Source of the DNA: Nocardioides jiangsuensis
Lineage (GTDB): Bacteria; Actinomycetota; Actinomycetes; Propionibacteriales; Nocardioidaceae
Assembly: GCF_019679455.1 (NCBI RefSeq)
Contig: NZ_JAIEZQ010000002.1
Coordinates: 868,001 to 932,000, forward strand
Direction: 5' to 3'
DNA length: 64,000 nucleotides
Part shown: positions 1 through 64,000 of the stretch, piece by piece
Layout of the letters: every line of letters begins with the position of its first letter
Numbering within the stretch: position 1 is the stretch's first letter
Position numbers and translations under genes: made by a program
Notes under the pieces: generated by a model
What the model saw: the letters and a program-made list of their open reading frames with translations, nothing else
Told to the model about the DNA's origin: nothing
Database searches by the model: none

Positions 1-705
1 CGACGGGTCGAGGTCGACCACGGTCGCGCACACGTTCTCCAGGAAGGCACGGTCGTGGCTGGCGACCACGACGACCCCCGGCAGCGAGACCAGGAGCTCC
101 TCGAGGAATGCCACCGCCTCGTCGTCGAGATGGTTGGTCGGCTCGTCGAGCAGCACGCACTCCGGCCGGCGGGTGCCGAGCGCCGCCAGGGCCAGGCGGG
201 TCCGCTGGCCTCCGGACATCGCCGCGACCGGGTGGCCCCGGTCGAGCGTGCCCAGCCCGAGCCGCCGGGCGGCGACCACGGCACGCCGGTCCGCGTCCCA
301 GGCCTCGTGCAGCTCCGCCCACGCGAGCACGTCGGCGAACTCCTGCTGCGCCCGCTCGTCCTCGAGCGACCCGGCCAGCTCCTCGAGCCGGGCCACCGCG
401 TCGTGCAGCGGCGCCAGCGCGGCGTCGAGCACGTCGCCGACGGTGGCACCGTCGGCGAAGGCCGGCTCCTGCCCGAGGTACTCCAGGTCCGCGGGGCGGA
501 CCACCGAGCCGCCGTCCGCGGGCTCGACGTCGGCGAGCAGCCGCATCAGCGTGGACTTGCCCACGCCGTTCTGGCCGACCAGCCCGAGCGGGCGCCCGGG
601 GTTGGCGACCAGGCCGACCCCGTCGAGCACGACGCGGTCGCCGTAGGTCTTGGTGAGGTCGCGCGCGACCAGGGGAGCAGGCGTCGAGGAGAGGGTGAGT
701 GACAT
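1..705 (-). CDS. ABC-F family ATPase, N-terminal part (cut by window edge)
   Basis: The 235 visible codons encode the first nucleotide-binding domain of an ABC-F protein; the rest lies beyond base 1. Walker A (GQNGVGKST) is at about residues 44-52, the signature MSGGQ near 164, Walker B followed by DEPTNHLD near 185-195, and the switch motif ASHDRAFL just before the edge. No membrane segment is present, as expected for soluble ABC-F proteins that act on ribosomes. The second ATPase domain is not visible, so a housekeeping EttA-like protein cannot be told from a resistance factor. The ATG at 705 was chosen because it is followed directly by a typical ABC-F N-terminus (APLVARDLTKTYG). Confidence 0.9.
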   Translation of the reverse strand, partial: MSLTLSSTPAPLVARDLTKTYGDRVVLDGVGLVANPGRPLGLVGQNGVGKSTLMRLLADVEPADGGSVVRPADLEYLGQEPAFADGATVGDVLDAALAPLHDAVARLEELAGSLEDERAQQEFADVLAWAELHEAWDADRRAVVAARRLGLGTLDRGHPVAAMSGGQRTRLALAALGTRRPECVLLDEPTNHLDDEAVAFLEELLVSLPGVVVVASHDRAFLENVCATVVDLDPS

Positions 706-919
706 CAGCGGCACCGATCTGGTGGGTGGGTGCACTCGCCGGGCACGTGCGTGGGGGAGTCCCAGGCGGCCGCGGGCGCGAGTGGAGGCCGACGTCAGTT
801 CTTCATGATGGGCAGGAGTCTGGCGTCACCGCCGAGCAGCCCGCAACCGAATTATCCGGCTCGCTCGGGCAGCCTCCCGAGGCCACCGCAACAGAGCCGC
901 CGCGGGGGCACGCCGTCGC

Positions 920-925
920 TACCCT
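920..925 (+). promoter_or_regulatory. -10 box of nagA, probably leaderless
   Basis: TACCCT fits TANNNT and ends 6 nt before the GTG start at 932. The mRNA would begin at or next to the start codon, and no Shine-Dalgarno sequence precedes it. Confidence 0.5.
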
Positions 926-931
926 GGCACC

Positions 932-2176
932 GTGCGCGCACAGCCGGAAGGACCCGCACCCGACCAGGTGGTCCGGGGGCGCCTGGTCACACCCGGACGG
1001 GTGTACGCCGACGGGCTGGTCGTCCTCGCCGGGGACAGGGTCGTCGCGGTCGGCCCGGCCGAAGAGGTCGCCGCCGACCTCGCCGCCGCTCACCCCGCCC
1101 TGCCGGTCCCGGCCGAGCCGCAGGGAACCGTGCTGCCGGGCCTGGTCGACCTGCACTGCCACGGCGGCGGCGGGTTCGCCTTCACCGCCGGCGACGACGA
1201 GCAGGTCGCGGGGGCGGCCCGGCACCACCTCGGGCGGGGGACGACCTCGGTGGTGGCCGGTGTGGTCACCGACGAGCCGGAGCGGATGCTCGCCGCCGTG
1301 GCCGCGGCGGCCCGTGCCGCGGACCGGGGCCTCGTCGCCGCCGTACTCGTCGAAGGGCCGTTCCTGGCCAGCGGCCACTGCGGCGCCCAGGACCCGGGAC
1401 TCCTGCGCCGGCCCGACCCCGGGCTGACCCGCGAGCTCCTCGACGCCGGCCGGGGGCACGTCCGGGTGATGACGCTCGCTCCCGAGCTGCCCGGGGCCGA
1501 GGACGTCGTGGACCTGCTGGTGGGGCGCGGGGTGGTCGCGGCGGTCGGGCACACCGCGGCCGACGCCGACCTGGTCCGCCGGACCCTCGCCGCGCAGCCC
1601 CGCGGCCTGGTCACCCACCTGTTCAACGGGATGCCGTCGCTGCACCACCGCGACTCCGGACCGGTCGCCGGCGCGCTCTCCGCCGCCGCCCGCGACGAGG
1701 CCAGGGTCGAGCTCGTCGCCGACGGGGTGCACCTCGATGACGACACGGTCCGGCTGGTCTTCGACCTGCTCGGGCCGGACCGGATCGCCCTGGTGACCGA
1801 CGCGATGCCCGCTGCGGGCATGCCCGACGGCAACTACGCCCTGGGCCCGCGCACCGTCCGGGTCGCCGGCGGCGTCGCCCGCGTGCACGACGAGGCCGAG
1901 GAGGGCGACGGCGACCGGGACCACGAGGGGGCGTGGGCCCGGCAGGCGCTGGCCGGCGGTACGGCGAACCTGCTCGACGTCGTACGCCGCACCGTCCGCG
2001 AGACCGGGACCGGCCTGGCGGACGCGGTGACCGCGGCGTCACGCACCCCCGCCCGCGCGCTCGGCGTGGACGACGAGGTGGGGGAGCTGCGGCCCGGGCT
2101 CCGCGCCGACCTGCTCGTCGTCGACGACGCGCTGATGCCGCTGCGGGTGATGCGGGCCGGTGCGTGGCTGGCGTGA
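932..2176 (+). CDS. nagA: N-acetylglucosamine-6-phosphate deacetylase
   Basis: The 414-residue cytoplasmic amidohydrolase converts GlcNAc-6-phosphate to glucosamine-6-phosphate in amino-sugar and cell-wall recycling. The TIM-barrel metal motif DLHCHGGGG is near residue 73, the metal-ligand motif EGPF near 141, GHT near 206, HLFNGM near 228 and the catalytic Asp motif TDAM near 289. All are in the expected order and the length fits the family. A GTG start is used, just downstream of a -10 box. No other nag gene is adjacent, so it appears to be a single-gene unit. Confidence 0.93.
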   Translation: MRAQPEGPAPDQVVRGRLVTPGRVYADGLVVLAGDRVVAVGPAEEVAADLAAAHPALPVPAEPQGTVLPGLVDLHCHGGGGFAFTAGDDEQVAGAARHHLGRGTTSVVAGVVTDEPERMLAAVAAAARAADRGLVAAVLVEGPFLASGHCGAQDPGLLRRPDPGLTRELLDAGRGHVRVMTLAPELPGAEDVVDLLVGRGVVAAVGHTAADADLVRRTLAAQPRGLVTHLFNGMPSLHHRDSGPVAGALSAAARDEARVELVADGVHLDDDTVRLVFDLLGPDRIALVTDAMPAAGMPDGNYALGPRTVRVAGGVARVHDEAEEGDGDRDHEGAWARQALAGGTANLLDVVRRTVRETGTGLADAVTAASRTPARALGVDDEVGELRPGLRADLLVVDDALMPLRVMRAGAWLA

Positions 2177-2236
2177 CACGGCGGCCCGCCCGCGATTGAG
2201 GGCCGCATCGGGGTACGTCGTACCCTGGGAGACGCG

Positions 2237-3466
2237 ATGAACGACCCCGACACGCACCAGCGCCCGGTCTACCTGGACCATGCCGCCTCGACGCCGATGT
2301 ACGCCGAGGCGGTCGCCGCGGTGACCGCGCAGATGACCCGGCTCGGCAACCCGTCGTCCCTGCACGCCTCGGGGCGGTCCGCGCGCCGGGTGGTCGAGGA
2401 GTCGCGCGAGACCATCGCGCGCGCCCTCGGGGCCCGCCCCAGCGAGGTCGTGTTCACCTCCGGCGGGACCGAGTCGGACAACCTCGCGCTCAAGGGCCTG
2501 TACTGGGCCAGACGCGCCGCCGACCCGCGCCGCACCCGGATCCTGTCCACCGCCGTCGAGCACCACGCCGTGCTCGACCCGCTGCACTGGCTGGGCGAGC
2601 AGGGCGCCGACGTGGAGCTGCTCCCGGTCAACCGCTGCGGCCGGCTCGACGTGACCGCGCTCCGGGAGACCGTCGAGCGCGACCCCGGGTCGGTCGCCCT
2701 GGTCTCGGTGATGTGGGCCAACAACGAGGTCGGCACGGTCCAGCCGCTCGCCGATGTCGTCGAGATCGCCCACGCGCACGGGATCCCGGTGCACACCGAC
2801 GCGGTGCAGGCCGTGGGGCAGGTGCCCGTTGACTTCGCCGCCAGCGGCGCGGACGCGCTGACCCTGACCGCGCACAAGGTGGGCGGCCCGTTCGGCGTGG
2901 GGGCGCTCGTCGTACGACGGGAGCTCGAGCTCGTGCCGCTGCTGCACGGAGGCGGCCAGGAGCGCGACGTCCGCTCCGGCACCATCGACGCCCCGGCGAT
3001 CGCCGGCTTCGCCGCCGCCGTCGAGCTGTCGGTCGCCCGGCAGCCCGAGCACGCCGCCCGGGTCGCCGCGCTGCGCGACGACCTGCTCCGCCGGGTCCTC
3101 GAGGAGGTCCCGGACGCCGTGGTCAACGGCGACAAGAACTGCACGCTCGCGCACCGGCTGCCCGGCAACGCGCACATCCAGTTCCCCGGCTGCGAGGGCG
3201 ACTCGCTGCTGATGCTGCTCGACGCGCGCGGCATCGAGTGCTCGACCGGCTCGGCGTGCTCGGCCGGCGTCCCGCAGGCCTCCCACGTGCTGCTCGCCAT
3301 GGGCGCCGACGACGTGAGCGCCCGCAGCGCGCTGCGCTTCTCGCTCGGGCACACCACCACCCAGGCCGACGTCGACGCCCTGGTCGAGGCGATCGGCCCG
3401 GTCGTCGAGCGCGCCCGGGCCGCCGGCATCGCGTCCGGCTTCGGCGTCGCGAAGCTGGCGGTCTGA
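2237..3466 (+). CDS. Cysteine desulfurase (NifS/IscS class)
   Basis: This 409-residue PLP enzyme removes sulfur from cysteine as an enzyme-bound persulfide. The PLP lysine is in TAHKVGG near residue 213 and the persulfide cysteine is in STGSACSAG near 340, a short active-site loop typical of IscS/NifS group I enzymes. The gene ends 4 bp before mnmA, which needs persulfide sulfur, so tRNA thiolation is its likely main job. A TACCCT box is 10 nt before the ATG and overlaps a GGGAG ribosome site, so either leaderless or short-leader initiation is possible. It could also serve Fe-S assembly. Confidence 0.9.
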
Positions 3467-3470
3467 GCCG

Positions 3471-4568
3471 ATGCGCGTCCTTGCCGCCATGTCCGGCGGC
3501 GTCGACTCCGCCGTGGCCGCCGCGCGCGCCGCGGAGATGGGCCACGACGTCACCGGCATCCACCTCGCCCTCTCGCGCAACCCGAAGTCCTACCGGACCG
3601 GGTCGCGCGGCTGCTGCACGATCGAGGACGCCGGCGACGCCCGCCGCGCCGCCGACGTGATCGGCATCCCGTTCTACGTCTGGGACATGAGCGACCGCTT
3701 CCACGAGGACGTGGTCGAGGACTTCATGGCGGAGTACGCCGAGGGGCGCACCCCCAACCCGTGCCTGCGGTGCAACGAGAAGATCAAGTTCGCCGCCGTC
3801 CTCGAGCGGGCCGTGGCGCTCGGCTTCGACGCGGTCGCCACCGGCCACTACGCCCGGCTCGTCACCGGGGACGACGGCCTGATCGAGATGCACCGCGCGG
3901 TCGACATGGGCAAGGACCAGTCCTACGTGCTCGGCGTGCTCACCCAGGAGCAGCTCGCGCACTCGCTCTTCCCGCTCGGCGACTCCCGGAAGCCTGAGGT
4001 CCGCGAGGAGGCCGACCGGCGCGGCCTGTCCGTGGCGAACAAGCCCGACAGCCACGACATCTGCTTCATCTCCGACGGCGACACCGCCGGCTGGCTGCGC
4101 GAGAAGCTCGGCGCCGGCTCCGGGGAGATCGTCGACCACGCCACCGGCGAGGTGCTCGGCAGCCACGAGGGGACCTTCGGGTTCACCATCGGGCAGCGCA
4201 AGGGCCTGCGCATCGGCCGCCCCGCGCCGGACGGCCGGCCGCGCTACGTGCTCGACATCGAGCCGGTCTCCGGGACGGTCACGGTCGGGCCGCGGGAGGA
4301 GCTGACCGTGGACCACGTCACCGCGTTCAAGCCACGCTGGTGCGGCACCGTCCCGGCCGAGCCGCTGCACGGCACGGTGCAGCTGCGCGCGCACGGCGAG
4401 GAGCACCGGGCGGTGGTGACGGTCTCCGGCGACGACGTGACCGTCGAGCTGCTCGAGCCGGCGCGCGGTATCGCGCCCGGCCAGGCCGTGGTGGTCTACG
4501 AGGGGACGCGGGTGGTCGGGTCGGCCACCATCACCGCGGCCGTGCGCCGGCAGCGGGCCGACGCATGA
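3471..4568 (+). CDS. mnmA: tRNA-specific 2-thiouridylase
   Basis: MnmA makes 2-thiouridine at wobble position 34 of tRNA-Lys, -Glu and -Gln using ATP and persulfide sulfur. The 365-residue protein starts with the PP-loop [10 protein letters not shown] (residues 5-14). The catalytic cysteine is in [12 protein letters not shown] near residue 98-101 and the second, persulfide-carrying cysteine is in HDICFISDG near 198; both match the known family positions. It sits between the cysteine desulfurase (4-bp gap) and a MetE-like gene (ATGA overlap), so all three are probably co-transcribed. Confidence 0.95.
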
Positions 4569-5560
4569 CGGTCGTGGCCACCGGCATCGGGTCGATGCCC
4601 GGCGAGGACGCGACGGCGTACGCCGAGGCCCTGCGCCTCGCGCTCGGGGAGACTCCGGACCTCCCGTTCCTCCCCGAGCTTCCCGGACGGGGTGCCCCGG
4701 CCTCGATGACCGGTCGCGCGCTCGCGGTGGTCGCCGAGCTCGGCGCCGACCTCCAGCCCGCCGGCTGGCGGCTCACCGACGCCCCCGGGGTGGACCACCG
4801 TCGCGCCCGCTCCCTCCTGGCGCAGGACCTCGACCTGCTCGAGGAGCAGGCGCAGGGGTTCACCGGACGGCTCAAGGCGCAGGTCGCCGGCCCGTGGACA
4901 CTGGCCGCGACCGTCGAGCGGCCGAAGGGGGACCGTGTCCTCGCCGACCACGGCGCCCGCCGCGAGCTGGCCCAGGCGCTGGCCGAGGGGCTCCGCGACC
5001 ACGTCGCCGACCTCCGCCGCCGGGTGCCGGGCGCTGACCTGCTCGTCCAGGTCGACGAGCCCGCGCTGCCGGCCGTGCTGGCCGGTGGCGTCCCGACCGC
5101 GTCCGGGCTGCACCGGCACCGCACGGTGCACCCGCCGGAGGCCTCGCAGGCACTGGAGTGGGTGTTCGCGGCGGTCCGGGAGGCCGGGGCCCCCCCGGTG
5201 GCGCACTGCTGCGCCGCCGACGCGCCGGTCGACCTGCTGCTCGGCGCCGGCGCGCAGGGCGTGTCGGTGGACCTCGACGTGCTCCGGGTCGGCGCGTACG
5301 ACGCCCTGGCCGGCGCGCTGGAGAAGGGGCACGCCGTGATGCTCGGCGTGGTCCCCGCGACCGACCCGGTGACCCCGCCGAACGACGACGCGGTCACCGA
5401 GCGGGTGCTCCGCGTGCTCGACATGCTCGGGCTCGACCCGCAGACGGCCGGGGACCTTGTGGTGACGCCGTCCTGCGGTCTCGCCGGGGCCGGTGCGGCC
5501 TGGGCGAGGCGGGCCCTCGCGCTCAGCGAGCGAGTGGCGCGGAACCTGTCGACGGCGTGA
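4565..5560 (+). CDS. MetE C-terminal-like (cobalamin-independent methionine synthase family) protein
   Basis: This 331-residue protein resembles the catalytic C-terminal barrel of MetE and lacks the N-terminal half. Zinc-type ligands are visible as AHCCAAD and, near the C-terminus, [10 protein letters not shown], so it may transfer a methyl group to a thiol, possibly homocysteine. Its ATG overlaps the mnmA stop codon in ATGA, which decides the start over a longer in-frame opening at 4340. The last 38 bp overlap the end of the convergent trans-sulfuration gene. Actinobacteria often carry such short MetE-like genes after mnmA; the true substrate is not shown by sequence. Confidence 0.8.
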
Positions 5561-6737
5561 GCGCGGCGTCGAGCGCCTGGAGCAGGTCGACGGTGAGGTC
5601 GTCGACGTGCTCGAGCCCGACCGACACCCGCACCAGCCCGGCGCCCGGCCGCGCCTCGGGCGCGACCGGCCGGTGGGTCAGCGACGCGGGGTGCTGCACC
5701 AGCGTGTCCACCCCGCCGAGCGAGACCGCGTGGGTGGCCAGCTCGCACGACTCCACGAACCGCGCCGCCGCGGTGTACCCGCCGGCCAGCTCCAGGGCGA
5801 GGAGCGACCCGCCGCCGGCCAGCTGCCGTCCGAGCACGCCGCGCGGGTCGTGCCCCGGTAGCCCCGGGTAGAGCACTCGGGAGACCGCCGCGTGCGCGCC
5901 GAGGCGCTGGGCCAGCTCGGCCGCCGTCGCCTGCTGCGCGCGGACCCGCAGCGGCAGCGTGCGCAGACCGCGGTGGAGCAGGTACGCGGCGAACGGGTGC
6001 AGGATCCCGCCGGTCAGCGCGCGCACCTGGCGCAGGGAGGCGGCCCAGTCCTCGTCACAGGCCACCACGCCCCCCACCACGTCGCCGTGGCCGCCCAGGA
6101 ACTTGGTCGCGCTGTGCAGCACCAGCACCGCCCCGTGCCGGGCGGGCTGCTGCAGGACGGGGGTGGCGAAGGTGTTGTCGACGAGCACCGGGACGCCGGC
6201 CGCGGAGGCCACCACGGCCTCGAGGTCGACCAGGTCACAGGACGGGTTCGCCGGCGTCTCCACCACGACGAGCCCGGTGTCGGGGCGTACGGCGGCCGCG
6301 ACCTCGTCCTGGTCCTCGCACCAGGTCACTGTGGTCCCGAGCAGCCCGGTCGCGAGGACGTGGTCGGAGCCGCCGTACAGCGGGCGGAGCGCGACGACGT
6401 GCGGCCGGCCGCGCTGGGTGCTCGCGATCAGGCAGGCGCTCAGCGCGGCCATCCCCGACGCGAACGCCACCGCGTGCGTGGTCCGCTCCAGCTCTGCGAG
6501 CGCCGACTCGAACCGGGCCACGCCGGGCTGCCACAGGCGCTGGTAGACCGCCGACTGCCCCGGCTCCAGCGAGCCGCCGAGCGCGAGGTGCTCGTAGGCG
6601 TCACCGCCGGACTCGACCGTGGGGAGCGGGTTCGTGGTCGAAAGGTCGATCGGGGGCACGTGCGACCCGGAGGCGGTGAGGCCGTCCATCCCGGCGTGCA
6701 CGGCGGTGGTCTCGAGGTGGCGGAAGCGGTGGGTCAT
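5523..6737 (-). CDS. Trans-sulfuration PLP enzyme (cystathionine gamma-synthase / methionine gamma-lyase family)
   Basis: The 404-residue protein belongs to the Cys/Met metabolism PLP family. The PLP lysine is in HSATKFLGGHGD near residue 211 and the ETPANPS loop lies upstream of it. Several reactions are possible in this family: cystathionine gamma-synthase, gamma-lyase or O-acetylhomoserine sulfhydrylase. The divergent Lrp-family gene 106 bp away recalls MdeR-MdeA of Pseudomonas putida and favours methionine gamma-lyase-like catabolism, but this is inference from context. The ATG at 6737 begins the conserved HLETTAVHAG stretch; an in-frame extension upstream runs into the regulator and is not used. 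Confidence 0.85.
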   Translation of the reverse strand: MTHRFRHLETTAVHAGMDGLTASGSHVPPIDLSTTNPLPTVESGGDAYEHLALGGSLEPGQSAVYQRLWQPGVARFESALAELERTTHAVAFASGMAALSACLIASTQRGRPHVVALRPLYGGSDHVLATGLLGTTVTWCEDQDEVAAAVRPDTGLVVVETPANPSCDLVDLEAVVASAAGVPVLVDNTFATPVLQQPARHGAVLVLHSATKFLGGHGDVVGGVVACDEDWAASLRQVRALTGGILHPFAAYLLHRGLRTLPLRVRAQQATAAELAQRLGAHAAVSRVLYPGLPGHDPRGVLGRQLAGGGSLLALELAGGYTAAARFVESCELATHAVSLGGVDTLVQHPASLTHRPVAPEARPGAGLVRVSVGLEHVDDLTVDLLQALDAALTPSTGSAPLAR

Positions 6738-6803
6738 GGGCTCAGGGCAGCACCTTCTGCGCCCGCTGCCAAGCATCCCGGGCCAGCCTGCGTAGAACGG
6801 GTC

Positions 6804-6824
6804 TATGCTCGCAATATCTGCGAG
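6804..6824. promoter_or_regulatory. Operator/promoter of the lrp-like gene
   Basis: The inverted repeat CTCGCA-ATATC-TGCGAG (6808-6824) overlaps a TATGCT box (6804-6809) fitting TANNNT. It lies 20-36 nt before the GTG at 6844, where an autoregulatory Lrp-type operator would be expected. It also implies that ATG 6805, which lies inside it, is not the start. Confidence 0.4.
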
Positions 6825-6843
6825 CGAGAGGCGGGTGAGGGGC

Positions 6844-7329
6844 GTGCCCTCGAAGAAACCGGTCCTGGACCGCGTGGACCGGGCGCTGCTCCGGGCGCTG
6901 GCCACGGACGCCCGGGCGTCGGGGGCCGCGCTGGCCACGGCGCTCGGTGTCGCGGAGTCCACGGTGTCGCTGCGGCTGCGGAACCTGCGGGCGAGCGGCC
7001 TGGTCCGCGGCTACCGGGCCGACGTCGACCTGGCCGCGGTCGGGATCTCCCTGCAGGCGCTGATCGCGGTCCGGCTGGGCCAGCACTCCCGCGCGGAGGT
7101 GGACAGCTTCCGGGCGGCGGCCCCGACCTGGCCGGGGGTGCTGTCGATGTTCCACACCGCCGGCGCCGACGACTACCTGCTGCACGTGGTGGCCCGGGAC
7201 GCCGACGAGCTGCGCGACTTCGTGCTGAGCTACCTGGCCACCCACCCTGCCGTCGCGCACTCCGAGACCACGCTGATCTTCGAGCAGGTCGACGGCACCG
7301 GCTGGCAGTCGCTGGTCTCCGAGGACTGA
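6844..7329 (+). CDS. Lrp/AsnC family transcriptional regulator
   Basis: The 161-residue protein has an N-terminal winged HTH (ALATALGVAESTVSLRLRNL, about residues 23-42) and a C-terminal RAM ligand-binding domain ending near TTLIFEQV. Family members bind amino acids and wrap operator DNA as octamers. It is transcribed away from the trans-sulfuration enzyme, its most likely target. I prefer GTG 6844, with GAGG just upstream, over ATG 6805, because the 6805 start would place a palindrome and -10-like box inside the coding region. The effector is unknown; methionine, cysteine or a keto acid are reasonable guesses. Confidence 0.85.
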   Translation: MPSKKPVLDRVDRALLRALATDARASGAALATALGVAESTVSLRLRNLRASGLVRGYRADVDLAAVGISLQALIAVRLGQHSRAEVDSFRAAAPTWPGVLSMFHTAGADDYLLHVVARDADELRDFVLSYLATHPAVAHSETTLIFEQVDGTGWQSLVSED

Positions 7330-7333
7330 GCGG

Positions 7334-10269
<2,936 letters not shown>

Positions 10270-10394
10270 GACCGGGGTTCACCGACGCGGGCGGCACCCC
10301 GACCCACCATGTGCTGCGCAAGGCTCCGCAGGGCCCGGCATCCCGCTGACCGCGTAGGGGTCCCTGCGAGGCGGTCGCCGGCTGGGTCGCGAGT

Positions 10395-11402
10395 TCAGGC
10401 GCGGGTGAGCAGCCGGGCGGCGACGGGGTGCTCGCGCAGCTCCGCGGCGAGGGCCTGGACCAGCTCGTCGGTGAGCCCGGACGGGGCGGCACGGTGGCTC
10501 AGCACGTGGTCGAGCCAGGTGACCGCGTCGTCGAGGACGGTCGCGTCGTCGGCGACCAGCGCCCCGGCGACCGCGCCCACGAGGTGCGGCAGGTGGTCGG
10601 TGAGGGCCTTGCGCCACCCCGAGGTCTCCGCGACGGGGTCGTCGGAGGGGTGGGCGGCGAAGACCCGGCGACGGATGTTCGCCGCGATGGCCTCCCGCTC
10701 GGCCTGCACGATGACCGCCTCGTCGGCGCCGGGGTGCACCAGCGGGTCCGCGGGCGGTACGGCGCGGGGGAGGCCCTGCACCGCCGGAACCGCGAGCGCT
10801 CCGGTGGCGGCGTAGGCGGTGGCGCCGAGCGTCGCGGCCCGGCGGCCGGCGGGGTCGAACGCCGAGCCGCCCACGATCACCGGCGTGCCGGTGGCGCGCA
10901 CGGCCTCGATCTGGCGGCGGACCCGGGGAAGCGAGGCGCCCAGCGAGCAGGACAGCGCGACCGCGCGGGGGCCGAGCTCGTGCACGTGCCGGACCAGCTG
11001 GTCGGCCGAGGAGTTGGCGCCGAGGTAGCTCACCGGGATCCCCGCTGCGCGCAGGTGCGCGGCCACGAGCCCCGCGGGCAGCGCGTGCCACTCCTGCTCG
11101 ACGCAGGACACCACCACGGGCGCACCGGAGAGGCCGGGCGCCTCGGTGTCCGCGGTGAGCACGGCGAGGACGGACTCGCTGACCGCGGTGGCGGCGTGCT
11201 CCTGCGCGACGCTCCACGAGTCGTCGGCCCAGAGCTCGCCGACCCGGTACTGGGCGGGCGCGATCACCTGCGTCATCACGTCGAGCGGGCTCATCCCCTC
11301 GCGGCGCAGCCGCTCGACGACGGCCTGGGCCGCGCGCCGGTCGCCCCGGGAGAGCGCGTCGAGGTAGTCGGCCGAGGACCGCTCGCCGACGCCGGCGTTC
11401 AC
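10395..11402 (-). CDS. Cobalamin-binding sensor protein without DNA-binding domain
   Basis: The 335-residue protein begins with a helical B12-capping domain containing W58-x9-E68-H69, the motif that covers the upper face of adenosylcobalamin in the CarH light sensor. A Rossmann B12-binding domain follows, with E104-W-H106 as candidate lower axial ligand and SYLGANSS as nucleotide loop; Pro replaces the usual Gly of ExHxxG. The last 90 or so residues are helical and of unknown type. No HTH is present. The GTG start overlaps the phosphatase stop in GTGA, so both are one operon. I infer light- or B12-dependent control of the phosphatase or of a shared partner; methionine synthase or mutase activity is unlikely because no catalytic domain is present. 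Confidence 0.8.
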   Translation of the reverse strand: MNAGVGERSSADYLDALSRGDRRAAQAVVERLRREGMSPLDVMTQVIAPAQYRVGELWADDSWSVAQEHAATAVSESVLAVLTADTEAPGLSGAPVVVSCVEQEWHALPAGLVAAHLRAAGIPVSYLGANSSADQLVRHVHELGPRAVALSCSLGASLPRVRRQIEAVRATGTPVIVGGSAFDPAGRRAATLGATAYAATGALAVPAVQGLPRAVPPADPLVHPGADEAVIVQAEREAIAANIRRRVFAAHPSDDPVAETSGWRKALTDHLPHLVGAVAGALVADDATVLDDAVTWLDHVLSHRAAPSGLTDELVQALAAELREHPVAARLLTRA

Positions 11403-12733
11403 GGGGTGGGCGCCGAGTTCTGCACCCCGAGGATCGCGATGTCGTCGTGCGCGCGGTCGCCGAGGTGGTCGGAGAGGGCCATCGCCACGGTCTCGACGAC
11501 CGCGGTGACGTCGTTGCGGGGCCCGCTCTGGAGGACCTGGTGGAGCCGGTCCTCGCCGAACCGCTCCTCGAACCCGGGCGCCTCGAGGACGCCGTCGGTG
11601 AAGAACAGCACGGTGTCCCCGGCGTACAGCGGGACGCTGACGTCGGCGTACTCGGTGTCGTCGAACAGGCCGAGCACGGTGCCGCCGGCGCTGACCCGCT
11701 CGAGCTCGCCGGTCGTGCGGAGCACGTAGGGCTCGGGGTGGCCGGCCGCGGCCACGTCGAGCCGGAGGTCGTCGCCGGCGCGGCGGACCCGCGCGCACAC
11801 GGCGGTGACGAAGGTGCCGTCGCCCTCGGCGACCATCACGTTGTTCACCAGCCGCAGGATGCTCGCCGGGCTGCGGTCGACCAGTGCGGCCGTGCGGACC
11901 GCCTGGCGCACGCGGCCGGTCAGCACCGCGGCCTCGACGCCCTTGCCGCAGACGTCGCCGACCACCGCGGTCCAGTCGTCCTCGCCGCCGTGGATGTCGT
12001 AGAAGTCGCCGCCGAGCGCCTCGTGCTCGAAGGCGACCCGGTAGTACGCCGCGAGCTGGGCGCCCGGCATCGTCGGAAGGTTCGGCGGGGCGAGGTCGCG
12101 GCTGAGCACGCCGGCCACCCGCCGGGAGTCGGCCAGGGTGCGGGTCGCGTCGAGGGTCACCGCCACGCTGCCGGCGAGCTCCTCCAGGAAGCTCACCGCC
12201 TCCTGGTCGAAGCCGCTGCCCGCGTGCCGGGCCAGGGTGAGCGCACCGAAGCTGCGTCCTCGGGCCGCGAGGGGGATGACCAGCAGGTCGATCGGACGGA
12301 TCCCGGCGAGGGACTGCCGCAGCTCGGGGGCGGGGACCGCGGAGGCGAGCGCGCCGTCCACGTCGTCCTCGCTGCCCATCGACACCAGGGAGAGGTCGGT
12401 CAGCCCACGGGCCATCACCCGGCCCAGCGTCGACGTGCCGGCGCGCGGGGCAGGCACGGAGGCGCGCTGCACGTCGTGGCCGCGGAGGAGCGCGTGGCAG
12501 TTGAGGACACCGCCCTCGAGGACGACCAGCTGCGCCCAGTCGACGGCCTCGGGGACGAGGAGCTCCAGCACCAGGTCCACCGCGCGCTCGGCGTGCATCG
12601 AGCCGCCGACGCGGCGGGCGGCCTGGGCCAGGAACATGGCGCGGCGCGAGCTCTGGCGCAGGCGGGCCTCGACGTCCGTGGACTCCACCGGAGCCAGCAG
12701 GTCGTCGGCCGTTTCGCGGGCGGTCGAGCTCAC
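11399..12733 (-). CDS. GAF-domain PP2C (SpoIIE/RsbU-type) serine phosphatase
   Basis: The 444-residue protein has a helical N-terminus, a GAF-like sensor domain (about 35-195) and a PP2C-type phosphatase domain (about 225-440). Metal-binding acidic motifs GGDFYDI, VGDVCGKG, TDGVLEA and HDDIAIL are all present, so it should be active. Such enzymes dephosphorylate STAS anti-anti-sigma factors in partner-switching stress signalling; no anti-sigma or STAS gene is in the window. The GTG start has a good ribosome site (GGAAGG) 8 nt upstream. It is translationally coupled to the downstream B12-binding protein. Confidence 0.88.
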   Translation of the reverse strand: MSSTARETADDLLAPVESTDVEARLRQSSRRAMFLAQAARRVGGSMHAERAVDLVLELLVPEAVDWAQLVVLEGGVLNCHALLRGHDVQRASVPAPRAGTSTLGRVMARGLTDLSLVSMGSEDDVDGALASAVPAPELRQSLAGIRPIDLLVIPLAARGRSFGALTLARHAGSGFDQEAVSFLEELAGSVAVTLDATRTLADSRRVAGVLSRDLAPPNLPTMPGAQLAAYYRVAFEHEALGGDFYDIHGGEDDWTAVVGDVCGKGVEAAVLTGRVRQAVRTAALVDRSPASILRLVNNVMVAEGDGTFVTAVCARVRRAGDDLRLDVAAAGHPEPYVLRTTGELERVSAGGTVLGLFDDTEYADVSVPLYAGDTVLFFTDGVLEAPGFEERFGEDRLHQVLQSGPRNDVTAVVETVAMALSDHLGDRAHDDIAILGVQNSAPTP

Positions 12734-12926
12734 CGGACGTTTCCTTCCGATACGGAGCGGGGCATTCCTCACGATACTGGCACACCGGCCCAGAGCGGGA
12801 TCGCCGTGTCCCTCGTCCGGAGACCGGTCGTCCGCCCACACTACGCCTGAGCGGCCCGCCGGGCACCCGTCCGGCGGGCCGGTCCGGCGCCCGGGACCGG
12901 CGTCCGGCGCACGGCTCGCGGCCCCA

Positions 12927-12932
12927 TAGGAT
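12927..12932 (+). promoter_or_regulatory. -10 box of gatCAB
   Basis: TAGGAT fits TANNNT and lies about 46 nt upstream of the gatC ATG, in the 244-bp divergent region between the phosphatase gene and gatC. No convincing -35 or operator was found in the rest of that gap. Confidence 0.4.
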
Positions 12933-12977
12933 GAAGGCTTCCGAGCCATGCATCCGAACCTGGGAGCGAGCAGTCCC

Positions 12978-13277
12978 ATGCCCGACATCACCCGTGAAGA
13001 GGTGGCGCACCTCGCCGACCTCGCGCGGATCGACCTCAGCGACGCCGAGCTCGACCACCTCGCACCGCAGCTCGCGGTGATCCTCGACTCCGTGAAGTCG
13101 ATCAACGAGGTCGCCGCGGACGACGTCCCGCCCACATCGCACGCCCTGCCGCTGACCAACGTCTTCCGCGCGGACGTGGTCCGGCCCGGCCTCACCGCCG
13201 AGGAGGCGCTCGCGGGCGCGCCCGAGGTCGAGCAGCAGCGGTTCAGCGTCCCCCGGATCCTGGGGGAGGAGGCATGA
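12978..13277 (+). CDS. gatC: Asp/Glu-tRNA amidotransferase subunit C
   Basis: GatC (99 aa) clamps GatA to GatB in the amidotransferase that converts Glu-tRNA-Gln to Gln-tRNA-Gln. The typical N-terminus [19 protein letters not shown] and the late NVFRAD motif are visible. ATG 12978 has GGGAG upstream and matches the family start; an earlier ATG at 12948 would add ten untypical residues. It overlaps gatA by ATGA. Confidence 0.95.
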
Positions 13278-14800
13278 GCAGCGACCTCACCCGCCGTACC
13301 GCCGCCGAGCTCGCGGACGCCCTGGCCGCCGGCGAGACCACCTCGGTGGAGATCACCTCGGCCTACCTGGACCGGATCGCCGCCGTCGACGGCGATGTGC
13401 ACGCGTTCCTCCACGTCGACGCCGAGGGTGCCCTGGCCGCCGCGCGCGAGGCCGACGAGCGGCGCGCCGCCGGCTCCGTCCGGTCCGCCCTCGACGGCGT
13501 CCCGGTCGCGGTCAAGGACGTGCTGACCATCAAGGGCCTGCCGACCACGTGCGGCTCGAAGATCCTCGAGGGCTGGGTGCCGCCGTACGACGCCACCGTC
13601 GTCGCGCGGCTGCGGGAGGCCGGCCTGCCGATCCTCGGCAAGACCAACATGGACGAGTTCGCGATGGGCTCCTCCACCGAGCACTCCGCCTACGGACCCA
13701 CGCACAACCCGTGGGACCTCGACCGGATCCCCGGCGGCTCCGGCGGCGGGTCCGCCGCGGCGGTCGCCGCGTTCGAGGCGCCGCTGGCCATCGGCACCGA
13801 CACCGGCGGCTCGATCCGCCAGCCCGGCGCGGTCACCGGCACCGTCGGCGTGAAGCCGACCTTCGGCGGGGTCTCCCGCTTCGGCCTGGTCGCGATGGCC
13901 AACTCCCTGGACCAGGCGGGCCCGGTCACCCGCACGGTGCTCGACTCCGCGCTGCTGCACGAGGTGATCGGCGGGTACGACCCGCAGGACTCGACGTCCA
14001 TCGACCAGCCGCTGCCGGCCCTCGTGGCCGCCGCCCGCCAGGGCGCCTCCGGCGACATGTCCGGCGTCCGGGTCGGGGTCATCAAGGAGCTCGGCGGCGA
14101 CGGCTACCAGGCCGGCGTCCGCGCCCGCTTCGACGAGGCGGTCCAGCTGCTCGTCGAGGCCGGCGCCGAGGTGGTCGAGGTGTCCTGCCCGAGCTTCGTG
14201 CACGCGCTTGCGGCGTACTACCTGATCATGCCGAGCGAGGCGTCCTCGAACCTCGCCAAGTTCGACGCGATGCGCTACGGCCTGCGGGTGCTGCCCGACG
14301 GGGTGGAGAACCCGAGCGCCGAGGAGGTCATGCGGGCCACCCGCGACGCCGGCTTCGGGGACGAGGTCAAGCGCCGGATCATCCTCGGCACCTACGCGCT
14401 GTCGAGCGGCTACTACGACGCCTACTACGGGCAGGCGCAGAAGGTGCGGACGCTGATCAGCCGCGACTTCGCCGCCGCGTTCGAGCAGGCCGACGTGCTG
14501 GTCTCGCCGACCGCGCCGACCACGGCGTTCCGGATCGGGGAGAAGCTCGACGACCCGGTGGCGATGTACCTCAACGACATCGCCACCATCCCGGCCAACC
14601 TTGCGGGCGTCCCGGGCATCTCGCTGCCCAGCGGTCTCGCCGACGAGGACGGCCTCCCGGCCGGCTTCCAGATCCTCGCCCCGGCGCTCGCCGACGACCG
14701 GCTCTACCGGGTCGGCGCCGCGCTCGAGACGCTGCTGACCACGAGGTGGGGCGGGCCGCTGCTCGCCCAGGCTCCCGAGCTGAAGGAGGTCTCGGCATGA
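13274..14800 (+). CDS. gatA: Glu-tRNA(Gln) amidotransferase subunit A
   Basis: GatA is the glutaminase/amidase subunit, releasing ammonia that is channelled to GatB. The 508-residue protein has the amidase-signature triad: Lys in VAVKDVL near residue 79, then [13 protein letters not shown] and the nucleophile Ser in [12 protein letters not shown]. It lies in a tight operon, overlapping gatC by 4 bp and gatB by 4 bp. No glutaminyl-tRNA synthetase is seen in the window, which agrees with use of the indirect route. Confidence 0.97.
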
Positions 14801-16299
14801 GCACGAGCACCACGACCCGGCTGATGTCGTTCGACGAGGCCCTCGAGAAGTTCGACCCGGTGATGGGCCTCGAGGTCCACGTCGAGCTGAACACCGCCTC
14901 CAAGATGTTCTGCGGCTGCCCGACCGAGTTCGGCGCGGAGCCGAACACCCAGGTCTGCCCGGTCTGCCTCGGCCTGCCCGGCGCGATGCCGGTGGTCAAC
15001 GAGAAGGCCGTCGAGTCCGCGATGCGCATCGGCCTCGCGCTCAACTGCCAGATCGCCGAGTGGTGCCGCTTCGCGCGGAAGAACTACTTCTATCCGGACA
15101 TGCCGAAGAACTTCCAGACCTCGCAGTACGACGAGCCGATCGCCTTCGACGGCTGGACCGAGGTCGAGGTGGACGGGGAGACCTTCCGCGTCGACATCGA
15201 GCGCGCGCACATGGAGGAGGACACCGGTAAGTCGCTGCACGTGGGCACCTCCGGCCGGATCCACGGCGCCGACTACTCGCTGGTCGACTACAACCGCGCC
15301 GGCATCCCGCTGATCGAGATCGTCACCAAGCCCATCGTCGGCACCGGGGCGAAGGCCCCGCTGGTGGCCAAGGCGTACGTCGCCCAGCTGCGCGAGCTGC
15401 TGCTGGGGCTCGGTGTGTCCGACGTCCGGATGGAGCAGGGCTCGCTGCGCTGCGACGTGAACCTCTCGCTGCGCCCGGTCGGCCAGGAGGCGTTCGGCAC
15501 CCGCACCGAGACCAAGAACGTCAACTCGCTGCGGTCGGTGGAGCGCTCGGTGCGCTACGAGATCGGCCGCCAGGGGGCGCTGCTCGAGGACGGCGGCACC
15601 GTCGTCCAGGAGACCCGGCACTGGCACGAGGACACCGGCGTCACCACGTCGGGCCGTGAGAAGTCCGACGCCGAGGACTACCGCTACTTCCCGGAGCCCG
15701 ACCTGGTCCCGATCGCCCCGTCCCGGGAGTGGGTCGAGGAGCTGCGCGGGTCGCTGCCCGAGCCGCCGCGCGAGCACCGCGCCCGGCTCCAGGCCGAGTG
15801 GGGCTTCAGCGACCTCGAGATGCGCGACACCGTGGGCGCCGGCGCGCTGCTGCTCGTGGAGCAGACCATCGCCGCGGGTGCCTCGCCGGCGGCGGCGCGC
15901 AAGTGGTGGCTCTCCGACATGGCCCGCCGCGCCAACGAGCAGGGTGTCGACCTCGCCGACCTGCCGGTCACCCCGGCCGACGTGGCCCGGGTCCAGGCGC
16001 TCGTCGACGAGGGCAAGATCAACGACAAGCTGGCCCGTCAGGTCTTCGACGGCGTGCTCGCCGGGGAGGGCACCCCCGACGAGGTCGTCGCCGCCCGCGG
16101 CCTGGCCGTGGTCTCCGACGAGGGGGCGCTGTCCGCGGCGGTGGACCGCGCCATCGAGGCGAACCCCGACGTGGCGGACAAGATCCGCGACGGCAAGGTC
16201 GCCGCGGCCGGTGCGCTGATCGGCGCGGTGATGAAGGAGATGCGCGGGCAGGCCGACGCCGGCCGCGTGCGCGAGCTGATCATCGAGAAGCTGTCCTGA
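14797..16299 (+). CDS. gatB: Asp/Glu-tRNA(Asn/Gln) amidotransferase subunit B
   Basis: GatB (500 aa) binds misacylated tRNA and activates the glutamyl group with ATP. The family signature [11 protein letters not shown], the zinc-site cysteines (CGC, CPVCLG) and the signature [15 protein letters not shown] are near the N-terminus; the C-terminal YqeY-like helical tail runs to the end. ATG 14797 overlaps the gatA stop in ATGA and has AAGGAGG upstream, which fixes the start; the frame is open far upstream inside gatA without meaning. Confidence 0.97.
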
Positions 16300-16305
16300 C
16301 CCCCG

Positions 16306-16336
16306 CCGCGCCGCCCGGGTCGACCGGGCGGCGCGG
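16306..16336. terminator. Hairpin between convergent gatB and sulfatase genes
   Basis: A perfect 13-bp inverted repeat, CCGCGCCGCCCGG, with a 5-nt loop lies 6 bp after the gatB stop and 21 bp before the end of the convergent sulfatase gene. It has no T-tract, so it is a likely high-GC bidirectional terminator. Confidence 0.65.
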
Positions 16337-16357
16337 TGCGGGTGACCCGCGGGCGGC

Positions 16358-17893
16358 TCAGCGGCCGGGCTTCGGCACCGGCCCGAAGTCCACCCGGCAC
16401 TCCGTCCCGGTGCAGCCCACCAGCGCCGTCATCCGGCGCTCGAGCTCGGTACGGACCGCGGCGTAGTCCGGCTCGTCGGCGACGTTCGTCAGCTCGGACG
16501 GGTCGCGGCGCCGGTCGTACAGCTCGGCGAACGGCTCGGTCGGGTAGCTGACGTAGGTGTACCGGTCGGTGCGCACGCCCCGGTAGTGCCAGCCGTAGGC
16601 CAGCTCGTCCCGGTCCGCCGTGCCGGCCTGGATCAGGACGGTGTCCCAGCCCGCTCCGCGCGCGTCCTCGATCGTCCCGCGCAGCCCGCGGCCGTCCACC
16701 TCGAGCCCGGGCGTGACGCCGGCGTACTCCGTGATCGTGGGCGCGAGGTCCACCGTGGTCACCGTCTGCGGGCGTACGGCGCCGTGCGGGACCCCCGGCC
16801 CGCGCACGAGCAGCGGGACCCGCATGGCCTCCTCGTAGGGCACGTCCTTGCCCGCGAACCGGTGCTCGCCCAGCAGGTAGCCGTTGTCGGAGGTGAACAG
16901 GAGCAGCGTGTCCTCGAGCTCCCCGGCCTCGCGCAGCGCACGCACCGTGTCGCCGACCGCCTCGTCGACGGACTGGAGCGCGCGGATCCGCTGCCGGTAG
17001 GCCTCGCTCATCGCCGCGGGGTCCTGTGGCGCGAGCCGGGCGATCGCGACGGGCTTGTCGCTGACGTCCCGCTCGTTGAACGACGGCGAGGCCACCGAGG
17101 CCGCCTCGACCCCGGGGAACAGCCCCGCGTGGCGTACGGCGGGCTCCGGCGGCATCCACGTGCCGGCGTCGCGCTCCTTCGTGGAGTGCGGCGCGATGTG
17201 CGAGGACCAGATGAAGAACGGCCGGTCGCCGGAGAGCTCCTCGACGTAGTCGACGGTCCGCCGGCCGACCAGGTCCGCGCTGTGCACGTGGCGGTAGCGG
17301 TGCGGGTCGCCGTCCTCCCACATCTTGTAGCCGTAGTAGCGGTAGACGCCCTGGACCACGGGGTTCCACACGTCCCACCCGGGCACGGTGACCTTCGGGC
17401 TGTAGCCGTTGAGGAACTTGCCGACGAAGGCGGTCCGGTAGCCCGCGTCGTGCAGCCACGTCGCCAGGGTGCTCCCGGTGTCCAGCCGCTTGAAGCCGCC
17501 GTACCGGCCGCGGTTGTGGCGCACGCCGTTGTTCTGCGCGAACTGGCCGGTGAGGATCTCGGCGCGCGCTGGGCAGCACAGCGGGTGCGGGGAGATCGCC
17601 TCGGAGAACGTCACGCCCTGCGCGCCGAGCAGCCGGCGGGTCCGGGGCATCCAGCGCAGCTCCTCGAGCGTCTGGTCGTCGGTGGTGACCAGGACGACGT
17701 TCGGCCCGTCGGACTGCGGTGTGGCCACCGCGGCGCGCGCCACACCGTCCCGGGCAGCGGCGGGGCGGACGGCATCGGGCAGCGGCGCGAGGCTCACGGC
17801 CAGCGCGGCGACCAAGGACGCGCCGGTCGCGGTCAGGGGGACGAGCCCGTGCCGGTGGGACACGCGCGTGCGGAGGGCACGGAGGGAGGGCAT
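16358..17893 (-). CDS. Secreted sulfatase
   Basis: The 511-residue protein has an N-terminal signal peptide (basic start, then a hydrophobic stretch ending near AAARD) and an alkaline-phosphatase-fold sulfatase domain. Metal-binding DD is at 72-73 and C106-C-P-A-R110 fits C-x-P-x-R, whose Cys is oxidised to formylglycine. It should cleave sulfate esters outside the cell; the natural substrate is unknown. A separate formylglycine-generating enzyme is not in the window. The upstream gene on the same strand encodes a lipoprotein sugar dehydrogenase, but a 161-bp gap suggests a separate promoter. Confidence 0.88.
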   Translation of the reverse strand: MPSLRALRTRVSHRHGLVPLTATGASLVAALAVSLAPLPDAVRPAAARDGVARAAVATPQSDGPNVVLVTTDDQTLEELRWMPRTRRLLGAQGVTFSEAISPHPLCCPARAEILTGQFAQNNGVRHNRGRYGGFKRLDTGSTLATWLHDAGYRTAFVGKFLNGYSPKVTVPGWDVWNPVVQGVYRYYGYKMWEDGDPHRYRHVHSADLVGRRTVDYVEELSGDRPFFIWSSHIAPHSTKERDAGTWMPPEPAVRHAGLFPGVEAASVASPSFNERDVSDKPVAIARLAPQDPAAMSEAYRQRIRALQSVDEAVGDTVRALREAGELEDTLLLFTSDNGYLLGEHRFAGKDVPYEEAMRVPLLVRGPGVPHGAVRPQTVTTVDLAPTITEYAGVTPGLEVDGRGLRGTIEDARGAGWDTVLIQAGTADRDELAYGWHYRGVRTDRYTYVSYPTEPFAELYDRRRDPSELTNVADEPDYAAVRTELERRMTALVGCTGTECRVDFGPVPKPGR

Positions 17894-17933
17894 GACAGGC
17901 AGGGAGCATTTCTTCGGGGAGCGGAGCAGGCCA

Positions 17934-17977
17934 ATGATAGAGCCGTCTTGTCCGGTTACCTACCGTGATGTCCGGTT
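17934..17977 (-). promoter_or_regulatory. Candidate promoter and operator of the sulfatase gene
   Basis: On the minus strand a TATCAT box (17934-17939) precedes the sulfatase start. Upstream of it, AACCGGACA occurs twice as exact 9-bp direct repeats, at 17949-17957 and 17969-17977, spaced by 20 bp (two helical turns). This arrangement suits a dimeric activator, but the protein is unknown. Confidence 0.35.
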
Positions 17978-18021
17978 CCGCCGGTTGTGTCGAGGCGGTG
18001 CCCGCCCGGATGCGCCGCGAC

Positions 18022-18066
18022 CGGCGCAGGGATCAGCGCAGGGACAGCGCGGGGTCAGCGCAGGGC
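18022..18066. repeat. Short tandem repeat at the end of the sugar dehydrogenase gene
   Basis: Four imperfect copies of an 11-12 nt unit resembling CAGCGCAGGGA run through the stop codon of the dehydrogenase gene. They probably arose by slippage. No coding or structural role is evident. Confidence 0.6.
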
Positions 18067-19245
18067 CACGACGAGGATCCGGTCGTCCCGCTCCCGGGGT
18101 GCCCCGCGGCCGTCCCGGTTGCTCGTGGAGAGCCACAGGTTGCCGTCCGGGGCGACCACGACGGTCCGGAGACGGCCGTAGTCGCCGACGAAGTAGTCCT
18201 CCGGTTTCCCGACCGTGCCGTCCGCGCGCACCGGGACCCGCCACAGCCGCTCGCCGCGCAGCGAGGCTGCCCACAGCGAGCCGTCGAGGTAGGCCAGCCC
18301 GGACGGGGATGCCTCGGCGGTCCGCCACTGCACGTAGGGGTTGCGGTACTCCTTCAGGTCGCCGCGGCCCTCCACCAGCGGCCACCCGTAGTTGCGGCCT
18401 CGGTCGACCCGGTTCAGCTCGTCCCACGTGTCGGCGCCGAACTCGGTGGCCCACAGCTGGTCGCGGTCGTCGAAGGCCAGCCCCTGCACGTTGCGGTGGC
18501 CCATCGTCCACACCGGTGAGCCCTCGACGGGGTTGTCCGGGGCGGGCCTGCCGTCCGGCGTGATCCGCAGGATCTTCCCGCCGAGCGAGTCGCGGTCCTG
18601 CGCGAGCTGCTCCTCGCCGGTCTCCCCGGTGGAGACGTACAGGTAGCCGTCCGGCCCGAACTCCAGGCGGCCGCCGTCGTGGACGAAGCCGTTGGGGATT
18701 CCGTCCAGCACGACCTCCGGTGAGCCGAGGCGCCTGCCGTCGTAGGTCATCCGCACCACCCGGTTGTCGGTGGCGGTGGACAGGTAGGCGTAGACGAGGC
18801 CGTCCTCGTCGTACGACGGGGAGACCGCGAGGCCCAGCAGGCCGGCCTCGCCCTGCGGCTGCGCGGCGTCGAGCCGTCCGACCGTGCGGAGCCGGGTCGC
18901 GCGCGGCGCGGACGGGTCGACGGCCAGCACCTTGGTGGTGTCGCGCTCGCTGACCAGCGCCGTGCCGTCGGGCAGGAACGCGATGCCCCACGGGGCGGCC
19001 AGGCCGGTGACGACCGCGTTCACGACCCGGGGCCGGACCGGGGCAGGGGTCGGCGACGCGCTCGGGGAGGACTCGCTCGGCGTGGACGTGGGGGGAGCGG
19101 TGGCGTCGTCCCGTGGCCGGGGCTCACCGGTGCGGGTGGTCGGCTGCGGGGCCGGGGAGGGCGTGCCGAGGCCGGTCGGGTCTCCCTCCGTGGTGCAGCC
19201 GGCGAGCACCAGCACGGCGACCGCGGCGGGAAGGAGGGCCCTCAT
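18055..19245 (-). CDS. PQQ-type glucose/sorbosone dehydrogenase lipoprotein
   Basis: The 396-residue protein starts with a lipoprotein signal ending in the lipobox LAGC (Cys17), then a Pro/Ser/Thr-rich linker to about residue 65, then a six-bladed propeller of the soluble quinoprotein glucose dehydrogenase family. Typical motifs are PWGIAFLPDG, GEAGLLGLAV, HRNVQGLAFD and EFGADTWDELN. It should oxidise a sugar on the outer face of the membrane; whether it uses PQQ is not proven, and many actinobacterial homologues have no known substrate. The start ATG 19245 is 5 bp after the upstream hydrolase gene's stop, suggesting co-transcription. Confidence 0.85.
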   Translation of the reverse strand: MRALLPAAVAVLVLAGCTTEGDPTGLGTPSPAPQPTTRTGEPRPRDDATAPPTSTPSESSPSASPTPAPVRPRVVNAVVTGLAAPWGIAFLPDGTALVSERDTTKVLAVDPSAPRATRLRTVGRLDAAQPQGEAGLLGLAVSPSYDEDGLVYAYLSTATDNRVVRMTYDGRRLGSPEVVLDGIPNGFVHDGGRLEFGPDGYLYVSTGETGEEQLAQDRDSLGGKILRITPDGRPAPDNPVEGSPVWTMGHRNVQGLAFDDRDQLWATEFGADTWDELNRVDRGRNYGWPLVEGRGDLKEYRNPYVQWRTAEASPSGLAYLDGSLWAASLRGERLWRVPVRADGTVGKPEDYFVGDYGRLRTVVVAPDGNLWLSTSNRDGRGAPRERDDRILVVALR

Positions 19246-19250
19246 GCCCG

Positions 19251-20186
19251 TCAGGCTATGCGGGCGAGCAAGCCCTGGAGCTCCGCGTGCACGGCCTCGG
19301 GGTGCTCGAGCTGGACGAAGTGGCTGCCGTTGAGCTCGACGTACGTCGACCCGGTGATCCGCGCGGAGGCGGTCAGCATGTCCTCGGAGCTGGCCAGCAG
19401 GTCCCACCGGCCGGCGACGAACGCCGTGGGGACGGTGATCCGGCGCAGCGACACCCGCGGATGCTCGGCGGCCGCGAGGGCGAGGTGCATGTACCAGTCG
19501 ACGGGCGTGGTCAGGAACTCCTTGACCGCCCGCCGTACCGCGGGGATCTCGTCGGTGGGCAGCATGAACCCGCTGTGGCTGAGCAGGCGGGCGAACGCGT
19601 CGCCGACCGGGAGCCGGGAGGTGAACGGGGTGAGGGCGCAGCCGACCCGGCGCATCAACCGGGTGACCCCCACCGAGACCGGCCTCCGGGCGATCCGCGG
19701 GATCATCAGCGGCGCACCCATGGAGGCGAAGGTGCCGCCGGGGACGCCGGCCACCGCGAACAGCCCGGTCACCCGGTGCGGGTACAGCACGGCGAGCTCG
19801 AACGCGGTGTTCACGCCGATCGACCAGCCGGCCACCGCACAGGACTCGATGCCCGCGTCGTCGAGCACGGCGAGCGCGTCCTCGATGAACGCGTCGATCC
19901 CGACCCGGCTGCGGTCCGCGGGGCGGTCGGAACCGCCGACCCCGCGGTGGTTCCACGAGACCACCCGCACGCCGCAGTCCTTGCGGAGCAGCGCGGGCCA
20001 CGCGTTGGGGTTGGTGCCGAGGCCGTTGCACAGCAGCAGGGTCGGTCCCTCGGCGTCGTTGGTCCACGCCTTGATCCGGGTGCCGTCGGCGCTGGTCACG
20101 TCGTAGAAGCGCAGCGCGAGGTGCTCACCGGAGGGGGCGCGCTCGGCCTCCTCGCTCTCCGGGCTCCGTTCTGCCGTGGCTGCCAT
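19251..20186 (-). CDS. Alpha/beta hydrolase
   Basis: A 311-residue cytoplasmic hydrolase with the fold's landmark motifs: NGLGTNPNAW, nucleophile elbow GWSIG near residue 113, acid Asp in VAGRWDLLAS and catalytic His in GSHFVQLEHPE. The family includes esterases, haloperoxidase-like and lactone hydrolases; the substrate is unknown. I use ATG 20186; an ATG 18 bp further up is also possible. It lies 5 bp upstream of the dehydrogenase lipoprotein gene. Confidence 0.8.
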   Translation of the reverse strand: MAATAERSPESEEAERAPSGEHLALRFYDVTSADGTRIKAWTNDAEGPTLLLCNGLGTNPNAWPALLRKDCGVRVVSWNHRGVGGSDRPADRSRVGIDAFIEDALAVLDDAGIESCAVAGWSIGVNTAFELAVLYPHRVTGLFAVAGVPGGTFASMGAPLMIPRIARRPVSVGVTRLMRRVGCALTPFTSRLPVGDAFARLLSHSGFMLPTDEIPAVRRAVKEFLTTPVDWYMHLALAAAEHPRVSLRRITVPTAFVAGRWDLLASSEDMLTASARITGSTYVELNGSHFVQLEHPEAVHAELQGLLARIA

Positions 20187-20265
20187 GCGCCGAGTCTGCC
20201 CCACGCGGAGGCCCGAACCGCGGATTGGTGCCGGAGGTCACCGGCGGTGCGTGCCGCGCAGCGGT

Positions 20266-20463
20266 TCAGGCGCCGCGCGCCGCCACGTCGAGCCGGGCGC
20301 GGGTCGCGAGGTGCTGCTCGAGGAACTCCTCGACCTCGATCCGCTCGCGGCGCCGGTCGGCGAGCGCGGTCGCGCCCACGAGGGCGTTGCGCCGGGCGAC
20401 CTGCTGGCTGCGGACCGGCCACTCGGCGACGGCTCGGACGATCTGCGTTGTCGTGACCCACAT
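20266..20463 (-). CDS. Small hypothetical protein (65 aa)
   Basis: A short reading frame with a good ribosome site (GGGAGG 4 nt before ATG). The protein is basic and predicted helical, with RRRERIEVEEFLEQH near the middle, and has no membrane segment or known motif. It sits alone between a hydrolase and a dehydrogenase gene. No function can be given. Confidence 0.5.
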   Translation of the reverse strand: MWVTTTQIVRAVAEWPVRSQQVARRNALVGATALADRRRERIEVEEFLEQHLATRARLDVAARGA

Positions 20464-20627
20464 GGTGCCTCCCGCGGTGCTCCCGGCCCTGTCCTGCCCT
20501 GTGCTCCGACGCTACGGAGCGGGCACTTCACCGCCGTCAACGTCGTGTGACGTTTGTGTGAACGGTCTCCCGGACCCGGGTCCGGCTGCTCCCGTGGTGC
20601 CCCGGTCCGTGCGGGCGCCGCGGTCGC

Positions 20628-20633
20628 TACGCT
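20628..20633 (+). promoter_or_regulatory. -10 box, leaderless 2-hydroxyacid dehydrogenase gene
   Basis: TACGCT fits TANNNT and is exactly 6 nt before ATG 20640. No ribosome site is present, so the transcript is probably leaderless. Confidence 0.5.
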
Positions 20634-20639
20634 CGGCAG

Positions 20640-21584
20640 ATGAGCGACTCGAGACCGCTGGTGTGGCTGCCATTCGACCCCGCCGAGCTGGGGGAGCCCC
20701 CGGCCGGGCTGCGCTACGAGGTCGTGGTCCCCGGGGACGGCGAGCCGGTTCCCTCCTCCGTCTCCGAGGTCGAGTTCTTCGTGCCGCCGTACCGCTTCCG
20801 CGCCGGCGACAGCGAGCTGATCGCCGAGATGCCGCGGCTGCGGGTGGTGCAGACGATGACCGCCGGCGTCGAGCACGTCGCCTCGCACGTCCCCGACGGG
20901 GTCACCCTGTGCAACGGCCGGGGCATCCACGACGCCTCCACCGCCGAGCTGGCGGTGGGCCTGGTGCTGGCCAGCCTGCGCGGCATCCCCGGCTTCGTCC
21001 GCGCCCAGGACCGCGGCGCCTGGGAGCCGGTCACGGCGACGTCGCTGGCCGACCGGTCGGTGATGATCCTCGGGTACGGCGCCGTGGGCGCCGCGATCGA
21101 GCGGCGGCTCGACGGCTTCGAGGTCGACCTGGTCCGCGTGGCCCGCACCGCCCGGCCCGCCGGCGACGGGACTCCCGCGGTGCACGGGTTCGACGAGCTC
21201 GAGGACCTGCTGCCCGCCGTCGACGTGGTGGTCGTGATCGTGCCGCTGACCGAGCAGACCCGCGGCCTGGTGGACCGCGACTTCCTGGCCCGGATGCGGC
21301 AGGGCGCCCTGCTCGTCAACGTCGCCCGCGGACCGGTGGTCGACACCGACGCGCTGCTCGACGCGCTCCGGGAGGGCCGCGTGCACGCCGCCCTCGACGT
21401 CACCGACCCGGAGCCGCTGCCGGAGGACCACCCGCTGTGGCGGGCGCCGAACCTGATGGTCTCGCCGCACGTCGGTGGGGCGTCGACGGCGATGGAGCCG
21501 CGCGCCTACAGGCTGGTCCGGGAGCAGCTCGAGCGCTTCGCGGCGGGCCAGCCGCTGGAGAACGTGATGGCGGGGGAGTACTGA
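20640..21584 (+). CDS. D-isomer-specific 2-hydroxyacid dehydrogenase
   Basis: The 314-residue NAD(P)-dependent enzyme has the Rossmann motif GYGAVGAAIE near residue 142, the substrate-arginine segment NVARGP, a catalytic Glu region (DVTDPEPLPEDHPLW) and the catalytic His in SPHVGG. The variant GxGxxG has Ala at one position (GYGAVG), common in the phosphonate/GRHPR-like group. Substrate is unknown; glyoxylate or hydroxypyruvate are typical. It overlaps the HIT gene by one base (TGATG). Confidence 0.85.
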   Translation: MSDSRPLVWLPFDPAELGEPPAGLRYEVVVPGDGEPVPSSVSEVEFFVPPYRFRAGDSELIAEMPRLRVVQTMTAGVEHVASHVPDGVTLCNGRGIHDASTAELAVGLVLASLRGIPGFVRAQDRGAWEPVTATSLADRSVMILGYGAVGAAIERRLDGFEVDLVRVARTARPAGDGTPAVHGFDELEDLLPAVDVVVVIVPLTEQTRGLVDRDFLARMRQGALLVNVARGPVVDTDALLDALREGRVHAALDVTDPEPLPEDHPLWRAPNLMVSPHVGGASTAMEPRAYRLVREQLERFAAGQPLENVMAGEY

Positions 21585-21988
21585 TGCGCGGCTGCGTCTT
21601 CTGCGAGATCGTGGCCGGCGAGGCGGAGTCGTTCGTGGTGGCGAGCGATGCGGGGGCGGTGGCCTTCCTCGACATCAACCCGCTCGGCCGCGGGCACACC
21701 CTCGTGGTCCCCACCCGGCACGTCACCGACCTGCTCGACGGCGGCGCGGACGTGCTCGCCGAGATCGCGCCGGTCGTGGAGGAGACCTCCCGGCTGCTCG
21801 TCGGCCGGCTCGGCGCGGAGGGGCTCAACCTCTTCCAGTCCACCGGCGCCGCGGCCGGCCAGGAGGTCTTCCACTTCCACCTGCACCTGCTGCCGCGGTG
21901 GAAGGGCGACGGGGTGCTCGACGGGCTGCTCGGCACGCCGTCCGGCGCCGAGGACCTCGAGAGCCTGCACCACGAGCTCGTCGGCTGA
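21584..21988 (+). CDS. HIT family nucleotide hydrolase
   Basis: The 134-residue protein carries the N-terminal CVFCEIVAGE, the strand GHTLVVPTRHV and the histidine triad HFHLHLLPRW, the catalytic motif for hydrolysis of AMP-linked substrates. Nucleoside phosphoramidates or dinucleoside polyphosphates are typical substrates. Its ATG overlaps the stop of the upstream dehydrogenase gene, implying translational coupling, though no pathway link is obvious. Confidence 0.88.
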   Translation: MRGCVFCEIVAGEAESFVVASDAGAVAFLDINPLGRGHTLVVPTRHVTDLLDGGADVLAEIAPVVEETSRLLVGRLGAEGLNLFQSTGAAAGQEVFHFHLHLLPRWKGDGVLDGLLGTPSGAEDLESLHHELVG

Positions 21989-22128
21989 CCCCGGCCGTGC
22001 GGACCTCTGCTCCGATGGGGCCGTAGCCCGGGCCGGGCTGAACCGTCACCGACCGGACATCTCGGCGCCGCGCGTCCGTCAGCCGGCCGACCGCTGTACG
22101 TCGACCGGTCGGGGCAGCGTGAGCGCCC

Positions 22129-23784
22129 ATGGAGACCTCACGTCGCTCACTGCTCCGGGCCGGCCTCGTCGCCGGCGCCGCCACCGCCGTACCCGCCGCG
22201 TGGTGGGACGCCACCCGCGCCTCCGCCGCCACCCCCGCCCTGCCCGGCACCCCCTTCACCCTCGGGGTCGCCTCCGGTGACCCCTGGCCCGACGGCTTCG
22301 TGCTCTGGACCCGCCTCGCCGTCGAGCCGCTGGCGGAGGACGGCTCGGGCGGCATGCCCGCGAAGAGCTACGAGGTGCTGTGGCAGGTGGCCACCGACCC
22401 GCGGTTCACCGACGTCGTCCGGGCCGGAACCGCGGTCGCCCGGCCCGAGTCCGCGCACGCGGTCCACGTCGAGCTCGCCGGGCTCGAGCCGGGCCGGGAG
22501 TACTGGTACCGGTTCCGCCAGGGCCGCCACCTCTCCCGCACCGGACGGGCGCACACCGCCCCGGCCCGCGGCACCATGCCGTCCGCGCTGGCGATGTCGT
22601 TCGTGTCCTGCTCGCAGTTCGAGCACGGCTACTTCACCGCCTACCGCCGCCTGGCCGAGGACCGCCCCGACCTGGTCCTGCACCTCGGCGACTACCAGTA
22701 CGAGTACAAGAGGGACACCTACGTCGCGCCCGGCGGCAACCCCCGCGACCACGAGGGCCCGGAGACCACGACGCTGGCCGGCTACCGGCAGCGGCACGCC
22801 CAGTACAAGACCGACCCCGACCTCCAGGAGGCGCACGCGGTCGCGCCCTGGCTGGCGGTGTGGGACGACCACGAGCTGGACAACAACTGGGCCGACGAGA
22901 CCCCCGAGAAGGCCGAGACCGGCTTCCTGGACCGGCGCGCCGCCGCCTTCCGCGCCTACTACGAGAACATGCCGCTGCGCTCGAGCTCCAAGCCTCGCGG
23001 CATCGACCTGCAGCTGTACCGGCGCGTGCACTGGGGTGAGCTGGCCACCTTCCACATGCTCGACACCCGCCAGTACCGCGACGACCAGGCCTGCGGCGAC
23101 GGCTACCGCAGCTGCCCGGACGCCGAGGACCCGTCGCGCTCCATCACCGGCGCGGCCCAGGAGGCCTGGCTGCTCGACGGTTTCCGACGCTCGCAGGCGC
23201 GCTGGGACGTGCTTGGCCAGCAGGTGTTCTTCGCCCAGCGCGACCGCGACTCCGGCCCGCTGAAGACCACGTCGATGGACGCCTGGGACGGGTACGTCGG
23301 CTCGCGGGACCGGATCACGCGCGGCTGGGTGGACGCCGGGGTGCGGAACCCGGTGGTGCTCACCGGCGACGTGCACGCGCACTGGGCGTCGGACCTCAAG
23401 CTCGACTACGACGACCCGGACTCGCGCCCGGTCGGCGCCGAGCTGGTCTGCTCCTCGATCACTTCGGGCGGGGACGGGGCGGACTCGGCCTCCGACGCGC
23501 ACCCGTGGCTGGCGTGGAACCCGCACCTGCGCTTCCAGAACAACCTGCGCGGCTACGTGAACACCACGATCACGCCCGAGTCGATGGACGCCGACTTCCG
23601 CTGCGTGCGGAGGGTCTCCGAGCCCGGGGCGCCGGTGTTCACGCGCGCCTCGTTCACGATCGAGGACGGCCGGCCCGGCCTGAACCAGACCTCGGACAAT
23701 GCGCCGACCACCCTGCGCGGCGTGCGGCCCGACCCGGACGCGGTCGGCGACGCGACCGTACGGCGGGAGACCGCCCGCCCCTGA
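22129..23784 (+). CDS. phoD: Secreted alkaline phosphatase D
   Basis: A 551-residue phosphodiesterase/phosphatase. The N-terminus has a Tat signal (SRRSLLRAGLVAG) with probable cleavage after ASA near residue 33, followed by the PhoD N-terminal beta domain (FTLGVASGDP) and the metal site region: VSCSQF, LHLGDYQYEY, WDDHELDNNW and TGDVHAHW. PhoD needs Ca and Fe and releases phosphate from organic esters outside the cell. No convincing PhoP (Pho box) repeat was recognised in the 140 bp upstream. Confidence 0.93.
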   Translation: METSRRSLLRAGLVAGAATAVPAAWWDATRASAATPALPGTPFTLGVASGDPWPDGFVLWTRLAVEPLAEDGSGGMPAKSYEVLWQVATDPRFTDVVRAGTAVARPESAHAVHVELAGLEPGREYWYRFRQGRHLSRTGRAHTAPARGTMPSALAMSFVSCSQFEHGYFTAYRRLAEDRPDLVLHLGDYQYEYKRDTYVAPGGNPRDHEGPETTTLAGYRQRHAQYKTDPDLQEAHAVAPWLAVWDDHELDNNWADETPEKAETGFLDRRAAAFRAYYENMPLRSSSKPRGIDLQLYRRVHWGELATFHMLDTRQYRDDQACGDGYRSCPDAEDPSRSITGAAQEAWLLDGFRRSQARWDVLGQQVFFAQRDRDSGPLKTTSMDAWDGYVGSRDRITRGWVDAGVRNPVVLTGDVHAHWASDLKLDYDDPDSRPVGAELVCSSITSGGDGADSASDAHPWLAWNPHLRFQNNLRGYVNTTITPESMDADFRCVRRVSEPGAPVFTRASFTIEDGRPGLNQTSDNAPTTLRGVRPDPDAVGDATVRRETARP

Positions 23785-23900
23785 CGCGGGGCGCCCCGCT
23801 CCTGACGGCGGCCCCCGAACGATGAGTTTCGGGGGCAGCCGGGGTCTACAGTTCGAAGCCTCGGGAGTGGGGACATCGGACGAGCGCAAGGGAGCGTGAC

Positions 23901-24995
23901 ATGGCGGTGCAGGCAGTTCTCATGATCGGTACCCGCAAGGGGCTGTTCATCGCCAGGAGTGACGACGGCCGCCGGACGTGGACGCTCGACGGTCCGGACG
24001 AGCTGATGAGCGACGTGCACGCCGTGGCGGTCGACACCCGGGACGGGAGTCCGCGCCTGTTCATGGCGAGCCGGCACTGGCACTGGGGCCCGCGGGTGCT
24101 GCACTCCGACGACCTCGGGAAGACCTGGGAGGCGACCCCCAACGGCGCGGTGCGCTTCCCCGAGGACACCGGCGCCTCGCTCGAGGCGGTCTGGTCGATC
24201 ACGCCCTCGCCGTCCGAGCCCGGCGTGGTGTGGGCGGGCACCGAGCCGTCGGCGCTGTTCCGGTCCGAGGACCGCGGCGAGACCTTCACGATGGTCCGCC
24301 CGCTGTGGGACCACCCGCACCGGCCGCAGTGGCAGCCGGGCAACGGCGGGCAGGCGATCCACACCGTGCTGCCGCACCCGGAGGACCCGCAGCGGGTGAC
24401 CGTGGCGATGTCGACCGGCGGCGTCTACCGCAGCACCGACGCGGGCGGGTCCTGGGAGCCGGCCAACCGCGGGATCAAGGTCGAGTTCATGCCCGACGAC
24501 ATCCAGTACCCCGAGTTCGGTCAGTGCGTGCACAAGGTCGCCCGCGACCCCGGCAACGCGGACGTGCTCTACGCCCAGAACCACGGCGGCGTCTACCGCA
24601 GCGACGACGCGGGGGACTCCTGGACCTCGATCGCCGCGGGCCTGCCGTGCGACTTCGGCTTCCCGGTCGTCGCCCATCCCCGCACGCCCGGCACGCTCTA
24701 CCTCTTCCCGATCGAGAGCTCCGACGGCCGGTTCCCCCCCGACGGCAGCTGCCGGGTGTGGCGCTCCCGCGACGCGGGGGAGACCTGGGAGCCGCTGGGC
24801 AAGGGCCTACCTGCCAGCGGCTTCTACACCGGCGTGCTGCGCGACGCGATGTGCGTCGACCAGGGCGACCCGGCCGGGGTCTACTTCGGCAGCCGCGACG
24901 GCACCGTCTACGCCTCCGACGACGAGGGCGACTCGTGGCAGGTGGTGGCCCAGCACCTCCCGGACGTGCTCTCCGTGCGCGCCGCGATCCTCTGA
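23901..24995 (+). CDS. BNR/Asp-box repeat beta-propeller protein
   Basis: The 364-residue protein has repeated Asp-box motifs (SDDGRRTW, SDDLGKTW, SEDRGETF, STDAGGSW, SDDAGDSW, SRDAGETW, SDDEGDSW), so it folds as a sialidase/VPS10-like propeller. No signal peptide is evident and sialidase catalytic residues (arginine triad) are not apparent, so enzyme function is doubtful. AAGGGAG precedes the ATG. Homologues in actinobacteria are annotated as exo-alpha-sialidase or sortilin-like, which should not be taken literally here. Confidence 0.8.
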   Translation: MAVQAVLMIGTRKGLFIARSDDGRRTWTLDGPDELMSDVHAVAVDTRDGSPRLFMASRHWHWGPRVLHSDDLGKTWEATPNGAVRFPEDTGASLEAVWSITPSPSEPGVVWAGTEPSALFRSEDRGETFTMVRPLWDHPHRPQWQPGNGGQAIHTVLPHPEDPQRVTVAMSTGGVYRSTDAGGSWEPANRGIKVEFMPDDIQYPEFGQCVHKVARDPGNADVLYAQNHGGVYRSDDAGDSWTSIAAGLPCDFGFPVVAHPRTPGTLYLFPIESSDGRFPPDGSCRVWRSRDAGETWEPLGKGLPASGFYTGVLRDAMCVDQGDPAGVYFGSRDGTVYASDDEGDSWQVVAQHLPDVLSVRAAIL

Positions 24996-24999
24996 CGGA

Positions 25000-25043
25000 A
25001 AGGTGAGACAGGCGTCCGAGGCGCGGACCTCGCGGCGTAGGCT
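25000..25043 (+). promoter_or_regulatory. ilvD promoter, with a weak TGAGAC half-site
   Basis: TAGGCT (25038-25043) is 6 nt before ATG 25050, so ilvD is probably leaderless. At 25000-25011 the sequence AAGGTGAGACAG matches the BCAA operator GATGYGRGACGG at 9 of 12 positions and includes a full TGAGAC half-site. The -10 is more certain than the operator. Confidence 0.4.
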
Positions 25044-25049
25044 CGCGCC

Positions 25050-26738
25050 ATGCCCGACTCGTCTCAGCCCGACATCAAGCCCCGCAGCCGCGACGTCACG
25101 GACGGCCTCGAGAAGACAGCCGCGCGCGGCATGCTCCGCGCGGTCGGCATGGGGGACGACGACTTCGCCAAACCTCAGATCGGCGTCGCCTCGTCCTGGA
25201 ACGAGATCACGCCTTGCAACCTGTCGCTGGACCGGCTCGCGAAGGCCGTGAAGAACGGCGTGCACGCGGCTGGCGGGTACCCGCTGGAGTTCGGCACCAT
25301 CTCGGTGTCCGACGGCATCTCGATGGGCCACGAGGGTATGCACTTCTCGCTGGTCTCGCGCGAGGTGATCGCCGACAGCGTGGAGACCGTGATGATGGCC
25401 GAGCGGCTCGACGGCTCGGTGCTGCTCGCCGGCTGCGACAAGTCCCTTCCCGGCATGCTGATGGCGGCCGCCCGCCTCGACCTGGCCTCGGTGTTCCTCT
25501 ACGCCGGCTCGATCATGCCGGGCCGCGTGGGCGACAAGGACGTGACGATCATCGACGCGTTCGAGGCGGTCGGCGCCTGCCTGGCCGGCAAGATGACCCG
25601 CGCCGAGGTGGACGAGATCGAGCGCGCGATCTGCCCCGGCGAGGGTGCCTGCGGCGGCATGTACACCGCCAACACGATGGCCTCGGTCGCCGAGGCGCTC
25701 GGCATGTCGATCCCCGGCTCCGCGGCCCCGCCGGCCGTCGACCGCCGCCGTGACGGGTTCGCCCACAAGTCCGGCGAGGCCGTCGTCGAGATGCTGCGCC
25801 GCGGGATCACCGCCCGCCAGGTGATGACCAAGGAGGCGTTCGAGAACGCGATCGCCGTGGTGATGGCGCTCGGCGGCTCCACCAACGCCGTACTCCACCT
25901 CCTGGCGATCGCCAAGGAGGCCGAGGTCGAGCTCACCCTCGACGACTTCAACCGGATCGGCGACAAGGTCCCGCACCTCGGTGACCTGAAGCCGTTCGGC
26001 CGGTTCGTGATGAACGACGTGGACCGCATCGGCGGCATCCCCGTGGTGATGAAGGCGCTGCTCGACGCGGGCCTGCTGCACGGCGACTGCCTCACGGTGA
26101 CCGGCAAGACGATGGCCGAGAACCTCGCCGACATCGCGCCGCCGGACGTCGACGGCAACATCATCCGCGAGCTGTCCAGGCCGATCCACAAGACCGGCGG
26201 GCTCACCATCCTCAAGGGCAGCCTGGCCCCGGAGGGCGCGGTCGTGAAGTCGGCCGGGTTCGACGACGACGTGTTCGAGGGCACCGCCCGGGTCTTCGAC
26301 GGCGAGCGGGCGGCGATGGACGCGCTCGAGGCCGGCCAGATCACCGCGGGCGACGTGGTGGTGATCCGCTACGAGGGCCCGAAGGGCGGCCCCGGCATGC
26401 GCGAGATGCTCGCGATCACCGGCGCGATCAAGGGCGCCGGCCTGGGCAAGGACGTCCTGCTGCTCACCGACGGCCGCTTCTCCGGCGGTACGACGGGCCT
26501 GTGCGTTGGCCACGTCGCGCCCGAGGCCGTCGACGGGGGACCGATCGCGTTCGTGCGGGACGGCGACCGGATCCGGCTCGACGTCGGCAACCGGCTGCTC
26601 GACGTGACCGTCGACGAGGAGGAGCTCGCGGCCCGCCGCGACGGGTGGACGCCGCAGGCGCCGAAGTACACCAAGGGCGTGCTCGCGAAGTACAGCAAGC
26701 TGGTGCAGTCGGCCGCCGTCGGCGCCATCTGTGGCTGA
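25050..26738 (+). CDS. ilvD: Dihydroxy-acid dehydratase
   Basis: IlvD converts dihydroxyisovalerate and dihydroxymethylvalerate to the keto-acid precursors of valine and isoleucine. The 562-residue protein has Fe-S cluster cysteines in [14 protein letters not shown] and [12 protein letters not shown], and the GRFSGGT and GPKGGPGM signatures. The gene stands apart from ilvBNC (1.4 kb downstream) with two unrelated genes between. Its stop lies in an 8-bp tandem repeat that gives stops in all frames. Confidence 0.97.
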
Positions 26739-26758
26739 CCGGCTGACCGGCTGACCGG
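26735..26758 (+). repeat. 8-bp tandem repeat x3 giving stops in three frames
   Basis: CTGACCGG is repeated three times exactly. The first copy holds the ilvD stop codon. Because the unit is 8 bp, the TGA triplets at 26736, 26744 and 26752 fall in all three frames. Confidence 0.85.
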
Positions 26759-26770
26759 ACGGGGAGCGGC

Positions 26771-27325
26771 ATGGGCAGGGTGCACGAGGGCATCGACGCG
26801 CGGCTGCGCGGGTTCGTCGAGCGCCAGCACGTCTTCTTCGTCGCGACCGCGCCGCTCGACGGCGGTCACGTGAACGTGTCGCCCAAGGGGGTCGGTGGCA
26901 CGTTCACCGTGGTCGACGAGCACCGGGTGGCCTACCTCGACATCACCGCCAGCGGCGCGGAGACCGTCGCGCACCTGCGCGAGAACGGCCGGATCACCCT
27001 GATGTTCTGTGCCTTCGACGGCGGCCCCAACGTCGTACGCCTGCACGGCCGCGGCCGGGTGGTCACGCTCTACGACGACGAGTTCGCCGCGTGGCTGCCG
27101 TGGTTCACCGAGACCCGCGGCGCCCGCGCGGTGGTGGTCGTGGACGTGGAGCGGGTCTCGAGCTCGTGCGGGTACGGCGTGCCGCTGTTCGACTACGCGG
27201 GGGAGCGCGACCTGCTGCCCGCCCACATGGACCGCAAGGGCGAGGACGGCCGCGCGGCCTACCGACGCACGAAGAACGTGACGAGCATCGACGGACTCCC
27301 CGCCTTCGACTTCGACCGGCCCTGA
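26771..27325 (+). CDS. Pyridoxamine 5'-phosphate oxidase-family flavin/F420-binding protein
   Basis: The 184-residue protein shows a split beta-barrel start (FVERQHVFFVATAPLDGGHVNVSPKG) and the YLDITASGAETVAHLRENGRITLMFCAF core typical of PNPOx-like proteins. These bind FMN or F420 and reduce varied compounds; the substrate is unknown. GGGGAG precedes the ATG. It follows ilvD by 32 bp, possibly by readthrough, with no clear metabolic link. Confidence 0.78.
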   Translation: MGRVHEGIDARLRGFVERQHVFFVATAPLDGGHVNVSPKGVGGTFTVVDEHRVAYLDITASGAETVAHLRENGRITLMFCAFDGGPNVVRLHGRGRVVTLYDDEFAAWLPWFTETRGARAVVVVDVERVSSSCGYGVPLFDYAGERDLLPAHMDRKGEDGRAAYRRTKNVTSIDGLPAFDFDRP

Positions 27326-27462
27326 CCCGGGACCCGGACGAGCCCGTCTGCGCTATGGCGCCCGGCGCACCGGCGGGCGTTCGATGGGAGGACGAGCCGG
27401 GCGGTGTCACCGCGCCCGGGGGGCCCGGCCACACACCACTACCTGTTTCGGGAGGTCGACCA

Positions 27463-27900
27463 ATGGGAGAGGCACGTGAGCTGATGGACCGGGCCACCGC
27501 GGCCATCATGGCCAAGGACGACGCGGCGGTCGCGGCCTGCTACGCACCCGACGTCGTCGCCACGACGCCGGACCAGGGAACCCTGCACGGCATCGAGCAG
27601 CTCAAGGACTACATGCGGGAGCTCGCCGACGCGTTCCCGGACATGTCGTACGAGCTGAGCCGTGGGATGGAGGACGGGAAGTACGCGATCGACGAGGGCT
27701 ACGTCGTCGGCACCAACACCGGTCCGCTTGCCCTGCCCGACGGCCGCAGGCTGCCGGCCACCGGCAAGAAGCTGCGGATGCGGAGCATGGACGTGGCCAC
27801 GGTCGAGAGCGGGCTGATCACCAAGCACGACTTCTACTTCGACCAGATGGAGATGATCGAGCAGCTGGGCCTGATGCACGCGTTGACCACGTCGGGCTGA
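27463..27900 (+). CDS. SnoaL-like / NTF2-fold protein
   Basis: This 145-residue protein has the NTF2-like pattern: a helical start (LMDRATAAIMAKDDAAVAACYAPDVVATTPDQG), then AFPDMSYEL and a final beta sheet with KHDFYFDQMEMIEQLGL. The family includes polyketide cyclases and small isomerases, but most are uncharacterised ester-cyclase-like proteins. ATG 27463 has GGGAGG 7 nt upstream; an open frame further upstream overlaps the preceding gene and is not used. Confidence 0.75.
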   Translation: MGEARELMDRATAAIMAKDDAAVAACYAPDVVATTPDQGTLHGIEQLKDYMRELADAFPDMSYELSRGMEDGKYAIDEGYVVGTNTGPLALPDGRRLPATGKKLRMRSMDVATVESGLITKHDFYFDQMEMIEQLGLMHALTTSG

Positions 27901-27946
27901 GCAGGCCCGCCGCGCCAGGGACGGCCTTCGCCGGGCCGGTGGTCAC

Positions 27947-27989
27947 GATGTGGGACGGACGTTCCGAATAGCGAGACACGTGTCACACT
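27947..27989 (+). promoter_or_regulatory. ilvB promoter region with shared BCAA operator
   Basis: GATGTGGGACGG (27947-27958) is identical to the element upstream of the leuB leader and differs by one base from that of serA. It carries the TGGGAC half-site and an upstream GTCAC, forming a weak inverted repeat. A possible promoter follows: TTCCGA (27962-27967), 16 bp, CACACT (27984-27989). I infer an IclR-type (NdgR) operator. Confidence 0.5.
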
Positions 27990-28028
27990 CGATTGACGAG
28001 GGGTTGCACCGGCGGCGAAGGTTGACCC

Positions 28029-28070
28029 ATGCGTTTTGAGATTCTTGTACGCACGCGACGCGTCCGCTGA
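28029..28070 (+). CDS. ilvBNC leader peptide (13 aa)
   Basis: The reading frame [13 protein letters not shown] has consecutive Ile, Leu and Val codons (ATT CTT GTA), all rare in this GC-rich genome, and another Val near its end. GAAGG lies 7 nt before the ATG. It ends 26 nt before a terminator hairpin and about 100 nt before ilvB, the classic layout of a transcription attenuator sensing charged Ile/Leu/Val tRNAs. Confidence 0.7.
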
Positions 28071-28096
28071 CGGCCACCGCCGAAGCACACGCGTCA

Positions 28097-28130
28097 CCCC
28101 TCGTCTGCCCACCGGGCCGAGGGGTTTTTT
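28097..28130 (+). terminator. Attenuator terminator upstream of ilvB
   Basis: CCCCTCG (28097-28103) pairs with CGAGGGG (28118-28124), with an inner GCCC/GGGC stem and a 3-nt bulge, followed by six T. A second copy of CGAGGGG at 27997-28003, near the 5' end of the transcript, could pair with the same 5' arm, and GACGCG (28057-28062) could pair with CGCGTC (28090-28095). These are candidate alternative folds. Confidence 0.8.
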
Positions 28131-28174
28131 GTTGGAACGGGGTGGGTCGTGAACGGACCAGAGGGAAGGCACAC

Positions 28175-29929
28175 ATGAGCGAGCAGGTCACCGGCGCGCA
28201 GAGCCTCGTCAGGGCACTGGAGTGCGCGGGAGCCGAGAACGTGTTCGGCATCCCCGGCGGCGCGATCCTCCCCGCGTACGACCCCCTGTTCGACTCGGTC
28301 AAGCTCCGCCACATCCTGGTCCGCCACGAGCAGGGCGCGGGGCACGCGGCCCAGGGGTACGCCGCGGCCACCGGCAAGGTGGGCGTGTGCATGGCCACCA
28401 GCGGCCCCGGGGCGACGAACCTGGTCACCCCGATCGCCGACGCGTACATGGACTCCGTCCCGCTCGTCGCGGTCACCGGGCAGGTCTCCAGCAACGCGAT
28501 CGGCACGGACGCCTTCCAGGAGGCCGACATCCGCGGCATCACGATGCCGATCACCAAGCACAACTTCCTCGTCACCGACCCGGCGGACATCCCGCGCACC
28601 ATCGCCGAGGCGTTCTACATCGCCTCCACCGGCCGGCCCGGACCGGTGCTCGTCGACGTGTCCAAGGACGCCCTCCAGGCGCAGACCACCTTCACCTGGC
28701 CCACCGAGCTGAACCTGCCCGGCTACCGGCCGGTGACCCGGCCGCACGCCAAGCAGGTGCGCGAGGCCGCCAAGCTGATCCTCGAGGCCCGCCGCCCGGT
28801 GCTGTACGTCGGCGGCGGCGTGATCCGCGCGCAGGCGTCCAAGGAGCTGCGCGTGCTCGCCGAGATGACCGGGATGCCGGTGGTCACCACGCTGATGGCG
28901 CGCGGCGCGTTCCCCGACAGCCACCCGCAGCACCTCGGCATGCCCGGCATGCACGGCACCGTCGCCGCGGTCGCCGGCCTCCAGCGCAGCGACCTGATCA
29001 TCAGCCTCGGCGCGCGCTTCGACGACCGGGTGACCGGCAACCTCGACTCGTTCGCGCCGAACGCCAAGGTGATCCACGCCGACATCGACCCCGCGGAGAT
29101 CGGCAAGAACCGGCACACGGACGTCCCGATCGTGGGCGACGCCCGCGAGGTGATCGCCGACCTCGTCGTCGCGCTGCAGGCCGAGGCCGACGCGGGCCAC
29201 CAGGGCGACTACGAGGCATGGGTGGAGTTCCTGGCGGGCGTGAAGACGAAGTACCCGCTCGGCTACGACCAGCCCGCGGACGGCTCGCTGTCCCCGCAGT
29301 ACGTGATCGAGCGGCTCGGCAAGATCGCGGGACCCGAGGCGATCTACGTCTCCGGGGTCGGCCAGCACCAGATGTGGGCCACGCACTACGTCAGCTACGA
29401 GAACCCGAACACCTGGATCAACTCCGGTGGCCTCGGCACCATGGGCTTCTCGGTGCCGGCCGCGATGGGCGCCAAGGTGGGCCGCCCCGACGCGACCGTG
29501 TGGTCGATCGACGGCGACGGCTGCTTCCAGATGACCAACCAGGAGCTCGCCACCTGCGCGATCGAGGGCATCCCGATCAAGGTCGCGGTGATCAACAACG
29601 AGTCGCTCGGCATGGTCCGCCAGTGGCAGACGCTGTTCTACAACGAGCGGTACAGCAACACCGACCTGCAGCGGGTGGAGCAGCGCCGGATCCCCGACTT
29701 CGTCAAGCTCGCCGAGGCCTACGGCTGCGTCGGACTGGCCTGCGACTCGCCGGAGGACGTCGACGCGACCATCCACAAGGCGATGGAGATCGACGACGTG
29801 CCGGTGGTCGTCGACTTCCGGGTGCACCGCGACGCGATGGTGTGGCCGATGGTCGCCGCCGGCACCAGCAACGACGACATCAAGTTCGCCCGGGACATGG
29901 CGCCCGAGTTCGACGAAGACGACCTGTGA
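28175..29929 (+). CDS. ilvB: Acetolactate synthase large (catalytic) subunit
   Basis: IlvB condenses pyruvate with pyruvate or 2-ketobutyrate, the first common step of valine, leucine and isoleucine synthesis. The 584-residue ThDP enzyme has the catalytic Glu in [14 protein letters not shown], an FAD-binding central domain and the ThDP/Mg motif [15 protein letters not shown] with NN. ATG 28175 has GAGGGAAGG upstream and starts the usual [15 protein letters not shown]; an earlier in-frame start at 28142 lies close to the attenuator. It heads ilvBNC. Confidence 0.97.
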
Positions 29930-29942
29930 GGGGCCTGAGCCG

Positions 29943-30482
29943 ATGAGCAAGCACACCCTGTCCGTCCTGGTCGAGAACAAGCCCGGCGTGCTGGCCCGGA
30001 TCGCGGGCCTGTTCAGCCGCCGCGGCTTCAACATCGACTCGCTCGCGGTCGGGCCGACCGAGCACCCCGAGGTCTCGCGGATGACGATCGTGGTCAACGT
30101 CGAGGACTCCCCGCTCGAGCAGGTCACCAAGCAGCTGAACAAGCTGGTCGAGGTGATCAAGATCGTCGAGCTCGACTACCCCGCCTCGGTCACCCGTGAG
30201 CTGCTGCTGGTCAAGGTCCGCGCCGACGTGGAGACCCGCGGCCAGGTCCTCGAGACCGTGCAGCTGTTCCGCGCGAAGGTGGTCGACGTGGCCACCGACG
30301 CGGTCACCATCGAGGTCACGGGCAACGCCGAGAAGCTCGACGCCTTCCTCAAGGTGCTCGAGCCCTTCGGGGTCCGCGAGCTCGTCCAGTCCGGCATGGT
30401 GGCGATCGGGCGCGGCGGACGCTCCATCACCGACCGGACGCTCCGTCCGGTGCCGGTCCCCGTTCCGCCCGCGGCGGGCTGA
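29943..30482 (+). CDS. ilvN: Acetolactate synthase regulatory subunit
   Basis: The 179-residue regulatory subunit activates IlvB and confers feedback inhibition by valine. An ACT domain starts at HTLSVLVENKPGVLARIAGLFSRRGFN; the C-terminal half (ELLLVKV onward) is the ALS small-subunit domain. It begins 13 bp after ilvB. Confidence 0.97.
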   Translation: MSKHTLSVLVENKPGVLARIAGLFSRRGFNIDSLAVGPTEHPEVSRMTIVVNVEDSPLEQVTKQLNKLVEVIKIVELDYPASVTRELLLVKVRADVETRGQVLETVQLFRAKVVDVATDAVTIEVTGNAEKLDAFLKVLEPFGVRELVQSGMVAIGRGGRSITDRTLRPVPVPVPPAAG

Positions 30483-30510
30483 CCTCGCCGTGCGGGCCGG
30501 GCGCCCCTGA

Positions 30511-31617
<1,107 letters not shown>

Positions 31618-31664
31618 CCCCCGGCCGCGAACGACGCCGCACGACGCCGTACGCCCGGTGCGAC

Positions 31665-31700
31665 GGACGCCCCCACGACACCGCGTCGTGGGGGGCGTCC
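31665..31700. terminator. Terminator of ilvBNC
   Basis: A strong hairpin, GGACGCCCCCACGAC against GTCGTGGGGGGCGTCC, with one bulged G and a 5-nt loop, lies 47 bp after ilvC. There is no T-tract. The rest of the 319-bp ilvC-serA gap holds the serA operator and promoter and otherwise nothing recognisable. Confidence 0.7.
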
Positions 31701-31816
31701 TGCCACGTCGTCCGGCGTCTGGGCGACCCGTCGAGGGAGCCTCCGGGCTTCCACCGTCCTCTGCTCGCGGACCTCGTCGCCGAGGCCGCGCGGGAGTCCC
31801 GACGGGGCGTGTCGGG

Positions 31817-31849
31817 GATGTGAGACGGCTGGGGTCGATCGGGTAGAGT
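31817..31849 (+). promoter_or_regulatory. serA promoter overlapped by BCAA operator
   Basis: GATGTGAGACGG (31817-31828) matches the ilvB/leuB element at 11 of 12 positions. Its TGAGAC core also forms the likely -35 (31821-31826), 17 bp before a TAGAGT -10 box (31844-31849). A regulator bound here would block RNA polymerase, so repression is the simplest reading. The serA leader is then about 80 nt. Confidence 0.6.
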
Positions 31850-31936
31850 CGGCCCTCGGGCACAGCGTCGTGCACGGCCGCTCTCGCGAGACGAGAGCCA
31901 AGCCAGGACAAGCCGACCAACCGCAGAGGACAACTC

Positions 31937-33526
31937 GTGAGCAAGCCCGTCGTACTCATCGCCGAAGAGCTCAGCCCCGCCACCGTCGAGGCGCTGGGAC
32001 CCGACTTCGAGATCCGCACCTGCAACGGCGCCGACCGCGCCGAGCTGCTGCCCGCCATCGCCGACGTCGACGCGATCCTCGTCCGCAGCGCGACCAAGGT
32101 GGACGCCGAGGCGCTCGCCGCCGCGAGTCGCCTGAAGGTGATCGCCCGCGCCGGCGTCGGGCTCGACAACGTCGACGTCAAGGCCGCCACCCAGAGCGGC
32201 GTGATGGTCGTCAACGCGCCGACCTCGAACATCGTCTCCGCCGCCGAGCTCGCCGTCGCGCTGATGCTGGCCGCCGCGCGCCACGTCGCGCCGGCCAACG
32301 CCGCGCTGAAGAACGGCGAGTGGAAGCGCAGCAAGTACACCGGCATCGAGCTCTACGAGAAGACCGTCGGGATCGTCGGCCTCGGCCGGATCGGCGTGCT
32401 CGTCGCGCAGCGGCTCAGCGCCTTCGGGATGAAGGTCGTCGCCTACGACCCGTACGTGCAGGCCGGCCGGGCCGCCCAGATGGGCGTGCGGCTGGTCTCC
32501 CTCGACGAGCTCCTCGAGCAGGCCGACTTCATGTCGGTGCACCTGCCGAAGACCCCCGAGACCCTCGGCCTCATCGGCGAGGAGCAGCTCGCGAAGGTCA
32601 AGCCGAACCTGGTCCTGGTCAACGCCGCCCGCGGTGGCATCGTCGACGAGCAGGCCCTCTACAACGCCGTCAAGGAGGGACGCGTCGCCGCCGCCGGCCT
32701 CGACGTGTTCGCCTCCGAGCCGTGCACCGACAGCCCGCTGTTCGAGTTCGAGAACGTCGTGGCCACCCCGCACCTCGGTGCCTCCACCGACGAGGCGCAG
32801 GAGAAGGCCGGTGTCGCGGTCGCGAAGTCCGTGCGCCTCGCCCTCGGGGGCGAGCTCGTCCCCGACGCGGTCAACGTCCAGGGCGGCGTGATCGCCGAGG
32901 ACGTGCGTCCCGGCCTCCCGCTCACCGAGAAGCTCGGCCGGATCTTCACCGCGCTCGCCGGCGAGATCGCCCAGCAGCTCGACGTGGAGGTCCGCGGCGA
33001 GATCACCCAGTACGACGTCAAGGTGCTCGAGCTCGCGGCGCTCAAGGGCGTCTTCGGCGACGTGGTGGAGGAGCAGGTCTCCTACGTCAACGCGCCGCTG
33101 CTCGCGGCCGAGCGGGGTGTCGCCGTACGCCTGGTCACCGATGCGGAGAGCCCCGACCACCGCAACCTGATCACGCTGCGCGGCACGCTGTCTGACGGCA
33201 CGCAGGTCTCGGTCTCCGGCACCCTGGTCGGCATCGCTCAGCGTGAGCGCCTCGTCGAGGTCAACGGCTACGAGCTCGACATCGAGCCCACCGAGCACCT
33301 CGCGTTCTTCCGCTACAGCGACCGGCCCGGCATGGTCGGCACGGTCGGCCAGATCCTCGGCCAGGCCGACGTGAACATCGCCGGCATGCAGGTCGCCCGC
33401 GACACCAAGGGCGGCCACGCGCTCGTCGCGCTGTCCGTGGACTCGGCCATCGCGCCCGACGTCCTCGAGGAGATCAAGACCGCCATGGACGCCGAGTCCG
33501 TGCGCGCGGTCGACCTCACCGAGTAG
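31937..33526 (+). CDS. serA: D-3-phosphoglycerate dehydrogenase
   Basis: SerA makes 3-phosphohydroxypyruvate, the first step to serine. The 529-residue protein is the long actinobacterial form: substrate and NAD domains (GLGRIGVLVAQRL, VNAARGGIVDE, catalytic His in TPHLGAST), an intervening ASB domain from about residue 320, and a C-terminal ACT domain (FFRYSDRPGMVGTVGQIL) for serine feedback. Its position after ilvBNC and before leuB, plus the shared operator, suggests common control with branched-chain genes. Confidence 0.96.
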   Translation: MSKPVVLIAEELSPATVEALGPDFEIRTCNGADRAELLPAIADVDAILVRSATKVDAEALAAASRLKVIARAGVGLDNVDVKAATQSGVMVVNAPTSNIVSAAELAVALMLAAARHVAPANAALKNGEWKRSKYTGIELYEKTVGIVGLGRIGVLVAQRLSAFGMKVVAYDPYVQAGRAAQMGVRLVSLDELLEQADFMSVHLPKTPETLGLIGEEQLAKVKPNLVLVNAARGGIVDEQALYNAVKEGRVAAAGLDVFASEPCTDSPLFEFENVVATPHLGASTDEAQEKAGVAVAKSVRLALGGELVPDAVNVQGGVIAEDVRPGLPLTEKLGRIFTALAGEIAQQLDVEVRGEITQYDVKVLELAALKGVFGDVVEEQVSYVNAPLLAAERGVAVRLVTDAESPDHRNLITLRGTLSDGTQVSVSGTLVGIAQRERLVEVNGYELDIEPTEHLAFFRYSDRPGMVGTVGQILGQADVNIAGMQVARDTKGGHALVALSVDSAIAPDVLEEIKTAMDAESVRAVDLTE

Positions 33527-33548
33527 CCCCAGGCGGACTGACCACGTA

Positions 33549-33585
33549 CCCCGCCGGACCGCGCAGCGTCGCGGACCCGGCGGGG
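33549..33585. terminator. Bidirectional terminator between serA and mocR-like gene
   Basis: CCCCGCCGG (33549-33557) pairs with CCGGCGGGG (33577-33585), with an inner CCGCG/CGCGG stem. It lies 23 bp after serA and 36 bp from the end of the convergent gene. Confidence 0.7.
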
Positions 33586-33620
33586 TTCGTGCGTCCCGGG
33601 GAGTCCTGCGGCGGGAGTGG

Positions 33621-35054
33621 TCAGGCGACGAGCGGGTCCCGGCGGCCGGGGGTCGTCCGGTGGCGCTGCGCGTCCTGCCACGCCACCGCGAGCCGGGCCA
33701 CCGCCTCGGTCAGGTCCTCGGGGGAGCGGGTGTAGGGCAGCCGGAGGTAGCGCTCCAGCCCGCCCTCCGGGGCGAAGCTGGCCCCCGACGCCAGCAGCAC
33801 GTGCTGCCGCTCGGCGGCCGCGGTGAGCGCGGAGGAGAGCGGCGCCGGCAGCTCGCACCACAGCGCCAGCCCGCCGTGCGGCGGCGTGAACCGCCAGTCG
33901 GGGAGCCGGTCGGCCAGCGCCGCGACCAGAGCTGCCCGGGAGGTGCGCACCTGCTCGCGCCGCGCCGCGGTCACCTCCTGGTGCCGCTCCAGGAGCGCGG
34001 TCAGCGCGAGCTGCTCGAGCAGCGGGGCGCCGAGGTCCAGGCTGAGCCGGGCCGAGACCAGGGCACCGACCCGGTCGGCGGGGGCCCGCAGCCAGCCGAT
34101 CCGCAGCCCGCCCCAGTACGCCTTGCTCGCGCTGCCGACGCTCACCGCGTCCGAGGCGTGCGCACCGAACGGTGCCGGCATGGTCACGTCGTCGACGGCC
34201 ATCTCGGCCAGCGTCTCGTCGACCACCGCCACCGATCGGCCACGGTCCAGGGCGTGCGCGACGCGGGCCCGCTGCTCGTCGTCCATCAGGGCCCCGGTCG
34301 GGTTGTGGAAGTCCGGGATCAGGTACGCCAGCCGCGGCGAGACCTGGCGCACCGCGGCCCGGATGCCGTCGACGTCCCAGCCGGTCGGCTCGACCCCCAC
34401 CCCGGCGATGCGGGCGCCGGAGCGGCGCAGGGTGGCGATCGCGTTCGGGTAGGTCGGGCTCTCCACGAGCACCCGGTCCCCCACCCCGACGAGCGCCCGG
34501 GTGGCGACCGCGATCGCGGAGAGGGCGCCCGAGGTCACCACGATCTGCTCCGGGGAGGTCGGCAGGCCGCGCTCGTCGTACCGCCGGGCGACCGCCTCCC
34601 GGAGGGCGGGCAGCCCGGAGGGGTAGTACCCGGTGCCGGTCAGGAACGACGGGAGCTGCTCGACGGCGCGCTCGTAGGCGGCGGCCACGCCCGGAGGAGC
34701 GGGGGAGGCGGCGCAGGTGAGGTCGATGCTCTCCTCGGGGAAGTCGCCGGGGCTGAGCAGGTGGTCCTGCCGGCCGCCGCGTGCCGTGGGGAGCTGGGCG
34801 AGGCTGCCGGAGCCCTGGCGGGAGACGAGGTAGCCGCGCTCGCGGAGGCGACCGTAGGCGCGGGTCACCGTGGTGCGGCTGACGCCGAGGCGGGTGGTGA
34901 GCTCGCGCTCGCTGGGCAGGCGGGTGCCGACCGTGATCCGGCCGTCGGAGATCAGCATCCGCAGGCCGTCGGCGAGACCGACGTACGCCGGGCTGCGGTC
35001 GAGCGCGGGGCCGAGCAGGGTGGCCACCCGCGCCGCGGAGATCGAGCGTTCCAT
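33621..35054 (-). CDS. MocR-type regulator (GntR HTH fused to aminotransferase), YczR-like
   Basis: The 477-residue protein has an N-terminal GntR winged HTH (RLPSERELTTRLGVSRTTVTRAYGRL, about 45-70) and a fold-type I aminotransferase domain with NPTG and the PLP lysine in SASKAYWGG near residue 317. Such proteins sense PLP or its adducts. It diverges from a YczE-type membrane gene, a pairing known for the YczR subgroup, so it probably controls that gene and itself. ATG 35054 has GAGAG upstream; GTG 35063 is an alternative. Confidence 0.88.
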   Translation of the reverse strand: MERSISAARVATLLGPALDRSPAYVGLADGLRMLISDGRITVGTRLPSERELTTRLGVSRTTVTRAYGRLRERGYLVSRQGSGSLAQLPTARGGRQDHLLSPGDFPEESIDLTCAASPAPPGVAAAYERAVEQLPSFLTGTGYYPSGLPALREAVARRYDERGLPTSPEQIVVTSGALSAIAVATRALVGVGDRVLVESPTYPNAIATLRRSGARIAGVGVEPTGWDVDGIRAAVRQVSPRLAYLIPDFHNPTGALMDDEQRARVAHALDRGRSVAVVDETLAEMAVDDVTMPAPFGAHASDAVSVGSASKAYWGGLRIGWLRAPADRVGALVSARLSLDLGAPLLEQLALTALLERHQEVTAARREQVRTSRAALVAALADRLPDWRFTPPHGGLALWCELPAPLSSALTAAAERQHVLLASGASFAPEGGLERYLRLPYTRSPEDLTEAVARLAVAWQDAQRHRTTPGRRDPLVA

Positions 35055-35072
35055 GCAGACCACTCTCGCAGA

Positions 35073-35097
35073 ATTGGCTATTCATGAACAGGCCAAT
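35073..35097. promoter_or_regulatory. Palindromic operator between mocR-like and yczE-like genes
   Basis: ATTGGC (35073-35078) and GCCAAT (35092-35097) form an inverted repeat around the palindrome TTCATGAA (35081-35088). It lies between two divergent starts only 62 bp apart, so it is the likely binding site of the MocR-type protein. It also argues against ATG 35084, which lies inside it. Confidence 0.55.
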
Positions 35098-35116
35098 CTC
35101 GCGAAGAATCGAGCGC

Positions 35117-35806
35117 ATGACCACGACCACGATCACCAGCATCCCGCGTACGGCGCCGCAGCTCGCCGTGCTGTCCCCGCTCGCCCAGCTCCGGGCCGGC
35201 CGGCTGACCCGCCGTCTGACCCAGCTCGCGGTCGGGCTCGTGCTCTACGGCGTCTCGATGGCGATGATGGTGCGCGGCGGCCTCGGCCTCGACCCGTGGG
35301 ACGTCTTCCACTACGGGGTGGCGTCGGGGATCCCGCTGAGCTTCGGCGGCGTGGTGATCGTGACCGGCGTCGCCGTGCTCCTGCTCTGGATCCCGCTGCG
35401 GCAGATGCCCGGCCTCGGCACCGTCGCCAACGCGGTCCTGATCGGGCTGGCCACCGACGCCGCCCTGGCCGTGCTCGTCTCCCCGGAGGCGTTCGCGGGA
35501 CGGCTGGGCCTGCTGCTCGGGGGAGTGGCGCTGAACGGGCTGGCCACCGCGCTCTACATCGGGTCGCAGTTCGGACCCGGCCCGCGGGACGGGCTGATGA
35601 CCGGGCTGGTGCGCCGGACCGGCCTGTCCGTGCGGCTGGTGCGGACGTCGATCGAGGTGAGCGTGGTCGCCGTCGGGTGGCTGCTCGGCGGCGTGGTCGG
35701 TGCCGGGACCGTGCTCTACGCGCTCGCGATCGGCCCGCTGGTGCAGCTGCTGCTGCCGCGGTTCATCGTCGACCTCGAGCCGGCCGACCGCTCGGACGTG
35801 CAGTAA
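35117..35806 (+). CDS. YczE/YitT-type membrane protein
   Basis: A 229-residue integral membrane protein with about five hydrophobic segments (LAVGLVLYGVSMAMMV; FGGVVIVTGVAVLLLWI; TVANAVLIGLATDAALAVLV; LGLLLGGVALNGLATALYIG; VVAVGWLLGGVVGAGTVLYALAIGP) and the family's GLGLDPWDVFHYG motif. Function is unknown; homologues pair with MocR regulators. I use ATG 35117 with a weak GAAG site; ATG 35084 lies inside the operator. Confidence 0.8.
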   Translation: MTTTTITSIPRTAPQLAVLSPLAQLRAGRLTRRLTQLAVGLVLYGVSMAMMVRGGLGLDPWDVFHYGVASGIPLSFGGVVIVTGVAVLLLWIPLRQMPGLGTVANAVLIGLATDAALAVLVSPEAFAGRLGLLLGGVALNGLATALYIGSQFGPGPRDGLMTGLVRRTGLSVRLVRTSIEVSVVAVGWLLGGVVGAGTVLYALAIGPLVQLLLPRFIVDLEPADRSDVQ

Positions 35807-35883
35807 CGGCGCCGTACGGCCCGGGCCACGCCCGGCGGGCCCGGCTCGGCCCGGCGAGTGCGCGTCGGAGTGGCGCCCGGTGG

Positions 35884-36450
35884 TCAGCGCTTGGTGGCGA
35901 TGAGCACGGAGGCGTCGGAGGCCACCATCACCTCGACGGTGGTGAACCGCTCGTCGGTCAGCCACTGCTCCCGGAGCACGTCGACGCGACCCTCGTAGAT
36001 CGGCGGCCAGGACGAGCACGGCGTGAAGTCGTCGAGCACCACGATGCCGCCGGGCTCGACGAGGTCGACGATCGCGTCGGCGCCGCTGGTCTTCGGCTCC
36101 CGCGCGTCGAGGAAGAGCAGGGAGAACGGCCCCCGGTCGAGCAGCGTCGACCAGTCGGCGGAGACCACCTCGACCTGGTCGTCGTCGGCGAAGATCCCGG
36201 AGGCGGCCTTGGCCAGCTTGGGGTCGAGCTCGGCGGTGAGGATGGTGGCGTCGCCGCGTACGCCGCTGCGCAGCCAGGCCGTGCCGACGCCGCAGCCGGT
36301 GCCGAACTCCGCGAGCGTCCCGGTGCGGGTCGCGGCGAGGGCGGCGAGCAGGCGGCCGGTCTCGTTGCGGCAGAAGGAGACGTAGCCGCTCTTGCGCGAG
36401 ACGTCGAACGCCCGGGACACGACGGGGGGAAGCTCGGGAGGGGCGCTCAT
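35884..36450 (-). CDS. SAM-dependent O-methyltransferase (class I)
   Basis: The 188-residue protein has the SAM motif FGTGCGVGTAWL, an acidic end of strand two (TAELDPKL), the motif VSADWSTLL and LLFLDAREPK, then DDFTP. The pattern fits the small cation-dependent O-methyltransferase family. Substrate is unknown. It converges with the yczE-like gene, 77 bp away. Confidence 0.78.
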   Translation of the reverse strand: MSAPPELPPVVSRAFDVSRKSGYVSFCRNETGRLLAALAATRTGTLAEFGTGCGVGTAWLRSGVRGDATILTAELDPKLAKAASGIFADDDQVEVVSADWSTLLDRGPFSLLFLDAREPKTSGADAIVDLVEPGGIVVLDDFTPCSSWPPIYEGRVDVLREQWLTDERFTTVEVMVASDASVLIATKR

Positions 36451-36498
36451 GCGAGCAGTCTCTCAAACCAGTCGGTAACGTCCAGTGATTGGATTCCT

Positions 36499-36517
36499 GT
36501 CCCAGGATGTGGGACGG
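36499..36517 (+). promoter_or_regulatory. BCAA operator upstream of leuB leader (best palindrome)
   Basis: GTCCCA-GGATG-TGGGAC (36499-36515) is a perfect 6-bp inverted repeat and contains GATGTGGGACGG (36506-36517), identical to the ilvB element. A further GGGACA lies at 36520-36525. It is 38 bp upstream of a TACTCT -10 box. I infer a dimer site for an IclR-type regulator such as the NdgR-like protein in this window. Confidence 0.6.
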
Positions 36518-36554
36518 GTGGGACAACGTCCGGACAGCGCCGACGGTCTCCCGT

Positions 36555-36560
36555 TACTCT
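36555..36560 (+). promoter_or_regulatory. -10 box of the leuB leader
   Basis: TACTCT fits TANNNT, with CGGACA 18 bp upstream as a possible -35 (36531-36536). It is 10 nt before the leader peptide ATG, so the leader is nearly leaderless. Confidence 0.45.
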
Positions 36561-36570
36561 TGCTTGCATC

Positions 36571-36618
36571 ATGCGGAGCTTCTTCGTACTTATCAGCCGC
36601 CGTGGCGGGGCCTCTTAA
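36571..36618 (+). CDS. leuB leader peptide (15 aa)
   Basis: [15 protein letters not shown] has a run GTA CTT ATC (Val-Leu-Ile) with two codons unusual for this genome. The 438-bp stretch between the methyltransferase gene and the 41-aa gene holds this leader and several hairpins, for example GCGGAGTTC (36635-36643) against GAAcCTCCGC (36664-36673), and AGTAC-GAA-GTACT (36681-36693). No U-tract is present, so control might use Rho or translation instead. No T-box motif (TGGNACCGCG) was found. Confidence 0.6.
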
Positions 36619-36888
36619 GTAAGGCCACCTCGCCGCGGAGTTCGGCATGTCTGGCCCTACGAAGAACCTCCGCAGCGAGTAGTACGAAGTACTGCATCAC
36701 CTGCACTCTCGTCAGAGAGCCCCTCGCGTCGCGCGACCCGCGCTCGAGGATCGCGTCTCATCGGCTCGCAGCGGAGCATCCACCTCAGGATCACCGGCAC
36801 GGGAACCCCGTGCGATCTGCTGCAGCACCCCCGACAAAGACACCCGCGTCGCCCGTCGCGACGCACCGATCCTCGATGGAGCAAAGCC

Positions 36889-37014
36889 ATGTACGACATG
36901 TACCCCGAGTGGGGCCCGGCCCGGCACGACCTCTACAGCACGGAGAACGAGGCCGCCCTGCAGGCGTCTCTCGACCTGCGGGACAACGGGGGGCAGCGCC
37001 CCGACGACAACTAG
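36889..37014 (+). CDS. Small protein of 41 aa upstream of leuB
   Basis: The frame encodes [20 protein letters not shown] followed by 21 more residues ending in DDN. GGAG lies 8 nt before the ATG and the stop is 11 nt before leuB, so it should be the first full gene of the leuB transcript. The peptide is acidic, tyrosine-rich at the start, with no membrane segment. Function is unknown; it could be a real small protein or a translational-coupling frame. Its clean ribosome site and spacing favour a real gene. Confidence 0.6.
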
Positions 37015-37025
37015 AGTCGCCTCCC

Positions 37026-38078
37026 ATGACGCAGTCCCTGAAGCTCGCCGTGATCCCCGGCGACGGCATCGGTCCCGAGGTCACCGCCGAGGCGCTCAAG
37101 GTCCTCGAGCAGGCGGCCCCGGCCGACGTGAAGTTCGAGCCCACCCGCTACGACCTCGGCGCCGAGCGCTACCTCGCCACCGGCGAGGTGCTGCCCGACT
37201 CGGTGCTCGCCGAGATCCGCCGGCACGACGCCATCCTGCTGGGCGCGGTCGGCGGCAGGCCGGGTGACCCGAACCTGCCGCCGGGAATCCTCGAGCGCGG
37301 GCTCCTGCTGCGTCTCCGTTTCGAGCTCGACCACTACGTGAACCTGCGTCCCTCGCGGATCTTCCCCGGTGCGACGTCGCCGCTCGCCGACCCCGGCGAC
37401 GTCGACTTCGTGGTCGTCCGCGAGGGGACGGAGGGTCCGTACGTCGGCAACGGCGGCGCGCTGCGCGTCGGCACCCCCGCCGAGATCGCCACCGAGGTCA
37501 GCGTGAACACCGCCTTCGGGGTGGAGCGCGTGGTCCGCGACGCGTTCGCCCGGGCCGCCAAGCGTCCCCGCAAGAAGCTGACCCTGGTGCACAAGACCAA
37601 CGTGCTCGTCCACGCCGGCGCGGTCTGGTCGCGGCTCGTCACCGAGGTCGGCCGGGAGTTCCCCGACGTCACCGTCGACTACCTGCACGTGGACGCCGCC
37701 ACCATCTTCCTGACCACCGACCCGGGCCGGTTCGACGTGATCGTCACCGACAACCTGTTCGGCGACATCCTCACCGACCTCGCCGCCGCGATCACCGGGG
37801 GCATCGGCCTCGCCGCGAGCGGGAACGTCAACCCCGACCGCACGGCGCCGAGCATGTTCGAGCCCGTGCACGGCTCGGCCCCCGACATCGCCGGGCAGCA
37901 GAAGGCCGACCCGACGGCGGCGATCCTGTCCGTCGCGCTGCTGCTGGAGCACCTCGGACTCGACGACGCGGCCCGGACGGTCGAGGACGCTGTGGTCGCG
38001 GACCTCGCCGCGCGCGGCAGCGCCCCGCGGCGTACGTCGGAGATCGGCGACGCCATCGCGGCGCGAGTAGCCGGCTGA
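37026..38078 (+). CDS. leuB: 3-isopropylmalate dehydrogenase
   Basis: LeuB oxidatively decarboxylates 3-isopropylmalate in leucine synthesis. The 350-residue protein has the start GDGIGPEV, the substrate loop [23 protein letters not shown], the catalytic Lys region HKTN and Tyr/Asp motif [11 protein letters not shown], and the NAD-type motif [10 protein letters not shown]. It lies downstream of a leader peptide and a 41-aa gene. Confidence 0.96.
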
Positions 38079-38116
38079 GCCTGCCCTCAGCCCTCACTCG
38101 CCCGCGAAAGGTTCGG

Positions 38117-38122
38117 TACCGT
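38117..38122 (+). promoter_or_regulatory. -10 box of ilvE, leaderless
   Basis: TACCGT fits TANNNT and ends 7 nt before ATG 38130. This supports ATG 38130 over the in-frame GTG 38121, which lies in the box. Confidence 0.45.
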
Positions 38123-38129
38123 GCACCCC

Positions 38130-39248
38130 ATGGAAAGCGCGCCCCAGCAGAGCCCCCAGCAGAGCCCCCTGCAGATCACCGTCGAGCCGACGTCCCACCC
38201 CGTGAGTCCCGACCGGCTCGCCGAGATCCTCGCCAGCCCCGGCTTCGGCGTGCACTTCACCGACCACATGTACGTGGCCGAGTGGACCCCCGACAAGGGC
38301 TGGCACGACGCCCGGGTCACGGAGTACGGCCCGATCTCGATGGACCCGGCGACCGCGGTGCTGCACTACGCGCAGGAGATCTTCGAGGGGATGAAGGCCT
38401 ATCGCCACGACGACGGGTCGGTGTGGACCTTCCGCCCGGAGCAGAACGCACAGCGGATGATCCGCTCCGCGCGGCGGCTGGCGCTGCCCGAGCTGCCGGT
38501 GCACGACTTCGTGGCCGCGGTCGACGCGCTGGTCCGTGAGGACGAGCAGTGGGTCCCCGACGCGGCGGGGGAGAAGAGCCTCTACCTGCGGCCGTTCATG
38601 TTCGCCTCCGAGAAGTTCCTCGGGGTGCGCCCGGCCAAGCACGTCACCTTCATGGTGATCGCCTCGCCCGCCGGCGCGTACTTCGCCAAGGGCCTGAAGC
38701 CGGTGTCGATCTGGCTCAGCGAGCACTACTCGCGCGCCGGTGTCGGGGGCACGGGGGCGGCCAAGACCGGCGGCAACTACGCCAGCTCGCTCCTCGCGCA
38801 GCAGGAGGCGCTCGAGCACGGCTGCGACCAGGTCGCCTTCCTCGACACCGTGGACCGGAAGTGGGTCGAGGAGCTCGGCGGGATGAACCTCTACTTCGTC
38901 CACGACGACGGGACCGTCGTCACCCCCGAGCTCTCCGGCACGATCCTCGAGGGCATCACCCGCTCCTCGATCCTCGAGCTCTGCCGCCGGCTCGGCGCGA
39001 AGGTCGAGGAGCGCCGGATCTCCATCGACGAGTGGCGCGACGGCGTCGCCTCCGGCCGGATCACCGAGGTGTTCGCCTGCGGCACCGCCGCCGTGGTCAC
39101 CCCGGTGGGCACCCTGCGCTGGAACGGTGGGGAGGTCGGCCGCGGCGAGGAGACCGGGCCGATGACCCAGCAGATCCGGCAGGCCCTCGTCGACATCCAG
39201 TACGGCCGCGCGGAGGACACCTTCGGCTGGATGCACCGGGTCGTCTGA
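38130..39248 (+). CDS. ilvE: Branched-chain amino acid aminotransferase
   Basis: IlvE carries out the last step of valine, leucine and isoleucine synthesis. The 372-residue fold-type IV PLP enzyme has YAQEIFEGMKAYR, LYLRPFMF, the PLP lysine in GAAKTGGNYASSL and the phosphate-binding ACGTAAVVTPVG. It follows leuB by 51 bp and seems to have its own promoter. Confidence 0.96.
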   Translation: MESAPQQSPQQSPLQITVEPTSHPVSPDRLAEILASPGFGVHFTDHMYVAEWTPDKGWHDARVTEYGPISMDPATAVLHYAQEIFEGMKAYRHDDGSVWTFRPEQNAQRMIRSARRLALPELPVHDFVAAVDALVREDEQWVPDAAGEKSLYLRPFMFASEKFLGVRPAKHVTFMVIASPAGAYFAKGLKPVSIWLSEHYSRAGVGGTGAAKTGGNYASSLLAQQEALEHGCDQVAFLDTVDRKWVEELGGMNLYFVHDDGTVVTPELSGTILEGITRSSILELCRRLGAKVEERRISIDEWRDGVASGRITEVFACGTAAVVTPVGTLRWNGGEVGRGEETGPMTQQIRQALVDIQYGRAEDTFGWMHRVV

Positions 39249-39330
39249 GCGCCACGAACCGGGTCGGAGCGGTCCGGACCGGGTGCGTGCGACGCGCCAC
39301 GGCAGGCCCGGGACGCCCGGGGTGCTCGGT

Positions 39331-39336
39331 TACGGT
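39331..39336 (+). promoter_or_regulatory. -10 box of kinase gene, leaderless
   Basis: TACGGT fits TANNNT and is 6 nt before GTG 39343. This decides the start, since the frame is open further upstream. Confidence 0.45.
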
Positions 39337-39342
39337 AGTGCG

Positions 39343-41241
39343 GTGAGTACGACGAGCCAGCAGCCTGCCGCGCCCCAGCCGGGGCTCATGGTCGGCGACT
39401 ACCGGCTGCTGACCAAGATCGGCGAGGGCGGCATGGGGGTCGTGCACCTCGCGCAGGCCCCCGACGGCGACCGGGTCGCCCTCAAGGTCCTGCGCCCGCA
39501 CATCGTCGGCGACGACGAGGCCCGCGAGCGGCTCGCCCGCGAGGTCGCCTCCCTCCGGCGCGTGCGCAGCCCGCGCGTCGCCGAGATCGTCGACGCGGAC
39601 CCGTGGGGCGAGACGCCGTTCGTGGCCACCCGCTACGTGCCCGGCCTCTCCCTGCACGAGCACATCCGGCAGGAGGGCCCGGTCGAGGGCGGCGATCTCC
39701 GCTGGTTCGCCGCCGGCCTCGCGGAGGCGGTGATCGCGGTCCACTCCGTCGGCGTGCTGCACCGGGACATCAAGCCGTCCAACATCCTGCTCGAGGGCCG
39801 CTCGCCGGTCCTGATCGACTTCGGCCTGGCCCGCCTCGCCGAGGACCCCCGGCTCACCGCGACCGGCTGGCTGCTCGGCACCCCGGGCTACCTCGCCCCC
39901 GAGATCCTCTACGGCGACGACGCGACCGCCGCCTCCGACGCGCACTCGTGGGCCGCCACCGTGGTGTTCGCCGCGACCGGGCGGCCGCCGTTCGGCCGCG
40001 GCCCCGCGATGGCGATCATGGACCGGGTCCGGCGCGGGGAGCACGACCTCACCGGCGTGCCCGCGGACCTGCTCCCGCACGTCGAGCGGTGCCTGGCCCC
40101 CGAGGCCGCCGACCGCCCCGAGCTGGCCGCCGTGCTCTCCTCGCTGCGCGGGCGACCGCCGGCCCCGGCCGCCGCGGGACCCGTCGGCGGGCCTGTCGAC
40201 GAGCCGACCATGCCGTTCGCCCTCGCCTCGCCTCCGGACGAGGACGGCACCGAGGTGCTCGGCGACGACGCCCCGACCGTGGGCGTGCGCCCGACCTCGG
40301 GCATCGACCCCACGACGCCGCTCACCGCGACCTCGGGCATCGACCCCACGACGCCGCTCACCGCGACCTCGGGCATCGACCCCACGACGCCGCTCACCGC
40401 GACCTCGGGCATCGACCCCACGACGCCGCTCACCACGGCCGCGGGAGCGGACCCGACCACGCCGTACACCACGGCCGCCCCGGCGCCGGCCACCGCGCAC
40501 CCCGGGCCGTCGGTGCTCCAGCCGGCGCGGGCGCCGTACATGACCCCGGCCCCGCCGCAGACCCAGGTCCAGCCCCGGCCGCCGATGCAGCACCCGGCCC
40601 AGCAGGTCCCGGTGAAGGCGCCGCCGGAGCCGTGGCGCCCACCGCCGGGTGGCCTGGCCCGGTTCCAGCGGGGCACCCTGCTGCTCGGCCTGTTCGCGCT
40701 GGTCGCGGTGCTGTTCGCGGCGGCGCCGTACGTGTCCGTCGTCCTGCTCGGCGTGGGCGCGCTCGCGGTGCGCACGCTGTCCTGGGTGTCGGAGTCGACC
40801 CGCGACCGGCGGTGGCGACGCGGCGGCACCACGTGGTACGACGGGCCGCTCGCCGTCCTGACCGCGCCGTGGTACCTCGTCGTGGCGACCGGCGGCACCC
40901 TGATGCTGCTGCTCTGGTCGTCGGCGCTCGCGTTCATGGTCGGGGTGGGCTTCATGCTCTTCCGGCTGCCGATGCGTTCCGGCCTGCTGACCATGGGCGC
41001 CGTGCTCGCGTTCTCGCTGTGGTGGGGCCCGGGCTCCAAGCGGCTGCGCGTGCCGGTGCGGAAGCTGGTCGTGCGCACCACCGCCCGGCCGTGGCTTGGC
41101 TGGCTCGGCATCCTCGCGGTCGGCGCCCTGGTGGCGCTCACCGGCTACACGCTGGTGACCACCGGGACGGCGTGGGACCCGCAGCCGGGCCCGCCCTGGC
41201 GTGCGGGCACCCTGCTCGGCGACCTGCGCAGCTTCCTCTGA
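39343..41241 (+). CDS. Membrane Ser/Thr protein kinase (PknB-like kinase domain, no PASTA)
   Basis: The 632-residue protein has a Hanks-type kinase domain (about 15-270): glycine loop IGEGGMGVVHLA near 27, VALK, HRDIKPSNILL near 140, DFG near 159 and GTPGYLAPE. A Thr/Pro-rich linker follows with four near-identical 12-residue repeats (318-365), possible phosphorylation sites. From about residue 440 there are several hydrophobic segments (LLLGLFALVAVLFAAAPYVS, WYLVVATGGTLMLLLWSSA, LGILAVGALVALTGYTLV), so it is membrane-anchored without an evident extracellular PASTA sensor. Targets unknown. Confidence 0.88.
   Translation: MSTTSQQPAAPQPGLMVGDYRLLTKIGEGGMGVVHLAQAPDGDRVALKVLRPHIVGDDEARERLAREVASLRRVRSPRVAEIVDADPWGETPFVATRYVPGLSLHEHIRQEGPVEGGDLRWFAAGLAEAVIAVHSVGVLHRDIKPSNILLEGRSPVLIDFGLARLAEDPRLTATGWLLGTPGYLAPEILYGDDATAASDAHSWAATVVFAATGRPPFGRGPAMAIMDRVRRGEHDLTGVPADLLPHVERCLAPEAADRPELAAVLSSLRGRPPAPAAAGPVGGPVDEPTMPFALASPPDEDGTEVLGDDAPTVGVRPTSGIDPTTPLTATSGIDPTTPLTATSGIDPTTPLTATSGIDPTTPLTTAAGADPTTPYTTAAPAPATAHPGPSVLQPARAPYMTPAPPQTQVQPRPPMQHPAQQVPVKAPPEPWRPPPGGLARFQRGTLLLGLFALVAVLFAAAPYVSVVLLGVGALAVRTLSWVSESTRDRRWRRGGTTWYDGPLAVLTAPWYLVVATGGTLMLLLWSSALAFMVGVGFMLFRLPMRSGLLTMGAVLAFSLWWGPGSKRLRVPVRKLVVRTTARPWLGWLGILAVGALVALTGYTLVTTGTAWDPQPGPPWRAGTLLGDLRSFL
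40294..40437 (+). repeat. 36-bp in-frame tandem repeat in the kinase linker
   Basis: Four copies of a 36-bp unit encode TSGIDPTTPLTA. The first three are identical at DNA level, the fourth differs only at its end, and a diverged fifth copy follows to 40473. The near-identity points to recent expansion and likely length variation between strains. Confidence 0.9.
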
Positions 41242-41301
41242 CCCCTCCTCGGCGGCGGTCCGGACCAGCCGGTCCGGACGCGCCCGGATCCCGAGACGCG
41301 G

Positions 41302-41330
41302 TTCCGAGGTGTGGACGTCTCTGGCAGACT
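41302..41330 (+). promoter_or_regulatory. Promoter of the cimA leader
   Basis: TTCCGA (41302-41307), 17 bp, CAGACT (41325-41330). The box ends 7 nt before GTG 41338, so transcription would start at or next to the leader peptide start codon. Confidence 0.5.
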
Positions 41331-41337
41331 CGGGGTC

Positions 41338-41367
41338 GTGCAGCGATGCGTCACCATTATCAGCTAG
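41338..41367 (+). CDS. cimA leader peptide (9 aa)
   Basis: GTG starts the frame MQRCVTIIS, with Val-Thr-Ile-Ile codons (GTC ACC ATT ATC) just before the stop. CimA feeds isoleucine synthesis, so Ile codons here fit peptide-leader attenuation. The TAG stop overlaps the first hairpin of the attenuator. An alternative frame from ATG 41346 reads through the attenuator to a TGA overlapping the cimA GTG. Confidence 0.55.
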   Translation: MQRCVTIIS

Positions 41368-41419
41368 CGCGCCAGGACACCCGGCGCGCTGACCTCTCGT
41401 CCCCACGGGAGGTCTTTTT
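41366..41419 (+). terminator. Attenuator hairpins upstream of cimA
   Basis: Hairpin 1: AGCGCGCC (41366-41373) pairs with GGCGCGCT (41383-41390). Hairpin 2 abuts it: a 10-bp stem starting GACCTC (41391) and ending GAGGTC (41414) around a CCCC loop, followed by five T (41415-41419), a clear intrinsic terminator. It lies 46 bp before the cimA GTG. Confidence 0.8.
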
Positions 41420-41464
41420 GTTTCCTGACGGCGGCGCCGACCACCACGACCCGAGGATGAAGCA

Positions 41465-43051
41465 GTGACGACCAGCGACTTCCACGTCTACGACACGACG
41501 CTGCGCGACGGTGCCCAGCAGGAGGGCCTGAACCTCTCGGTCGCCGACAAGCTGAACATCGCCCGCCAGCTCGACGGGCTCGGGGTCGGCTACATCGAGG
41601 GCGGGTGGCCGGGCGCCAACCCCAAGGACACCGAGTTCTTCCGCCGCGCCCGCAGCGAGCTCACCCTCGGCACCGCCGAGCTCGCCGCGTTCGGCGCCAC
41701 CCGCCGCGCCGGGGTCAAGGCCGCCGACGACCCGCTGGTCGCCGCCCTGCGCGACAGCGGCGCCGGCGTGGTCACGCTGGTCGCGAAGTCGCACGACCGG
41801 CACGTCGAGCTCGCGCTGCGCACGACGCTCGAGGAGAACCTCGCGATGGTGCGCGACACCGTCACCCACCTCCGCGCGGAGGGGCAGCGGGTCTTCCTCG
41901 ACGCCGAGCACTTCTTCGACGGCTACCGCGACAACCGCGACTACGCGCTCGAGGTGCTCCGCACGGCGTACGGCGCCGGCGCCGAGGTGATCGCGCTGTG
42001 CGACACCAACGGCGGCATGCTCCCGCCCTGGGTCGCCGAGGTGGTGCACGACGTCCTGGAGAGCACCGGGGTCCGGGTCGGCATCCACTGCCACAACGAC
42101 ACCGGCTGCGCGGTCGCGAACACCCTCGCCGCCGTGGAGGCCGGCGCCACCCACGTCCAGGGCACGCTCAACGGCTACGGCGAGCGCACCGGCAACGCCG
42201 ACCTGGTCTCGGTCGTGGCCAACCTCGAGCTCAAGCTGGACCGGGCGGTTCTGCCCGCGGGCCGGCTGCGCGAGGCCACCCGGATCGCGCACGCGGTCGC
42301 GGAGGTCACGAACTTCCCGCCGGCCTCGCGCCAGCCGTACGTCGGGGTCAGCGCGTTCGCGCACAAGGCGGGCCTGCACGCCAGTGCGATCAAGGTCGAC
42401 CCGAACCTCTACCAGCACATGGACCCGGTGCTCGTCGGCAACGACATGCGCCTGCTCGTCTCCGACATGGCCGGCCGCGCCAGCATCGAGCTCAAGGGCC
42501 GCGAGCTCGGCTTCGACCTCGGCGTGGACAAGGACCTCGTCACCCGGATCACCAACCGGGTCAAGGACCTCGAGTCCCGCGGCTACACGTTCGAGGCCGC
42601 GGACGCCTCCTTCGAGCTGATGCTGGTCGAGGAGGTCGAGGGGCGCCGTCCGTCGTACTTCGACATCGAGTCGTGGCGGGTGATCACCGACTCCAGGCCG
42701 GGGGAGGAGGCGGTCTCGGAGGCCACCATCAAGCTGCACGCCGGCGGCGCCCGGATCATCACCACCGGGGAGGGGAACGGGCCGGTCAACGCGATGGACC
42801 ATGCGCTGCGCGAGGCGATCGGGCAGGCGTTCCCCGAGGTCGCGAAGTTCGAGCTCATCGACTACAAGGTGCGCATCCTCGACCAGGGACACGGCACCGA
42901 CGCGGTCACCCGCGTTCTCATCGAGACCACCGACGGCGAGCGGTCCTGGGTCACCGTCGGCGTCGGGCACAACGTGATCGAGGCGTCGTGGGGCGCGCTC
43001 GTCGACGCGGTGACCTTCGGCCTGCGCCGGCACGAGGAGAAGCTGCCGTAG
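41465..43051 (+). CDS. cimA: (R)-Citramalate synthase
   Basis: CimA condenses pyruvate and acetyl-CoA to citramalate, giving 2-ketobutyrate for isoleucine without threonine. The 528-residue protein has the HMGL-like signature DTTLRDGAQQEGLNLS, metal-binding HCHNDTGCAVAN and a C-terminal regulatory LeuA-type dimer domain. The group is also annotated as isopropylmalate- or homocitrate-synthase-like, but length, motifs and the Ile-coding leader favour CimA. The start is GTG. Confidence 0.88.
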   Translation: MTTSDFHVYDTTLRDGAQQEGLNLSVADKLNIARQLDGLGVGYIEGGWPGANPKDTEFFRRARSELTLGTAELAAFGATRRAGVKAADDPLVAALRDSGAGVVTLVAKSHDRHVELALRTTLEENLAMVRDTVTHLRAEGQRVFLDAEHFFDGYRDNRDYALEVLRTAYGAGAEVIALCDTNGGMLPPWVAEVVHDVLESTGVRVGIHCHNDTGCAVANTLAAVEAGATHVQGTLNGYGERTGNADLVSVVANLELKLDRAVLPAGRLREATRIAHAVAEVTNFPPASRQPYVGVSAFAHKAGLHASAIKVDPNLYQHMDPVLVGNDMRLLVSDMAGRASIELKGRELGFDLGVDKDLVTRITNRVKDLESRGYTFEAADASFELMLVEEVEGRRPSYFDIESWRVITDSRPGEEAVSEATIKLHAGGARIITTGEGNGPVNAMDHALREAIGQAFPEVAKFELIDYKVRILDQGHGTDAVTRVLIETTDGERSWVTVGVGHNVIEASWGALVDAVTFGLRRHEEKLP

Positions 43052-43057
43052 GCGGGG

Positions 43058-43713
43058 TCAGCCGACCAGCGTGACCGTGCCGTCGCGGACCACGAGCGCC
43101 TGGCCGTCGCGCAGCGCGCGGTGCGGCGTCCCGTCCGCCGCGTAGCGCGAGCGGCGACCTCGCCGAGCAGCTCGCTCTCCGGGTGACCCGGCGAGTCGAC
43201 GTGAGGCACGAACGCGACGTCGAGCAGCCCCAGTCCGTCGTACGTCGCCGGCACGCCCGCCGTCCGCTGCACCACGTCCGGGTCGTCGCAGTGCTCCAGG
43301 CCGCGCAGGCTCGGCGCGAGCACGCACGGACCGGCGCTGTAGCCCGCGTAGACGAGCCGGGCCGCGCGCACGAGCTCGGTGAGCACGGCGTCCGCGCCGC
43401 TCGCGGCCAGCGCGTGCCGGAGCATGAACACGTTCCCGCCGCGCACCCACGCGCCGTCGCACGCAGCGAGGTCCGTGCGCAGCCGCTCGGTGTCCGGACC
43501 GGGGCCGGTGTACGCCCGGAGGTCGAGCTCGTGGGGCTCGAGCCCGAGCGCGGTGAGCGCCTCGATCTCACGCATGACGCCGGCCGCGCGCTCGTCGGCA
43601 GGCTGGTGGTCCATCGCGTTGGCGACAACGGCCACCCGGGCCCGTTCCGGCAGCATCGCCACGAGGTGCTCGGGCCGGTCGCCCATGCGGAACGACGACA
43701 GGTACATCCTCAT
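43058..43713 (-). pseudogene. Peptidase E (S51) gene with frameshift near the 3' end
   Basis: The first 185 or so codons encode an S51 dipeptidase-type protein: MRMYLSSFRMGDRPEHLVAM, GGNVFMLRHAL, the nucleophile motif AGYSAGPCVLAPSLRGLE and VPHVDSPGHPESELL. Near 43145-43155 the frame shifts; the rest of the family C-terminus (RYAADGTPHRALRDGQALVV and onward to a stop at 43058) continues in another frame. The simplest fix is removing an extra GC at the shift. It may be a real mutation or a sequencing error. The unshifted frame runs on into cimA. The start has GGAGGAG upstream. Confidence 0.8.
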
Positions 43714-43871
43714 CGTGCGGCTCCTCCGACTCCTCGTGACCGGTCCGGGCCTAGGGTCTCACCCACCGCGCGACCTGGCCCGAATGTCGGCTCTGGTCAG
43801 CGGTGCCTTCTTGCCCTACGCTGCCGCAGCGGGAGAGTTCCCGCATTCCGCACATTCCAGGGGGAAGCCGC

Positions 43872-44300
43872 ATGACCACCACACCACGCCGTACGCCCGG
43901 ACGCCTGCGAGCGGCCGTTCTCGCCACCACGCTGCTCGGCGGCGTGCTCCTCGCACCGGCCACCGTCGCCGAGGCCCAGGAGGGCTCGAAGATCACCGGT
44001 CGCTGGGTCGGGAAGGTCTCGCAGTCCGGCTTCGACCCGTACCGGGCCAAGCTCCGGATCGTGCGGAACGACGACGGCAGGCTGCGCGGTCGCATCGTGT
44101 ACGCGAACTGCTCCGGGGTGTGGAAGTACCGCGACACCGATGCCGGATGGACGAAGTTCACCGAGGTCATCACCCACGATCCTGGAAAGACCAGCTGCGT
44201 CCCGCGGCTGAACGTGAAGGTGAAGCGGGTCGACGCGAGGCTGCGGATCGTGTGGACCCACGACGGCGAGAAGGCGACCGCGCTCGCCCGCCGTCCCTGA
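43872..44300 (+). CDS. Small secreted protein, unknown function
   Basis: The 142-residue protein starts with a signal peptide (basic MTTTPRRTPGRLR, hydrophobic AAVLATTLLGGVLLA, probable cleavage after AEA near 37). The mature part is basic and beta-rich (GRWVGKVSQSGF, RLRGRIVYANCSGVWKYRD) with two cysteines that could pair. GGGGGAAG precedes the ATG. I do not recognise a family. It diverges from the broken peptidase E gene. Confidence 0.7.
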   Translation: MTTTPRRTPGRLRAAVLATTLLGGVLLAPATVAEAQEGSKITGRWVGKVSQSGFDPYRAKLRIVRNDDGRLRGRIVYANCSGVWKYRDTDAGWTKFTEVITHDPGKTSCVPRLNVKVKRVDARLRIVWTHDGEKATALARRP

Positions 44301-44311
44301 CCCAGGGCCGG

Positions 44312-44317
44312 TAGCGT
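44312..44317 (+). promoter_or_regulatory. -10 box of amidase gene, leaderless
   Basis: TAGCGT fits TANNNT and is 6 nt before ATG 44324, only 11 bp after the stop of the upstream gene. Confidence 0.45.
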
Positions 44318-44323
44318 CACCGC

Positions 44324-45757
44324 ATGGCCGCCCTCCATGACCTGACCGCGCTCGAGCAGGGCGCAGCGATCCGGAACCACGAGGTCTCCCCGGTCGAGCT
44401 GGTCGAGCACTACCTCGCGCGGATCGACCGGATCGGTGACGACGTCGGCGCGTTCGTCACGGTCACCGGGGAGCTCGCCCTGCACCAGGCCCGGCTGGCC
44501 GAGTCGCGGCTGAGCGGCCCGGACGCCGCCGGGCCGGAGTCGCTGCCCGTGCTGTTCGGCGTGCCCACGGCGGTCAAGGACCTGAACCAGACCGCCGGGG
44601 TACGCACCACGTTCGGCTCCGCGACCAGCGCCGAGTTCGTCCCCGACGTCTCCGACGAGGTCGTGCTCCGGCTCGAGGCCGCCGGCATGGTCAGCCTCGG
44701 CAAGACCAACGCGCCGGAGTTCGGCTCGCCCTGCTACACCGAGCCCGACGTGGCGCCGCCGGCCCGTACTCCGTTCGACCTCGAGCGGATGGCCGGCGGG
44801 TCGAGCGGCGGCGCGGCGGCCGCGGTCGCCGCCGGTCTCGTGCCGGCCGCCCAGGGCTCGGACGGCGGCGGGTCCATCCGGATCCCCGCGAGCTGCTGCG
44901 GGCTGTTCGGCCTCAAGCCGAGCCGCGGGCGGATCAGTGCCGGGCCCGTGTACGGCGACCCGGTCGGCCTCGGCACGTCGGGTCCGCTGGCGCGGACGGT
45001 GCGCGACGCGGCCGCGATGCTCGACGTGATGGCCGGCCCGGCCGTCGGCGACCCGTACTGGGCGCCGCCGCTGCCCGACGGGGAGACGTTCCTCGGCTGG
45101 TGCGACCGGGAGCCGGGGCCGCTCCGGGTCGCCCGGTTCAGCACCCCGGTGATCGCCGCCGCCGACCTCGACCCCGAGTGCCTGCGCGCCTACGACGACG
45201 CGACCCGGCTGCTCCTCGGCCTCGGCCACGACGTCGAGGAGATCGACGTGCCGATCGCGCCGGAGGCGGTGACCACCTTCGAGACCTGCTGGTCGGTGCT
45301 CACCGCGCTGGCGCCGGTGCCGGCCGGGACCGAGCACCTGCTGCGCCCGCTGACCCGGTGGCTGCAGGAACGCGGGCGGGCCGTGTCCGGCCCGGAGTTC
45401 GGCCTGGCCGTGGGGGAGATGCGCCGGGTCGCCGCGCAGGCGTTGGCCCGGCTGGCGCCGTACGACGCGGTGCTCACGCCGACGCTCGCGCAGCCGCCGC
45501 TCAAGGTCGGCGAGATCCGCGACGACGCCGACCCGCTGCGCGACTTCGAGAACCAGAAGCGGTTCACGCCCTACACCTCGGCGTGGAACCTCACCGGCAT
45601 GCCGGCCGCGTCGCTCCCGCTGCACATGACACCGGACGGCCTGCCGGTCGGCGTGATGCTCGCCGGCCGTCCCGCCCAGGAGCACCGGCTGCTGTCGCTG
45701 TGTGCGCAGGTCGAGGCCGCGGCGCCGTGGCACGACCGGCGCCCCGCCTGCTGGTAG
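44324..45757 (+). CDS. Amidase (amidase-signature family)
   Basis: The 477-residue protein has the Ser-cisSer-Lys triad: Lys in TAVKDLN near 84, [14 protein letters not shown] and the nucleophile region [12 protein letters not shown]. It resembles GatA but gatA is present elsewhere with gatCB, and this copy has no such partners, so it is a stand-alone amide hydrolase such as a nitrile/aryl-amide or 6-aminohexanoate-type enzyme. Substrate is unknown. Confidence 0.88.
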
Positions 45758-45764
45758 CCGCCGC

Positions 45765-46655
45765 TCAGCAGACGGCGAGGAGGCGCTCGCAATCGGCGAC
45801 GAGCCGGGCGCGCAGGGGAGCGCCGCGCTCGGCGAAGGCACGCTGCGCGGCGACGTACTCCTGCTTGCCCGCCGGGGTCTCGATCCGGACCGGGGTGTAC
45901 CCGAGGTCGGACAGGTCGTACGGCGAGGCGCGCATGTCGAGCACCCGGATGTCGCGGGCGAGGTCGAAGCAGTCCGCGACCAGGTCGCTGTCGACCAGGG
46001 GGGAGAGCCGGTAGGCGTGCTTGTAGAGGTCCATCCCGGCGTGCAGGCAGCCCGGCTGCTCGAACGCCGGCCGGTCGTCGCGGCCGGGCCGCAGCGTGTT
46101 CAGCGGCCGCGCCTCGTCGGTGAAGAACCGGAACGCGTCGAAGTGCGAGCAGGCCACCCGGTGCCCCTCGACCACCTCGTCGGTGCCGCGGGGACCCAGC
46201 CGCAGCGGCCACGAGGCGTGCCGGACGTCGGACTGGTCGAGCCGGTAGACCATCGCCCACTCGTGCAGGCCGAAGCAGCCGAGCTGGGCCGGGCGGGAGG
46301 CGGTGGCCGAGAGCAGCGTGTGCAGCGCGGTGAGCAGCGGGCGCTGTCCCGCGACGTGCTCCCGCGCCACCGTGGCGTGGCCGCCGGGCCGCTCGACGTA
46401 CCCCTTGAGGCCGGCGTACGTCGACCAGCCGCCCTCGAGCACGACGCCGTACCCGGGGTGCCACCGGCGCAGCGCCGCGGGACGCTGGGAGTAGTAGGTG
46501 AACAGGAAGTCCTCGACCGGGTGCGGCACCCGGGCCTCGCGGCGCTCGAGGTGCGGCCGCACCCACGCCTCGACCCGTGCCTCGTGGGCGGCGCGGCGCT
46601 CCCGCCACGTCGCCTCGTCCAGGACCGCGTCCCGGGTCGTCACCGCGTTCTCCAC
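45765..46655 (-). CDS. Conserved actinobacterial protein often annotated 3-methyladenine DNA glycosylase
   Basis: The 296-residue protein contains HPVEDFLFTYYSQRPAALRRWHPG, LGCFGLHEWAMVY and CSHFDAFRFFT, recalled from actinobacterial proteins labelled 3-methyladenine glycosylase. I see no helix-hairpin-helix or known glycosylase active site, so that label is doubtful; His/Asp/Glu-rich motifs suggest a metal- or substrate-binding enzyme. On the minus strand TACCCT (46663-46668) is 7 nt before GTG 46655, favouring a leaderless transcript. Confidence 0.7.
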   Translation of the reverse strand: MENAVTTRDAVLDEATWRERRAAHEARVEAWVRPHLERREARVPHPVEDFLFTYYSQRPAALRRWHPGYGVVLEGGWSTYAGLKGYVERPGGHATVAREHVAGQRPLLTALHTLLSATASRPAQLGCFGLHEWAMVYRLDQSDVRHASWPLRLGPRGTDEVVEGHRVACSHFDAFRFFTDEARPLNTLRPGRDDRPAFEQPGCLHAGMDLYKHAYRLSPLVDSDLVADCFDLARDIRVLDMRASPYDLSDLGYTPVRIETPAGKQEYVAAQRAFAERGAPLRARLVADCERLLAVC

Positions 46656-46695
46656 ACCCCCGAGGGTAGTAAGCGGCCGGGGGACCGCGCGCAGG

Positions 46696-46701
46696 TAGGC
46701 T
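46696..46701 (+). promoter_or_regulatory. -10 box of FAH-family gene, leaderless
   Basis: TAGGCT fits TANNNT and is 6 nt before GTG 46708. It lies 40 bp from the divergent start of the neighbouring gene. Confidence 0.45.
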
Positions 46702-46707
46702 CGACCC

Positions 46708-47508
46708 GTGCGCATCGCGAGATTCACCACCGGTGAGGACCCCCAGTACGGCATCGTCACGGGCGAGGTCGACGAGCTCGGCATCCCCGCGGAGGACAGC
46801 ATGGTGGTCGCCCTGGCCGGCGACCCGCTGTACGTCGGCATGCACCCGACCGAGGAGCAGCACAAGCTCGCCGACGTGCGCCTCCTCGCGCCGGTGATCC
46901 CGCGGAGCAAGGTGGTCGGCATCGGCCGCAACTACGCCGCGCACGCCGCCGAGATGGGCAACGACGTGCCCACCGAGCCGCTGATGTTCCTCAAGCCGAA
47001 CACCACCGTGGTCGGCCCCGGCGACCCGATCTTCTACCCCCGGCAGAGCAGTAACGTGCACTTCGAGGGCGAGCTCGCGGTCGTCATCGGCCGGATCTGC
47101 CGCGACGTCGCCCCGGACCGGGTCAAGGACGTGGTCTACGGCTACACGATCGGCAACGACGTGACCGCGCGCGACCTGCAGAAGAGCGACGTGCAGTTCA
47201 CCCGCGCCAAGGGGTTCGACTCGTTCTGCCCCCTCGGCCCCTGGATCGAGACCGAGCTCGACCCGAGCGACCTGCGCGTGCAGACGCACCTCAACGGTGA
47301 CCTGAAGCAGGACGGCACGACCCAGGACCTGATCTTCGACGTGCCCACGCTGGTGGCGCACGTGTCGAGCGTGATGACGCTGCTGCCCGGCGACGTCATC
47401 CTCACCGGCACCCCCGACGGTGTCGGCCCCATGACCCCCGGAGACGAGGTGGACGTCACCATCTCCGGCATCGGAACCCTGACGAACAAGGTGGTAACTC
47501 GTGACTGA
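46708..47508 (+). CDS. Fumarylacetoacetate hydrolase-family protein
   Basis: The 266-residue protein has the FAH fold motifs GIGRNYAAHAAEMG, FLKPNTTVVGPGDPI, metal-binding Glu residues in HFEGELAVVIG, NDVTARDLQ and the late TGTPDGVGPM. Family members decarboxylate or hydrolyse keto acids such as oxaloacetate or acylpyruvates. It overlaps gltX by 8 bp, a linkage common in actinobacteria, with no evident pathway link. Confidence 0.9.
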   Translation: MRIARFTTGEDPQYGIVTGEVDELGIPAEDSMVVALAGDPLYVGMHPTEEQHKLADVRLLAPVIPRSKVVGIGRNYAAHAAEMGNDVPTEPLMFLKPNTTVVGPGDPIFYPRQSSNVHFEGELAVVIGRICRDVAPDRVKDVVYGYTIGNDVTARDLQKSDVQFTRAKGFDSFCPLGPWIETELDPSDLRVQTHLNGDLKQDGTTQDLIFDVPTLVAHVSSVMTLLPGDVILTGTPDGVGPMTPGDEVDVTISGIGTLTNKVVTRD

Positions 47509-49012
47509 CGCAGCCCTCGACGTCCTCGGCGGCATCGCCCCGGACAAGGTCAGGGTCCGGTTCCCACCGTCGCCCACGGGCTCGCTGCACGTCGGCAACG
47601 TCCGCAGCGCGCTGTTCAACTGGGCGTTCGCCCGTCACTTCGGCGGCACCCTGGTGCTGCGCATCGAGGACACCGACCTCGCCCGCAACACCCCCGAGGG
47701 CTACGCCTCGGTGATCGACTCGCTGCGCTGGCTCGGTCTCGACTGGGACGAGGGCCCGGAGGTCGGCGGCCCCTACGGCCCCTACCTGCAGTCCGAGCGG
47801 TTCGACACGTACGCCGAGGTGGCACGCACGCTGCACGAGGCCGGCAAGGCCTACGACTGCTACTGCTCGCAGGAGGAGGTCGACGAGCGCCGCGAGGCCG
47901 CTCGCGCCGAGAACAAGACCAGCGGGTACGACGGCCACTGCCGCGACCTCGACGCGCACCAGGTCGCCGACTTCGTCGCGGCCGGGCGCCGGCCGGTGCT
48001 CCGGTTCCGGATGCCCGACCGCCCGATCGTCTTCCAGGACCTGGTGCGGGGCGAGATCACCTTCCTGCCCGAGCACGTCCCGGACTTCGTGCTCGTCCGC
48101 GCGAACGGTCACCCGCTCTACACGCTGGTCAACCCGGTCGACGACGCGCTGATGGAGATCACCCACGTGCTCCGCGGTGAGGACCTGCTGTCCTCGACGC
48201 CGCGGCAGATCGCGCTCTACGAGGCGCTCGCCGAGCTCGGGATCGGCCGCGGCGCCCCTCGCTTCGGGCACCTGCCGATCGTGATGGGCGAGGGCAACAA
48301 GCGGCTCTCCAAGCGCGACCGCGGCTCCGGCCTCACCGAGTACATCGAGCGCGGCTTCCTGCCCGAGGGGATCCTCAACTACCTGGCCCTGCTGGGCTGG
48401 GGCATCGCCGAGGACCGCGACGTGTTCACGATGACCGAGATGGCCGAGGCGTTCGACATCCGCCGGGTGAACCCGAACCCGGCCCGCTTCGACTACAAGA
48501 AGTGCGAGGCGATCAACGCCGCGCACCTGCGCGCGCTGGGCGTCGAGGACCTCACCGAGCGGATGGTGCCGGTGCTGCAGCGCGCCGGCGTGCTCGGCGA
48601 CGAGGTCACCCCGGAGCAGCGGGCGCTGCTCGCGGAGGCCACCCCGCTCGTGCACGAGCGCATGGTCACCCTCGGGGAGTCCGTGGAGATGCTCGGCTTC
48701 CTGTTCGTCGACGAGGCCCGTTTCCAGCGCGACCCCGCCGACGCGGAGAAGCTGCTCAACGACGAGGGTCGCGCCGTGGTCAAGGCCGCGCACGACGCCC
48801 TCGCGGCGCTGTCGGTCTGGGACACCCCGTCGATCGAGGAGGCGCTGCGCCGCGCGCTGGTCGAGGAGCTCGGGCTGAAGCCCCGCAACGCGTTCGGCCC
48901 GGTGCGCGTGGCGGTCACCGGCCGCCGGATCTCGCCGCCGCTGTTTGAGTCGATGGAGCTGCTCGGCCGGGAGCGCTCGCTTGCCCGGCTCGGCAGCGTG
49001 CAGGAAGTCTGA
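47501..49012 (+). CDS. gltX: Glutamyl-tRNA synthetase
   Basis: GltX charges tRNA-Glu and, because gatCAB is present and no GlnRS is seen, very likely tRNA-Gln as well. The 503-residue class I synthetase has PSPTGSLHVGN (HIGH region) and KRLSKRDRG (KMSKS). The GTG start lies within the end of the FAH gene (8-bp overlap), matching the conserved N-terminus soon after. Its substrates tRNA-Gln and tRNA-Glu are encoded 1.5 kb downstream. Confidence 0.96.
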   Translation: MTDAALDVLGGIAPDKVRVRFPPSPTGSLHVGNVRSALFNWAFARHFGGTLVLRIEDTDLARNTPEGYASVIDSLRWLGLDWDEGPEVGGPYGPYLQSERFDTYAEVARTLHEAGKAYDCYCSQEEVDERREAARAENKTSGYDGHCRDLDAHQVADFVAAGRRPVLRFRMPDRPIVFQDLVRGEITFLPEHVPDFVLVRANGHPLYTLVNPVDDALMEITHVLRGEDLLSSTPRQIALYEALAELGIGRGAPRFGHLPIVMGEGNKRLSKRDRGSGLTEYIERGFLPEGILNYLALLGWGIAEDRDVFTMTEMAEAFDIRRVNPNPARFDYKKCEAINAAHLRALGVEDLTERMVPVLQRAGVLGDEVTPEQRALLAEATPLVHERMVTLGESVEMLGFLFVDEARFQRDPADAEKLLNDEGRAVVKAAHDALAALSVWDTPSIEEALRRALVEELGLKPRNAFGPVRVAVTGRRISPPLFESMELLGRERSLARLGSVQEV

Positions 49013-49036
49013 GGGGCGGGCCGTGGGGGTGAGGGT

Positions 49037-50362
49037 GTGACCGAGCAGCGACCGGACGAGCAGCAGCCGCCCGAGCAGGACGGGGGGCACCCCGCGGGCC
49101 GGCCGCCGGCCGGTCCGCCCGGTGCCGCTCCGGACCCGGGGCAGCGGTGGCCGGCGCCGCCGTACCCGGGGCCGGCGTACGGTGCGCCCCAGCCGTACCC
49201 GGGGCCGGCGTACGGTGCGCCCCAGCCGTACCCGGGACAGCCGTACCCGGGACAGCCGTACGGCGCGCCCCAGCCGTCGCCGTACGGGCAGCCCGGTCAG
49301 CAGTACGGCGGCCCGCCGCCGTACCCGCCGCAGTCCTGGCCGCCGCCCGCGCCGCCGTACGCGGGACCGCCGCAGCAGGCGTGGCCGGCCCACCCGCACC
49401 CGGAGCCGCGCGAGTACCACCAGATGCTGCGCACGTGGACCTACGCGTGGTGGAAGCCGGTGCTCGGCATCGTCCTCGTCATGCTGGGGATGGTCATCGT
49501 CGCGCCGCTGGTGCTGATGCCGGTGCTCATGATCGGGGTCGCCATCGAGGGGGGGCCGTTCTGGGAGAGCTTCGAGCAGGCCGCGAGCCTCCAGGCCATC
49601 GGACCGGCCTCGCTGCTCTACCTCAACCTGACCCTGGGCTCGACCATCCTCGTGTGCTGGTTCGTGATGCGCTACCTGCACAAGATGCGACCGCGGTGGC
49701 TGACCTCGGTGGCGCCGAAGATGCGGTGGCGCTTCTTCTTCGCCTGCCTCGGGCTCTCCGTGGTCGCCCTGGTCGCGCAGATCGTGGCGGGCAGCGTCCT
49801 CCCGGGCAGCGGGGCGCAGGAGCCGGCCGGCGAGGTCAACGAGTTCACGAGCACCACGGCGGTCCTCGCGCTGATCGTGCTGCTCACCACCCCGCTGCAG
49901 GCGGCGGGGGAGGAGTACGTCTTCCGCGGCTACCTGATGCAGGCGCTCGGCTCGCTGTTCCGCTACAAGTGGATCGCGCTGCTGGTCACCTCGACGCTGT
50001 TCGCGATGGCGCACGGCGTGCAGAACTTCCCGCTGTTCTTCGACCGGTTCATGTTCGGCCTGATCGCCGGCTGGCTGGTGCTGCGCACGGGGGGCCTCGA
50101 GGCGGGGATCGCGATGCACATCCTCAACAACTTCCTGGCCTTCGGCTACGCCCTGACCTACGCCGACCTGACCGAGACCCTGAACGTCTCCGAGGCGGGC
50201 TGGGGCAACGTCCCGCTCACCCTCGTCCAGAGCGGCACCTACGCGGTCCTGGTGCTCTTGGTCACGCGGAAGATGGGGCTGCGCAACCGCACCGACCCGC
50301 CGCTCCCGGCGTCGCCCGCGGCGCCGTCCAGCGGCGTGGAGCGGGTCCCGTCCGGAGCATGA
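49037..50362 (+). CDS. CPBP-family intramembrane protease with Pro/Tyr/Gly-rich N-terminus
   Basis: The 441-residue protein begins with about 125 cytoplasmic residues of low-complexity PYPGPAYGAPQ-type repeats, then about seven to eight membrane segments. The CPBP/Abi motifs are present: EEYVFRG near 292, FAMAHG near 322 and HILNN near 361, which supply the catalytic Glu and metal-binding His residues. Substrates are unknown. It starts with GTG 24 bp after gltX. Confidence 0.85.
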   Translation: MTEQRPDEQQPPEQDGGHPAGRPPAGPPGAAPDPGQRWPAPPYPGPAYGAPQPYPGPAYGAPQPYPGQPYPGQPYGAPQPSPYGQPGQQYGGPPPYPPQSWPPPAPPYAGPPQQAWPAHPHPEPREYHQMLRTWTYAWWKPVLGIVLVMLGMVIVAPLVLMPVLMIGVAIEGGPFWESFEQAASLQAIGPASLLYLNLTLGSTILVCWFVMRYLHKMRPRWLTSVAPKMRWRFFFACLGLSVVALVAQIVAGSVLPGSGAQEPAGEVNEFTSTTAVLALIVLLTTPLQAAGEEYVFRGYLMQALGSLFRYKWIALLVTSTLFAMAHGVQNFPLFFDRFMFGLIAGWLVLRTGGLEAGIAMHILNNFLAFGYALTYADLTETLNVSEAGWGNVPLTLVQSGTYAVLVLLVTRKMGLRNRTDPPLPASPAAPSSGVERVPSGA

Positions 50363-50404
50363 TGTGACGGCGCTCACCAGGACGGCCGGGAGCGTGCTCT
50401 CGTT

Positions 50405-50434
50405 TTGGTGAGCGGACGAGGTGCCGTGTAGAGT
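50405..50434 (+). promoter_or_regulatory. Promoter of the tRNA-Gln/tRNA-Glu unit
   Basis: TTGGTG (50405-50410), 18 bp, TAGAGT (50429-50434). The start of transcription would be near 50441, 26 nt before tRNA-Gln. Confidence 0.55.
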
Positions 50435-50466
50435 CTTGCCTCGGCTTCGCAAGAAGTCCGGTCCCA

Positions 50467-50538
50467 TGGGGTATGGGGTAATTGGCAGCCCGACTGGTTC
50501 TGGTCCAGTTAGTCTAGGTTCGAGTCCTAGTACCCCAG
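50467..50538 (+). tRNA. tRNA-Gln (anticodon CTG)
   Basis: The acceptor stem TGGGGTA/TACCCCA, D-loop, anticodon stem ACTGG/CCAGT with loop TTCTGGT (anticodon CTG), and T-arm with GGTTCGAGTCC fold as a normal 72-nt tRNA. The 3' CCA is not encoded. The U1:A72 pair is typical of bacterial tRNA-Gln, which GatCAB recognises. Confidence 0.95.
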
Positions 50539-50584
50539 CGATTGGCCGAAATCCCTAGCCTAGGCTAGAGTTTCGACCGCTCGG

Positions 50585-50660
50585 GCCCCCGTTGTGTAGT
50601 GGCCTAGCACGCCGCCCTCTCAAGGCGGTAGCGCCGGTTCGAATCCGGTCGGGGGTACCA
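50585..50660 (+). tRNA. tRNA-Glu (anticodon CTC)
   Basis: The anticodon stem CCGCC/GGCGG has loop CTCTCAA with anticodon CTC; the T-arm contains GGTTCGAATCC. The CCA end is encoded (50658-50660). The acceptor stem closes with G1-U72 rather than G-C, as read here. It is 46 bp after tRNA-Gln. Confidence 0.95.
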
Positions 50661-50663
50661 CAG

Positions 50664-50701
50664 GAAGAGGCCCGTCGCTCGCACGAGCGGCGGGCCTCTT
50701 C
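50664..50701 (+). terminator. Terminator of the tRNA unit
   Basis: A long hairpin, GAAGAGGCCCGTCGCTC against GAGCGGCGGGCCTCTTC, with a GCAC loop and one mismatch, begins 4 nt after tRNA-Glu. A short T-rich stretch follows. Confidence 0.8.
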
Positions 50702-50756
50702 GCTTTCTCCGGGCCCCGACGGCCATGTCCGAATCCCGCTAGCGTGGCGCGTGCCC

Positions 50757-52337
50757 ATGACGGAGGATGGCTGCGTGGACATCGAGGACGCAGAGGCCTG
50801 CTACCGGGCGGTGAAGAGCCGCGACCGGCGCTTCGACGGCGTCTTCTACACCGCGGTCCGGTCCACCGGGATCTACTGCCGGCCGTCCTGCCCGGCGATC
50901 ACGCCGCACCGCAAGAACGTGACCTTCTACCGCACCGCCGCGGCCGCGCAGGGCGCCGGTTTCAGGGCCTGCAAGAGGTGCCTGCCGGACGCCACCCCGG
51001 GCTCGCCCGACTGGGACTTCTCCGCGGACGCCGCGGGCCGGGCGATGCGGCTGATCGCCGACGGCGTCGTGGAGCGCGAGGGGGTCACGGGCCTCGCTGC
51101 GCGGGTCGGGTACACCCCGCGGCACCTGTCCCGTCTGCTCACCCACGAGGTGGGTGCCGGTCCGCTCGCGCTGGCCCGGGCCCGGCGTGCGCAGACCGCC
51201 CGGATCCTGGTGGAGACCACCCCGATGCCGTTCGCCGACGTGGCCTTCGCCGCCGGCTTCTCCAGCATCCGGCAGTTCAACGACACCGTGCGCGAGGTGT
51301 ACGCCGCCACCCCGACGTCCCTGCGCGGGCGGGCGGCCCGCCCCGGCGCCGCCGACGGGCGCGTCGAGCTGCGGCTCGCGGTGCGCCGTCCCTACTCCGG
51401 CGCCGACCTGGTCGCCTTCCTGGCCGTGCGCGCCGTCGACGGCGTCGAGGAGGCCGGGCCCGGCTGGTACGCCCGCACCCTGCGGCTGCCGCACGGCGCC
51501 GGCCGGGCATGGCTGCGGACCGACGACGCGGACGACCTGGGCTTCGTCCGCTGCACCCTCCAGGTCGCCGACCTGCGGGACGTCTCGGCCGCGGTGGAGC
51601 GCTGCCGGAGGCTGCTCGACGCTGACTGCGACCCCGTCGCGGTCGACGACGAGCTCGCGGGAGACCCCCGGCTCGCCCGGCTGGTCCGGCGGCGGCCCGG
51701 GCTGCGGGTCCCGGGCCACGTGGACGGGCACGAGGTGGCCGTCCGGGCCGTGCTCGGCCAGCAAGTCTCCGTCGAGGCGGCGCGCAGGCTGGCCGCCCTG
51801 CTCGTCGAGCGCCACGGCGAGGTCGTCGACGGCGACCTGTCCGCGTCCCCGGACGGGGCGGAGCACACGCTGCTCCGGCTGTTCCCCTCCACGGAGACGC
51901 TGGCCGGGGTCGACCCGGAGACGCTGCCGATGCCCCGGGCGCGGGGCCGTGCGCTGGTCGCGCTCTGCGCGGCGCTGGCCGCCGGGGACATCCCGCTGGA
52001 CCGCAGCGCCGACCGGGCCGACGTACGGCACGCGCTGCTGGCCGTGCCGGGGATCGGCCCGTGGACCGCGGGCTACGTCGCGCTCCGTGCGCTCGGTGAC
52101 CCGGACGTGTTCCTGCCCACCGACGTCGGCGTGCGCAACGGGCTGCGCGCCCTCAATGAGGACCCGGCACGGGCCGAGACGCTGGGGGAGGCGTGGCGAC
52201 CCTGGCGGTCCTACGCGCTGATGCACCTGTGGGCGGCCTCCGGCGACGCCGCGGCCGCCGTACGGCGTGAACCGTCCGACCCGACCGACCGGTCGCGCGT
52301 GACCGAACCCGACCTTCGACCTGCCAAGGAGAACTGA
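50757..52337 (+). CDS. Ada metal-binding / AraC HTH / AlkA 3-methyladenine glycosylase fusion
   Basis: The 526-residue protein has an Ada-type zinc domain (YCRPSCPA...[10 protein letters not shown]-x3-C and C-x2-C), an AraC-type HTH (about 85-185, ending at [19 protein letters not shown]), and an AlkA glycosylase domain with [11 protein letters not shown] and HhH motif [26 protein letters not shown]. It senses methylation damage and excises alkylated bases. It is linked to ogt (1-bp gap). A TAGCGT box (50740-50745) lies 5 nt before GTG 50751, which is in frame; GTG 50751 or ATG 50757 could be used. Confidence 0.92.
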
Positions 52338-52338
52338 C

Positions 52339-52863
52339 ATGTGGACCTCGATGGACTCACCGGTCGGCGAGCTGCGGATCATCGCGAACCGCACGGCAAT
52401 CACCGCGATCGAGTTCGCCGGCCCGGCCCCGGCCGGCGCCTCGCCGCACTCGTCGATGAGCCGCGCGGCCGCAGTCTCGCTGGGCCGCCCGGTCGGGGAT
52501 CGCGACGACGCGCACCCGCTGCTGGTGGAGGCGGTGCGCCAGCTGCGCGCCTACTTCGATGGCGAGCTCAAGGAGTTCGACCTGCCGCTGGAGCCGGCCG
52601 GGACGCCGTTCCAGCTGTCGGTGTGGGAGCAGCTGCGCGGCATCGGCTACGGCGAGACGGCGTCGTACGGCGCCGTCGCCGCCCGCCTGGGCATGCGCCC
52701 GGCCGCGTCTCGGGCGGTGGGGCTGGCCAACGGGCGGAACCCGATCCCGATCGTGATCCCGTGCCACCGGGTGGTCGGCGCGAACGGCACGCTCACCGGG
52801 TACGCCGGCGGGGTGGAACGCAAGCAGCAGCTCCTCGACCTGGAGCAGGGCGCCCTGTTCTAG
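52339..52863 (+). CDS. ogt: Methylated-DNA--protein-cysteine S-methyltransferase
   Basis: Ogt removes the methyl group of O6-methylguanine to its own cysteine. The 174-residue protein has the methyl-acceptor motif IPCHRVVG near 141-148 and the DNA-binding helix region [13 protein letters not shown], with NGRNPIPIV before the active site. It follows the Ada/AlkA gene by one base with AAGGAG before the ATG, forming an alkylation-repair operon. Confidence 0.95.
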
Positions 52864-52927
52864 AGCGGCGACTCTCTAGACGGGTCTAGCGCGGGAAGAC
52901 GTCGTTCGACGGACCTGTTCGCGGGCG

Positions 52928-53647
52928 TCACTCCGCGGCGCGGCGCAGCGACTCCGAGAGCCGCTCCGCGGCCGCGAGCACCGCCGGTGCGTGCATCCGG
53001 CCGGGCTGGCGGGAGAGCCGCTCGAGCGGGCCGGAGACCGAGACCGCGGCGATGATCTTGCCGGAGGGGGAGCGGACCGGGGCCGAGACCGAGGCCACGC
53101 CCTGCTCGCGCTCGCCGACCGACTGGGCCCAGCCGCGGCGGCGGATCCCGGCCAGCGCGGTGGCGCTGAACGCGGCGTTCTGCAGGCCGCGGTGCATCTT
53201 CTCGGGGTCCTCCCAGGCGAGCAGGATCTGCGCTGCGGAGCCGGCCCGCATGGTCAGCTGGGAGCCGACGGGGATGGTGTCGCGCAGACCGGACGGGCGC
53301 TCGGCAGCGGCGACGCACACGCGGAACTCGCCCTGGCGGCGCCACAGCTGGGCGGACTCGCCGGTGATGTCGCGCAGCCGGGCGAGCACGGGGCCGGCCG
53401 CGGCGAGCAGCCGGTCCTCGCCGGCGGCGGCGGCGAGCTCGGAGAGCCGGGGGCCGAGCACGAAGCGTCCTTGCATGTCGCGCGCCACCAGACGGTGGTG
53501 CTCGAGTGCGACCGCGAGGCGGTGAGCCGTGGGTCGGGCCAGCCCGGTTCCGGCGACGAGACCGGCCAGTGTCGCGGGGCCTGCCTCGAGTGCGGCGAGA
53601 ACAAGGGCGGCTTTGTCGAGAACACCGACTCCGCTAGAGTTGTCCAT
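52928..53647 (-). CDS. ndgR: IclR-family regulator beside leuCD (NdgR/LtbR-like)
   Basis: The 239-residue protein has an N-terminal winged HTH (TLAGLVAGTGLARPTAHRLAVALEHH) and an IclR effector domain with GSQLTMRAGSAAQILLAWEDP. In Streptomyces (NdgR) and Corynebacterium (LtbR) the gene divergent from leuCD encodes a regulator of leucine and other amino-acid genes, and this arrangement matches. CATTAT is 6 nt before the ATG on the minus strand, so it may be leaderless. A BCAA operator lies just upstream. The effector is unknown. Confidence 0.88.
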   Translation of the reverse strand: MDNSSGVGVLDKAALVLAALEAGPATLAGLVAGTGLARPTAHRLAVALEHHRLVARDMQGRFVLGPRLSELAAAAGEDRLLAAAGPVLARLRDITGESAQLWRRQGEFRVCVAAAERPSGLRDTIPVGSQLTMRAGSAAQILLAWEDPEKMHRGLQNAAFSATALAGIRRRGWAQSVGEREQGVASVSAPVRSPSGKIIAAVSVSGPLERLSRQPGRMHAPAVLAAAERLSESLRRAAE

Positions 53648-53659
53648 ATCTTGATAATG

Positions 53660-53680
53660 CCGTCTCGCATCCTGGGATGC
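53660..53680. promoter_or_regulatory. BCAA operator in the ndgR-leuC divergent region
   Basis: On the minus strand GATGCGAGACGG (53671-53660) matches the serA element except one base, and the flanking CATCCCAG extends its similarity to the leuB site. On the plus strand GCATCC-TG-GGATGC (53667-53680) forms an inverted repeat. It is 13 bp from the ndgR start and 82 bp before leuC, so one site could control both genes. Confidence 0.6.
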
Positions 53681-53761
53681 AAGTCAGGCTGGCGGCGAGA
53701 TCATCGAACTGCCGGCGAGAGTGCCGCGGCAGTGACCTAACCGGAGTGAAGGAGACACGCA

Positions 53762-55171
53762 ATGGGCAGGACCCTTGCAGAGAAGGTGTGGGACGAGCAC
53801 GTCGTCCGCAGTGCAGAAGGCGAGCCGGACCTCCTCTTCATCGACCTTCACCTCATTCACGAGGTCACCTCGCCGCAGGCGTTCGAGGGCCTCCGGCTCG
53901 CCGGCCGTCCGGTACGCCGCCCCGACCTCACCCTGGCCACCGAGGACCACAACGTCCCCACGCTCGACCTCGACAAGCCGATCGCCGACCCGGTCTCCCG
54001 CACCCAGGTCGAGACGCTGCGCCGCAACGCCGAGGAGTTCGGTGTCCGGCTGCACCCGCTCGGTGACGTCGAGCAGGGCATCGTGCACGTGGTCGGCCCG
54101 CAGCTCGGGCTGACCCAGCCCGGCATGACCGTGGTCTGCGGCGACTCGCACACCTCCACGCACGGCGCGTTCGGTGCGATCGCCTTCGGCATCGGCACCA
54201 GCGAGGTCGAGCACGTGCTGGCCACGCAGACGCTGCCGCAGGCCAAGCCGAAGACGATGGCGGTGACGGTGAACGGGTCGCTGCCCGACGGCGTCACCGC
54301 CAAGGACCTCGTGCTCACCCTGATCGCGCACACCGGCACCGGCGGCGGCCAGGGCTACATCGTGGAGTACCGCGGCCAGGCCATCGAGGAGCTCTCGATG
54401 GAGGCGCGGATGACGATCTGCAACATGTCCATCGAGTGGGGCGCCAAGGCCGGGCTGATCGCACCCGACCAGGTCACCCTCGACTACCTCCAGGGCCGGC
54501 CGCACGCCCCGAAGGGCGAGGACTGGGACGCCGCCGTCGCGCACTGGACGTCGCTGGTCACCGACGAGGACGCCACCTTCGACAAGGAGATCGTCCTCGA
54601 CGCCGGGGCGATGACGCCGTTCGTCACCTGGGGCACCAACCCCGGCCAGGGCGTGCCGCTCGGCGGCAGCGTGCCGGTGCCGGCGGAGATCGCCGACGAG
54701 GGCGACCGGGTGGCCGCCGAGAAGGCGCTGGAGTACATGGGCCTCGCGGCCGGGACCCCGATGCGCGACATCAAGGTCGACACCGTCTTCGTCGGGTCGT
54801 GCACCAACGGCCGGATCGAGGACCTTCGTGCCGCGGCCGAGGTGATCCAGGGCCGCAAGGTCGCGAACGACACCCGCCTGCTCGTCGTACCCGGCTCGGT
54901 GCGGGTGCGCCTGCAGGCCGAGGAGGAGGGGCTCGACGTGGTCTTCAAGGAGGCCGGCGGCGAGTGGCGCGGTGCGGGTTGCTCGATGTGCCTGGGCATG
55001 AACCCCGACCAGCTCGAGCCCGGGGAGCGCAGCGCGTCCACGTCGAACCGCAACTTCGAGGGCCGGCAGGGCAAGGGTGGTCGCACGCACCTCGTGTCCC
55101 CGCTCGTCGCCGCGGCCACCGCGGTCACCGGCCACCTGTCCTCGCCCGCCGACCTGCCCGCGCAGGCCTGA
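53762..55171 (+). CDS. leuC: 3-isopropylmalate dehydratase large subunit
   Basis: LeuC with LeuD interconverts 2- and 3-isopropylmalate. The 469-residue aconitase-family protein has [15 protein letters not shown], cluster cysteines in [13 protein letters not shown] and [10 protein letters not shown], and [32 protein letters not shown] precedes the ATG. Cluster ligands are all present. Confidence 0.97.
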
Positions 55172-55190
55172 CCCCGAGAGGAACAGAGTC

Positions 55191-55778
55191 ATGGAGAAGA
55201 TCACCACGCACACCGGCACCGCCCTGCCCCTGCGTCGCAGCAACGTCGACACCGACCAGATCATCCCGGCGGTCTACCTCAAGCGGGTCACCCGCACCGG
55301 CTTCGAGGACGGCCTGTTCGCGGCCTGGCGCAAGGACCCCGACTTCGTCATCAACAAGCCGGAGTACGCCGGCGCCTCCGTGCTCGTCGCCGGGCCCGAC
55401 TTCGGCACCGGCTCGTCGCGCGAGCACGCCGTGTGGGCGCTGATGGACTACGGCTTCAAGGTCGTCGTCTCGTCGCGGTTCGCCGACATCTTCCGCGGCA
55501 ACTCCGGCAAGGCCGGGCTGCTCGCCGCCCAGGTCGAGCCGGACGTGGTGGAGAGGCTGTGGGCGCTCGTCGAGGCCGACCCCACCACCCAGGTGACCGT
55601 CGACCTGCAGGCCCGCGAGGTCCGCGCCGGCGACCTGGTGGCGCCGTTCCAGATCGACGACTACACGCGCTGGCGGCTGCTCGAGGGTCTCGACGACATC
55701 GGGATCACGCTCTCGCACGAGGAGGACATCACCGCCTACGAGGCGCGTCGTCCCACGTGGAAGCCGGCCACGCTCTAG
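55191..55778 (+). CDS. leuD: 3-isopropylmalate dehydratase small subunit
   Basis: The 195-residue swivel subunit has [29 protein letters not shown] and [18 protein letters not shown]. It starts 19 bp after leuC with AGAGGAACAG before the ATG; the longer open frame upstream lies inside leuC. Confidence 0.97.
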
Positions 55779-55806
55779 TCGGCGTGCACCACCTCACGTC
55801 GCGGCG

Positions 55807-55835
55807 GCGGCAGGACCTGTGACGGGTCCTGCCGC
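55807..55835. terminator. Terminator of leuCD
   Basis: A perfect 11-bp hairpin, GCGGCAGGACC/GGTCCTGCCGC with a 7-nt loop, lies 28 bp after leuD. Confidence 0.65.
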
Positions 55836-55888
55836 GGCTGTCGTTCCCGCCCCAGAGTCGGACACGGCAAGATTTGGCCCAGCGGTGA

Positions 55889-55917
55889 TTGTGACGTGGC
55901 TTACTTTTCCCTAGCGT
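55889..55917 (+). promoter_or_regulatory. hup promoter
   Basis: TTGTGA (55889-55894), 17 bp, TAGCGT (55912-55917): a close match to the housekeeping promoter. The leader is about 48 nt, with AAGGAAAG before GTG 55972. Confidence 0.65.
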
Positions 55918-55971
55918 GCACAGGGAATAGTCGAGCATGGGCTCGGCGGCAGGTTCACGAAAGGAAAGACA

Positions 55972-56517
55972 GTGAACAAGAGTCAGCTGATCGACGCCCT
56001 CGCGGCTCGCTTCGAAGGCAACAAGAAGGCCGCGGCGCACGCCCTCGACTCGGTGCTGGACACCATCACCCGCGAGGTCGCGAAGGGCGAGAAGGTCGCC
56101 ATCACCGGGTTCGGCTCGTTCGAGAAGCGCGTCCGCGACGCCCGTTGGGTGCGCAACCCGCGGACCGGGGAGCGGATCAAGTCGAAGAAGACCGCGATCC
56201 CGAAGTTCAACCCCGGTGCCGAGCTCAAGGGTGTCGTGTCCGGGGCGCGGAAGCTCCCGAAGCTGGCCGTCGACGCCGCCACCGGCTCGGTGAAGGCGGT
56301 CGCGAAGAAGGCGCCGACCAAGCAGTCCGGCGCCGCGAAGTCGACGGCGAAGAAGGCTCCCGCGAAGACGGCGCCGACCGCGAAGAAGACCGCCGGCAAG
56401 ACGGCCTCGACGGCGAAGAAGTCCACCGCCAAGACCGCCTCCGCGGCCAAGAAGTCGACGCCGGCCAAGTCCACCGCGAAGAAGGCGCCGGCGAAGAAGA
56501 CCGCCAAGAAGTCCTGA
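55972..56517 (+). CDS. hup: HU nucleoid protein with Lys/Ala-rich tail
   Basis: The first 90 or so residues are an HU fold (NKSQLIDALAARFEGNKKAA, GFGSFEKRVRDARWVRNPRTGE). Residues from about 100 to 181 are a basic tail with many AKK, PAK and TAK repeats like those of mycobacterial HupB and histone H1. It is a GTG start with AAGGAAAG upstream. It compacts DNA and may be modified on lysines. Confidence 0.96.
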   Translation: MNKSQLIDALAARFEGNKKAAAHALDSVLDTITREVAKGEKVAITGFGSFEKRVRDARWVRNPRTGERIKSKKTAIPKFNPGAELKGVVSGARKLPKLAVDAATGSVKAVAKKAPTKQSGAAKSTAKKAPAKTAPTAKKTAGKTASTAKKSTAKTASAAKKSTPAKSTAKKAPAKKTAKKS

Positions 56518-56540
56518 GCCGCGCCACCGCTGCACCGCAC

Positions 56541-56577
56541 GAGAGGCGACCGACCCGCACCGGGCCGGTCGCCTCTC
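56541..56577. terminator. Terminator of hup
   Basis: GAGAGGCGACCG (56541-56552) pairs with CGGTCGCCTCTC (56566-56577), 12 bp perfect. It lies 23 bp after hup. Confidence 0.75.
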
Positions 56578-56722
56578 GTCGTGCGCCTAGCCCTGGTGCT
56601 CGGGTCCCGGCCAGGACGGGGTGGCGAACTCGAGGACGACCGGGAACGGGCCGGTGGTCGGCGAGCACGCCCGCATCATCGCCGAGGGCGTCCGCTCCGG
56701 CGACCGGGTATCTCCCCGACGC

Positions 56723-56929
56723 TCAGGTCAGGGTGATGATCTGGAGGCGGCGCACCTCGAGGGTCGACCCCTCGCCGGTCACCTCGAGCCGGACCCGCTG
56801 GCCTGGCCGGAGCAGCCGCAGCCCGCTGCCCCGGAGCGCCTCACCCGTGAACGGCAGCTCCACGCCGTCGTCGAGCAGCGCGGTGCCCGCGAACGTGGCC
56901 GGGTCGAAGGTCGCGATCGTGGCCTGCAT
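56723..56929 (-). CDS. Small OB-fold/cold-shock-like protein (68 aa)
   Basis: The 68-residue protein (MQATIATFDPATFAGTALLD start; LPFTGEALRGSGLRLLRPGQRVRLEV middle) has a five-strand pattern like cold-shock domains but lacks the RNP1/RNP2 aromatic motifs. It is often found next to cofC in actinobacteria; here it is 2 bp downstream of cofC on the same strand, so it is co-transcribed. Function is unknown. Confidence 0.75.
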   Translation of the reverse strand: MQATIATFDPATFAGTALLDDGVELPFTGEALRGSGLRLLRPGQRVRLEVTGEGSTLEVRRLQIITLT

Positions 56930-56931
56930 GG

Positions 56932-57576
56932 TCAGAGCCTAAGCGCCGTGGTCAGGATCCCGGTGCGCGAGCCGACGCCGAGCGCGATCGCCGCGTCGAG
57001 GTCGGCCGGGGTGTCCACGTCGCGCCGCAGCGACGGGACGTCGCCGGCGGTGACCTCGTGCGCCCCGGCGTCGAGGTGCGCGGCGCGTGAGCCGGCCCCG
57101 AAGCGGGGCGCGAAGCCGTCGAGGTGACGTGCGGTGACCAGCGTCGTCCCCACCCCCTGCGCGTCGGCGACGAAGGCGACGTCGTGGCGGCCCGCCTCGG
57201 CAAGCGCCCGGGTCAGCTCCTCGGTGCGCAGCGCCGGCAGGTCGGCGCACAGGGCCACGGGCGAGAGGTCGGGCCGGCGCCGGTGCAGCTCGGCGGCGGC
57301 CTGCACGAGCGAGCCGTTCAGGTCGTCGGTCGCCCCGTCGGGCAGCACCCGGACGCCGAGGTCGGCGAGGCCCCGCGCGAGCAGGTGGTCGTCGGTGACC
57401 ACGAGCACCTCGCCGACCACAGGCGCCTCCAGGACCGCGGTCACGGTGTCGACCGCGAACGCGACGACGAGGTCGCGACGTACCGCGTCACCGAGCGGCG
57501 CGAGCCGGGACTTGGCCACAGCGGGAGGCTTGACGGGCACGATGACCCCGAAGCGGGGCGGAGGTGTGGACGACAT
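56932..57576 (-). CDS. cofC: 2-phospho-L-lactate (or phosphoenolpyruvate) guanylyltransferase
   Basis: CofC activates phospholactate or PEP with GTP in coenzyme F420 synthesis. The 214-residue protein has the start VIVPVKPPAVAKSRL, VVTDD, LCADLPALR and the DVDTPADLDAAI region typical of this nucleotidyltransferase fold. ATG 57576 matches the conserved N-terminus; the upstream open frame overlaps plsC and is not used. Other F420 genes are not in the window. Confidence 0.9.
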   Translation of the reverse strand: MSSTPPPRFGVIVPVKPPAVAKSRLAPLGDAVRRDLVVAFAVDTVTAVLEAPVVGEVLVVTDDHLLARGLADLGVRVLPDGATDDLNGSLVQAAAELHRRRPDLSPVALCADLPALRTEELTRALAEAGRHDVAFVADAQGVGTTLVTARHLDGFAPRFGAGSRAAHLDAGAHEVTAGDVPSLRRDVDTPADLDAAIALGVGSRTGILTTALRL

Positions 57577-57696
57577 CACCGACGATCTTGCCAGGAGCCA
57601 CGTGGCGGGCACCGGATGAGGCATGCTTGGCCGCGCAGTACGCTCGCCCGGGCATCGGGGCCGGGCCCGCGTCGAGGAAGAACGAGGAGAGCATCT

Positions 57697-58494
57697 GTGG
57701 CAAAGCCGCGTCGGGCGAGGCAGAAGCGCGGTCTTGCGTTCGCCATCTGTGTCGCGATCGTGCGGCCCCCGCTGATGGCGCTGACCCGGCGCAACTGGAT
57801 CGACGGCCACAAGCTCCCCGCCGAGGGCGGGTGCGTGGTCGTGAGCAACCACATCTCGCACGTCGACCCGTTCACCTTCGCGCACTTCGTCTACGACCAC
57901 GGCCGGCTGCCGCGCTTCCTCGCGAAGAGCGAGGTCTTCGACGTCCCGGTCGGCGGCCGCCTCGTCCGCAGCGCCGGGCAGATCCCCGTCTACCGGCTCA
58001 CGACCGACGCCTCCCACGCCTTCAGCGCGGCGGTCGAGGCCGTGAAGCAGGGCGAGTGCGTCGTGGTCTACCCCGAGGGCACGATCACCCGCGACCCCGG
58101 CCTGTGGCCGATGACCGGCAAGACCGGTGCCGCCCGGATCGCGCTCAGCACCGGCGCCCCCGTGATCCCGGTGGCGCAGTGGGGCGCGCACGAGATCCTG
58201 GCGCCGTACGGCAAGAAGCCGCGGATCTTCCCGCGCAAGACGATCAGCATGAAGGCCGGCGACCCGGTGGACCTCGACGACCTGCGCGACGTCCCGCTCA
58301 CCCCCGACGTGCTGCACGAGGCCTCGGAGCGGATCATGGACGCGGTGACCACGCTGCTCGCCGACCTGCGCGAGGGTGAGCCGCCGGCCGTACGCTTCGA
58401 CTCACGGCGGGCCGGGGTGCGCGAGATCGGCAACCCGAACGTCGACCCGGCGCGACGACGCCACCACGGTAAGCGGACAGGGGAGAGCCGATGA
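57697..58494 (+). CDS. plsC: 1-acyl-sn-glycerol-3-phosphate acyltransferase
   Basis: The 265-residue protein has the acyltransferase motifs NHISHVD (HX4D), YPEGT and an N-terminal hydrophobic stretch ([17 protein letters not shown]). It makes phosphatidic acid at the membrane. GTG 57697 has GAGGAGA upstream. Its stop overlaps gpsA in ATGA, and gpsA makes glycerol-3-phosphate, so the pair supports phospholipid synthesis. Confidence 0.92.
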
Positions 58495-59492
58495 GCAAGG
58501 TTGCGGTCTTCGGTGCGGGGTCGTGGGGTACGGCGTTCTCCATCGTGCTCGCGGACGCCGGCAACGACGTCACGATCTGGGCGCGGCGCGAGGACGTGTG
58601 CGCCACGATCAACGACAGCCGCGAGAACCCCGACTACCTCCCGGGCATCGAGCTGCCCCCGGTGATCACGGCGACGCACGACCCGGAGCTCGCCCTGGCC
58701 GGCGCCGAGTTCGTGGTGCTCGCCGTCCCCTCCCAGAAGCTGCGTGAGAACCTCACGCAGTGGGCGGACCTCATCCCGCGCGACGCTGTCCTGGTGTCGC
58801 TGATGAAGGGCGTCGAGCTCGGCACCCTGAAGCGGATGAGCGAGGTGATCGCCGAGGTCACCGGCGCCGGTCCCGAGCGGATCGGCGTGGTCAGCGGCCC
58901 GAACCTGGCCATGGAGATCGCCCGCCGGGAGCCCGCCGCGAGCGTGGTGGCGTGCGCGGACGACGTGGTCGCGAAGCGCCTGCGCGACCTGTGCCACTCG
59001 CCGGCGTTCCGTCCGTACTCGAGCGCCGACGTGGTCGGCTGCGAGCTCGGCGGCGCCTACAAGAACGTGATCGGGCTCGGGGTCGGGATGGCCGTCGGCC
59101 TCGGCTTCGGCGACAACACCACCGCGTCGGTGATCACCCGGGGGCTGGCCGAGACCGCCCGACTGGCGACCGCGCTCGGCGCCGACCCGATGACCCTGAT
59201 GGGACTGGCCGGCCTCGGCGACCTCGTCGCCACGTGCTCCTCGCCGCTGTCGCGCAACCGGTCCTTCGGCGAGAAGCTCGGACGGGGGATGACCACCGAG
59301 GAGATCACCGCCTCGACCCGGATGGTCGCCGAGGGCGTGAAGTCCTGCTCGTCGCTGCTGGACCTCGCGAACCGCGCCGAGGTGTACGCCCCGATCGTGG
59401 ACCACGTGCACGCCGTGGTGGAGGGCAAGATGACCGCGGCCGACATGCTCTCCAGCCTGATCGACCGCGACACCAAGAGCGAGCGCGACTAG
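58491..59492 (+). CDS. gpsA: NAD(P)-dependent glycerol-3-phosphate dehydrogenase
   Basis: GpsA reduces dihydroxyacetone phosphate to sn-glycerol-3-phosphate. The 333-residue protein has [11 protein letters not shown] (NADP motif), [33 protein letters not shown] with the catalytic lysine, and [23 protein letters not shown]. It overlaps plsC by 4 bp. Confidence 0.96.
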
Positions 59493-59508
59493 GGACGAGC
59501 AGTGACCG

Positions 59509-60642
59509 TCAGGCCGGGCGCTCGCCGGTGAGCTGGTCGAGCGCGGTGGCCAGGTCGTCCCAGAGGTCCTCGACGTCCTCGATCCCGACCGACATGCGCA
59601 CCAGGCCGTCGGGGATGGTCGCCGGCTCGGACTTCCAGCGGCGCCGCCGCTCGAACGTCGACTCCACGCCGCCGAGGCTGGTCGCGTGCACCCACAGCCG
59701 GGTCTTGTGCGTGAGCAGGTCCGCGGCCAGCGCGCCCTGCGCGAGCACGACGGAGATGATCGCCCCGAAGCCCGGGTAGCGCACCTCGCCGACCGCGGGG
59801 TGCTCGCCGAGCCGGCGGACGATCTCCCTCGCGTTGGCCTGCGCCCGGTCCATCCGCACGTGCAGCGTGCGCATCCCGCGCAGCGCGAGCCACGTCTCGA
59901 ACGTCCCGGGCACCGCGCCGATCATGTCGCGCCGCTTCTTCAGCACGTCGAACAGCTCGGGGTCACGCGTGACCAGCGCGCCAAGCAGGACGTCGCTGTG
60001 GCCGGCGATGAACTTGGTGGCGGAGTGCACGACGAGGTCGGCGTCCATCGACAGCGGCTGCTGGAGCAGGGGAGTGGCGAAGGTGTTGTCGACCACGACG
60101 TACGCCCCCGCCTCGTGCGCGGCCGCCGTGATCGTGGCGATGTCGGCGACCTCCAGCGCGGGGTTCGTGGGCGACTCGAGCCACACCAGCGCGGCGTCCT
60201 CGCACGCCTTCACCACCGCGTCGGTGTCGGTGATGTCGACGAGCAGCGCGCGGATCCGGCCCCGCGACTCGAGGTCGGCCATCTGCATCACGCTGCCGTT
60301 GTAGGCGTGCCGCGGCGCGACGACGGTGCGGCCCTGGCCGACGAGGTCGAGCACGGTGGCGACCGCGGCCAGCCCGGAGGAGAACGCGAGCGCCTGCCCG
60401 CCCTCGAGGTCGCCGAGCGCCTCCTCGAACGCCGACCAGGTCGGGTTGCCGTACCGGCCGTACTCCACGTCCCCACCGGCGACGTACGTCGAGGCCATCG
60501 TGATCGGGGTGTTCAGCGGGCTGTCGGCCTCGTGCGGCGGGCGTCCGGAGGTCACCGCCACCGTCGCGGGACGCAGGGTCGAGGCGTCGTACGGCGTCGG
60601 GCCGGAGCTGTCGGGTCCGGGACCGGTCGGCTGCGAAGACAT
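59509..60642 (-). CDS. Trans-sulfuration PLP enzyme (cystathionine gamma-synthase/lyase family), second copy
   Basis: The 377-residue protein has YGRYGNPTWSAFEEALGDLE, the PLP lysine in HSATKFIAGHSD near 206 and a C-terminal RMSVGIEDVEDLWDDL. It resembles actinobacterial cystathionine gamma-lyase/synthase-like proteins. Together with the enzyme at 5.5-6.7 kb, the window has two paralogues, so one may make cystathionine and the other degrade it. It converges on gpsA. Confidence 0.87.
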   Translation of the reverse strand: MSSQPTGPGPDSSGPTPYDASTLRPATVAVTSGRPPHEADSPLNTPITMASTYVAGGDVEYGRYGNPTWSAFEEALGDLEGGQALAFSSGLAAVATVLDLVGQGRTVVAPRHAYNGSVMQMADLESRGRIRALLVDITDTDAVVKACEDAALVWLESPTNPALEVADIATITAAAHEAGAYVVVDNTFATPLLQQPLSMDADLVVHSATKFIAGHSDVLLGALVTRDPELFDVLKKRRDMIGAVPGTFETWLALRGMRTLHVRMDRAQANAREIVRRLGEHPAVGEVRYPGFGAIISVVLAQGALAADLLTHKTRLWVHATSLGGVESTFERRRRWKSEPATIPDGLVRMSVGIEDVEDLWDDLATALDQLTGERPA

Positions 60643-60704
60643 GGCCCCACACTAGGGCGCACTGTGCAGCGCACCGAAGCCGGGCGGGTAGGGTCGGGGC
60701 CGCT

Positions 60705-61871
60705 ATGGACACTTCTCTGACGCCGGCAGACACCCCCGACGCGCACGAGACGACGGGCACCCGCAAGCCGCGGGTCGCTGTCGTCTTCGGTGGCCGCTCC
60801 AGCGAGCACGCGATCTCCTGCGTGACCGCGGGGAGCGTCCTCAGGGCGATCGTCCGGGAGCGGTACGACGTGGTGCCGGTCGGCATCGCGACCGACGGCC
60901 GCTGGGTCCTCGAGTCGGGTGACCCGGAGCGGCTGGCGATCACCTCCGCGGACGCGCTGCCCGCGGTGGACGGGTCGCGCGCGACCGTGGCGCTGTCGCA
61001 GAACTCCGCCGGCAGCGAGCTCGTGGTGCACGAGGCCACCTCGGTGCCGCGCACGCTCGGCGAGGTGGACGTGGTCTTCCCGCTGCTCCACGGCCCCTGG
61101 GGCGAGGACGGCACGATCCAGGGCCTGCTCGAGATGGCCGGGGTGCGCTACGTCGGCGCCGGCGTGCTCGCCTCCGCGGTCGGCATGGACAAGCACTACA
61201 TGAAGATCGTGTTCCAGGCGCAGGGCCTGCCGGTGCTGCCGTACACCGTGATCACCCCGCGCGCCTGGGAGACCGACAAGGCCTCCTGCCGCGAGTCCGT
61301 GAGCGCGCTCGGCTTCCCCGTTTTCGTCAAGCCGTGCCGGGGCGGGTCCAGCATCGGGATCAGCAAGGTGCACGACCTGGCCGGGCTCGACGCCGCGGTC
61401 GAGGCCGCCCGCGAGCACGACCCGAAGGTGCTCGTCGAGTCCTCCGCCGAGGGGGGCCGCGAGGTCGAGTGCGGCGTCGTGCAGGGCTTCGGCGCGAACC
61501 CGCCCGACGTCAGCGTGGTCGCCGAGATCAAGATCGACGGCGCGCACGAGTTCTACGACTTCGCCGCGAAGTACCTGCCCGAGGAGCAGACCGAGCTCAA
61601 CGTGCCGGCGAACCTCCCCGCGCACGTCGCCGAGCGGGTCCAGACGCTGTCCGCGCAGGCGTTCGAGGCGCTGTCCTGCGAGGGCCTCGCCCGCGTCGAC
61701 TTCTTCGTGCTGCCCGACGAGCGGGTGGTGATCAACGAGATCAACACCATGCCGGGGTTCACCCCGTCGTCGATGTTCCCGCGGATGTGGGCGGCGAGCG
61801 GCCTGGAGTACCCCGAGCTCGTGGACCGGCTGATCCAGCTCGCCCTGCAGCGCGGCACCGGCCTCCGCTAG
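60705..61871 (+). CDS. ddl: D-alanine--D-alanine ligase
   Basis: Ddl makes the D-Ala-D-Ala dipeptide for peptidoglycan. The 388-residue ATP-grasp enzyme has VFGGRSSEHAIS near the N-terminus, FPLLHGPWGEDGTIQG, PVFVKPCRGGSSIGIS and the ending INEINTMPGFTPSSMFP. TAGGGT (60689-60694) lies 10 nt before ATG 60705. Confidence 0.96.
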   Translation: MDTSLTPADTPDAHETTGTRKPRVAVVFGGRSSEHAISCVTAGSVLRAIVRERYDVVPVGIATDGRWVLESGDPERLAITSADALPAVDGSRATVALSQNSAGSELVVHEATSVPRTLGEVDVVFPLLHGPWGEDGTIQGLLEMAGVRYVGAGVLASAVGMDKHYMKIVFQAQGLPVLPYTVITPRAWETDKASCRESVSALGFPVFVKPCRGGSSIGISKVHDLAGLDAAVEAAREHDPKVLVESSAEGGREVECGVVQGFGANPPDVSVVAEIKIDGAHEFYDFAAKYLPEEQTELNVPANLPAHVAERVQTLSAQAFEALSCEGLARVDFFVLPDERVVINEINTMPGFTPSSMFPRMWAASGLEYPELVDRLIQLALQRGTGLR

Positions 61872-61932
61872 CCGCCCCGGCCGCCCGGCCGCGGGGCCGT
61901 CGTGCAGTCGCCGCGCGACGGCGTCGACGGGC

Positions 61933-62433
61933 TCAGGCGCAGGGCTCGACCTCGCGCAGGGTCTGCTCGATCGCGGCGGAGAGGTCGACCATCGCGTTCG
62001 CGGGCGGCCAGTGCTCGGCGGCCAGGCGTACCTCGACGTTCTGCGCGCGGCCGACCGTGGTCATCGTGATCGGGCCCGGCCCGCGCTGGACCTGCGCGTC
62101 GGGGATGAACCAGCCGACCCCGTTGACCACCTGGCAGGTCGCGAACCGGTCGAACCCGGCGGGCTCCGGCACCCCGCAGGTGAGCACGATCGGCGCGTCC
62201 GCGTCCCAGGCCGCGACGTACCCGTCCGCGGGGTCGACCTCCGCGCGGTCCTCGTCGTCGACCCGGTCGGGGAGTGCCCCGATCAGCCCGGTGCAGGCGC
62301 GCGCGTCCGCACCGGAGAGCGTGGGGGAGTCCACCTCGACCGGCCCCGGGCTGCACCCGGCCACCAGGACGGCGCTCACGAGACACACGACAGCGCCCGC
62401 GCTCCGGAAGGGAGGCGGGCGCCGTCGGGACAT
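61933..62433 (-). CDS. DUF3515-type lipoprotein
   Basis: The 166-residue protein has a lipoprotein signal with lipobox LVAGC near residue 27, then a small domain with four cysteines (ACTGLIGALPDRV, LTCGVPEP, FATCQVVNGVGWFIP, EPCA). The domain fits DUF3515, which sits near ddl and thiL in actinobacteria. Function unknown; the cysteines may form disulfides outside the cell. Confidence 0.8.
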   Translation of the reverse strand: MSRRRPPPFRSAGAVVCLVSAVLVAGCSPGPVEVDSPTLSGADARACTGLIGALPDRVDDEDRAEVDPADGYVAAWDADAPIVLTCGVPEPAGFDRFATCQVVNGVGWFIPDAQVQRGPGPITMTTVGRAQNVEVRLAAEHWPPANAMVDLSAAIEQTLREVEPCA

Positions 62434-62458
62434 GCGGGGGATCGGAGCGGGGCTCCGG

Positions 62459-62695
62459 TCAGATGTGGACGACAGGGCAGGTCAGCGTCCGGGTGATGCC
62501 GGCGATGTTCTGCACCCGCGCCACGACGAGCTTGCCCAGCTCGTCGACGTTGCGGGCCTCGGCGCGCACGATCACGTCATAGGGTCCGGTCACGTCCTCG
62601 GCCAGCGTGACGCCCTGGACCTCGGCGATCGCGGAGGCGACCTCTGCGGCCTTGCCGACGTCGGTCTGGATCAAGATGTAGGCCTGAACCACCAT
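62459..62695 (-). CDS. Stand-alone Lrp/AsnC ligand-binding (RAM) domain protein
   Basis: The 78-residue protein is a RAM domain alone (VVQAYILIQTDVGKAAEVASAI, VTGPYDVIVRAEARNVDELGKLVVARVQNI) with no HTH. Such small proteins bind amino acids or hetero-oligomerise with full Lrp proteins. AGGAG lies 6 nt before ATG 62695; longer in-frame starts are unlikely. It is between DUF3515 and thiL. Confidence 0.85.
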   Translation of the reverse strand: MVVQAYILIQTDVGKAAEVASAIAEVQGVTLAEDVTGPYDVIVRAEARNVDELGKLVVARVQNIAGITRTLTCPVVHI

Positions 62696-62814
62696 GCTGA
62701 GCTCCTGCGGTCTCGAAGGGGCACCACGTGCGTCGGTGCGTGAATCCTGGCTCAACCTACCGTGCACCGAGCCCCCGCAGGAACATGGTCCCCGCCATTG
62801 GTTGAATGGTCCCC

Positions 62815-63774
62815 ATGACTTCTCGGAGCCTCCCCACGAACGCGACCCTCGCCGACCTCGGTGAGTTCGGACTGGTCGACGCGCTCAAGGAGCGGTTCCC
62901 CCAGGGGGACAACGTCCTGCTCGGTCCCGGCGACGACGCGGCAGTGGTGACGGTCCCCGACGGCCGGGTGGTCGTCTCCACCGACCTGCTCGTCGACACC
63001 CGCCACTTCCGGCGCGACTGGGCCTCCGCCCTCGACATCGGGCACAAGGCGGCCGCGCAGAACCTCTCCGACATCAACGCGATGGGCGGCCGCGCCACCG
63101 CGCTCACCGTCGGTCTCGCGGCCCCGCCGGACCTCCCGGCCACGTGGGCGCTCGAGCTCGCCGACGGCATCGTCGAGGAGGCCGGTCTCGTCGGCGCCTC
63201 GGTGGTCGGCGGGGACGTCACGCGCTCCGACCAGGTGATGATCGCGGTCACCGTCCTCGGCAGCGTGGAGGGCGAGCCCGTACGCCGGTCGGGGGCACGC
63301 CCCGGGGACGTGGTGGCGATCGCCGGGCGCCAGGGCTGGGCCGCGGCGGGGCTCGCCGTGCTCGCCCGCGGCTTCCGGTCGCCGCGCGCTCTCGTCGAGG
63401 CGCACCGCCGGCCCGAGCCGCCGTACGGCGCGGGACCCGTCGCCGCCGCGGCCGGCGCGACCGCGATGATCGACGTGTCCGACGGGCTGCTCGGCGACGT
63501 GGCGCACATCGCCGAGGCCAGCGGCGTCGCGATCGACATCTCGGCGGGATCGTTCGAGGTGGCCGAGCCGCTGCGCGCGGTCGGCGCCGCGCTCGGGGCG
63601 GACCCGATGCGGTTCATCCTCACCGGCGGGGACGACCACGCCCTCGTCGCGACGTACCCGGCCGGCACGGCGCTGCCCGACGGCTGGACCCGGATCGGGG
63701 AGGTCGCGGAGGGGAGCGGCGTCACGGTCGACGGCGCGGCGTACGAGGGCCCGGCCGGCCACACCCACTTCTGA
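62815..63774 (+). CDS. thiL: Thiamine-monophosphate kinase
   Basis: ThiL phosphorylates thiamine phosphate to the active diphosphate. The 319-residue protein has LGPGDDAAVV near the N-terminus, STDLLVDTRHF, HKAAAQNLSDINAMGG, GDVTRSD and IDVSDGLLGD, the PurM-like metal/ATP motifs. ATG 62815 begins the family-like N-terminus; no TPP riboswitch was seen upstream. Confidence 0.95.
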   Translation: MTSRSLPTNATLADLGEFGLVDALKERFPQGDNVLLGPGDDAAVVTVPDGRVVVSTDLLVDTRHFRRDWASALDIGHKAAAQNLSDINAMGGRATALTVGLAAPPDLPATWALELADGIVEEAGLVGASVVGGDVTRSDQVMIAVTVLGSVEGEPVRRSGARPGDVVAIAGRQGWAAAGLAVLARGFRSPRALVEAHRRPEPPYGAGPVAAAAGATAMIDVSDGLLGDVAHIAEASGVAIDISAGSFEVAEPLRAVGAALGADPMRFILTGGDDHALVATYPAGTALPDGWTRIGEVAEGSGVTVDGAAYEGPAGHTHF

Positions 63775-63806
63775 CCAGCCCCGCCGTGCCGGCGGGGGAA
63801 ACGAGA

Positions 63807-63834
63807 AGAACCGCCCCCGTCGGGGAGCGGTTCT
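63807..63834. terminator. Bidirectional terminator between thiL and rpmB
   Basis: AGAACCGCCCCCG pairs with CGGGG-A-GCGGTTCT, with one bulged A and a very small loop. It lies 32 bp after thiL and 23 bp from the end of the convergent rpmB. Confidence 0.75.
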
Positions 63835-63857
63835 CTACGTGGAAAGGGTGGTGCAGG

Positions 63858-64000
63858 TCAGCGGGTGACCTTGCCGGCCTTCAGGCAACCGGTGCAGACG
63901 TTGAGACGCTTGGGGGCGCCGTTGACCGTCGCACGGACGCGCTGGATGTTCGGGTCGAAGCGACGCTTCGTAATCTTGCGCGACCACGGCCGGTTGTGAC
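63858..64000 (-). CDS. rpmB: Ribosomal protein L28, C-terminal part (cut by window edge)
   Basis: The last 47 codons read SHNRPWSRKITKRRFDPNIQ and then through CTGCLKAGKVTR to the stop. This matches L28 of actinobacteria, with the start off the right edge. Two cysteines (NVCTGCLK) remain of the zinc-ribbon form; the N-terminal pair is outside the window. Confidence 0.93.
   Translation of the reverse strand, partial: HNRPWSRKITKRRFDPNIQRVRATVNGAPKRLNVCTGCLKAGKVTR

Follow-up and report, generated by a model that had tools for sequence, protein, structure and literature searches.

The window, a 64,000-nucleotide stretch of DNA, carries a two-gene unit in which the gene for a photocobilin-type B12 sensor lies directly behind the gene for its own dedicated PP2C phosphatase. 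Pairing of this kind is common in the actinomycete genomes examined. The partner phosphatases form a group that is near-exclusive to photocobilins, and the pair is co-inherited. The window protein's own branch seems, judging by its residues, to have changed or lost the second, bile-pigment-based light sensor of SasPcob, the standalone photocobilin of Saccharothrix syringae. The coordinates given by the first-pass annotation were exact, as was its GTGA overlap of four shared bases, and the features of the locus are as follows.

10395 to 11402, minus strand: photocobilin-type B12 protein gene (GTG at 11402, TGA at 10395, 335 aa)
11157 to 11369, minus strand: four-helix-bundle part of the B12 module (PF02607, Pfam), residues 12-82, with W58 and E68-H69
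10779 to 11117, minus strand: Rossmann-type B12-binding domain (PF02310, Pfam), residues 96-208, with E104-x-H106
10398 to 10739, minus strand: predicted C-terminal globin-like (photoglobin) domain, about residues 222-335, from the 8J2W/8J2X/8J2Y alignment, the helical model and structural comparisons
10593 to 10595, minus strand: His270 codon, aligned with Asp270 of SasPcob, which contacts biliverdin there (alignment with SasPcob)
10515 to 10517, minus strand: Trp296 codon, kept as in SasPcob (same alignment)
11399 to 12733, minus strand: GAF-PP2C (SpoIIE-catalytic, RsbU/RsbP-like) phosphatase gene (GTG at 12733, TGA at 11399, 444 aa)
12152 to 12343, minus strand: GAF part matched by PF01590 (Pfam), residues 131-194
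11423 to 11983, minus strand: PP2C catalytic domain (PF07228), residues 251-437, from Pfam and Asp positions
11399 to 11402, minus strand: GTGA stop-start overlap, joining the B12 gene start and the phosphatase gene stop

The pair is flanked by ligA and gatC, both on the opposite strand, and it occupies the same ligA/gatC site in two further genomes, G003 (locus L124) and G435 (L060). At this site in G272 (L062), the photocobilin gene is present and a PP2C gene was not detected. No Rfam RNA reached the gathering threshold near the pair (8000-15000), and no sigma-70-type promoter was found in 12600-13000, a result that means little for this organism.

The first-pass annotation had read the B12 protein as a CarH-like photosensor without its HTH domain, and its residue-level observations are correct. 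W58, E68 and H69 form the motif W58-x9-E68-H69, the E-x-H motif is E104-W105-H106, and Pfam listed no HTH family at E values up to 1. The CarH label itself has to be replaced. Both PF02607 and PF02310 exceeded their own Pfam cut-offs in the 335-aa protein, and in a search of solved-structure sequences the photocobilin entries 8J2X/8J2W (1e-47, residues 12-328) and 8J2Y (1e-32, residues 13-333) matched nearly end to end, whereas CarH entries reached only 1e-13 to 1e-14 over residues 12-194. The NCBIfam CarH model NF052513 gave 66 bits against a cut-off of 400. A predicted model built from three sequences (mean pLDDT 75.6, pTM 0.56) had 8J2W, 8J2X and 8J2Y as its top structural comparisons in both Foldseek and VIA-align (Z 22.5-22.9 in the latter); the accompanying rmsd of about 9 A suggests that domain placement in this model is unreliable. 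A CarH protein that has lost its HTH was considered and ruled out, since the photocobilin hits are much stronger and run along the whole protein. On these alignments, standalone photocobilin is the better description of the window protein, and its C-terminal extension corresponds to the globin-like domain in which SasPcob holds its biliverdin. This extension had been described as helical and roughly 90 residues long; it is helical in the predicted model, and its length is nearer 110 residues (about 222-335). The protein has two of the features that mark photocobilins in the broad sense that includes AbPcob, namely a CarH-like B12 module with W-x-EH and E/D-x-H and an attached globin-like domain; a photocobilin would in addition bind AdoCbl and biliverdin and change its structure or oligomer state in light. 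It has neither the MerR-type HTH of CarH repressors nor the Asp270 of SasPcob-type biliverdin-binding photocobilins, the residue being His270.

As far as its catalytic domain shows, the assignment of the upstream gene to the RsbU/SpoIIE-type phosphatases stands. The PF07228 catalytic domain scored 143 bits, and all six positions examined in the PP2C domain for Asp have this residue; we take these positions to have the roles assigned to them in the metal-binding motifs. Of the GAF models, PF13185 and PF01590 exceeded their own Pfam cut-offs, as did PF07228, and a third, PF13492, remained below its own. Rv1364c (3KE6) was the best match among solved-structure sequences (7.3e-17). The predicted PP2C model, with a mean pLDDT of 47.5, was too poor for a structure search.

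Homologues were collected from 58 relatives and 394 genomes of the class, with flanks of up to about 4 kb on each side. In the class-wide searches no more than 4 or 5 candidates were scored in each genome, so copy counts are lower bounds. The first-pass annotation had let its reading depend on the two genes not being rare neighbours in relatives, and the same pair was indeed found in other genomes: a same-strand PP2C gene lies upstream of 62 of the 74 photocobilin-type genes (66 genomes), directly in 60 cases and ahead of a second tandem copy in two. Paired photocobilins are spread over 21 of 27 genera, 11 of 15 families and 56 of 66 genomes. The approximate gap between the genes is at most 30 nt in 48 of the 60 direct pairs and exceeds 150 nt in three, and no fusion of photocobilin and PP2C in one reading frame was flagged in the loci examined. 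Within the 20-row branch that contains the window protein, 16 are paired. Twelve of the 74 have no upstream PP2C, seven of them in the window's own family, and for one of the 12 (L119) the contig gives 45 nt upstream and pairing cannot be judged. In genus g49 (L085, L091), one PP2C gene is followed by two tandem photocobilin genes and then a STAS gene; the tandem copies possibly make up a two-subunit sensor.

The association is specific to photocobilins. A PP2C gene occurs within 1.5 kb of 25 of 28 photocobilin loci. The same distance held none for 11 other B12 hits (L019-L029), which reach only the B12 domain and were kept outside the 74 as a control, none for five other B12 loci of the same genome, three for 30 heme-oxygenase loci and four for 30 same-genome HATPase loci. 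Seen from the phosphatase side, the window PP2C (P0002) has matches at E <= 1e-50 in at least 21 places in 20 of the 394 genomes, window included. The neighbour check covered matches at this threshold, and all 21 listed places adjoin a photocobilin, 20 of which are in the list and one of which (G348) is split over two frames. On a PP2C tree, 61 partner rows and 20 others (13 from the window genome and seven from fetched flanks) are separated by two label changes, where shuffled labels gave a mean of 18 and none of 500 shuffles was as low as two. One window-genome PP2C on a long branch (L136) falls inside the partner group on this tree, which, like the photocobilin tree below, is a quick tree without bootstrap.

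Family identities of photocobilins and PP2Cs are correlated as well (r = 0.91 over 60 pairs), a value to which species kinship contributes. Three genomes (G301, G060 and G341) hold both photocobilin branches, and in these each of the six PP2Cs resembles the partners of its own branch more closely. Such matched branches, the correlated identities and the near-exclusive PP2C group speak against mere genomic co-inheritance, in which the genes would be co-transcribed, the proteins would not touch and the photocobilin would act on some other target. That alternative, which could draw on the 12 unpaired copies and on the cyclase regulated by the photocobilin of AbDPcob (PMC10979010), appears improbable to us.

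The remaining parts of a partner switch were sought in the flanks of 74 loci, consisting of the 72 loci of the 74 genes and, in addition, L213 and L214; since L214 repeats L122 in a longer form, one locus is counted twice in the STAS and HATPase counts. A STAS gene lies directly downstream on the same strand within 500 nt in 31 of these loci, any STAS gene occurs in 45 and a HATPase gene in 19. In the two loci of the window genus that were examined, a search out to 4 kb from the pair turned up neither a STAS nor a HATPase gene. The window genome has 14 SpoIIE-type domains, 8 STAS domains and 23 HATPase_c_2 hits above cut-off, and it encodes a PF01923 adenosyltransferase. Choosing a STAS target by its closest own-genome relative was tried, and the best hits scattered, chiefly among L175, L176 and L180, so that none is named. 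STAS, SpoIIE and PP2C proteins are among the predicted network partners of SasPcob given in the photocobilin paper (PMC10979010).

What the first-pass annotation saw in this pair is real and confirmed, and its interpretation, that light or B12 state controls a partner-switch cascade, is partly supported. Our preferred reading, which we judge equally likely to prove right or wrong, is that the pair is the light-input module of a partner-switching cascade, with a B12-only photocobilin switching a PP2C that acts on an unlinked STAS protein. In the dark, adenosylcobalamin (AdoCbl) would be bound with His106 as lower ligand and its adenosyl group at W58, and a dimer contact would run through E68-H69. 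Light would break the Co-C bond and loosen the dimer, and the B12 protein would then switch the phosphatase of the overlapping gene by direct contact. The phosphatase would in turn act on at least one STAS anti-anti-sigma protein whose gene lies elsewhere in the genome, and remove its phosphate. In the window branch the globin would no longer hold biliverdin well and would serve as a structural and contact domain, leaving the response to B12 alone. From AdoCbl binding and photochemistry through to direct contact, the direction of the effect and the STAS target, these are steps that we infer. Contact of this sort has a precedent, as a separate cyclase domain becomes more active through protein contact with light-state AbPcob or holo-SasPcob (PMC10979010).

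The bilin site was compared across 76 aligned rows (the 74 homologues, SasPcob and AbPcob) in SasPcob numbering. In SasPcob, Asp270 contacts biliverdin rings A-C and Trp296 contacts ring D (PMC10979010). Position 270 is Asp in 52 rows and another residue in 24; the window protein has His270 and Trp296. Twenty-one of the 24 non-Asp270 rows fall on one side of one branch of the quick tree (SH-aLRT 81, not starred), in which the window's 10-row set (SH-aLRT 99) and another 10-row set (SH-aLRT 100) are found. The 20-row branch used here is the window's and leaves out four rows that also lack Asp270 (AbPcob, L079, L116 and L121), and the 46 core rows exclude six with Asp270 (L117, L119, L122, L123, L129 and L130). 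D270, F277, Y283, F290 and F293 are each present in at least 89% of core rows and in none of the 20 branch rows, while W296 and R304 are kept in all 20. Across the branch, position 270 is H in five rows, T in five, A in four, Q in three and other residues in the rest, a pattern that resembles relaxed constraint more than the fixation of a new ligand.

Poor biliverdin binding in the window branch may be read from this pattern, with two qualifications. Core and branch rows share 21% identity in the globin part and 40% in the B12 part, and three otherwise conserved B12-part positions (47, 80 and 113) are changed in all 20 branch rows, so the change extends beyond the bilin pocket; with a faster-diverging globin and altered B12-part residues, the pocket residues could have gone without loss of the bilin. 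Moreover, AbPcob has His at 270, yet its biliverdin site is about 20% occupied and it responds to red light (PMC10979010), which counts against our preferred reading. A full two-chromophore photocobilin, with AdoCbl and biliverdin, other residues standing in for Asp270 and a response to both red and green light, would fit this partial binding by AbPcob as well as the retained globin domain and W296. We regard it as decidedly unlikely, given the five residues lost throughout the branch, the variable position 270 and a search of the window genome for PF01126 and PF10615 that gave no match to either family. Among the 66 genomes, PF01126 heme oxygenase is present in 27 of the 48 that have an Asp270 copy and in 6 of the 18 that have none, a weak difference that is confounded by kinship; these counts did not support using heme oxygenase to tell bilin-binding copies cleanly from others. 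In genus g66, three heme oxygenase genes (L195, L197 and L204) have a PP2C gene within 1.5 kb, and the photocobilins of this genus keep Asp270.

The central B12-site residues are kept in the 20-row branch (W61 and E71 in 20/20, H72 in 18/20, H108 in 19/20), and His137 is kept in one of the 20. Light-responsive B12 domains have a published signature of GxxW, EH, GxxH and GxxxP (PMC11796333, SignatureFinder). According to the same source, the GxxH glycine of a solved relative binds a corrin amide, and its GxxxP proline is in contact with the adenosyl group of the adjacent monomer. All four elements are present in SasPcob, AbPcob and 39 of the 46 core rows, and in none of the 20 branch rows. The window protein retains GxxW and EH together with the GxxH histidine and falls outside the signature, with Gln103 and Ser132 in place of the Gly of GxxH and the Pro of GxxxP that SasPcob and AbPcob have. 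In the branch as a whole, the Gly is missing from 19 of 20 rows and the Pro from 15 of 20.

With two signature elements missing, the case for light sensing in this branch is weaker than W-x9-EH alone would suggest, and this result lowered our confidence in the light-input reading from somewhat favourable to evenly balanced. It also favours the main rival, that the protein is a sensor of B12 status and not of light, in which AdoCbl occupancy would set the phosphatase and light would be incidental. In AbDPcob, binding of AdoCbl was by itself enough to reduce the fused cyclase's activity (PMC10979010). We consider this rival unlikely, as the adenosyl site and dimer contact retain W and E throughout the branch and H in 18 of 20 rows.

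Two unpaired copies of genus g7 (L087 and L067) show decay of the B12-site motif, with H72 replaced in both and the lower-ligand His108 changed to Gln in L087. Proteins of Chromatiales in L009 (5365-6636) and L010 (4603-5685) have a C-terminal B12 module behind a different N-terminal region, perhaps in the reversed globin-B12 order described for some photocobilins.

The light-input reading can be taken a step further. The branch may have dropped its bilin antenna, reworked the AdoCbl site and turned the globin into the phosphatase contact surface, yielding a B12-only partner switch; loss of the bilin may also have reversed the response, with light turning the phosphatase off rather than on. 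A reversal may follow from bilin loss because SasPcob without biliverdin acted with opposite sign on a separate test enzyme (PMC10979010). This extended version is doubtful.

A co-inherited phosphatase in 21 of 27 sampled genera is a candidate target of standalone photocobilins, whose function is called less clear in PMC10979010, and it is directly testable. If the reading is true, B12 light sensing would be placed upstream of sigma-factor partner switching. The Asp270-less branch, which would be missed by the published light-signature filter (PMC11796333), offers a natural way to probe the contribution of the second chromophore and to learn which residues are truly required for sensing light. 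Links between photocobilins, SpoIIE and STAS proteins, and generally light control of such cascades, have already been suggested in the same photocobilin paper (PMC10979010). In the literature as far as it was accessible, a search for B12 photoreceptors in connection with phosphatases or partner switching led only to that paper and an optogenetics review. No description of the near-exclusive PP2C group, of how frequent the pair is or of the signature-poor branch without Asp270 was found in the accessible portion of the photocobilin literature.

Among the closest known systems, SasPcob (8J2W, 8J2X) resembles the window protein in its full-length match, standalone architecture, W/EH and ExH motifs and Trp296. 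The two share 46% identity in the B12 part and 21% in the globin part; Asp270, His137 and Phe293 of SasPcob are His, Gln and Ala in the window protein, and the Gly of GxxH and Pro of GxxxP of SasPcob are both replaced. AbDPcob, with its sensor part in 8J2Y, has the same two sensor domains and His at 270, but is fused to a diguanylate cyclase, whereas the window protein is paired with a phosphatase; AbPcob sits in another part of the photocobilin tree. Photoglobins have been placed near the bilin-binding globins in a PNAS paper on the latter. CarH (5C8D and relatives) shares the B12 light module with W-x9-EH, while the window protein has an extra globin and no DNA-binding domain was found in it. 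In Bacillus, LOV and PAS sensors act upstream of sigma-factor partner switching, and Rv1364c combines PAS with fused kinase and STAS domains. RsbU/RsbP-type PP2Cs and Rv1364c (3KE6) have the same PP2C catalytic domain as the window phosphatase, which differs from them in its GAF domain and in having a separate B12 partner.
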